From contig JAUIAZ010000006.1 of assembly GCA_030427465.1 (NCBI GenBank), forward strand, positions 1-32,588: a stretch of 32,588 nucleotides of DNA, in the 5' to 3' direction. This document shows positions 1 through 32,588 of the stretch, in pieces; the stretch's first letter is position 1; each line of letters opens with the position of its first letter. The notes beneath the pieces were generated by a model. The model searched no databases and was not told where the DNA came from. It saw only the letters and a program-made list of their open reading frames with translations. The translations under genes were made by a program, and so were the position numbers. The DNA is from Gammaproteobacteria bacterium (GTDB taxonomy: Bacteria; Pseudomonadota; Gammaproteobacteria; Pseudomonadales; Oleiphilaceae).

Positions 1-106
1 TCTTGAGCATCACAAACCCAAGAAACCCGATCGATTTTTAGCCGACTAAAGCCTGAATCATGCCCTGAGAGCACTCGGCCCGAGAATTATGCTCTGAGAC
101 AAGGCT

Positions 107-1183
107 TCATGAGAAATCCGGGCTAGCTGGTAACGTCGCTTCAATGCTCTGAAGCTGCAAGGCAGAAAACTCTGCAAAAAACTCGTATGCATTTTGAGCG
201 AAATTTTCAGCGGACGTCTCTCCAATCTTGACGGTTCCGGCGATTGAGCCACGTAACATATCGAGAAAAATTGAAGCACCCCTGTCAACAATAAAGTTAA
301 CTAGAGGCGAAATCTCGGGAGACCTTTCGGCTACCGTTTTTATTAGAGGGTTCCAAACGCCACTACTACTGGAAATATTCCATTGTGCGACTAAGGCGTT
401 TAAATAAGGGGTATCGCCCGTGTATCCCCCTCCTAATGCCAAGAAATCAATAGCTGCATTGGCCACACTGAGAATACTTTCAGGACTGACTTGCATGGCG
501 TGGTGATAGGAATCAACCGCAAAAAGCACGTTCTTGAAATCATCCAAAGTATTAAGGGTGGCTCCAGTAGTCTCGCCGCCATCACCTCCCGTTAATAATC
601 GCCAACTTTCATATGGTGCAGAGCCACCCAGTAAATTGAAGCCGAGCGTTCCAGACCAGCCCGCGTTTGCCTTGATTGCTGAATCATCTGGGTCCGGTAG
701 CTGTTGTCCAATAGCCCTGTCGCCAAACAGGTTGATACCAATGGAGCTGGCATCAGCTCTAGCTATTTCGTCAATTTTCGGAACTGTCCAGGCGGTTTGA
801 CTATTTACGTCACTAAGATCGTTCCAGAGATTCAGTGCCACTCCGTTGGATGCAAACTGCATTTCCTCAACACTAAATTCACTGTCACGCCTAAGCACTC
901 CTTGACGGTTGGTAAATTCGCGAATGAAGACGCTGTGTACGCCATCTCCGCTGTTAGCGCCTATAGCGACATCGAGCCATAACTTAGCATTCTTTAAGTC
1001 TTGTAAATCCGCACCGCTTACTGAGCCATCATTAATTCGTTCACCGATGATTTCTGACAGGGTGGTATAGAATGGTTTCCAGTCCCCATCGGGTGTAGGA
1101 ACATCCTCTCTCTCCCCCCTGGGACAACGGTCTCGGGCATCTTTGATTTTGGCAATTTCCGTATCGTTAAAGCGGTAAGCCAT
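107..1183 (-). CDS. Unrecognised acidic soluble protein, candidate type I secretion cargo
   Basis: I do not recognise this 358-residue protein. It has no N-terminal signal peptide or membrane segment, a single cysteine (near residue 20), many Asp/Glu, and several Gly/Ser/Asp-rich turns (for example GGDGGETTG). It carries no RTX nonapeptide repeats. The last 50 residues are poor in Lys/Arg and end in PASPDFS. Low cysteine, acidity and lack of an N-terminal signal are typical of proteins exported by type I systems through a C-terminal signal, but that is inference from position: it is the last gene of the HlyB-HlyD run. Its start is 6 bases after the stop of the membrane-anchored gene, and its ribosome binding site (CAGGAGT) lies inside that gene's end, so the two are translationally coupled. 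By eye it is less GC-rich than the exporter genes. It could also be a cytoplasmic protein unrelated to secretion. Confidence 0.75.
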   Translation of the reverse strand: MAYRFNDTEIAKIKDARDRCPRGEREDVPTPDGDWKPFYTTLSEIIGERINDGSVSGADLQDLKNAKLWLDVAIGANSGDGVHSVFIREFTNRQGVLRRDSEFSVEEMQFASNGVALNLWNDLSDVNSQTAWTVPKIDEIARADASSIGINLFGDRAIGQQLPDPDDSAIKANAGWSGTLGFNLLGGSAPYESWRLLTGGDGGETTGATLNTLDDFKNVLFAVDSYHHAMQVSPESILSVANAAIDFLALGGGYTGDTPYLNALVAQWNISSSSGVWNPLIKTVAERSPEISPLVNFIVDRGASIFLDMLRGSIAGTVKIGETSAENFAQNAYEFFAEFSALQLQSIEATLPASPDFS

Positions 1184-1189
1184 GACATA

Positions 1190-2023
1190 TTACTCCTGTA
1201 AAAATGATTTTAATTCTTCAACTGCCGCATCATAAATATGGTTGATGTCATCAATGCCTCTATAGGTATCCCGGTGACCCGCCCAAACGTCTATCATGAA
1301 AAATAGTGCCTTTCCGTCTTCGCTAGCATTCACCCAGCCTCGACAATTGCTTCTGATATCACCATGTATTCTGGAATTGGAATCTGAGGGATCTGTGGCA
1401 GGAATTCCGCAGGTGGTTAGAAAGGGTAGATTGCTTCCCACTTGTTTGTACCGGGTATTTCGCACACCCCACATAAAGTCTAAACGAGATCGATTTAAAG
1501 ATTGGCTTGAGGGGTTTATTGGATCGTCCCAGTAATAACGGGGATAAAACTCAAGCTGATATTTCTTATGGGGAAGCGCCGGCTCAAAATTCCATGGCTT
1601 TTTTATCGGCTCCTTTAAAGTTTGGATATCAGCTACGCTGCCCCTAAAGAACAATCGAACAGGGGAATATTTATTCTTCGGAACCTTGGATTGGTAGGTG
1701 CCCTCGGGTACAAGCTGCCCTTCATGCCAGAGGTAATTGATTCCAAAGTTGTCAGCAATATCGCATCCTCTATCTGAGTAGCGCCTAATGTCGGCATAAT
1801 TAGGCAGCCTCAATGTAATTCCGCTATCCTCGGTTTTAATGGTGACAAACCCGTTTTCTACAACCAAAGGCTCACAAGGCTTTGGCGGCACTTCCTGGCT
1901 TTTCGTCCAAATATTGTAGGAAATGTAAGCTGCGACTACTGCTGCTAAAATGCCAAGGGCCAGCAGGGGGTAAAGTATGATTTTCAAAACCAAAATCATT
2001 ACGCGATGAAGTTTACTGGACAT
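1190..2023 (-). CDS. Unrecognised membrane-anchored protein with a periplasmic domain
   Basis: The 277-residue product begins with a basic stretch (MSSKLHR) followed by one strong hydrophobic helix at about residues 9-34, then a soluble domain of about 235 residues. By the positive-inside rule the soluble part should be periplasmic. That domain has four cysteines, which could form two disulfides, and is rich in aromatic residues. I recognise no family. The start has a good ribosome binding site (AAGGGAGA). It follows hlyD by about 50 bases and is coupled to the 358-residue gene downstream, so it belongs to the same transcript. Membrane-anchored periplasmic proteins next to exporter cargo are sometimes immunity or accessory proteins; here that is only a guess from context. 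Base composition is visibly more AT-rich than hlyB/hlyD. Confidence 0.75.
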   Translation of the reverse strand: MSSKLHRVMILVLKIILYPLLALGILAAVVAAYISYNIWTKSQEVPPKPCEPLVVENGFVTIKTEDSGITLRLPNYADIRRYSDRGCDIADNFGINYLWHEGQLVPEGTYQSKVPKNKYSPVRLFFRGSVADIQTLKEPIKKPWNFEPALPHKKYQLEFYPRYYWDDPINPSSQSLNRSRLDFMWGVRNTRYKQVGSNLPFLTTCGIPATDPSDSNSRIHGDIRSNCRGWVNASEDGKALFFMIDVWAGHRDTYRGIDDINHIYDAAVEELKSFLQE

Positions 2024-2075
2024 CAGAATCTCCCTTTCCCTTGAGACGCCCGTATTTCAGGCTCAAATCCACTGC

Positions 2076-3452
2076 TCATCTCTCCCCCAAACTCTCTTCT
2101 TTCTTCCGCAGCAGCGGCGACAGGAAATATTCCAGTAAACGCCTTTCCCCGGTTTTAACTTCTGCCGATATAGACATACCCGGCGACAGGCGCTGTTCTT
2201 TGCCTTCCACAATAAGATGCTCCTGATCCAGAAGTATGCGCCCCTTGTAGATCCACCCCAACTGCTCATCGAGCAGGGCGTCATCGGATATATCCAGGAG
2301 CGTGCCTTCGATCACGCCGTACTTGGTAAAGTTGAAGGCATCGACTTTCACTTCCACGATCTGGCCTTCCTGCACAAAGCCAATGTCTTTGTTCAGTATG
2401 GTTGCTTCGACTTCCAATTGACTGTCTGCTGGTACAATCTGCATCAGAACCTGGGCCGGAGTAACCACACCGCCCAGGGTATGAATCTGCAGGGCCTGAA
2501 CGGTTCCATTGATGGGGGCCTTGATCTCATACAGATCACTGCGCTGTCGGGCCTTGATCAGTTCTTCGGTCAAGGCCGCTTTTTCCGCCTGAGTCTCTTC
2601 CATTAACTGATAGTATCTGGCCCGGTTTTCTGCCAGAAACTGTTGTTGCTGAATGCGGTTGGATTCCAGGCTGGCCTCCAACTGCTGCAGTCGGGCGATT
2701 TGAATGAGCTGGTTCTGCTGAACCTCAATCAGATCCTGCTTCAGTTCCAGAAATTGTGCCCGCGAGCCCATATTGCGATTGGCCAGACTTTCCAGTGCCT
2801 TGACCCGTTCATGGAGCACTTCGGTCAGACGCCGGGCCTTTTCACCCTCTGCCTTGGCCATGGCCTCTTCACCATCCAGCCGGGCGCCTTCCTGTTGCAT
2901 GGCCAGCCATTGGCCACGCAGGGCTTCGGCTTCCTGAATCAGGCTTTGCCGCTCAGTGGCCGTTAAGGCAATGCCTCCTGCAGCTGTTTCGTTGTTTTGC
3001 GCGGTGGGCAGGGTCCGTGGATTAAAAGGCTCATTAAGCCAATCAGCCAGCAGGCTGGCCCGGCTGAGTTTGCTGCTGGCCAGCGTCAGTTGTTGCGAAA
3101 GCCTGCGCACATCCGCTTCTGTCGCGGTCCGGTCCAAAGTCACCAGGACTTGTCCCTGGGTGACCGACTGACCATCTCGTACGTGAATCTGGGCAATGGG
3201 CGCACTTTCCAGCGCCTGTATTTGCTTGACCCGCTCGCTGGGAATGATCTTCCCCGGAGCGCTCACGACAATATCAATGTGCCCAAACCAGGCCCAGACC
3301 ACGGCAATACTGAACAGCGCCATGACTGCCCAGAGTATGGCTCTGCCCATGGGATTGGCCGGCGTCTGCTCCACCTCCAGCGCAGCGGGCTGGAACTGAC
3401 GGATATCCTCCGGCTTGAGAATGCTGGTCTGGGGCATGCTGGCCGCGCTCAT
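2076..3452 (-). CDS. hlyD: HlyD-family type I secretion membrane fusion protein
   Basis: This is the periplasmic adaptor that links the inner-membrane ABC exporter to a TolC-type outer-membrane channel. The 458 residues show the HlyD plan: a short cytoplasmic N-terminus, one membrane helix at about 34-55 (ILWAVMALFSIAVVWAWFG), a first lipoyl half-motif (GKIIPSERVKQIQ... QIHVRDGQSVTQGQVLVTLD), a long coiled-coil hairpin at about 110-310, a second lipoyl half (IKAPINGTVQALQIHTLGGVV) and a C-terminal beta-barrel ending near residue 445. Length matches HlyD (about 478). Its ATG overlaps the hlyB stop (ATGA), a standard translationally coupled exporter pair. No TolC gene is present in the window, so the outer-membrane partner must be elsewhere. 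Confidence 0.95.
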   Translation of the reverse strand: MSAASMPQTSILKPEDIRQFQPAALEVEQTPANPMGRAILWAVMALFSIAVVWAWFGHIDIVVSAPGKIIPSERVKQIQALESAPIAQIHVRDGQSVTQGQVLVTLDRTATEADVRRLSQQLTLASSKLSRASLLADWLNEPFNPRTLPTAQNNETAAGGIALTATERQSLIQEAEALRGQWLAMQQEGARLDGEEAMAKAEGEKARRLTEVLHERVKALESLANRNMGSRAQFLELKQDLIEVQQNQLIQIARLQQLEASLESNRIQQQQFLAENRARYYQLMEETQAEKAALTEELIKARQRSDLYEIKAPINGTVQALQIHTLGGVVTPAQVLMQIVPADSQLEVEATILNKDIGFVQEGQIVEVKVDAFNFTKYGVIEGTLLDISDDALLDEQLGWIYKGRILLDQEHLIVEGKEQRLSPGMSISAEVKTGERRLLEYFLSPLLRKKEESLGER

Positions 3453-5674
3453 GTGGGTTGCCTCCCCTGAGGCTGGCCTTCTGGAATACCAGCCGTTTGC
3501 TGGGGCTGGCTGGTCGGATGACTTTGCACAGGCCGAATTCTTGGGCTGTGATTCTGGTGGCTGTAGAGTCGGGCGTAATAACCGTTGCGCTGCAGTAACT
3601 GATCGTGGGTTCCGCTTTCCACGATATCGCCTTGCTCAACCACGACAATGCGATCCGCCTGACGGACTGTCGACAAGCGGTGCGCGATGATGAATACCGT
3701 TCGACCTTTACACAGGTAGCGCATGTTGTCCTGAATGATGCGCTCGCTTTCATAGTCCAGCGCACTGGTGGCTTCATCCAGAATCAGAATACGGGGGTTG
3801 GTGATCAGGGCGCGGGCAATGGCAATCCGCTGACGCTGGCCACCTGAAAGGGAGGCCCCTTGCTCACCCACCGGAGTGTCATAGCCTTCTGGCAGATCAA
3901 CAATAAAGTCATGCGCACCGGCCAGTTTGGCGGCCTTGATGACCGCTTCAATCGGCAGGCCCGGATCCGCCAGGGCGATGTTGTCGCGAATGCTGCCGCT
4001 GAACAGGCGGTTTTCCTGTAGCACCACACCGACCTGTCGCCGCAGCCAGGCTGGTTGCATCTGCGCCAGATCTACACCATCCACGAGTACGCGGCCGGAT
4101 TCCGGCACATACAGGCGCTGAATGAGCTTGGTCAGGGTACTTTTACCGGAACCACTGCGGCCAACAATGCCGATGACTTCTCCGGCCTTCACCTGAAGCG
4201 AGATCTGCTTCAGTACCGGGTTTTGTTCCGGGCTGTAGCGGAAGGTGACCTTGTCCAGCGTCACTTGCCCTTGCAGCTGGGGCAGCGTGCTGCGATTCGG
4301 GTTGTAGCCTGGCTCGGTGGGTGTGTTGAGGATGTCGCCCAGACGTTTGACGGAAATACCGGCCTGCTGAAAGTCCTGCCAGAGCTGCACCAGCTTCAGG
4401 ATGGGGCCGCTGACGCGACCGGCGATCATGTTAAAGGCGATCAGCTGCCCCACGCTCAGCTCATTTTGCATGACCAGTGTGGCACCAATCCACAGAATAC
4501 CGACCGTGACCACCTTGTTGATCAACTGCGCAACCTGACTGGCGATATTGTTCAGATTGGTGGCTTTGAAAGCGCTGGCAACATAGGCAGCGAGGTTATC
4601 TTCCCATTTGCGCTGCATCTGGGGTTCCACGGCCATGGCTTTGACCGTCTCGATACCGGCGATGCTTTCGGTCAGAAAAGCCTGGTTCTCGGCCCCTCGG
4701 GCAAACTTTTCATCCAGGCGACGACGCAGGATGGGCGTAATGATGACTGACAGAATCACATAGAGCGGAATTGACCCGACTACCACCCAGGTTAATGTCG
4801 GGCTGTAGTAAAACATCACCGCAAAGAACACGACGGTGAAGAACAGATCAATAACCAGTGTCAGTGCGGAACTGGTAATGAACTGCCGGATGGTATCGAG
4901 CTCGCGCACGCGGGCCACCGTATTGCCCACTTGCCGGGACGAAAAGTAACTGATGGGCAGGTGGGTCAGGTGATGATAGAGCCGGGCACCCAGACTGACA
5001 TCAACGCGGTTGGTGGTATGGCTGAACACGTAATCTCTTAGACCATTCAAGACCACATCAAAGACGGCGATGACCAGAAGCCCGAAAGCCAGAACATCCA
5101 GGGTAGACACCCCTTTGTGTACCAGAACCTTGTCGATAATGACCTGGAAGAACAGGGGGGTAATCAGCGCAAAAAACTGGATGAAAAAAGAGGCGATAAC
5201 AACGTCGCGCAGTAAATGCTTGTATTTGAGTAGCGCCGGAATAAACCAACTGATATCGAAATGCTTTTTTGCGGCAGCCAGCAAACCCCTTCTTGCAACC
5301 AGCAAGATCTGGCCGCTGCCGAGGGCTTCCCATTCCTCCTGGTTCAGGATTTTGGGAGAGGCGTTATCGGGAGACTGAATCAGGACTTTGTCTTCAGAGG
5401 CTCTGGCCAGAACGACCCAGCGCCCATCCCGGGTCGCTGCAACGGCGGGCAAGGCCAGTTGGGATAGCTGCTTCCACTTGACGTGCTTCAGTGAGGCTTT
5501 GAGGCCCAGACTTCTTGTGGCGCGCACCAGGGTGCTGCCATCACACTCGTTTCCGTCCGTCCGTCCGAAGTGATGTTGCAACTGGCTGGCATCGGCCGCC
5601 TGCTGATGAAAGCGAGCGACCAGTGCCAGACACTCAAAACCGGAATCCGGGTGCTTCTTCCCTGACTCAGACAT
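3449..5674 (-). CDS. hlyB: HlyB-family type I secretion ABC transporter
   Basis: This inner-membrane ATPase powers one-step export of an unfolded protein to the outside. Residues 10-130 are a C39-peptidase-like domain. The catalytic Cys of C39 peptidases is absent, because Cys15 sits at the wrong place (FECLALVARFH), and the usual His is replaced in GRWVVL, so it should bind cargo rather than cut it. Membrane helices cover about 140-430, with HlyB-like blocks such as FALITPLFFQVIIDKVLVHKG and YFSSRQVGNTVARVRELD. The nucleotide-binding domain has Walker A GRSGSGKS (505-512), signature LSGGQ (609-613), Walker B ILILDE (629-634) and H-loop His665. Similarity to E. coli HlyB runs through the whole length. 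An extra Pro/Gln-rich tail of about 35 residues follows the normal HlyB end. It is first in a four-gene minus-strand run. Confidence 0.96.
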   Translation of the reverse strand: MSESGKKHPDSGFECLALVARFHQQAADASQLQHHFGRTDGNECDGSTLVRATRSLGLKASLKHVKWKQLSQLALPAVAATRDGRWVVLARASEDKVLIQSPDNASPKILNQEEWEALGSGQILLVARRGLLAAAKKHFDISWFIPALLKYKHLLRDVVIASFFIQFFALITPLFFQVIIDKVLVHKGVSTLDVLAFGLLVIAVFDVVLNGLRDYVFSHTTNRVDVSLGARLYHHLTHLPISYFSSRQVGNTVARVRELDTIRQFITSSALTLVIDLFFTVVFFAVMFYYSPTLTWVVVGSIPLYVILSVIITPILRRRLDEKFARGAENQAFLTESIAGIETVKAMAVEPQMQRKWEDNLAAYVASAFKATNLNNIASQVAQLINKVVTVGILWIGATLVMQNELSVGQLIAFNMIAGRVSGPILKLVQLWQDFQQAGISVKRLGDILNTPTEPGYNPNRSTLPQLQGQVTLDKVTFRYSPEQNPVLKQISLQVKAGEVIGIVGRSGSGKSTLTKLIQRLYVPESGRVLVDGVDLAQMQPAWLRRQVGVVLQENRLFSGSIRDNIALADPGLPIEAVIKAAKLAGAHDFIVDLPEGYDTPVGEQGASLSGGQRQRIAIARALITNPRILILDEATSALDYESERIIQDNMRYLCKGRTVFIIAHRLSTVRQADRIVVVEQGDIVESGTHDQLLQRNGYYARLYSHQNHSPRIRPVQSHPTSQPQQTAGIPEGQPQGRQPT

Positions 5675-6026
5675 CCTTTTCTGCCCCTACTACTTACATC
5701 AAGGGTTTCGATTCTGGTAACAGCCTTCCGGGCTATTGACCTGATCACTTTTAGAACGATGGACGAAATGTAACCAATTGTGATTGGTCAGAACAAGTTA
5801 TAAGGGGGGGATTTTGCGGTTGTTCACATTGTGGGCGCCTGGGCAAAGTTAAACATCTGTTCTTGAGGTTTTTGTGAGCTTGGCAGCTTTTTTGTTGCGA
5901 GGGATTTAAATCCGCCAATGTTTGCTTTTTAGCTTGCCAGTCTATGACCAGCCGGCGGCAATGATTGAACTGACTGGCCCCGATCTGTTTCTGACATCGT
6001 ATTGCCAGTGTTTATCAGTGTTTTTT
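5675..6026. other. Intergenic region between hlyB and fic, with palindromes
   Basis: No gene is seen in these 352 bases. They hold the hlyB upstream region on the right of its start and the end of the fic gene's transcript. Two symmetric sites stand out: ACCAAT-TGTG-ATTGGT at 5773-5788 and the perfect 12-base palindrome GGATTTAAATCC at 5902-5913. There is also a G run at about 5813-5819. T-rich stretches at about 5888-5893 and 6020-6028 are not preceded by convincing stems, so I do not call a terminator. Confidence 0.5.
5773..5788. promoter_or_regulatory. Inverted repeat about 100 bases upstream of hlyB, possible operator
   Basis: ACCAAT and ATTGGT flank a 4-base centre (TGTG). Read toward hlyB, weak promoter-like hexamers TTGTTC and TTACAT lie 17 bases apart on either side of this dyad, so a bound protein would sit between them. 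Both hexamers match consensus at only three positions, so the promoter is tentative; the dyad itself is plain in the sequence. Confidence 0.3.
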
Positions 6027-7412
6027 TTAAATTTTCAAAGAGCCCAGCCTCCGACGTCCATGGTTCCGCAAACGAGACTCCAGATCCTCCGGGCTGACGA
6101 AGACATACGTCCTCCCAGATTTAAACTGGTTCAGAAACCCAAGCTTGTCAGATAGCTTCAATAAGTCGTCTCGCGCTGTCTGGTAGGTCACACCGTTCGA
6201 ATTCTGATGCCCTTTGATCGTGTAGGTAGACCCAGGGTGCTTCAATGCGTGTTTCAGGAGGGTTAGCTGTCTGAAATTAAGTTCGCTCTGCAGCCTTCCG
6301 CCACTGGAAAGCAGGGCTTCTGCCGCTTGGATCTCACTCAGCTTCTCTCTCAGATAAATATAAAATGCTTCCGTAGATTTCTGGATGACATCCACCTGGT
6401 GTAACAGAAAATATGTCAGATCGTTGCCATCAGTCTCGGTAAGCAAAAAGGCTTCAGCATACTTGGCTGGAGCTGACTTAAGTATTTTCGAAACGGTTAC
6501 GTATTCAAGGAGCCAGTATCCGGATTTTGCTACAGACCAGTAAAACAAAGCGCGAGCGGTTCTACCATTACCGTCTACGAATGGATGGTCGTAACCCAGC
6601 ATGAAATGCAGGATGATTGCTCGGATGATTGGGTTAACGAATTCTTTGGAGGACTGGCCGTTGGCAAAATCGCAGAGCCTCTCCAGGCGCTCTTGCAGCT
6701 CGTGGGCAGGGGGTGGCTCATGAACCACCTCGCCAGGAACACCCTCGATGTAGATTTGGTCACTTTGGCTTCTAAGTTTGCCAGCCTTGGTCGGGTCGTC
6801 CAGAGTGCCATTAGAGACAATGCGATGAAGCTCCAATATCATCGAAGGTGTAAGCTCTTCATCTTGCATCTTACGGATGAAGCTCATCGCATGGTAATTG
6901 TTGAGAATCATCTGCTCAGATTTGTCCTTAGGGGGCCGCTCGGTTCGAATCATCTCCTTGGCGACTTGTCGGGTGGTATTGGCGCCCTCCAGCTGAGAGC
7001 TGTTGATGCTTTCCTCAATTAAAGACCGGATAAGGTAAGTTCTTTTTATCCCGGGGTCAGTAGCGATCGGGCTTCCGCTGATGCTTCCAGCAGCGTTTCG
7101 TTCTATCCAGTGAAGGGCTTCTTCTAGTTGAGATATTTTCACGTAGTGAAAAGGTTTGCCGAGCTTATCGTAGAGCGGCACTTGTTTACTTTCGGCCTGC
7201 CTCGCAAGTTTCATGCGAGCCCACCAAAGCTCGTTTGTCATCCCTTCCGGTGGCTGCAAGTGCTGAACTTTATCCCAATGCAGATACCGACCCTTATCAT
7301 CGAGCGGCCCCGCAGAGTTCAGAAAAACCAAACTCTCCGGTGTAAAAGGCTCTGAATCAAAGTGCTTCGATAAAATGCCATCCAAGGGCGGCGGCGTTCT
7401 TGGAATGCCCAT
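6027..7412 (-). CDS. Fic-family protein (AMP transferase type) with C-terminal winged helix
   Basis: Fic proteins usually transfer AMP from ATP to a hydroxyl of a target protein. The 461 residues contain the full active-site loop HPFVDGNGRTAR (His276 to Arg287), with catalytic His, phosphate-binding GNG and both arginines. The inhibitory helix motif [S/T]xxxE[G/N] occurs upstream of the Fic core as SSQLEG (Ser138, Glu142, Gly143), which places it in class II, where the same chain carries its own inhibitor. Residues about 370-445 look like a winged helix (RQLTLLKHAL... TYQTARDDLLKLSDKLGFL), a common tail of this group that suggests DNA binding. The gene stands alone. No clear ribosome binding site precedes the ATG, which follows a run of T, so it may be leaderless or weakly translated. 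The target protein cannot be read from the sequence. Confidence 0.93.
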   Translation of the reverse strand: MGIPRTPPPLDGILSKHFDSEPFTPESLVFLNSAGPLDDKGRYLHWDKVQHLQPPEGMTNELWWARMKLARQAESKQVPLYDKLGKPFHYVKISQLEEALHWIERNAAGSISGSPIATDPGIKRTYLIRSLIEESINSSQLEGANTTRQVAKEMIRTERPPKDKSEQMILNNYHAMSFIRKMQDEELTPSMILELHRIVSNGTLDDPTKAGKLRSQSDQIYIEGVPGEVVHEPPPAHELQERLERLCDFANGQSSKEFVNPIIRAIILHFMLGYDHPFVDGNGRTARALFYWSVAKSGYWLLEYVTVSKILKSAPAKYAEAFLLTETDGNDLTYFLLHQVDVIQKSTEAFYIYLREKLSEIQAAEALLSSGGRLQSELNFRQLTLLKHALKHPGSTYTIKGHQNSNGVTYQTARDDLLKLSDKLGFLNQFKSGRTYVFVSPEDLESRLRNHGRRRLGSLKI

Positions 7413-7425
7413 AAAAAAATATCCG

Positions 7426-7454
7426 AAATACTAATGCTGCAAATATTAGTATTT
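7426..7454. promoter_or_regulatory. Perfect 10-bp inverted repeat upstream of the fic gene, candidate operator
   Basis: AAATACTAAT (7426-7435) and its exact complement ATTAGTATTT (7445-7454) are separated by 9 bases. The repeat begins 13 bases upstream of the fic start, where a promoter would be expected. It is too AT-rich for a transcription terminator and has no T run on the useful side. Because the Fic protein carries a winged-helix tail, binding by Fic itself is a reasonable inference, but any other regulator could use it. Confidence 0.55.
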
Positions 7455-7566
7455 AGGAGCGTGCACTGACAAGTTTTCGGTTTGATTCTCACTTTGCCGC
7501 ATTGAAGGGCCAGTCGCAGGGGGGCTATACCAGAAGGTGTCTAGTGTGGCCACTGGGTACCTGTCA

Positions 7567-7740
7567 TCGGTTTACTGCAGATAGTGATTTCCTGTTATTC
7601 AGCCTGGGCTCCACCGCCACAATCTTACCGTTGCGATAGGTTCCTACTAACCGATTGCCACCGGCATCAATTCGCTACACCAATTTCCATGGGCTAACCT
7701 GAGCGGGTTTTACCCAAATCGACTGCACACTCTCTCTAAC
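7567..7740 (-). pseudogene. Possible decayed coding fragment of unknown family
   Basis: One minus-strand frame reads continuously apart from a single internal TAG. The part after that stop begins RIDAGGNRLVGTYRNGK and continues IVAVEPRLNNRK up to a TGA; the part before it contains IWVKPAQVSPWKLV. The amino-acid composition looks protein-like, which is unusual for noncoding sequence. I do not recognise the family, there is no start codon or ribosome binding site, and chance is not excluded. Confidence 0.25.
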
Positions 7741-7852
7741 TGAACTACCCTCTATTCAAACACTTGTTTACCGCAATCCAGCGGAATGAAACGGAAGCTT
7801 CCGATAGAGTAGCCTGCGGTTAATGGATTAACGTTGGCAGGGTGAAACCGAC

Positions 7853-9709
7853 ATGAAGTTGCCCAGAAGTCTGCAGTGCAGTGCATGGACATTGACGCTG
7901 ATAGTGGTTCTGCTTGTATCAAGTTTCAGGGTTACGGCAGCGCTGCAGCTGAATGCTGTAGAGCGCGGTGATCAGCGCAGTGGTATCTCTGCAATATGGC
8001 ACGATCCCGCCGGGGAGGCGTCTCTGGCAGACGCGCTGAAAGCCTGGGAGGAGGGGCAGTTCAAGCCCCTGGAGACCGCGGGTTCCACAGGGCTTAGCCC
8101 CGGGGCTTTCTGGAGTGTCTTCAGCCTGGAAAATCCGGGTACCAGAGCCCTGCCGGTGCGGCTGGAATATGTCGATCACCAGCTGATTGAACTGCAGGCC
8201 TGGGCCCGCGACACTGTGCCTGAAAACGCTTTCCGGTCTGTGGCAGATCTTTCCCTGAGACGCCCTTTCTCTCATCGGCCTGTTTCTCACAACCGCTTTG
8301 TCATCCCGCTGCGGATAGAACCCGGACAGACACTGGATGTTATGGTGCGTTTCGGTTCCGACGAAGCCGGATTCGTATTCCCCAGCCTCCGGGTCTGGAC
8401 TGAAGATGCCCTCCGGCATCAGCAGTCTCTGGAGACCGGCCTGGTCGGTTTTCTGCTGGGCGGATTCCTGCTGATGGCACTTTTTGCAGGGGTCACCGGA
8501 ATGGCGTCTGGGGAAAGAATATTCCTGGCCTATGCGTTGTATTCCTTTTCCAAGGTGACGGTCTGGGCGACCATACTGGGCTACACCCATCAGTACTTTG
8601 TACAGAATCATTTTCACTGGAAAATGATGTCAGTCAGTGGCGCGGTGACCATCTTCTGTGGCCTGGTCTTCGCGCGCATGTTCCTGCAGAGCCGGGAGTT
8701 TCTGCCGCGGCTGGACTGGCTGCTGAAAGGCATGATGCTCAATGCCTTGTTGCTGGCCGCCGCCGCGCTGGCTGAAATCAAGATTCTCGCTCTGATTACG
8801 GTGACGCTGGCACTGCTCCTGTATCCAGTGCTCACACTGGCTGGCCTGTTGCGGTGGCGTCAGGGATCAACGGAAGCCGCTGTTTTTGCCCTGGCCTGGA
8901 GCTTTCTGGTCTGTGGACTGGTGGTTCAGGCGCTGCGTGATCTGGGGGTGGTGGCGCATACCCCCATCAATTATTTCTGGCCTCCGGTGGCTTCCTTTAC
9001 AGAAATGCTGACCATCATGTTCGCGATGGGCCTCCGGCTTCGCTACCTGCGCCGTGACAAGGAAAAAGCCCAGACCCGCTACCGAGCCTACCTTGAAGAC
9101 TCGAAAGCAGAACTCGAACGCCTCGTTACCGAGCGTACCCGGGATCTGGAACAGGCCAAACAACTGGCTGAACTTGAGGCCCGGACCGACCATCTGACTG
9201 GTATACGAAACCGGCGCAGCTTCTTTCAGGATGCCAGGAAACTGATGCAGAGAGCCAGCCGGAATGACCAGGAGGTGGTCTTGCTGATGTTTGATATTGA
9301 CCACTTCAAAACGGTGAATGACCGTTTTGGCCACAGCGTGGGAGATGAAGCACTGAGGGCCTTTGCTTCAGTGGTCCTCGAGCACATCCGGGTAACCGAT
9401 ATTGTGGGTCGCCTGGGTGGAGAAGAGTTTGCCCTGCTGGTGACAAGTGACCTGGAAACCGCCCGTAACCTGGCGGAGAGACTGCGTCGGGACATCGCCA
9501 CTCTGGAGCAGGAAACCCCGGCAGGTAAGCTGGAGATGACGACCAGTATCGGCCTGGCACTGGCCACTGCGCAAACGGGTATCGATGAACTGGTGCATCA
9601 GGCGGATCAGGCTTTGTATCTGGCCAAGCGGGATGGCCGTAACTGTGTGCGGGTGTGGCCCGATGATGCACCCTCGCAGGAGGACTTCGCGGATTCTGAA
9701 CCGCTCTGA
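7853..9709 (+). CDS. Membrane diguanylate cyclase with 7TMR-DISM sensor
   Basis: The enzyme should make cyclic di-GMP from two GTP in response to a periplasmic signal. The 618 residues show a signal peptide (about 1-30), a periplasmic 7TMR-DISM-type beta-sandwich (about 35-185, with FWSVFSLENPG and FVIPLRIEPGQTL), seven membrane helices (about 195-405), a coiled coil (about 410-445) and a GGDEF domain (about 445-600). The active site is intact: FDIDHFKTVNDRFGH and GGEEF at residues 522-526. The product-inhibition site RxxD is present as RVTD (513-516), five residues before GGEEF, so feedback inhibition is expected. The ATG follows CAGGGTG. It is a single-gene unit, divergent from fic. A second GGDEF gene lies 1.8 kb away on the other strand. 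Confidence 0.94.
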   Translation: MKLPRSLQCSAWTLTLIVVLLVSSFRVTAALQLNAVERGDQRSGISAIWHDPAGEASLADALKAWEEGQFKPLETAGSTGLSPGAFWSVFSLENPGTRALPVRLEYVDHQLIELQAWARDTVPENAFRSVADLSLRRPFSHRPVSHNRFVIPLRIEPGQTLDVMVRFGSDEAGFVFPSLRVWTEDALRHQQSLETGLVGFLLGGFLLMALFAGVTGMASGERIFLAYALYSFSKVTVWATILGYTHQYFVQNHFHWKMMSVSGAVTIFCGLVFARMFLQSREFLPRLDWLLKGMMLNALLLAAAALAEIKILALITVTLALLLYPVLTLAGLLRWRQGSTEAAVFALAWSFLVCGLVVQALRDLGVVAHTPINYFWPPVASFTEMLTIMFAMGLRLRYLRRDKEKAQTRYRAYLEDSKAELERLVTERTRDLEQAKQLAELEARTDHLTGIRNRRSFFQDARKLMQRASRNDQEVVLLMFDIDHFKTVNDRFGHSVGDEALRAFASVVLEHIRVTDIVGRLGGEEFALLVTSDLETARNLAERLRRDIATLEQETPAGKLEMTTSIGLALATAQTGIDELVHQADQALYLAKRDGRNCVRVWPDDAPSQEDFADSEPL

Positions 9710-9751
9710 CTACAGCCGGGAGGCGGGAACAGTAACCGGTATCTGCCTGAG

Positions 9752-10131
9752 TCAGGCCTTTTCGAGTCGTTCCCTGATAGAAGTGACAGCCACTCGCTGA
9801 TCGCTCATCAGCAAAGTCATGTGTGGCTCTTCGACAGCACCCACTTGCCAGGGGGCATTCAGCAGAGCGCGCAGGGCAAGCCCTATCTCATAGAGGCTCA
9901 TTCCGGGGTTGCCATCGAGGTGGTACAGGCCCTTCGCCTTGGTCTCATACAGGTTTACCAGAGTAGTGGCAGTATCCGGCAAAAAAGAACAGGCAGGGTT
10001 TCCGGCACCCTGGCCCGATCCCAGGCCTGGGTCTCTGCACCCCGTGATACCAGCTCCCTGCGGATCCAGGGAGCCAGTGTCCCGCGGAGCCCGGTCATGA
10101 GAATATGCCGGCCTTCGAGTGGCTTATTCAT
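9752..10131 (-). pseudogene. Internally deleted sugar-nucleotide reductase (RmlD-like SDR) remnant
   Basis: Two pieces of one gene lie side by side in different frames. From ATG 10131 the minus strand encodes an N-terminal dinucleotide-binding start (MNKPLEGRHILMTGLRGTLA, then a strand-helix region up to about residue 43). From about 9991 down to 9752 another frame encodes a C-terminal end (FLPDTATTLVNLYE, GLYHLDGNPGMSLYEI, RVAVTSIRERL) of the kind found at the end of RmlD/NAD-dependent epimerase-like proteins. An intact family member needs well over 200 residues, so roughly half the protein, including the catalytic YxxxK region, is missing, and the frames do not join. It lies 12 bases after the DUF1329 gene on the same strand, as a dead last gene of that run. 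The family assignment rests on pattern recognition of the two ends. Confidence 0.62.
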
Positions 10132-10143
10132 CGGCTGTCCCCT

Positions 10144-11457
10144 TCATCTTCGCCCCACGGACCTGAGCCTGGATGGTGAGAAGTTATTTTCTTCGGGCAG
10201 ATTATCATAAAACTCAATGGGCGGTTTCCCGGTGGGCGTTGCCAAAATGCCCTGCGAAAAATGATCGTGGTTTTTCAAGTCGTGAAAGGTATCCACCGCC
10301 TTCCAGACACCCGGCATTTCGGGGTAGTAACGGGTGTAGGAAAGACTCACCCGCCAAAGCTCATCATCGCGATCAAACTGCTCGGCGACCAGCGCCATCC
10401 AGCTGTCTTCATCAATATAAAGCCGGCGACGAGGATACAGGTGGGTCTCACCTGGCTTCAGCCGTCCTTCGATCACCCATACCCGGTGCCGCTCGAAGCG
10501 TGTACGGTTTATGTTGAGATGGTGAACGGGGCGCAGGTCTTGCAAATTCAGCTGTTTCATATCTTCGTTGTTATAGGGAACAATCAGGGCCTGCTTGCCG
10601 AGATTGACCCAGTCATAGCGCTCAGGTGTGCCGTTAAACAGATCCACCTCGTCCACCACACGGATGAGTCCGGAGTTAGGGTTAACCGAGTCATGGCTCA
10701 GAAAGGGCATCCTCTTTACGCGTCGTTGCTGCGCGACATAAGTCCATACTTTTCTGGGTTCCAGACGTTGATTAAGCGTATCGAATACCAGAAGGGCGCC
10801 ACCGGCGAGCTGCGGAGGGGCCGTAGTCTGGGAGAGGTAAAGCATTTTGATGTGATCGCGGGGCAAGGTTTCGCGATTTATGTCGTAGTAAGGCATGGAT
10901 AGTTCCATTTCGGTTTCGATCGCCTTACTTTCCCCGCTGGAATAGGTCAGAACCTCAGTAAAGTTTATTTTGGTGTAAACCCCTCGCCAGGCAATCAGGT
11001 GATTCCAGAGAACCTCGAGAGCCGAATCAGGTTCTGGAAACGGCGGGCCCGGGTAGGCACCTGCCAGGCCATTGCCTTCATCTATCAATCGTGAAGACTC
11101 CCGGTTCTTCAGTGCGGCCTGATAGATGTAGTCAGGCACGCGGTGGGTGCGATAAGAGGGGTATACCGGTACGCGGAAGCTGTCCGGGTACTCAAGGACG
11201 AGAGCGGCCAGTCCATCTGGAAGCTGGTTCCGATAGGTCTCGAGATTCGTATGGTCAATGGTGAACAGGGGCTGCTCGGCGCGTAGTTTCGGGAGTTTCT
11301 CCTGAACCCATTGCAGACTGTCGTTCCACTCAGGGATGCCCTGATCCGGTGAGCTGTTTCTTTCAGCGCCTAACGGTGTCAGCTCGCTTGCTTCAATCCA
11401 GCTGCTGAAGATGAGCGCCAGAATACCTAGAGAACAATTCATCACTTTACTGCTCAT
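10144..11457 (-). CDS. DUF1329-family exported protein
   Basis: The product (437 residues from ATG 11457; a TTG two codons earlier is the alternative) has a signal peptide at about 1-24 (CSLGILALIFSSWIEA) and the opening typical of DUF1329 proteins: ELTPLGAERNSSPDQGIPEW. Later blocks fit the family: YPDSFRVPVYPSYRTHRVPD near residue 90, TYVAQQRRVKRMP near 235 and HRVWVIEGRLKPGETHLYPRR near 325. DUF1329 proteins have a LolA/LolB-like beta-barrel fold and are periplasmic or outer-membrane associated. Their biochemical role is not established; in relatives they often sit with DUF1302 outer-membrane proteins and RND exporters, none of which is here. It starts 33 bases after the stop of the GGDEF gene on the same strand, so the two may be cotranscribed. 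Confidence 0.9.
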   Translation of the reverse strand: MSSKVMNCSLGILALIFSSWIEASELTPLGAERNSSPDQGIPEWNDSLQWVQEKLPKLRAEQPLFTIDHTNLETYRNQLPDGLAALVLEYPDSFRVPVYPSYRTHRVPDYIYQAALKNRESSRLIDEGNGLAGAYPGPPFPEPDSALEVLWNHLIAWRGVYTKINFTEVLTYSSGESKAIETEMELSMPYYDINRETLPRDHIKMLYLSQTTAPPQLAGGALLVFDTLNQRLEPRKVWTYVAQQRRVKRMPFLSHDSVNPNSGLIRVVDEVDLFNGTPERYDWVNLGKQALIVPYNNEDMKQLNLQDLRPVHHLNINRTRFERHRVWVIEGRLKPGETHLYPRRRLYIDEDSWMALVAEQFDRDDELWRVSLSYTRYYPEMPGVWKAVDTFHDLKNHDHFSQGILATPTGKPPIEFYDNLPEENNFSPSRLRSVGRR

Positions 11458-11490
11458 GGACAAATTCCGTAACGGGGCTTGTTGTATATT

Positions 11491-13206
11491 CTAGTCCAGA
11501 TGCGCCGACACCCACCGGTTCCGCCCACCTGCTTTTGCCTGGTACAGTGCGTTGTCAGCAAGCCGTACTATGGCTTCATCACTGAAATCACTGATTTTTG
11601 AAGCACAGGCGAGACCGATGCTGACAGTTACCGGAATAAACTGGTCGAGGTACTCAATTCTCAGATTTCGGATCGAAGCGCAGAGCTTTTCCGCCACAAC
11701 ACCGGCCGCTTCATGGTGGGTTGCGGGCAGCAGAATGGCGAACTCTTCGCCGCCGTAGCGCGCCAGAATATCCTCAGGAAATACCACATGTTTCTCTAGT
11801 GTGCTGGCTACCCGTTGCAGGCACAGATCTCCTGCCTGGTGACCAAAGCGGTCATTCACTTTTTTGAAGTGATCAATATCAAGCAGCAGCAGAGTGAAGT
11901 CCTGACGGTTCTGGCTAAACTGTTCGGCGTGTTGCTGCAAGGCACCATTGAAGTACTTGCGGTTCCGGATTCCCGTCAGACCGTCGGTGATGGAAAGTTC
12001 CAGCAGTCTTTCCTGGCGATCTTTGAGCTGAAGTCTCATCGAGTCAAACAGCCTGGCGAGCTCGTTCAGTTCATCCTGGCTGTCGACCGTGATTTTCTTG
12101 TCCAGTCCGCCATGGGCTACCTCAATGGCAGCCCGGGACAATCTGCCCAGAGATTCCCGGACACTGAGATAGAATCCTGCAAACAGATAAATGAACAACG
12201 ACATGATGGCGATTACACTGGCCGCGAAGACCAGTTGACCGCTTGAAACCCGCTGCTCTCTGCGGCGGTTATGTTCCGCCAGAAAATCCAGGAGCTGGGC
12301 CCGGAACTGGTTGAGTTGCTGTATGGAAGCAGAGGTCTCTGCCCAGTATTCAGACCAGGGGGTATCCAGATCTGCGGCCAGCAGCACACGGTCTTCAACG
12401 GTTCTGGCTACTTGAGCGAGGCTGCCAACAACCACCTCACCGGAAATATCGCTCTGGTTAAGTTCCTGATGCGTGGTGAACATCAGGGAAAGCCTTTGCT
12501 CAATCTGTTGATCCAGCGAGTACAAGCCTTCCAGCGTCGTATTGAGCAGATTGATGCCCTGAGACCCCAGCATCTGGCTGGACAGAAACGATAGGCCATA
12601 GGCACGGGCCTCGCCCAGCGTGCGCATGAACAGCTGAAAGTCGCGAGTCAGAAGTATAGCAATCTGGCTGGCCATGACATCTCTGTCGGTCACCAGACCA
12701 TATTCATTCGCTACCTGCGATACGAGTTGATAGGCCATGGCTACTTGACTGTCAGCTTTTTCGAAAAGCGCTTTTTCTATGTCGCCCTCTGAGCCCGTAC
12801 TGACGCTCATGTGCTCTATGGACTCCTGAAGGTTTCTGGCACTGAGCATGAACAGCTGGTTTTTCTGGGTAGCTTCGCGACGGGTCAGAGCTGCAGCCAG
12901 TTCGAGTGCTCTGGCCTGACTGTCCCGGATCAACTGTTCTATCTCGGGCTGGTTTCCGATACGGGCACCGACGCTCAGGTCGCGGTAGGTTTCAAGCTCA
13001 ATCACCAGTGGCTGAAGGGTCTGTAACAGCCTGACACCCTGATGGCTCTCACGCGCCTTGGCGACTTGCTCTCGGGCATCCAGTGCCGACTGCAAACCCA
13101 TCATGACAAGGGGAATGGCCAGCAACATGGAGGTCAGAAAAAACTTAACGGGAAAGGTAAACCTTCCTATGAATTTCTTCGCCGGAAGAAAAAAACTGGA
13201 GACCAT
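11491..13206 (-). CDS. Membrane diguanylate cyclase with periplasmic helical sensor and HAMP
   Basis: From ATG 13206 the protein has 571 residues; a TTG at 13221 would add five, and neither start has a good ribosome binding site. A membrane helix (about 20-42), a long mostly helical periplasmic domain (about 45-320), a second membrane helix (about 325-350), a HAMP linker (RESLGRLSRAAIEVAHGGLD... LARLFDSM) and a GGDEF domain follow in order. The periplasmic part resembles nitrate/nitrite-sensor-like helical bundles, but I cannot name its ligand. The catalytic site is intact (LDIDHFKKVNDRFGHQ, GGEEF). The inhibitory RxxD position reads FPED, so Arg is missing and product inhibition may be weak. 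It reads away from the GbsR/cydAB genes and is likely cotranscribed with the DUF1329 gene. Confidence 0.93.
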   Translation of the reverse strand: MVSSFFLPAKKFIGRFTFPVKFFLTSMLLAIPLVMMGLQSALDAREQVAKARESHQGVRLLQTLQPLVIELETYRDLSVGARIGNQPEIEQLIRDSQARALELAAALTRREATQKNQLFMLSARNLQESIEHMSVSTGSEGDIEKALFEKADSQVAMAYQLVSQVANEYGLVTDRDVMASQIAILLTRDFQLFMRTLGEARAYGLSFLSSQMLGSQGINLLNTTLEGLYSLDQQIEQRLSLMFTTHQELNQSDISGEVVVGSLAQVARTVEDRVLLAADLDTPWSEYWAETSASIQQLNQFRAQLLDFLAEHNRRREQRVSSGQLVFAASVIAIMSLFIYLFAGFYLSVRESLGRLSRAAIEVAHGGLDKKITVDSQDELNELARLFDSMRLQLKDRQERLLELSITDGLTGIRNRKYFNGALQQHAEQFSQNRQDFTLLLLDIDHFKKVNDRFGHQAGDLCLQRVASTLEKHVVFPEDILARYGGEEFAILLPATHHEAAGVVAEKLCASIRNLRIEYLDQFIPVTVSIGLACASKISDFSDEAIVRLADNALYQAKAGGRNRWVSAHLD

Positions 13207-13358
13207 AGGAAACGCGACCAAAACAGAAAACGATCCCTGAAGTCTAGCAAATAATCAGACAGGGGCACTTCCGTCACAACCGGTCAGAGAGCCCAGTTCG
13301 GTTCTGCCACATACGGGTTCCATTCCCGGGCCTTAACATACGAGTGAACCTGCAGTGC

Positions 13359-13372
13359 TTGACCTGAATCAA
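13359..13372 (+). promoter_or_regulatory. FNR/Anr-like box upstream of the GbsR-cydAB genes
   Basis: TTGACCTGAATCAA matches the FNR/Anr consensus TTGAT-N4-ATCAA with one mismatch (C for T at position 5). It is centred at 13365.5. An AT-rich -10-like hexamer (AATATT, 13395-13400) would put the transcript start near 13407, which is the -41.5 spacing of oxygen-sensor-activated promoters. The first half of the box also reads as a -35 element (TTGACC) with TAAAGT 17 bases on, so the same site could instead act as a repressor position on a sigma-70 promoter. Confidence 0.5.
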
Positions 13373-13387
13373 TAAAGATTCTAAAGT
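13359..13387 (+). promoter_or_regulatory. Candidate sigma-70 promoter for the GbsR-type regulator
   Basis: TTGACC (13359-13364) and TAAAGT (13382-13387) are separated by 17 bases and lie 34 bases upstream of the start at 13421. The -35 hexamer is close to consensus; the -10 is moderate. It overlaps the FNR/Anr-like box completely at the -35. Confidence 0.45.
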
Positions 13388-13420
13388 TTCAGAAAATATT
13401 GAAAGCTTAGAAAGAAAGCG

Positions 13421-13987
13421 ATGAAACTCGGACCCAAAGAGCAGAAATTCATTTATCACTTCGGTGAAATGGGCAGCAAGTGGGGAATCAATCGCACGGT
13501 CGGGCAAATCTATGCCTTGCTGGTATTGAACAAAGAGCCGCTATATGCCGACCAGATTGCCGAAGCGCTTTCTATCTCCCGAGGTAACGTGAGCATGGGG
13601 GTGAAGGAGTTACAGTCCTGGCGGCTCGTCAAAGTGCACCACAAACCCGGCGACAGAAAAGACTACTATTCCGCGCTCAGCGATGCCTGGGAGATGGCGC
13701 GAACCATCTTTGAGGAAAGGCGCAAGCGTGAGATTGAACCGACATTGTCCCTGCTGAGAGACATTTTGCTCGACTCAGGCTCTGCAAAAACCAGTGAACA
13801 GGATGCGTATGCACAAGGTCGCATGACCGAGATCCTGGAGTTACTGGAACTCGTGACGCAGTGGTCGGTTGATCTGCAACGGATTCAGCCCGACAGTCTT
13901 CGCAGTTTGATGAAAATGGGGTCGGGCGTGACCAAAATTCTGGAGTTCAAGGATCGCGCGAAGGGTCGCATTCCGGAATCCAAATAG
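13421..13987 (+). CDS. GbsR/MarR-family transcriptional regulator
   Basis: The 188-residue protein has a winged-helix domain at about 25-95 with recognition region ADQIAEALSISRGNVSMGVKELQSWRLVKVHHKPGDRKDYY, typical of the GbsR branch of MarR regulators, followed by a helical C-terminal part that probably dimerises. The N-terminal MGSKWGINRTVGQIYALLVL is also characteristic. It precedes cydA on the same strand with an 85-base gap, so it is likely the local regulator of cydAB, or cotranscribed with it. GbsR proteins often respond to small ligands such as choline, but the ligand here is unknown. The ATG has a weak A-rich ribosome binding site (AGAAAG). Confidence 0.9.
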   Translation: MKLGPKEQKFIYHFGEMGSKWGINRTVGQIYALLVLNKEPLYADQIAEALSISRGNVSMGVKELQSWRLVKVHHKPGDRKDYYSALSDAWEMARTIFEERRKREIEPTLSLLRDILLDSGSAKTSEQDAYAQGRMTEILELLELVTQWSVDLQRIQPDSLRSLMKMGSGVTKILEFKDRAKGRIPESK

Positions 13988-14072
13988 CGAGAGACTCTGG
14001 CGAGTCCGAGCATAGTTTCAGATTGCAAAACAAAAACAATAGCAACCGGTTTTCGTTTGTACGGAGGTTGTT

Positions 14073-15434
14073 ATGTTAGAAACCTTAATGCTGTCCCGCA
14101 TACAGTTTGCGGCCAACATCAGTTTCCATATTCTTTTTCCCGCCATCACCATCGCTTTGGGCTGGTTCCTGGTTTACTTCAAACTCAGGTATCAGTTTTC
14201 GGGCGAAGCGGTATGGATGCGAATCTACAGATTCTGGGTCAAGGTCTTCGCGCTGAGCTTCGCACTGGGCGTGGTTTCCGGCATCACGATGTCTTTCCAG
14301 TTTGGCACCAACTGGCCGGGCTTCATGGAAACGGTGGGAAATATCGCTGGGCCTCTGCTGGGCTATGAAATCCTGACCGCCTTTTTCATGGAGGCGACCT
14401 TCCTCGGCATCATGCTCTTCGGCTTTAACCGGGTACGACCCTGGGTGCATACACTCGCCACGATCCTGGTGGCTGTCGGTACGACCTTGTCCGCCTTCTG
14501 GATTCTGGTCCTGAACTCCTGGATGCAGACCCCGCAAGGCTTTGAGATGATTGATGGCGTGGCTCACCCCACCAACTGGAAGGAGATTATCTTTACGCCT
14601 TCAATGCCCTATCGATTGGCCCACGTACTGATCGGTAGCGGGCTGACGGCTGCGTTCCTGATTGCGGGTTTATCCGCCTATCGCATCCTCAAGGGCGACC
14701 GCAAGAAGGCCCCCCGTAGCGCTTTGAAAAGTGCCATCTTCCTGGGGGCTTTCCTGGCGCCTCTGCAGGCCTTTGTCGGAGACCTGCACGGTCTGAATAC
14801 CCTTGAGCACCAACCACAGAAAGTGGCGGCGATGGAGGGTATCTGGGAAACCCAGAAGGGGGCGCCGCTCCTGTTGTTTGCCGTCCCAGATGAAGAGTCG
14901 CGCAGCAATCACTATGAAATCGGGATTCCCAAGTTGGCCAGTCTGATTCTGACCCATGAACTGGATGGAGAGATTCAGGGCTTGAATGAATTTGTGGGAG
15001 AGCACCCGCCCGTCGCGCCCGTGTTCTATGCATTCAGAGTCATGGTTGGCGTCGGACTATTGATGATTGCGGTGTCGTGGTTAGCGGCCTATCAGCTGAA
15101 AAAGCGGGGAGGGACCAGTATCTGGCTGAACCGTGGCCTGGTTGCAATGACCTTCAGTGGCTGGGTGGCCACACTGGCAGGTTGGTATGTTTCAGAGATT
15201 GGTCGGCAGCCCTACATTGTCGATGGGGTGCTGCGCACCGCCGATGCGGTGACAGCGATCGCGCCGGGTAATGTCATGCTGTCGCTGGCTGCTTACCTGT
15301 CCATTTATGGCATTCTGCTCATCGTCTACATTCGCACGCTGCTACACATGGCCAACAAGGCGGTGGGCGTTGAGGAACACAGTGATTACCAGAGAGCGGG
15401 CAGTCGAGTAATACCCGAGCTATCCACCCAGTAG
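14073..15434 (+). CDS. cydA: Cytochrome bd ubiquinol oxidase subunit I (CioA type)
   Basis: This inner-membrane subunit carries the haems and the quinol site of a terminal oxidase that reduces oxygen to water with high affinity. The 453-residue protein keeps His19 (NISFHILF), Glu99 and Glu107 (GYEILTAFFMEATF), His184 (RLAHVLIGSG) as the second haem ligand position, and the GRQP motif near the C-terminal third. It is shorter than E. coli CydA (522) because the quinol loop is short, which is the cyanide-insensitive (CioA) type. The ATG at 14073 has a strong ribosome binding site (ACGGAGG). cydB follows 16 bases on. A GbsR regulator and an FNR/Anr-like box lie upstream, consistent with oxygen-dependent control. 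Confidence 0.97.
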   Translation: MLETLMLSRIQFAANISFHILFPAITIALGWFLVYFKLRYQFSGEAVWMRIYRFWVKVFALSFALGVVSGITMSFQFGTNWPGFMETVGNIAGPLLGYEILTAFFMEATFLGIMLFGFNRVRPWVHTLATILVAVGTTLSAFWILVLNSWMQTPQGFEMIDGVAHPTNWKEIIFTPSMPYRLAHVLIGSGLTAAFLIAGLSAYRILKGDRKKAPRSALKSAIFLGAFLAPLQAFVGDLHGLNTLEHQPQKVAAMEGIWETQKGAPLLLFAVPDEESRSNHYEIGIPKLASLILTHELDGEIQGLNEFVGEHPPVAPVFYAFRVMVGVGLLMIAVSWLAAYQLKKRGGTSIWLNRGLVAMTFSGWVATLAGWYVSEIGRQPYIVDGVLRTADAVTAIAPGNVMLSLAAYLSIYGILLIVYIRTLLHMANKAVGVEEHSDYQRAGSRVIPELSTQ

Positions 15435-15450
15435 GTGAAGGAGATCCACT

Positions 15451-16452
15451 ATGGAAGCACAAGTCAGTCATTTGCCTTTGATCTTTTTCCTGCTGACGGG
15501 GTTGGCGATCATGCTGTACGCCATCCTGGATGGCTATGATCTGGGCGTGGGCATTCTGCTGCCCCGACATTCTGAATCGCAGCGCGACATGGTGATTGCC
15601 TCAATTGGTCCTTTCTGGGATGCCAATGAAACCTGGCTGGTCATGGCGATCGGGCTGCTGCTCATCGCCTTCCCTGAAGCGCATAATGCGATTTTCAAGG
15701 AACTGTACATTCCCACCTGCATTCTCCTGCTGGGACTCATCCTGAGGGGAGTGTCCTTTGATTTCAGAGCGAAGGTCGAGCCGGCGCACAAAGATACCTG
15801 GGACCATCTGTTCAAGCTCGGGTCATTGATTGCATCGCTCACCCAGGGCTATATGATCGGTCGCTACATAACCGGTTTCGATGATTCCAGTGAAGGTCTG
15901 GTATTCGCATTGATCAGCGCGCTCTGCGTGACGGCGGGTTATGCCTATATTGGTGGTGCCTGGCTGGTGATGAAGGGGCAAGGCGAATTGCAGGCCCGGG
16001 CAATCCGCTTAACCCGAATCTCTGGCTGGTTTATGGCCTTCGGTATCGTTCTGGTGTGCGCAACCAATCTGTTTCTCTACAGTGATATCCAGAACAAGTG
16101 GTTCAACGAACCCATCGGGATTCTGCTGCTTCCCATTCCCCTGGCCTGTATGCTGCTCTTTGTCATAGCGGATCAGTTGCTCAGGCATATGCCGTTCAAA
16201 GAGGACCAGGGATCCTGGCTGCCGTTTTTCAGCGCCGTATCGATTTTCGTCATGTGTTTTGTTGGGCTTGGCTTCAGTTTTTACCCTTATGTGGTGCCCA
16301 ATCAGCTCACGATCTGGGAAGCCGCTGCGGCCGAGGCCTCACTGCAGGTCATCTTCTATGGGGTCGCGATTGTGGTGCCGGTCATTCTGGCCTACACCGT
16401 GTTTGCGTATCGGGTCTTCTGGGGTAAAGCTCGTCCGCTGGAGTATTATTGA
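15451..16452 (+). CDS. cydB: Cytochrome bd ubiquinol oxidase subunit II (CioB type)
   Basis: The second membrane subunit of cytochrome bd stabilises haem binding in subunit I. The 333 residues show the family start LDGYDLGVGILLP and the block GPFWDANETWLV (Trp56, Asp57), then several membrane helices to the end. The length fits CioB (about 335) rather than the longer E. coli CydB. The ATG follows AAGGAGA. No small CydX-type reading frame is visible in the 74 bases after the stop, which is usual for the cyanide-insensitive type. It converges on the LuxR-type gene. Confidence 0.97.
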   Translation: MEAQVSHLPLIFFLLTGLAIMLYAILDGYDLGVGILLPRHSESQRDMVIASIGPFWDANETWLVMAIGLLLIAFPEAHNAIFKELYIPTCILLLGLILRGVSFDFRAKVEPAHKDTWDHLFKLGSLIASLTQGYMIGRYITGFDDSSEGLVFALISALCVTAGYAYIGGAWLVMKGQGELQARAIRLTRISGWFMAFGIVLVCATNLFLYSDIQNKWFNEPIGILLLPIPLACMLLFVIADQLLRHMPFKEDQGSWLPFFSAVSIFVMCFVGLGFSFYPYVVPNQLTIWEAAAAEASLQVIFYGVAIVVPVILAYTVFAYRVFWGKARPLEYY

Positions 16453-16526
16453 GTGCCTCAGATGGATACCGGTTACCAAGCACCCGGATAATCTGGCGTC
16501 AGTCAAACGCCCGGATCATAAAGATG

Positions 16527-17687
16527 TCAGCTCAGCACACAGCTTCTGGAGAGCAGTGAGATCAACTCTCCCTGCCGCGAAGTCCCGGTCTTCCTGAACA
16601 GGCTGTTCAGGTGATACTTGACGGTTTCTCTGGAACGGCCAGACAGCGTGGCGATATCGGAAAGCGTTTGTCCCTCAAGAAGCTGTGTCGCGACCTCGGT
16701 TTCCGCGTCGGTTAGCCCGAACATGGCTCTCAGGAGGTAGGGATTGATTACCTGTTGGGTATCACGATTGTGGATACGAATCATTGCGCCAGCCATCTGC
16801 TGACCCTCCGGTGCAGCGCCGGAGAGTGGGCTGATAACGAGAACCAGTTGGTGGCACTGATGATTCAGTTGAATAATCTGGTCATCCTGCTCTTCCTGCC
16901 TGAGCGAGGCGGTGATGGCAGATGACAGCTTGGCCGACAGTCGTCTGGCGGCCTCGTCGTTTTGCAGGTTCAGCATGCCATCCGAACCGATCCGCATTCC
17001 ACAGTCCTGCTTAAGCAGCGCTCCGGCTGTATCATTGCGGAAAACGACCCTGAACGAGGTATCACAGATCAGAATTCCCCGGTTGATATGGTTCAGGGCC
17101 AGTCGCTCAGGTGATGCTTGGCCCCTGGTTTCCTGGAGTTGGATGTGCAGCCCGACAGCGCGGGAAAGATGCACCAGAAAATGATCGAAAACGGAGAGCT
17201 CGCTTCGGGTGAAGGCAGGTTGTGCTGCATTTCGCTGCAGGCCAAAAAACGTTACGTGCTGGCCATCGGAAAAGGCAATTGCGCCGGCAGCCTCGGTGAC
17301 CCCGAAACTATCCAGCCACTCGCCGGCGCGGGTTTCTGTACGAAGGGTTTCCACCTCGGGCCCCAGGTCAAGATTGCTGGCGACGAAGCGGCCCCGTCCC
17401 TCATGGAACACCCGTCTGGCAGTATCTACCAGCACATCACGGTGGGCTACATGCTCGGAATAAAAAGCGAGTGCATGATCAGGAATATTGGTTGACCAGG
17501 CCCCCAGCAGGCGCGATTTCCGCTCATCAAAAATGGCCAGACAGGCGCTGTGAGCATCAAAGACACTGACAAACTCCTCCAGAAAGGGAATGAAGCCCTT
17601 ATCGCCAGTCACGGCATTGTAGATATGACCGATCAGTCTGTGAAATTCGTGGAAGAAGAAGTTGGATCCGGGCGAGGCTCTCAGCAT
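16527..17687 (-). CDS. LuxR-family transcriptional regulator
   Basis: The last 65 residues of this 386-residue protein are a LuxR/GerE helix-turn-helix: FGLTDAETEVATQLLEGQTLSDIATLSGRSRETVKYHLNSLFRKTGTSRQGELI, with the standard spacing and the recognition helix RETVKYHL. The N-terminal 320 residues have no clear family; a PAS-like core may lie at about 195-290 (RGILICDTSFRVVFRNDTAG). There is no receiver domain, so it is not a two-component response regulator, and no autoinducer-synthase gene is nearby. It is alone on the minus strand, convergent with cydB and divergent from the lipoprotein gene, 230 bases apart. Its target is unknown; the divergent lipoprotein gene is the nearest candidate. 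The ribosome binding site is weak. Confidence 0.9.
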   Translation of the reverse strand: MLRASPGSNFFFHEFHRLIGHIYNAVTGDKGFIPFLEEFVSVFDAHSACLAIFDERKSRLLGAWSTNIPDHALAFYSEHVAHRDVLVDTARRVFHEGRGRFVASNLDLGPEVETLRTETRAGEWLDSFGVTEAAGAIAFSDGQHVTFFGLQRNAAQPAFTRSELSVFDHFLVHLSRAVGLHIQLQETRGQASPERLALNHINRGILICDTSFRVVFRNDTAGALLKQDCGMRIGSDGMLNLQNDEAARRLSAKLSSAITASLRQEEQDDQIIQLNHQCHQLVLVISPLSGAAPEGQQMAGAMIRIHNRDTQQVINPYLLRAMFGLTDAETEVATQLLEGQTLSDIATLSGRSRETVKYHLNSLFRKTGTSRQGELISLLSRSCVLS

Positions 17688-17917
17688 GATTTTCTCTTTT
17701 GTTGTGAATGCTTGTGCGAGACAGCAGCCTGTGGGTATTGGAAATGTACCTCAGCATAAGCGTTACATATTACAACAAAATAACTTCCCTGTGCTCCCCG
17801 AATGGGGGGGGAGTCGCCACAGGCCGGGTGCTATAAATCCGTGACCGTTAGATATCGCGGCTTCGGTCTGCCGGAAACAGGGTATACCGATAACTTGAAC
17901 AGAAACGAGGATTAGCA

Positions 17918-19924
17918 ATGACAATGATACGAAAACTGGCGTTGGTAGCCGCAATCGCATCTACCACCGGAATGAGTGGATGTGGCGGCAGCAGTAGCAG
18001 TAGCAACAGTGCCGCCACGTCGGCAACCATTACCGGGACAGCGATAGCGCCCGCCGGTACTGTCGCCCAGATGGAACCCCAAAGCATCATGGAAATTGCG
18101 CTGAGCTTCGTGATTTCCCCGGTCGCTGCAGAAATCACCGGACTGGAGCCCATTAAAGGGGCAGATGTTGAGCTGATCCGGGTCGATGACGAAGGTAATC
18201 AGGTGGGCGATGTCCTGGCGACCACCAGCACTTCTATTACTGGTGACTATACGCTCACTCTGCCGCAGGGGGTTAATCTGGCCGGTAATCTGATTGTCAG
18301 GATTACTGGAACAAACAATCAGCAGTTACGCGCTCAGGTAGTTGAGCAGAGCGTTGATATCAGCCCAGTCTCCGAATTTGTACTGCGCAAGTTCATTGAA
18401 ACAGGTGCAGATCTTGATGAACTCGTGGTCGCGGACGTTGTGAAACTGAATGGCAGGGTAGAGGACTTTGACCTCACGGCTGGCCTTGATCTGGATGCCA
18501 TGTTTACCAAGCTGGAAGATGAAGTGGGCGCTTTCGTCGAAAACGAGGTTGTGGTTGCCAGTGCTGGTGCCGCACCGGCAACGTCGGTTGCCGGTACCTA
18601 CGTGAATACCGCCTATGCCTTTGCCCTGCATGACAGCGATGGAGAGGGTTACGGGACTTTTGCCCAGGATCTATGGATTGAAGACTTCACTTTTGCGGCA
18701 GGCTCCAGCGGGACAGTCAACGTAACCTTCAGAGGGGGAGATTCTGCTTACACCAACTTCAGTGGAACCGCGCTGGAGAATGCCAACCCTTACTACGTCA
18801 CCAATACCGATGATGAAGAGGAAACATTCGAAGCCAGCTTTACAACGGCGGGTGTTCTCTCAATTGAGGGTGAGTTTGAAGAGGACATTGATCCTGAGGG
18901 CGAAAACGGCTGGCGCTATCCGGGTATCACCTACATCTTCCAGGAGGTCAGTGGCCAGGGTGTGTTTGCTGGCCTGACTCATGAGGCCAGTGTCCGTTAC
19001 GCACTGATTGACACGGATAACGATGGCGATCTGGATGCTCTCGACCCGGAGAGTCGTGCCGGAGATGAAGTTTTCAGAACACTGGAGTTCTTCATCAAAA
19101 AGCCGGAAAACCTCACCAGCGCATCCGTACAGGGTGACTATGGCCGGGTATATTTCAGCTCTTACATTCAAAACGGCTTTATCGAGTTGCAAACCGAAAA
19201 TAACATCGTCGCTTTCAGTGGCGAGTATGTGGTAACTGAGCAGGGCGCTGTGGCTCACACCCTGTTCGTAAACGGTAATGGCGATGCCTCGTATGAATTT
19301 GAGGAAGTACCTGCCTCTGAAGCGGAGACAATCCCGGTATCGGCCGATGGCGGCATCAGTGGTGATGAAGGCCTGATTGGTCAGGTCAGCAGCACAGGAG
19401 GCTTCATCGACTTTACAGAAACCGATGGTTGTAACGGCGAAAATGCAGCCTGTCAGCAGGGCGACTTTGCTGAATTTGAGAAAACCCTGCTGGTTAAACT
19501 GCCTACAGAGCAGTTGGATGTGTCCGGCAAGACCTATCGCCTGATGATGATGGCTGTGCACCTGGAAGGGGGCGGCACCAATGCGATCAATCTGGCTGCG
19601 TCTCAGTTCAACACGGTTTTGGATATGACAAGCAATACAGCAGGCACATTGTCAGGTATTTTCTCGGATGTGGAAATGCCGATGGGACTGGGCTCTGACG
19701 TAGCTGCATCTGCGGATCAGATCTCTGAGGAAGCCTTTACCATGACACTGGCGGCAAATGGCGCTACGAGTATTGCGATAGGTGACAGCGCTTCCGACCA
19801 TACCGTGCTGGAAGGTTACTTTAACGAAGACGGAAGCCTGGGCGTTTTCACCACCGGTTACGTTGAAGCCAATGAAGACCGTGATGAACTGGGTATCGCC
19901 ATACTGATTGATATCACTGAGTAA
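17918..19924 (+). CDS. Large acidic surface lipoprotein of unknown function
   Basis: The 668-residue protein has a lipoprotein signal peptide with lipobox GMSGC (Cys22), followed by a Gly/Ser linker (GGSSSSSN) and no sorting-retention Asp at +2, so outer-membrane localisation is expected. A carboxypeptidase-regulatory-like or Ig-type domain may lie at about 75-135 (IKGADVELIRVDDEGNQVGD... GDYTLTLPQG). The rest is Asp/Glu-rich beta-type sequence that I do not recognise. DTDNDGDLDALD, near residue 365, fits a calcium-binding loop of the thrombospondin type 3/EF-like kind. There are only two cysteines in the mature chain, close together (GCNGENAACQQG), likely a disulfide. The ATG follows GAGGA. 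It is a one-gene unit ended by a strong terminator. Confidence 0.85.
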   Translation: MTMIRKLALVAAIASTTGMSGCGGSSSSSNSAATSATITGTAIAPAGTVAQMEPQSIMEIALSFVISPVAAEITGLEPIKGADVELIRVDDEGNQVGDVLATTSTSITGDYTLTLPQGVNLAGNLIVRITGTNNQQLRAQVVEQSVDISPVSEFVLRKFIETGADLDELVVADVVKLNGRVEDFDLTAGLDLDAMFTKLEDEVGAFVENEVVVASAGAAPATSVAGTYVNTAYAFALHDSDGEGYGTFAQDLWIEDFTFAAGSSGTVNVTFRGGDSAYTNFSGTALENANPYYVTNTDDEEETFEASFTTAGVLSIEGEFEEDIDPEGENGWRYPGITYIFQEVSGQGVFAGLTHEASVRYALIDTDNDGDLDALDPESRAGDEVFRTLEFFIKKPENLTSASVQGDYGRVYFSSYIQNGFIELQTENNIVAFSGEYVVTEQGAVAHTLFVNGNGDASYEFEEVPASEAETIPVSADGGISGDEGLIGQVSSTGGFIDFTETDGCNGENAACQQGDFAEFEKTLLVKLPTEQLDVSGKTYRLMMMAVHLEGGGTNAINLAASQFNTVLDMTSNTAGTLSGIFSDVEMPMGLGSDVAASADQISEEAFTMTLAANGATSIAIGDSASDHTVLEGYFNEDGSLGVFTTGYVEANEDRDELGIAILIDITE

Positions 19925-19980
19925 AACCGGGCAGTTCACGGCCTTAACTGCCAGGTCCCCGGAAAGGGATTCGGCATGAC

Positions 19981-20007
19981 AAAACGGGCACAAAGGTGCC
20001 CGTTTTT
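19981..20007 (+). terminator. Rho-independent terminator after the lipoprotein gene
   Basis: AAAACGGGCAC and GTGCCCGTTTT pair perfectly over 11 bases around the loop AAAG, and the stem runs into a T tract. It lies 57 bases after the stop codon. The A run on the left makes it potentially bidirectional, but there is no gene from the right that needs it. Confidence 0.92.
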
Positions 20008-20139
20008 ATTCTGGAGCCTGGATGGGGTACCTGGGGAAGCAATGGTTTATATGAAGCTTTTGTGACGGCGCCTCCAGAGCCAACTGTAGTAAGCTTCTGA
20101 AAAAAAAGAATAAGCAAAATTCTGTCTGCCTGGATTTCC

Positions 20140-20161
20140 CCGGTTACTTTTAGGTAACTGG
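20140..20161. promoter_or_regulatory. Dyad GGTTAC-N6-GTAACT, shared with the peroxiredoxin promoter
   Basis: GGTTACTTTTAGGTAACT (20142-20159) is an inverted repeat of 6-base arms with a 6-base T-rich centre. The outer bases CC and GG extend the symmetry. A copy with the same arm length, spacing and T-rich centre lies at 25711-25728 upstream of the peroxiredoxin gene. It is about 180 bases upstream of the 2Fe-2S subunit start. Confidence 0.55.
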
Positions 20162-20191
20162 TTTCCACCTGTTTGCTCAGCATCTACCCTT

Positions 20192-20242
20192 AGGTTCATG
20201 GTTCAAGGAACCGGAACCTGTCAGTCTGCAATGCAGGCATTG
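20192..20242. promoter_or_regulatory. Two further palindromes upstream of the molybdenum hydroxylase operon
   Basis: AGGTTC (20192-20197) pairs with GAACCT (20214-20219), and inside it GTTC (20201-20204) pairs with GAAC (20208-20211), giving a nested dyad of repeated GGTTC/GAACC half-sites. Ten bases on, CAATGC and GCATTG flank AG (20229-20242). They are about 100-150 bases upstream of the start and could be operators or hairpins in the mRNA leader. Confidence 0.4.
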
Positions 20243-20339
20243 AAACCCTGGCCGAGTGCCATGCGCTGTCGGGACGGGTTCTGGTCTCAAGAGGGTTGTC
20301 ACAAGCTGAATAAACAGGCAACAAGGGGGAGAAGAGCAC

Positions 20340-20831
20340 ATGACAGAATTTAAGCTCAATGGGAAGGTGGTAAAAACCAGTGCACCGGATGATACGCCTT
20401 TGTTGTGGATCATTCGTGACGAATTCAAACTTAAAGGTACCAAGTTTGGTTGTGGTATTGCGATGTGCGGTGCCTGCACGGTGCATTTAAATGGTAATGC
20501 TATCCGTTCTTGCTCCTATCCGGTCAGCCTCGTCAACAATGCCGAAATTACAACCATTGAGGGATTGAACAATGAACACCCCGTACAGCAGGCCTGGGTC
20601 GAGGAACAGGTGCCCCAGTGCGGTTACTGCCAGTCAGGACAGATCATGCAGGCAGTTTCCCTGCTGGATATGAACCCGAGCCCCAGCGATGAGGACATTG
20701 CCAATCACATGAACTCCAACCTCTGCCGATGCATGGCCTACCGCCGTATCCAGAAAGCGGTCAGACGAGCTTCCAACAAACTGGTTGTTCAAAACCATGT
20801 TCCGGACAGCAGCAGAAAGGAGGAAGCCTGA
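20340..20831 (+). CDS. 2Fe-2S subunit of a molybdenum hydroxylase (IorA/aldehyde oxidase type)
   Basis: This subunit passes electrons from the molybdenum cofactor of the large subunit. The 163 residues show both 2Fe-2S sites of the family: the ferredoxin-type cluster with Cys38, Cys43, Cys46 and Cys58 (CGIAMCGACTVH... C), and the second cluster with Cys94, Cys97, Cys129 and Cys131 (CGYCQSGQ... CRC). Length is usual. It has no export signal of its own, although its partner has a Tat signal, so it probably crosses the membrane bound to the large subunit. The ATG follows AAGGGGGAGAAG. The large-subunit gene starts one base after the stop. The substrate is not readable; relatives act on isoquinoline, aldehydes or other N-heterocycles. 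Confidence 0.94.
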   Translation: MTEFKLNGKVVKTSAPDDTPLLWIIRDEFKLKGTKFGCGIAMCGACTVHLNGNAIRSCSYPVSLVNNAEITTIEGLNNEHPVQQAWVEEQVPQCGYCQSGQIMQAVSLLDMNPSPSDEDIANHMNSNLCRCMAYRRIQKAVRRASNKLVVQNHVPDSSRKEEA

Positions 20832-20832
20832 G

Positions 20833-23124
20833 ATGAATTCAATCAAAGCCGCAAGACAAGGCATGAAGCTGACTCGCCGGAGTTTCCTCATCGGGTCCGT
20901 AGGGGGATCCATGATAATGGCCTTTGCACCCGGAGCCCTGGCTGCAGCATCAGCGTCCGACTCACTTAAGGACAAGGTCTTCGCACCCACCGTCTGGTTC
21001 GAAATCGATACCAGCGGTGCGGTATCAGTCAATGTCGCCAAAGCCGAGATGGGGCAGCATGTCGGCACGGCACTGGCCCGCATTGTGGCGGATGAACTGG
21101 GGGCTGACTGGGAGAAAGTCAGCATCCGCCATGTGGATACTGACCCCAAGTGGGGCTATATGGTAACGGGCGGGTCCTGGTCTGTTTTTACCTCCTATAA
21201 GCCCCTTTCACAGGCCGGAGCGGCCGGACGGATTGCCCTCATAGAGGCTGCTGCAGGGTTAAAAGGGGTGGATGCCGGGGACTGTGATACAGAAAATGGT
21301 TTTGTGGTCACGCCGAAAGGAAAAGTCGGCTTTGGAGAACTGGTACGTGTTGCTGAGTTCAATCGCAGTTTCAGCGAGGATGAATTGCAGGGACTCCCTC
21401 TGAAGAATCCGGAGAATTACCGGCTTGTAGGCAAATCGTCCACCGCGCTTGATATACCCCCAAAGACCAACGGCACAGCTGAGTACGGAATTGATGTGGA
21501 AATAGAGGGTATGATCTATGCCCGGCCCGTAATACCGCCTACCCGCTATGGCAGCAAGGTCGTCAGTGTAGATGATGCCGGCGCCAGGAATTTGCGCGGC
21601 TACCTGGGTTACGAGAAGCTCACAGACCCCAGCGGAACCATCGAAGGATGGCTGGTTGTACTGGCAAAGGATTACCCGACCGCGATCAAGGCTGCCGATA
21701 CGATTCAGGTGAAATACGATGCTGGGCAGACGGCCGGAGTCTCTGAGGACGATATTCTGAAGGAAGGCCGGCGTCAGGTGGAGGACCCGAACGAGGGGGC
21801 CCTGTTTGTCGATGAGGGTGATTACAGTGAGGCCCGGAGGTCAGCCAAAAGGCTGGTTGAAGCTACCTACATCACCAATACGGCGATGCATTTTGCTCTG
21901 GAGCCTATGAATGCCACGGCACATTTTGATGGCGGGATATGGCATATCCATGGTGGTAATCAGTGGCAGGGATTGACTCTGCCAACACTCGCCAAAGCGC
22001 TTGAAGTGGCCGAAGACAAGGTTGTCATGCATCAGTACTTTCTGGGAGGTGGTTTTGGCCGGAGACTGTGGGGGGACTATATGATTCCTGCAGCCCTAAC
22101 GGCAAAACAGACCGGCAAGCCAGTAAAGCTTATATTTACCCGCGCTGATGATTCCCGCTTTGATCAGGTGCGCTCAGCCTCGGTATCCCGTTTTCAGGCT
22201 ACTTATGATGCAAGTGGACAGTTTACGGGAATGGAGCATGCTTTTTCAGCGGGTTGGCCCACCATGGCCATGGCACCGCCCTTTATGGCCGACAGTGTCG
22301 ATAAGAAAGCCAAGGTAGACATGTTCAGTGCCAGTGGGGCTGACCACTGGTATAGCATGCCAAACCACCGGGCTATTGCGATCAATAATGATCTGGCCCA
22401 GAGAACATTCCTGCCAGGCTGGCTGCGCTCAGTCGGTCAGGGCTGGATCGTCTGGGGCCTGGAGTCCTTTATCGATGAGGCAGCACAGGGTGCCGGTGTC
22501 GACCCGTTGGAGTTCCGGATCCGCTTGCTTGACGGGGCCGGCAAACAGGCCGGCAAGGCGCCTGAAAGCGTTGGAGGTGCCAAGCGCCTGAGAAATACCC
22601 TGGAGGTATTGAAGAAGCGTATTGGCTACGGTAAAGCCTTGCCAAAAGACGAGGGCATCGGGATTTCGGTCACAGCCGGACAGGAGCGCACCATGCCAGC
22701 ATGGATTGCAACGGCTGCTCATATCCGGCTGGATCGTGAAAGTGGCAAGATCCATGTCATGAAGATCACCATGGTGGTGGATGGTGGCGTGATCGTTCAC
22801 CCGGACGGTGCACTGGCGCAGCTCGAGGGTAGTGCCTTCTGGGGTGTGAGCCTTGCTCTGCATGAGTACACCCGCTTTGAAAATGGCGAGGTGAAGAATG
22901 TCAATCTGAACACCTATCAGCCGCTCAGAATGAACGAGATTCCGGATCTCGATATCCAATTCGTTGAAAGCAACGAAGTTCCGGTCGGCCTCGGGGAGCC
23001 CGGGGTGATCGGGATTGCGCCGGCGATCGGGAATGCGGTATTCAACGCAGTGGGGATTCGTTTGCGGGAACTGCCGATGACTCCGGAAAGGGTTAAAGTC
23101 GCGCTGACGGAAAAGGTGGGTTGA
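20833..23124 (+). CDS. Molybdopterin-binding large subunit, Tat-exported (IorB/aldehyde oxidase type)
   Basis: The catalytic subunit of 763 residues hydroxylates its substrate with water at a molybdenum centre. I place the start at ATG 20833 because AAGGAGGAAG lies just upstream; an earlier in-frame ATG overlaps the previous gene. Residues 14-21 are a twin-arginine motif (TRRSFLIG) followed by a hydrophobic stretch and AxA sites, so it is folded with cofactor in the cytoplasm and sent to the periplasm. Family blocks are FLGGGFGRRLWGDY in the middle and VGLGEPGVIGIAPAIGNAVF near the end, the latter containing the catalytic Glu. The single-chain IorB layout is followed. No XdhC-type cofactor-insertion protein is encoded nearby. 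The cytochrome gene follows directly. Confidence 0.94.
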   Translation: MNSIKAARQGMKLTRRSFLIGSVGGSMIMAFAPGALAAASASDSLKDKVFAPTVWFEIDTSGAVSVNVAKAEMGQHVGTALARIVADELGADWEKVSIRHVDTDPKWGYMVTGGSWSVFTSYKPLSQAGAAGRIALIEAAAGLKGVDAGDCDTENGFVVTPKGKVGFGELVRVAEFNRSFSEDELQGLPLKNPENYRLVGKSSTALDIPPKTNGTAEYGIDVEIEGMIYARPVIPPTRYGSKVVSVDDAGARNLRGYLGYEKLTDPSGTIEGWLVVLAKDYPTAIKAADTIQVKYDAGQTAGVSEDDILKEGRRQVEDPNEGALFVDEGDYSEARRSAKRLVEATYITNTAMHFALEPMNATAHFDGGIWHIHGGNQWQGLTLPTLAKALEVAEDKVVMHQYFLGGGFGRRLWGDYMIPAALTAKQTGKPVKLIFTRADDSRFDQVRSASVSRFQATYDASGQFTGMEHAFSAGWPTMAMAPPFMADSVDKKAKVDMFSASGADHWYSMPNHRAIAINNDLAQRTFLPGWLRSVGQGWIVWGLESFIDEAAQGAGVDPLEFRIRLLDGAGKQAGKAPESVGGAKRLRNTLEVLKKRIGYGKALPKDEGIGISVTAGQERTMPAWIATAAHIRLDRESGKIHVMKITMVVDGGVIVHPDGALAQLEGSAFWGVSLALHEYTRFENGEVKNVNLNTYQPLRMNEIPDLDIQFVESNEVPVGLGEPGVIGIAPAIGNAVFNAVGIRLRELPMTPERVKVALTEKVG

Positions 23125-23126
23125 CC

Positions 23127-23813
23127 ATGACTATTCGAATATTTGTCAGCGCGGTGTTGACAGCTTCTGTTTTCCTGTCATCACAGATCCAGGCGGATGC
23201 CTATTCCGAGTATCGTGAAAATCCGTCAGCAGACACCGCTTTCGCCTACATTCATCAGGTGGCCTCACACCCGCGCTGCGGCAATTGTCATGGCGCTGTA
23301 GAAAATGGACTGCACAGACCAACGGTGGGGGACCGGAGAAAAATTCATCCGATGAATATCAGCTTTATCCATAATTTGGTGCTCCGGGCTGAAGGCGACG
23401 GATTTGTGCAGATACCGGATACGGCTCAGCCGGTTAACTGCCGTAGCTGTCATCACAACAGCAACGGCGCCAGCCCTGGTATGCCGCCCGGAGCCGCTAA
23501 TGATCTGATGCCAGGATTTGTATGGCACATGCCGCCGGTGTCCATGCTGCTGCCGGCAGACATCAGCCCGGCAATGCTGTGTGAGAAATGGCTGGATCCC
23601 GCCAGCAACAGCTTTCTGGCCGTGCGGGGAGGGCGCGATGACATGAAAACCTTCGAGAAGGAATTTGTTCATCATGCCAGTGATGACCCCCTGGTGCGCT
23701 GGTCCTGGAACCCGGGACCGGGCCGGACCCCCGCGCCGGGAACTCATGCCGATTTTGTGGCTGCGATGAAGCTGTGGATCCGGAACGGGGCGGCATGCCC
23801 GGATCCGTCCTAG
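23127..23813 (+). CDS. Periplasmic di-haem cytochrome c, likely electron acceptor
   Basis: The 228-residue protein (ATG 23127; a TTG overlapping the previous stop is the alternative) has a signal peptide (about 1-24, ending QADA) and two haem c motifs, CGNCH (51-55) and CRSCH (105-109). I do not recognise a named family; the region between the motifs, with HPMNISFIHNLVLRAEGDG, and the Pro-rich tail (NPGPGRTPAPGTHADF) look specific to a small cytochrome subfamily. It begins right after the molybdenum subunit stop, so it is the third gene of the operon. By analogy with three-component aldehyde dehydrogenases, it should take electrons from the 2Fe-2S subunit and pass them to the respiratory chain. 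Confidence 0.9.
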   Translation: MTIRIFVSAVLTASVFLSSQIQADAYSEYRENPSADTAFAYIHQVASHPRCGNCHGAVENGLHRPTVGDRRKIHPMNISFIHNLVLRAEGDGFVQIPDTAQPVNCRSCHHNSNGASPGMPPGAANDLMPGFVWHMPPVSMLLPADISPAMLCEKWLDPASNSFLAVRGGRDDMKTFEKEFVHHASDDPLVRWSWNPGPGRTPAPGTHADFVAAMKLWIRNGAACPDPS

Positions 23814-23908
23814 CAAAGCTTCAGCATCGGCAGGCAGACAAGCCATGAGGACGCTCAGATCGCGCTGGAACAGATCCGTGCTGCGATGGCAGGAAAAGAA
23901 AACAGTGC

Positions 23909-25099
23909 TCACTCATGGCGAAAGGTTTTCCAGGCTCGGGTCAATGGTATGGCAATCTGGGAAAGTAAGGCCGTTCCCCAGATCATGTTGCCCACAAGTG
24001 ACGGAACATGGGGAATAACGAAAAAGCTGCCGATCGCTACGATGATGCCAAAGAACCGGACATCGCCACGCCCAAAACGATTCGCTACCCGATGCTCGAT
24101 GGTGTTTCTGAGTACCCACAGCATGGCAATGTAACCGGCCAACCCGAAGCAACCAATCGCTGCATATTCGACCGGATAGGGATCCCAGAAACCGACCTTG
24201 ACTTCTCCTGCCAGGGCAACGCCCACCATGACACCGCAAAGCATTAGCACAAGATGGGCGAGCCACCAGGTTACCAGTGTGGACAGTTTATCATCTTTGG
24301 TCTTGCCGTTGCCGACAAAGTCAAAATAGATCCAGCACATCACAAACATGGAAACACCGCCTACGACAAAATTGACCAGGACATCGGGTGAGACTTTATA
24401 GATGCCTTTTTCAGACAGTGTAATCACCAGTTTGAAAAAACCCTCTCCCAGAACGATCAGTGTGAGAAGGGCAAAGCGTTCTGCCATATGCCCCAGACGG
24501 GGAGAGAAACGGTCGAAGCGGAGCACAGAAATCCGTGGGATCATGTACAAAGCCTGGGTCGCTATCATCGCCGCAGCGAAGCCCCAGTAGGCGTAGGGCT
24601 TGGGCAGAAAGGCTGTGATCGCGAACAGGGACGCAAGTATCAGAAAGTTCCGGATCTGTTCATTGCAGAGTGAATGAGTAGCTGAATTACTGCGCCTTGC
24701 GCGGAGGTAGAGCATGGCCAACATCACGCGATTGGCGGCAAAGCCCAGAGCAAAGTAGAGCCAGCCCTTACCCTCAATGGCGGGTATGGCGGCGGCCATG
24801 AACATGAGAGTACAGATCATGACCGACATGATGAGCCGGTGCCAGACATCCGTACTCACATAGATGGAATTGAATATGCTCAATTCACCCCAGGCGTACC
24901 ACAGCGCAATGAATAAGCCGCAGAACACCAGGAAACCACCCACATCCAGATGGTGAGAAAGATAGTTGCCCAACAGAAAAATGGTGACAACGTGAATGAG
25001 ATCATAGAACAGCTCGGTCCAATGAACGTGGTCAGTCGCGTGATTGATATCCTGATGGTGCTGTGGCTTCCTCCACATCGGGTGGTCTTTCAATGCCAT
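23909..25099 (-). CDS. LtrA-family (low temperature requirement A) membrane protein
   Basis: This 396-residue protein has about ten membrane helices and the LtrA opening HWTELFYDLIHVVTIFLLGNYL near residue 27. Further family blocks are AERFALLTLIVLGEGFFKLV in the second half and the C-terminal FGIIVAIGSFFVIPHVPSLVG. LtrA proteins are widespread inner-membrane proteins whose biochemical activity is not established; the name comes from a cold-growth phenotype in Listeria. It starts 13 bases after the peroxiredoxin-like stop, with only a weak ribosome binding site, so the two are one transcript and probably coupled. It converges on the cytochrome gene. The link to a thioredoxin-fold protein is unusual and may hint at a redox role, which is inference. 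Confidence 0.9.
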   Translation of the reverse strand: MALKDHPMWRKPQHHQDINHATDHVHWTELFYDLIHVVTIFLLGNYLSHHLDVGGFLVFCGLFIALWYAWGELSIFNSIYVSTDVWHRLIMSVMICTLMFMAAAIPAIEGKGWLYFALGFAANRVMLAMLYLRARRSNSATHSLCNEQIRNFLILASLFAITAFLPKPYAYWGFAAAMIATQALYMIPRISVLRFDRFSPRLGHMAERFALLTLIVLGEGFFKLVITLSEKGIYKVSPDVLVNFVVGGVSMFVMCWIYFDFVGNGKTKDDKLSTLVTWWLAHLVLMLCGVMVGVALAGEVKVGFWDPYPVEYAAIGCFGLAGYIAMLWVLRNTIEHRVANRFGRGDVRFFGIIVAIGSFFVIPHVPSLVGNMIWGTALLSQIAIPLTRAWKTFRHE

Positions 25100-25112
25100 A
25101 ACGAGTTACCGG

Positions 25113-25646
25113 TCAGCTGTAAGAATAGGTGCCCCGAATAGGATAGTGATTGCTACGGATCCACTCTAGCCCAGACACCAGGTTTTCAAGATCGGGTCTG
25201 ACGAAGGGATTATTGGAGATATCGACAACCTGAAGGTTGCCTTGCTCATTGATGATGTAGAGACCCGGCTCGGCGAAGGGATGATCGGTTTCCTGCTCTG
25301 AACGCGGATGGGAAATGTAGAGGCCGAGAGACTTCATTTCATCCAGACTCAAGCCGTAGAACAGCGGGAAATTGACCTCCAGTCGGCTCGTGTGCTCTTT
25401 CAGTTGCGCTTTGCTGTCACCGGACACTGCAACGATGTCAATATTGATCGCATCAAGACGGGTTTTAAAGTGGGTGAGTTCGTTCAGAAACCGGGTGCAA
25501 AGTGGGCAGTGTCGACCGCGATAAACCACAAGCATTTGCCAGTCCTTGCCGGCGCAGGGTTTGCTGAGGTCCCGGGTTTCGCCCTCCAGTGTGGATTTGC
25601 TGATCGATGGAAATTCACTGCCGGCTTCAAATTTGAACGTGGTCAT
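25113..25646 (-). CDS. Peroxiredoxin-like (AhpC/TSA) protein
   Basis: The 177 residues form a thioredoxin-fold AhpC/TSA domain: YRGRHCPLCTRFLNEL holds the active-site Cys pair (CPLC) after a beta strand, then IDIVAVSGDS and FPLFYGLSLDEMKSLGLYIS follow in family order. Classical peroxiredoxins have a TxxC rather than CPLC site, so this is the peroxiredoxin-like branch, and peroxide reduction is likely but not certain. There is no signal peptide, so it is cytoplasmic. The ATG follows AAGGGAGA. It precedes the LtrA gene in the same transcript. Its upstream region holds the GGTTAC-N6-GTGACC dyad seen also before the molybdenum hydroxylase operon. Confidence 0.9.
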   Translation of the reverse strand: MTTFKFEAGSEFPSISKSTLEGETRDLSKPCAGKDWQMLVVYRGRHCPLCTRFLNELTHFKTRLDAINIDIVAVSGDSKAQLKEHTSRLEVNFPLFYGLSLDEMKSLGLYISHPRSEQETDHPFAEPGLYIINEQGNLQVVDISNNPFVRPDLENLVSGLEWIRSNHYPIRGTYSYS

Positions 25647-25710
25647 CCGATGGTCTCCCTTGGTGAGTTAAGTGTCTTCTAGTATTGGTGAATAAATCAG
25701 AAAAACAACG

Positions 25711-25728
25711 GGTTACTTTTTAGTGACC
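25711..25728. promoter_or_regulatory. Dyad GGTTAC-N6-GTGACC upstream of the peroxiredoxin gene
   Basis: GGTTACTTTTTAGTGACC is an inverted repeat with 6-base arms (one mismatch) and a 6-base T-rich centre, 65 bases upstream of the peroxiredoxin start. The arms, spacing and centre match the site at 20142-20159. It lies in the gap after the LysR gene. The core TACT...AGTG resembles HxlR-family operators, but no such regulator is in the window. Confidence 0.55.
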
Positions 25729-25763
25729 TGTGAGTTCATGGGGACATGTATTGCGCTGACTGC

Positions 25764-26672
25764 TTATCCTCGCGCCCTCCAGGGCTCACAGATCTGTTGC
25801 AGTCGCTCGCGTATCCAGCGGTGCAGTACGTCCTGTCCGGAACGCTGGTGCCAGACTGCGATGACCTCAAAACCCGGTATGGACCGCTCAAGTCCTATCT
25901 CCACCAGTTCCGGATCCGGCAGCAACCGGGAGGGTATGAATCCACACAGATCGCTGCTGGCGATACAGGCCTTCGCTGCGGTGAAAGTCGGTACCGACAA
26001 GACCACATTTCTGGGGAAACCCTGGTGCTCAAACCAGCGACTGGCAGCCCCAGTGAAATCGCCCCGGGAAGGGGATACGACCAGCTGGGGAATGGCAGAT
26101 ACCTCACGCACACTCATCCGTTTTTTCGCCGCAGGATTGCTGACAGAGGCCACACAGATGTAATGCTCCGGGTAGAGCATCAGAGCAGGATAATGTTCGG
26201 GCACAAAATCCGGGTTACTGATCACCAGGTCAACCTCTCCCGTCACCAAAGCGGTTGTTATCTGATCCAGCTCCAGCTTTTTTACCGCCAGCCTGATTCC
26301 CGGCGCTTCCTCACGCAGAACTTTCACGAGATGAGGCAAAATCACCTTCTGCTCCAGATCGGTTGAGCTGACGGTGAAAGTCCGGTCCTGTGTGGCTGGG
26401 TCAAACTGTTCAGGTTGCAGAAGGTCTGCCAGCGCTTCGAGGATATGATCCACTTTCGGTTGCAGCGACTCGGCATAGGGCGTTGGAATCACCCCGTTAC
26501 TGGTGCGAATGAACAGGCGGTCACCCAGTGTGTTCCGCAGCTTACGGAGCTGCTCACTCACCGCCTGCTGGGTAACGCCCATCTGATCAGCCACTCGCGA
26601 TAGGTTGCGTTCCTGTAATAGCCCTTGTAGAACGCGAAGCTGACGGATATCCATTCGGGATAAAAGAGACAT
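25764..26672 (-). CDS. LysR-family transcriptional regulator
   Basis: The 302-residue protein (ATG 26672; a GTG three codons earlier is possible) has a LysR helix-turn-helix at about 5-65 (DIRQLRVLQGLLQERNLSRVADQMGVTQQAVSEQLRKLRNTLGDRLFIRT) and a substrate-binding effector domain to the end, with VDLVISNPDFVPEHYP near the hinge. Its length is typical. It is divergent from the CmcJ-like/ALDH/oxygenase operon, with 93 bases between the starts, the normal arrangement for a LysR regulator and its target. The effector is unknown. It is on the same strand as the peroxiredoxin gene but 117 bases away, with a dyad between them. Confidence 0.93.
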   Translation of the reverse strand: MSLLSRMDIRQLRVLQGLLQERNLSRVADQMGVTQQAVSEQLRKLRNTLGDRLFIRTSNGVIPTPYAESLQPKVDHILEALADLLQPEQFDPATQDRTFTVSSTDLEQKVILPHLVKVLREEAPGIRLAVKKLELDQITTALVTGEVDLVISNPDFVPEHYPALMLYPEHYICVASVSNPAAKKRMSVREVSAIPQLVVSPSRGDFTGAASRWFEHQGFPRNVVLSVPTFTAAKACIASSDLCGFIPSRLLPDPELVEIGLERSIPGFEVIAVWHQRSGQDVLHRWIRERLQQICEPWRARG

Positions 26673-26708
26673 TTGTATCACTCACACCAAGAACTTGTTT
26701 CTCATTGT

Positions 26709-26727
26709 ATCCTGTGTTGGCTAGGAT
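26709..26727. promoter_or_regulatory. Inverted repeat between the LysR gene and its divergent operon
   Basis: ATCCT (26709-26713) and AGGAT (26723-26727) are perfect inverted arms separated by 9 bases, centred between the two divergent starts. The position suits a LysR site, although the usual T-N11-A core is not exact here. Confidence 0.35.
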
Positions 26728-26765
26728 GGCAGCCAGTAAGCCATTCAAACCAGAGGGGGCCAAGT

Positions 26766-27566
26766 ATGTCTTCCGAATATATTGTCAATTATCTGCAGCC
26801 TGGCGGCAGCCCGGTTTACGACCAGCGTCATCTGGGGCCAGGTAGCGAACAACTGGTCGAAAGGGTTGATCAGCAGGTCGTCCGGGTTCAGGACGGTCGC
26901 AGAGAGCCGTTGGCTTTCACGCTCGACAGAAGCGGCTTTGAGCTGGTAGCCGTTGATTTCGGTTTCCATCGTTTTGATCAGGATTCCGAGATACAGCAGG
27001 TGCTGTATCCGAAGGTGATCTCATGGATGAAAACCAGGCTGGGTGCTGCTGAGCTACTGATTTTTGATCACACTTTCCGGTCAAAAAGCCGGTCTGAGCT
27101 GAGCGTGCACAATCGGGCGCCGGTCAAAACGGTACACAATGATTACACGGCCAGTTCAGCTGATCACCGGCTGAGGGAAGAAACCCGGTTGCGGCCGCAA
27201 CTGCGGAATCGACGCTATCAGTTTATCAACCTGTGGATGCCGGTTTACCACCGGGTTGAGGAATCGCCGCTGGCGATGGTCGATCTGCAGTCGGTGGCTC
27301 CGGCTGATTACCACCCGCTGAAATTGATCTACCCCGACCGGGTGGGTGAGCTGGCTGCCATTTCCTATAACCCGGCGCACCGGTGGGTGTATTTTTCCGG
27401 CATGCAACCGGGTGAGGCTCTGCTGCTGAAGGTCTATGACAGCCAGATGCCGCCTGAGCTCAATGGCGTACCCCATTCCGCAGTGGACAGTGTCCGTCCA
27501 CAGGGCTTTGCGAAGGCCCGCAGCAGTCTAGAAATACGCACGATCGCTTTTTTTGAGGAACATTGA
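26766..27566 (+). CDS. CmcJ/NvfI-type Fe(II)/2-oxoglutarate-dependent oxygenase-like protein
   Basis: I start this 266-residue protein at ATG 26766, after GAGGGGGC; the open frame extends upstream without a better start. It resembles the CmcJ/NvfI group, which includes the CmcJ partner of cephamycin 7-methoxylation and the fungal oxygenase NvfI. The likely iron triad is intact: His124 and Asp126 (VHNDYT) and His237 (GVPHSAVD), with Arg258 (EIRTIAFF) placed for 2-oxoglutarate. Other family blocks are QFINLWMPVYHRVEESPLAM and YFSGMQPGEALLLKVYDSQ. It is cytoplasmic. It is first in a three-gene run with an aldehyde dehydrogenase, one base between them, and is probably controlled by the divergent LysR gene. 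The substrate is unknown; a small organic acid or amine degraded by way of an aldehyde is a reasonable guess. Confidence 0.8.
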   Translation: MSSEYIVNYLQPGGSPVYDQRHLGPGSEQLVERVDQQVVRVQDGRREPLAFTLDRSGFELVAVDFGFHRFDQDSEIQQVLYPKVISWMKTRLGAAELLIFDHTFRSKSRSELSVHNRAPVKTVHNDYTASSADHRLREETRLRPQLRNRRYQFINLWMPVYHRVEESPLAMVDLQSVAPADYHPLKLIYPDRVGELAAISYNPAHRWVYFSGMQPGEALLLKVYDSQMPPELNGVPHSAVDSVRPQGFAKARSSLEIRTIAFFEEH

Positions 27567-27567
27567 A

Positions 27568-28905
27568 ATGGCAGTACTTGAATCACTCAACCCGCTCGAT
27601 CAGCGTGTGGTCGGCCGGGTGACGGTCGCATCTGCAAATGACATCGCCGCCCGTGTCAGTGCGGCCAGACAGGCGCAGAGAGCCTGGGCCGGAATAAGTC
27701 TGGAACATCGCTGCGGGCAGATTATACGAGCCTACGAGCAGCTTGGGCCTCATCTGAAAGATCTGGCTCACCTGATCAGTCTGGAAATGGGTAAAGATCT
27801 TCGGCGCGCAGGCTACGAGGCACAAGGGGTCATCCAGAATGCCGCCTATGCGGTTGAGGATGCGATGGCGGCGTTTCAGACCGAGCCGGTCGCGGGAAGA
27901 ACGGTGGTTCAGTACCGTCCGCTGGGTGTGGTGGCGGTTATTTCACCCTGGAACTATCCGCTGGCCATGGCCAACAACCTCATCATTCCGGCATTGGTGG
28001 CAGGGAACAGTGTGATTCTGAAACCATCGGAGAATACACCGCTGGTGGCTGACCTCTTTGTGCGCCAACTGCAGCCTCATTTGCCTGAGAATCTGCTGCA
28101 GGTGGTTCATGGTCAGGCGGAAACAGGAAAGGCACTCGTGCGCTCGGAAATCAATATGGTGGCTTTCACCGGCTCAGTGGCTGCCGGGCGGGACATCATG
28201 GCGGGAGCCGCGCCAGGCCTGAAGCGTCTGGTTATGGAGCTGGGCGGGAATGACCCCATGATCGTGATGCATAACGCTGACATTAAGGCGGCTGCCCGGT
28301 TCGCTGTGGCCAGCGCTTTCGAGAACGCCGGGCAGATGTGTACTTCTACCGAAAGAGTTTATGTGGACCAACGGATAGCGGATCGCTTCTATAAAGAGGT
28401 TGTTACCATCGCCAGTCAGTACCGCACGGGACCCTGGGATCAGCCACGCGTAAACATCGGGCCGCTGGTTAACCAGGCACAGCACCAGAGGGTGGTGCAG
28501 CAGCTCCTCGATGCAGAACAGAAAGGGGCGGCCTTTTTGCTGGGTCGCGCCGTGTATGAGCCGCCTTACATACAGCCGACAGTGGTTAAGGGTCTGACAC
28601 AGGACATGCAACTGGAACAGGAGGAAACCTTTGGTCCGGTGGTGGCCATTGCTGAGTTTACAAGTAAAGACGAAGTGATTACCCGTGCCAACGACTCGAT
28701 TTACGGACTGGGTGCAGTCGTTTTCGGGGGGCAGGGAGCGCGTGAACTGGCTGAGCAACTGGATGTCGGTATGGTGGCCATCAATCAGGGCGTCGGGGGT
28801 ATGGGTGACAGCCCTTGGGTGGGCGCCAAACAGAGTGGTGTCGGTTTTCACGGGTCAAAGGCAGGTCACCGGCAATTTGCCCAGGTTCGAGTGCTTAACC
28901 AGTAA
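27568..28905 (+). CDS. NAD(P)-dependent aldehyde dehydrogenase, succinate-semialdehyde type
   Basis: This 445-residue enzyme oxidises an aldehyde to its acid. The ATG at 27568 is chosen because it is one base after the previous stop; the open frame begins slightly earlier. Asn129 (SPWNYP), Glu224 (MELGGND) and the catalytic Cys258 (NAGQMCTS) are all present, with FTGS and EETFGPVVAI in the right order. The length and the pattern YRPLGVVAVISPWNYPLA are like the short succinate-semialdehyde dehydrogenase group, but the true substrate cannot be read. It stands between two oxygenase-like genes, so it may oxidise an aldehyde released by the first. A strong ribosome binding site (AAGGAGG) for the next gene follows its stop. 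Confidence 0.95.
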   Translation: MAVLESLNPLDQRVVGRVTVASANDIAARVSAARQAQRAWAGISLEHRCGQIIRAYEQLGPHLKDLAHLISLEMGKDLRRAGYEAQGVIQNAAYAVEDAMAAFQTEPVAGRTVVQYRPLGVVAVISPWNYPLAMANNLIIPALVAGNSVILKPSENTPLVADLFVRQLQPHLPENLLQVVHGQAETGKALVRSEINMVAFTGSVAAGRDIMAGAAPGLKRLVMELGGNDPMIVMHNADIKAAARFAVASAFENAGQMCTSTERVYVDQRIADRFYKEVVTIASQYRTGPWDQPRVNIGPLVNQAQHQRVVQQLLDAEQKGAAFLLGRAVYEPPYIQPTVVKGLTQDMQLEQEETFGPVVAIAEFTSKDEVITRANDSIYGLGAVVFGGQGARELAEQLDVGMVAINQGVGGMGDSPWVGAKQSGVGFHGSKAGHRQFAQVRVLNQ

Positions 28906-28917
28906 GGAGGTCCAGCA

Positions 28918-29616
28918 ATGAATGTCACAGTGAATAAGGCCCAGCACGACTTTTTTGTGGTGGCACGCGAACCGGGTGCTGAAAACCCGTCGCTACCCAC
29001 CTGGGCAAACCACACCGGGAACCCGGCCGGTCTGTCTGAAAATCCGGGCTTACCCGAAGTCCTGCGCAGGGAAATCAACGATGTTCCCGGTGCATTTCAG
29101 TTGTTGAATGTGCTGGCACCAGAGGAGTGTCAACGGCTGGTCGAACTCAGTGAACGTTTGGGTTACCTGAAAGATGCCCCTGTATCCCTGCCGCGAGAGG
29201 TTCGCCACAACGACAACGTCACCTGGGTAACTGACGAGGAAACCGACCGCTTGATCTGGAGCCGTGTGGCACACTTCTGCGGTCAAAACCCCGAATGGTT
29301 TCATAACCAGGAAGCAGTTGGTATCAACGCGAGATTTCGTTTTTACCGCTATGGCCCCGGTGACTTTTTCAAGCCGCTCTTGCTGAGCGAGGATTTTGAT
29401 GGCGGAGAGACCCGGTTTTTTGTCCCTTCGGACGATCGGATCGCTTCCCTGAGGAACCGGGAGCCCCTCCGGGAAGTCGATGTCAGAACCCCGGCTGGCG
29501 GGGTCCTTTGTTTTCCGCATGGGCGTCACCCCATGCACTGCCTGCACAGTTCCCAGCCTATCAGGACCGGAACCAAGTACATCATCCGAACTGACATGCT
29601 GTTTACCCTGAAATAA
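28918..29616 (+). CDS. Prolyl-4-hydroxylase-like 2OG oxygenase lacking the HxD segment
   Basis: The 232 residues match the P4Hc-type 2-oxoglutarate oxygenases at both ends: RFRFYRYGPGDFFKP in the middle, then EDFDGGETRFF, FPHGRHPMHCLHSS and GTKYIIRTDMLF. In active members FFKP is followed at once by HxD (usually HTDG or HSDG), then about 30 residues and a strand before the DFDGGETRF block. Here the sequence runs directly from FFKP to LLLSEDFDGGETRFF, with the junction at 29376/29377. Two iron ligands are therefore missing, while the distal His and the 2OG-binding Lys/Arg region remain. The frame is intact and the ribosome binding site is strong, so the protein is probably made but cannot bind iron in the normal way. 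It may be a recent deletion pseudoenzyme, or the deletion may be an assembly error. It ends the LysR-linked operon. Confidence 0.82.
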   Translation: MNVTVNKAQHDFFVVAREPGAENPSLPTWANHTGNPAGLSENPGLPEVLRREINDVPGAFQLLNVLAPEECQRLVELSERLGYLKDAPVSLPREVRHNDNVTWVTDEETDRLIWSRVAHFCGQNPEWFHNQEAVGINARFRFYRYGPGDFFKPLLLSEDFDGGETRFFVPSDDRIASLRNREPLREVDVRTPAGGVLCFPHGRHPMHCLHSSQPIRTGTKYIIRTDMLFTLK

Positions 29617-29646
29617 AGGTATGCCTTCTGTCGGGGGCTCAAGGCT

Positions 29647-30795
29647 TCAGGCGATAGCCCCTAGCAGGATCTCTTCCACGCTCTCTGGTGTAATGTTCCT
29701 GTTCTCGGACAGTGCAGTCATCTTGTGCTTCACCAGGTTGTCCACCACCTGGCGGATAGCGACTGGCTTGTTACCGCCATGCTCCGTAAGTTGGGTGGCT
29801 ACTCCGAGACCCTGGTAGAAAGCTTCAATTGAATCAATGGTTCGCTCAGCCAGATCGCTGCCGCCTTTCAGACCAAAGACATTACGCCCCATCTGCTCGA
29901 GTTTCTCGCGCTTGAATTCTACCTGATGACGTAACAGTGAGGGCTGCACAATTGCCAGCGAACGTGCATGGTCCACGTGCCACAGGGCGGTCAGTTCGTG
30001 GCCGATCATGTGGGTAGACCAGTCCTGCTCAACACCGCTGGCAATCAGACCATTAAGTGCCTGGTTGGCGGCCCACATCAGATTGGCGCGCCAATGGTCA
30101 TCGTCGCGATCTGCGAAGCTCTCACCCAGCTGCCGGAGAGTGCGCAGCAAGGTTTCCGAGTACCCGTCCTGGACCATAGCCCCCTGGGCTTTAGTCAGGT
30201 ACTGTTCGCAGACATGAACCCAAGCGTCAACAATGCCGTTGATCAACTGCTTCTCGGGAAGGGTTTTCATGACATCAGGATCCAGGACGGCGAATTGTGG
30301 TTGCACCAGTGGTGAGGCAAAGGGCATTTTTTCCTGGGTTTCTGATCGCGTAATGACGGAGTTTTCATTGGATTCCGAGCCGGTTGCGGGAATGGTCAGA
30401 ATCACGCCGATGGGCGTGGCCTTCTCCGGCACGTAAGCACCGGTCAGGATGTCCCAGCCATCACCGTCATAGTGTGTAGATGCTGCTACATATTTGGCAC
30501 CATCGATCACTGAGCCGCCACCTACGGCCAGAATGAAATCAACCCCTTGTTCCTTGATGAGGGCAACAGCCTTATCCAGTGTTTCTTTGGTCGGGTTCGC
30601 CTCGACCCCTGAGAACTCAAGCCATTCGTGGCCGTCCATTGCCGCCTGAACCTGTTCGTAGACCCCGTTCTTTTTGATTGAGCCGCCGCCGTAGATCACA
30701 AGAACTTTGCGGTTGGCGGGAATGGCCGAGGAGATCGAGGCAATCTGCCCCTGGCCGAAGAAAATCTGTGTGGCATTGCGATAGCTAAATTTCAT
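29647..30795 (-). CDS. yqhD: YqhD-like iron/zinc-containing alcohol dehydrogenase
   Basis: This enzyme reduces aldehydes with NADPH; E. coli YqhD is a broad aldehyde scavenger. I start at ATG 30795 (MKFSYRNATQIFFGQGQI), after AGGTG; the open frame extends 29 codons further with no family match. The 382 residues contain the nucleotide motif GGGS (92-95, VGGGSVIDGAK) and the metal ligands Asp190, His194, His262 and His276 (VDAWVHVCEQY, STHMIGHE, DHARSL), spaced as in E. coli YqhD (Asp194, His198, His267, His281). It is divergent from an AraC regulator, the same arrangement as yqhD-yqhC in E. coli, so induction by aldehydes is likely. It converges on the 2OG oxygenase gene 30 bases away. Confidence 0.93.
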   Translation of the reverse strand: MKFSYRNATQIFFGQGQIASISSAIPANRKVLVIYGGGSIKKNGVYEQVQAAMDGHEWLEFSGVEANPTKETLDKAVALIKEQGVDFILAVGGGSVIDGAKYVAASTHYDGDGWDILTGAYVPEKATPIGVILTIPATGSESNENSVITRSETQEKMPFASPLVQPQFAVLDPDVMKTLPEKQLINGIVDAWVHVCEQYLTKAQGAMVQDGYSETLLRTLRQLGESFADRDDDHWRANLMWAANQALNGLIASGVEQDWSTHMIGHELTALWHVDHARSLAIVQPSLLRHQVEFKREKLEQMGRNVFGLKGGSDLAERTIDSIEAFYQGLGVATQLTEHGGNKPVAIRQVVDNLVKHKMTALSENRNITPESVEEILLGAIA

Positions 30796-30936
30796 CAGAC
30801 AGCACCTTTTTGCATGACAAATGACTGGAGTGGCATGCATAATAGTCTTGAATAGAGTCCTTTCACAGGTCGGATATTCCAAATTAAATGCCTAATACTA
30901 CAGATCTCGGTGCGGGGGTATGTGAGGAAGCAAGTG

Positions 30937-31824
30937 ATGCTCAATGACCTGATGCAACAATATGTTGATTACAAAAACCTTCAGCACCTGGAGGGGATGG
31001 TGAGGACAAAAGTGGAGGGTGTTGTTTTTTTTCGCCGAACGACCAGCTATCCCAGACAGCCGATGTTGCATGAGTCCGGGATCATCGTACTGGGGCAGGG
31101 TCACAAGAACATTTTTGCCGATGGGTCGGTGATCCGTTATGGCGAGGGAAAATGCCTGATCGTCGGAATGCCTCTGCCTCTGGATTGTGAAGCCATTGCC
31201 GAGCCAGGCGCTCCTCTGATGGGCATCAGCATCCATATACCGCTTGTTCTGTTGCAGAAACTGGTGAACAAGTTCAAGGAGCACCAGCAAGCGGTAGAGA
31301 GGTTGAGCAAGGTGCGGGCCCTGTGTGTACAGTCTGCTGAAATCGACCGGAAAATGGAGGATGCCTGCCGCCGCTTGATGGAAGCCCTGTGCAATGACCT
31401 GGAAGCGGAACTGATCGGCAGCGCTCTGCTCGAGGAAATTGTTTATCGGGCACTGTTGAGCAAGGGGGGAAGCGTGCTGTTTGAGCTGGCGGACCAGGAA
31501 GGAAGATACGCGCGGATCGCCACCGTTCTGGAGAAAATCCACCAGAACTATTCCGATTCGATCAATGTCAGTGAACTGGCGTCATCTGCCAATATGAGTG
31601 TGTCTGCATTTCATAATGCATTCCGCAATGTCACCCTGGAGACACCCATACAGTACATCAAGAAAGTGCGCCTGAACCGGGCGCGCGAACTGATCAGTTA
31701 CGAAGGAAAACGGGTAAATGATGCGGCAAGAGCAGTGGGCTACGCCAGTACTTCGCAGTTCAGCAGAGAGTTCAAGCGACACTTCAACGAGTCACCCAAA
31801 GCGGCCAGTGTTGCCACCGCTTAA
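30937..31824 (+). CDS. AraC-family transcriptional regulator
   Basis: I start at ATG 30937, seven bases after GAGGAA; a GTG nine codons earlier is possible. The 295-residue protein has an AraC-type N-terminal effector domain (about 5-180, with VVFFRRTTSYPRQPMLHESGIIVLGQG) and two helix-turn-helix units at about 195-290 (INVSELASSANMSVSAFHNAFRN and VNDAARAVGYASTSQFSREFKRHF). The N-terminal form matches the group found beside YqhD-like dehydrogenases. It is divergent from that gene, with 141 bases between the starts, and probably activates it. Its stop overlaps the stop of the solute-binding protein gene on the other strand. Confidence 0.93.
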   Translation: MLNDLMQQYVDYKNLQHLEGMVRTKVEGVVFFRRTTSYPRQPMLHESGIIVLGQGHKNIFADGSVIRYGEGKCLIVGMPLPLDCEAIAEPGAPLMGISIHIPLVLLQKLVNKFKEHQQAVERLSKVRALCVQSAEIDRKMEDACRRLMEALCNDLEAELIGSALLEEIVYRALLSKGGSVLFELADQEGRYARIATVLEKIHQNYSDSINVSELASSANMSVSAFHNAFRNVTLETPIQYIKKVRLNRARELISYEGKRVNDAARAVGYASTSQFSREFKRHFNESPKAASVATA

Positions 31825-32588
31825 TTTTCGGGTAGGTATTTCCGGCGTATCTGTGATACCACGCCATCCTTCTGCAGCTTCTTCAGCTCCTCATTGAACT
31901 GCCTGACCCGATCCGGACTTTCGGCCACCTTGCGGCTGAAGCAGGCGAAATAGGGGGCCTGACTCAATTCCCGGTAGTTTACTGCAACGGAAGGCCCAAC
32001 TTTCCTCATCAGCGAGAAGCGCACCGGATCGGCAAAGGCGTAAAGTACGTCGATTCTGCCGGCGAGAAGCATTTCTGTGAGAAGCTCATCCCTGCCGGCA
32101 TACTCAAGCTTGCGGATACCCGCATCGAGAAGCTCGTTTTCCAGGCTATAGCCGCTAACGACCCCAACCCGCAGACCTTTAAGTTGCTCAAGGCTTTCAG
32201 GCACCGGTAGGCTGGTGGCCGCCATCTGGAAAAACCCCTTGCTGATACTGCCGGTCTGATCGGTGTAAATAAAGTCCCGCTCACGTTCCTCTTGCCAGGA
32301 ACAGCTGCATAGCGCATCCATCTTGCCGCTCTGGACGCTGACGTAGGCGCGTTTCCAGGGGAAAAAATGAAAAACGGCTTCGTAGCCCATTGCCTGACTG
32401 ATCTTCTGTATCACCTCCACATCAATACCCGGTCTGGCTACAGACTCAGGTTTTCTGATTTTTAGCGGAGGGAAATCATTACAGGCAAAATGCAGGGTTT
32501 TGCTGGTTTCAGTGACGCCGTTATTGGCAGAGGCTGAGGCCGGAATCAGCAGGCAAAGAAAAGCCATACCCATCACGGGTATGGCCTG
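31821..32588 (-). CDS. Periplasmic solute-binding protein, SBP_bac_3 type (5' end outside window)
   Basis: The frame is open to the right edge, so the true start may lie beyond it. GTG 32576 and ATG 32573 are possible starts, but both leave a signal peptide (MGMAFLCLLIPASASA) without its usual basic residues. The mature part has the family-3 extracellular binding fold: FACNDFPPLKI, GIDVEVIQKISQAMGYEAVFHFFPWKRAYVSVQSGKMDALCSC, and LKGLRVGVVSGYSLENELL in the second lobe. Such proteins bind amino acids or act as sensors; no transporter genes are in the window, so a stand-alone role is possible. Its stop TAA overlaps the AraC stop in the shared tetranucleotide TTAA (31821-31824). Confidence 0.88.
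   Translation of the reverse strand, partial: QAIPVMGMAFLCLLIPASASANNGVTETSKTLHFACNDFPPLKIRKPESVARPGIDVEVIQKISQAMGYEAVFHFFPWKRAYVSVQSGKMDALCSCSWQEERERDFIYTDQTGSISKGFFQMAATSLPVPESLEQLKGLRVGVVSGYSLENELLDAGIRKLEYAGRDELLTEMLLAGRIDVLYAFADPVRFSLMRKVGPSVAVNYRELSQAPYFACFSRKVAESPDRVRQFNEELKKLQKDGVVSQIRRKYLPEN

Follow-up and report, generated by a model that had tools for sequence, protein, structure and literature searches.

In-frame loss of the HxD segment from a prolyl-hydroxylase-like gene in a LysR/CmcJ-ALDH-oxygenase cluster of an Oleiphilaceae genome

Introduction

How does a gene with an open reading frame and a good ribosome binding site come to lack the metal-binding motif of its enzyme family? 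The question is raised by a prolyl-hydroxylase-like gene in the window analysed here, a 32,588-nt stretch from a gammaproteobacterium of the family Oleiphilaceae (contig JAUIAZ010000006.1 of assembly GCA_030427465.1). The original prediction described an in-frame loss of the HxD segment from the encoded protein and offered three readings of it: a pseudoenzyme retained for another role, a recent deletion still in frame, or an assembly fault.

Results

Both iron ligands of the HxD motif fall in a single gap

The oxygenase frame opens with ATG and runs uninterrupted for 232 residues, and the AAGGAGG preceding it overlaps the stop codon of the upstream aldehyde dehydrogenase (ALDH) gene at 28903-28905 (Table 1). 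In the window protein, FFKP (P153, with its last base at 29376) is joined directly to LLLSEDFDGG, of which L154 is the first residue. Alignment with 27 full-length relatives opened one gap of 31 columns (93 nt) in the window protein, beginning at the HxDG motif, which occupies the first four positions of the segment in all 27 relatives, and closing after MTFL or the corresponding residues. Of the three iron ligands to be expected, two fall inside this gap, and the HxD motif by which an active 2OG-Fe(II) oxygenase would be recognized is accordingly absent from the window protein. The sequence and the alignment therefore confirm the predicted loss after FFKP; only its amount had been overstated, the missing stretch being 31 residues including HxD rather than HxD plus about 30. 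Counted over 50 non-window rows, several of which represent one gene two or three times, HxDG is present in 49, the exception being a broken copy (L067). Judged from these alignments, the gap exceeds the ordinary variation among relatives.

The 27 relatives were counted after leaving out the near-duplicate Marinobacter-type copies (L006, L007, L023-L027, L029-L033 and L052), L015, which is cut by a contig end, the broken L067, and the distant relatives L016-L022, L028 and L034-L044; L008 and L053 were both kept, at an identity of 1.00 (rounded). L047-L051 are chance pattern matches and L071 stood outside the alignment. The 11 viral relatives are distant (24 to 34% identity), and only L034 entered a count, that of the 50 rows.

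The remaining parts were found as originally described: the frame, the ribosome binding site, the distal His and the 2OG-binding segment are all intact in the sequence, and CLHSS...GTKYIIRTD, which contains the distal His (H210 in CLHSS) and the G.KY..R segment, aligns with the 27 relatives. From knowledge of the family, we take H210 to be the third iron ligand and the G.KY..R segment to contact 2OG.

Table 1. Features of the oxygenase gene and of its neighbours in the window.
Feature	Position	Strand	Basis
Divergent LysR-type regulator gene	25764..26681	-	profile match
CmcJ/NvfI family oxidoreductase gene, open; start probably ATG at 26766	26673..27566	+	NF041278, 225.6 bits vs cut-off 80
Aldehyde dehydrogenase gene, same cluster, open	27553..28905	+	PF00171, 6e-125
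Ribosome binding site AAGGAGG, 7 nt 5' of ATG	28904..28910	+	sequence
2OG-Fe(II) oxygenase-like gene (prolyl-4-hydroxylase fold), 232 aa, without 31 internal residues	28918..29616	+	ORF, alignment; Pfam and structure matches of intact relatives
Codons for RHNDNVTW (R96-W103), HxD-like conserved motif, not metal site	29203..29226	+	27-relative alignment
Junction P153/L154 of the deletion; 93 nt missing against the 27 intact relatives aligned	29376..29377	+	sequence, alignment
Retained distal His and 2OG-binding segment, codons 207-226 (HCLHSSQPIRTGTKYIIRTD)	29536..29595	+	alignment; roles as known for the family
Iron-containing alcohol dehydrogenase gene, convergent	29647..30882	-	profile match

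The gap coincides with part of the predicted core

The window protein gave no Pfam match at E 0.1, 2OG-FeII_Oxy_3 (PF13640) included; among intact relatives, L009 scored 28.9 bits against this profile, above its cut-off of 27, and the protein of Marinobacter algicola DG893 (L003) scored 23.0 bits, below it. A sequence search of solved structures with the intact L003 protein returned no match at E 1. The fold was assigned from the model of intact L009 (11 sequences, pLDDT 65, pTM 0.70), the best solved-structure matches of which are the bacterial prolyl 4-hydroxylases 5v7y, 5hv4, 5iax and 3itq (3itq, 5hv4 of Bacillus anthracis), with E values from 7.5e-9 to 2.5e-8. The identity of the intact relative to these enzymes is about 20%, and the window protein differs from them in lacking the metal motif. 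In L009 coordinates the gap spans residues 149-179 and takes H149, D151 and 7 of the 9 residues of the predicted core strand 173-181.

Despite this predicted loss from the double-stranded beta-helix core, the model of the window protein (16 sequences, pLDDT 76, pTM 0.77) still matches related folds, albeit more weakly, with a viral prolyl hydroxylase as the best match at E 3.3e-6. Both models are based on shallow alignments, and the confidence of the window model is not below that of the intact one (pLDDT 76 vs 65); since its alignment was built from relatives that possess the segment, it says little about how the shortened protein really folds.

The oxygenase gene closes a conserved cluster

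The gene is the last of a LysR/CmcJ-ALDH-oxygenase cluster, an order common to five other loci (L002, L003, L005, L006 and L007); at L004 the order is CmcJ-ALDH-oxygenase, in an examined stretch that starts just upstream of CmcJ. The M. algicola DG893 locus shares the order, and its family member is 59% identical to the window protein over the match and retains the 31-residue HxDG-to-MTFL segment absent from the window protein. Over CmcJ, ALDH and LysR, the aligned lengths in the window and at this locus differ by no more than 3 residues. Identity of 66-67% over aligned positions to six Marinobacter-type rows, together with the same cluster order, indicates descent within the ALDH-linked oxygenase family.

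Beyond the window, CmcJ matches at E 1e-8 were confined to these Marinobacter-type loci and L023-L027, and L009, L010, L011, L012, L014 and L015 each have an ALDH match and no CmcJ match in the examined stretch, L011 also having a LysR match. An ALDH match at E 1e-40 lies beside 15 of the 27 intact relatives, with none in the examined stretch of the other 12. Because CmcJ is confined to fewer loci, the link with ALDH is the wider of the two. The convergent alcohol dehydrogenase gene probably lies outside the cluster; at E 1e-8 it had no match in the compared loci apart from the window's own.

We found no literature joining prolyl hydroxylase, pseudoenzyme and HxD, and no title naming this oxygenase gene family among those listed.

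Two further observations concern the surroundings. L002 is titled as a Halioglobus MAG, yet its oxygenase is nearly identical to the Marinobacter copies in the alignment, lies with the same cluster genes and is unlike that of Halioglobus pacificus (L008), so that the contig is perhaps mis-binned. Upstream in the window, at 20340-23810, there is a molybdenum hydroxylase-type set, with [2Fe-2S] and molybdopterin-binding subunits and, after them, a frame of 230 aa that matched no Pfam family.

Among the genomes compared, the gap was found in this one only

The genome that contains the window (G000; 3.96 Mb, 535 contigs, 94.28% complete) has one match to the window protein. The intact Marinobacter protein, used as a query against it, retrieved two pieces only, both at this locus and flanking the gap, and the assembly yielded neither a second or intact copy of the gene nor any stray fragment of it. 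Nor did a degenerate pattern, DG..WPG(S), locate the missing piece elsewhere in the genome: its five matches were dismissed as chance, with no in-frame His at the HxD position and stops in all five stretches, and the reversed pattern, used as a control, gave one match.

Of the 163 genomes of the family, 12 including G000 gave a match; five, all from genus g12, carry close full-length copies with HxDG, and a further six carry distant ones, with an identity of 27 to 32%. At E 1e-30, matches were obtained in 16 of the 390 order-sample genomes and 4 of the 369 class-sample genomes, G000 being counted in both. Whether orthologues share the deletion, as had been proposed as a check, can be answered for those compared: no intact relative examined has it. 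Likewise, no second family member with this exact loss was encountered among the relatives examined, in which G000 is the only genome of its genus.

The same oxygenase gene is decaying independently in another genome of the order (G394), where L067, at about 1501-1951 on the reverse strand, consists of pieces in different frames and misses about 59 residues including HxD; no ALDH match was found within the 3297 bases examined there. A plasmid-borne relative with 46% identity is located at 7983-8750 of L071 (plasmid pTHAF190c_b of Vibrio sp. THAF190c), directly 3' of an ALDH gene, and the annotation, which may have gaps, lists no CmcJ gene within 8 kb.

Residues outside the gap are preserved

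When the two columns on each side of the gap are excluded from the 27-relative alignment, the window protein is altered in none of the 42 invariant and none of the 68 nearly invariant columns; in the latter, 9 of the 27 relatives are likewise unaltered, and the others have lost 1 to 12. If each unit of neutral divergence is assumed to bring 2.25 amino-acid changes per codon, the probability of seeing no hit falls to 5% at about 0.02 substitutions per site for 68 codons and at about 0.03 for 42 codons. As no conserved column has changed, the deletion would, if the gene has been drifting freely since, date from within roughly the last 2% of neutral divergence.

The ratio of oxygenase to ALDH divergence, calculated without pairs at an ALDH distance of 0.25 or less, has a median of 0.99 for the window and ranges from 0.81 to 1.19 for 15 others; the window ranks fourth highest of 16, and its gene may, on these sequences, be changing slightly faster. 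Nucleotide differences are mostly at third codon positions, with 76/50/137 at the first, second and third positions relative to L009 (224 codons), 61/43/131 relative to L003 (227 codons) and 77/49/134 relative to L010 (219 codons). A long-standing loss of constraint is rejected, given that all conserved residues off the gap are kept and the ALDH ratio falls inside the span of 0.81 to 1.19. The preserved residues and the ordinary ratio do not, however, show selection after the deletion, because they would look no different after a very recent event or in an artefact.

Discussion

Explanations of the gap

The best explanation, and in our judgement the probable one, is that the last gene of the LysR/CmcJ-ALDH-oxygenase cluster recently lost its function through a deletion. 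Of the three readings originally offered, this one fits best, the gap being unshared by the intact relatives examined and unaccompanied by other visible decay, and the retained pseudoenzyme gained no positive support. A single spontaneous in-frame deletion of 93 nt would have removed the H-x-D iron ligands, the following loop and most of the next core strand. The shortened product would then not hold Fe(II) normally and would probably fold poorly. Since 2OG-Fe(II) oxygenases generally require HxD, activity was presumably lost, and if the cluster encodes a pathway, its oxygenase step would end there with the CmcJ and ALDH genes still open. The broken copy in G394 indicates that this oxygenase gene has also been lost elsewhere. 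Most likely, this uncharacterised member of a known enzyme superfamily is a dead allele of an ordinary sort, or else an artefact. Should the deletion be real, the oxygenase step of such a cluster would have been inactivated very recently, and the gene would provide a natural loss-of-function allele. It also calls for caution, in that a stop-free frame with a good ribosome binding site would pass as a normal gene despite the lost iron site.

The main rival, which we regard as rather unlikely, is an assembly fault, in which the gene is intact in the cells but 93 nt were skipped, or a minority variant chosen, during assembly. The draft state of the genome, with its 535 contigs and 94.28% completeness, is in keeping with such an error, G000 is the sole representative of its genus in the comparison set, and an artefact predicts the unchanged conserved residues seen on both sides of the gap. 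The local sequence speaks against it: there is no repeat at the junction, the only pair detected in 29200-29620 of the present sequence being one of 17 nt elsewhere, and a junction repeat was therefore rejected as the cause of either a deletion or a misassembly, in a scan that covered the DNA still present. The assembly also holds no additional copy or stray piece of the gene, and the neighbouring CmcJ, ALDH and LysR spans match those of M. algicola to within 3 residues.

Selection might instead have kept the protein as a pseudoenzyme with a binding or regulatory role, perhaps towards the oxygenase or dehydrogenase encoded next to it, an alternative to which we give little credence. Its intact frame, ribosome binding site, cluster position and conserved residues off the gap speak for this reading, and an open frame with a good ribosome binding site is also expected of a retained gene. 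The open frame is nevertheless a weak sign of retention, because a third of all random deletions preserve the reading frame. Moreover, the deletion is present in no intact relative examined (the single row of the 50 without HxDG is a broken gene), the predicted core fold is lost along with the ligands, and the best solved-structure match declines from E 7.5e-9 for the intact model to 3.3e-6 for the window model. A pseudoenzyme reading would need the deletion to be common to several lineages. The more specific version, a stable, expressed pseudo-oxygenase that arose in one step, still binds 2-oxoglutarate or the pathway substrate and serves as a partner or sensor for the CmcJ oxygenase or ALDH, is less probable still.

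An HxD-like string outside the gap

The presence of an alternative HxD elsewhere had been named as an observation that would speak against loss of the motif, and one such string, H97-N98-D99, does occur in the window protein. It was rejected as a replacement metal site, as it belongs to a separate conserved segment and HxDG is found elsewhere in 27 of 27 relatives; 19 of them have both HND and the canonical HxDG, and the other 8 have HxDG without HND. That the protein is still an active oxygenase through another metal site, such as this H-x-D string together with the retained distal His, is accordingly highly improbable, given that HND lies in a different conserved segment, that relatives without it keep the canonical site and that those with it have both. 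The RHNDNVTW motif itself is strongly conserved in the oxygenase family and, often mimicking HxD (19 of 27), could mislead motif scans.
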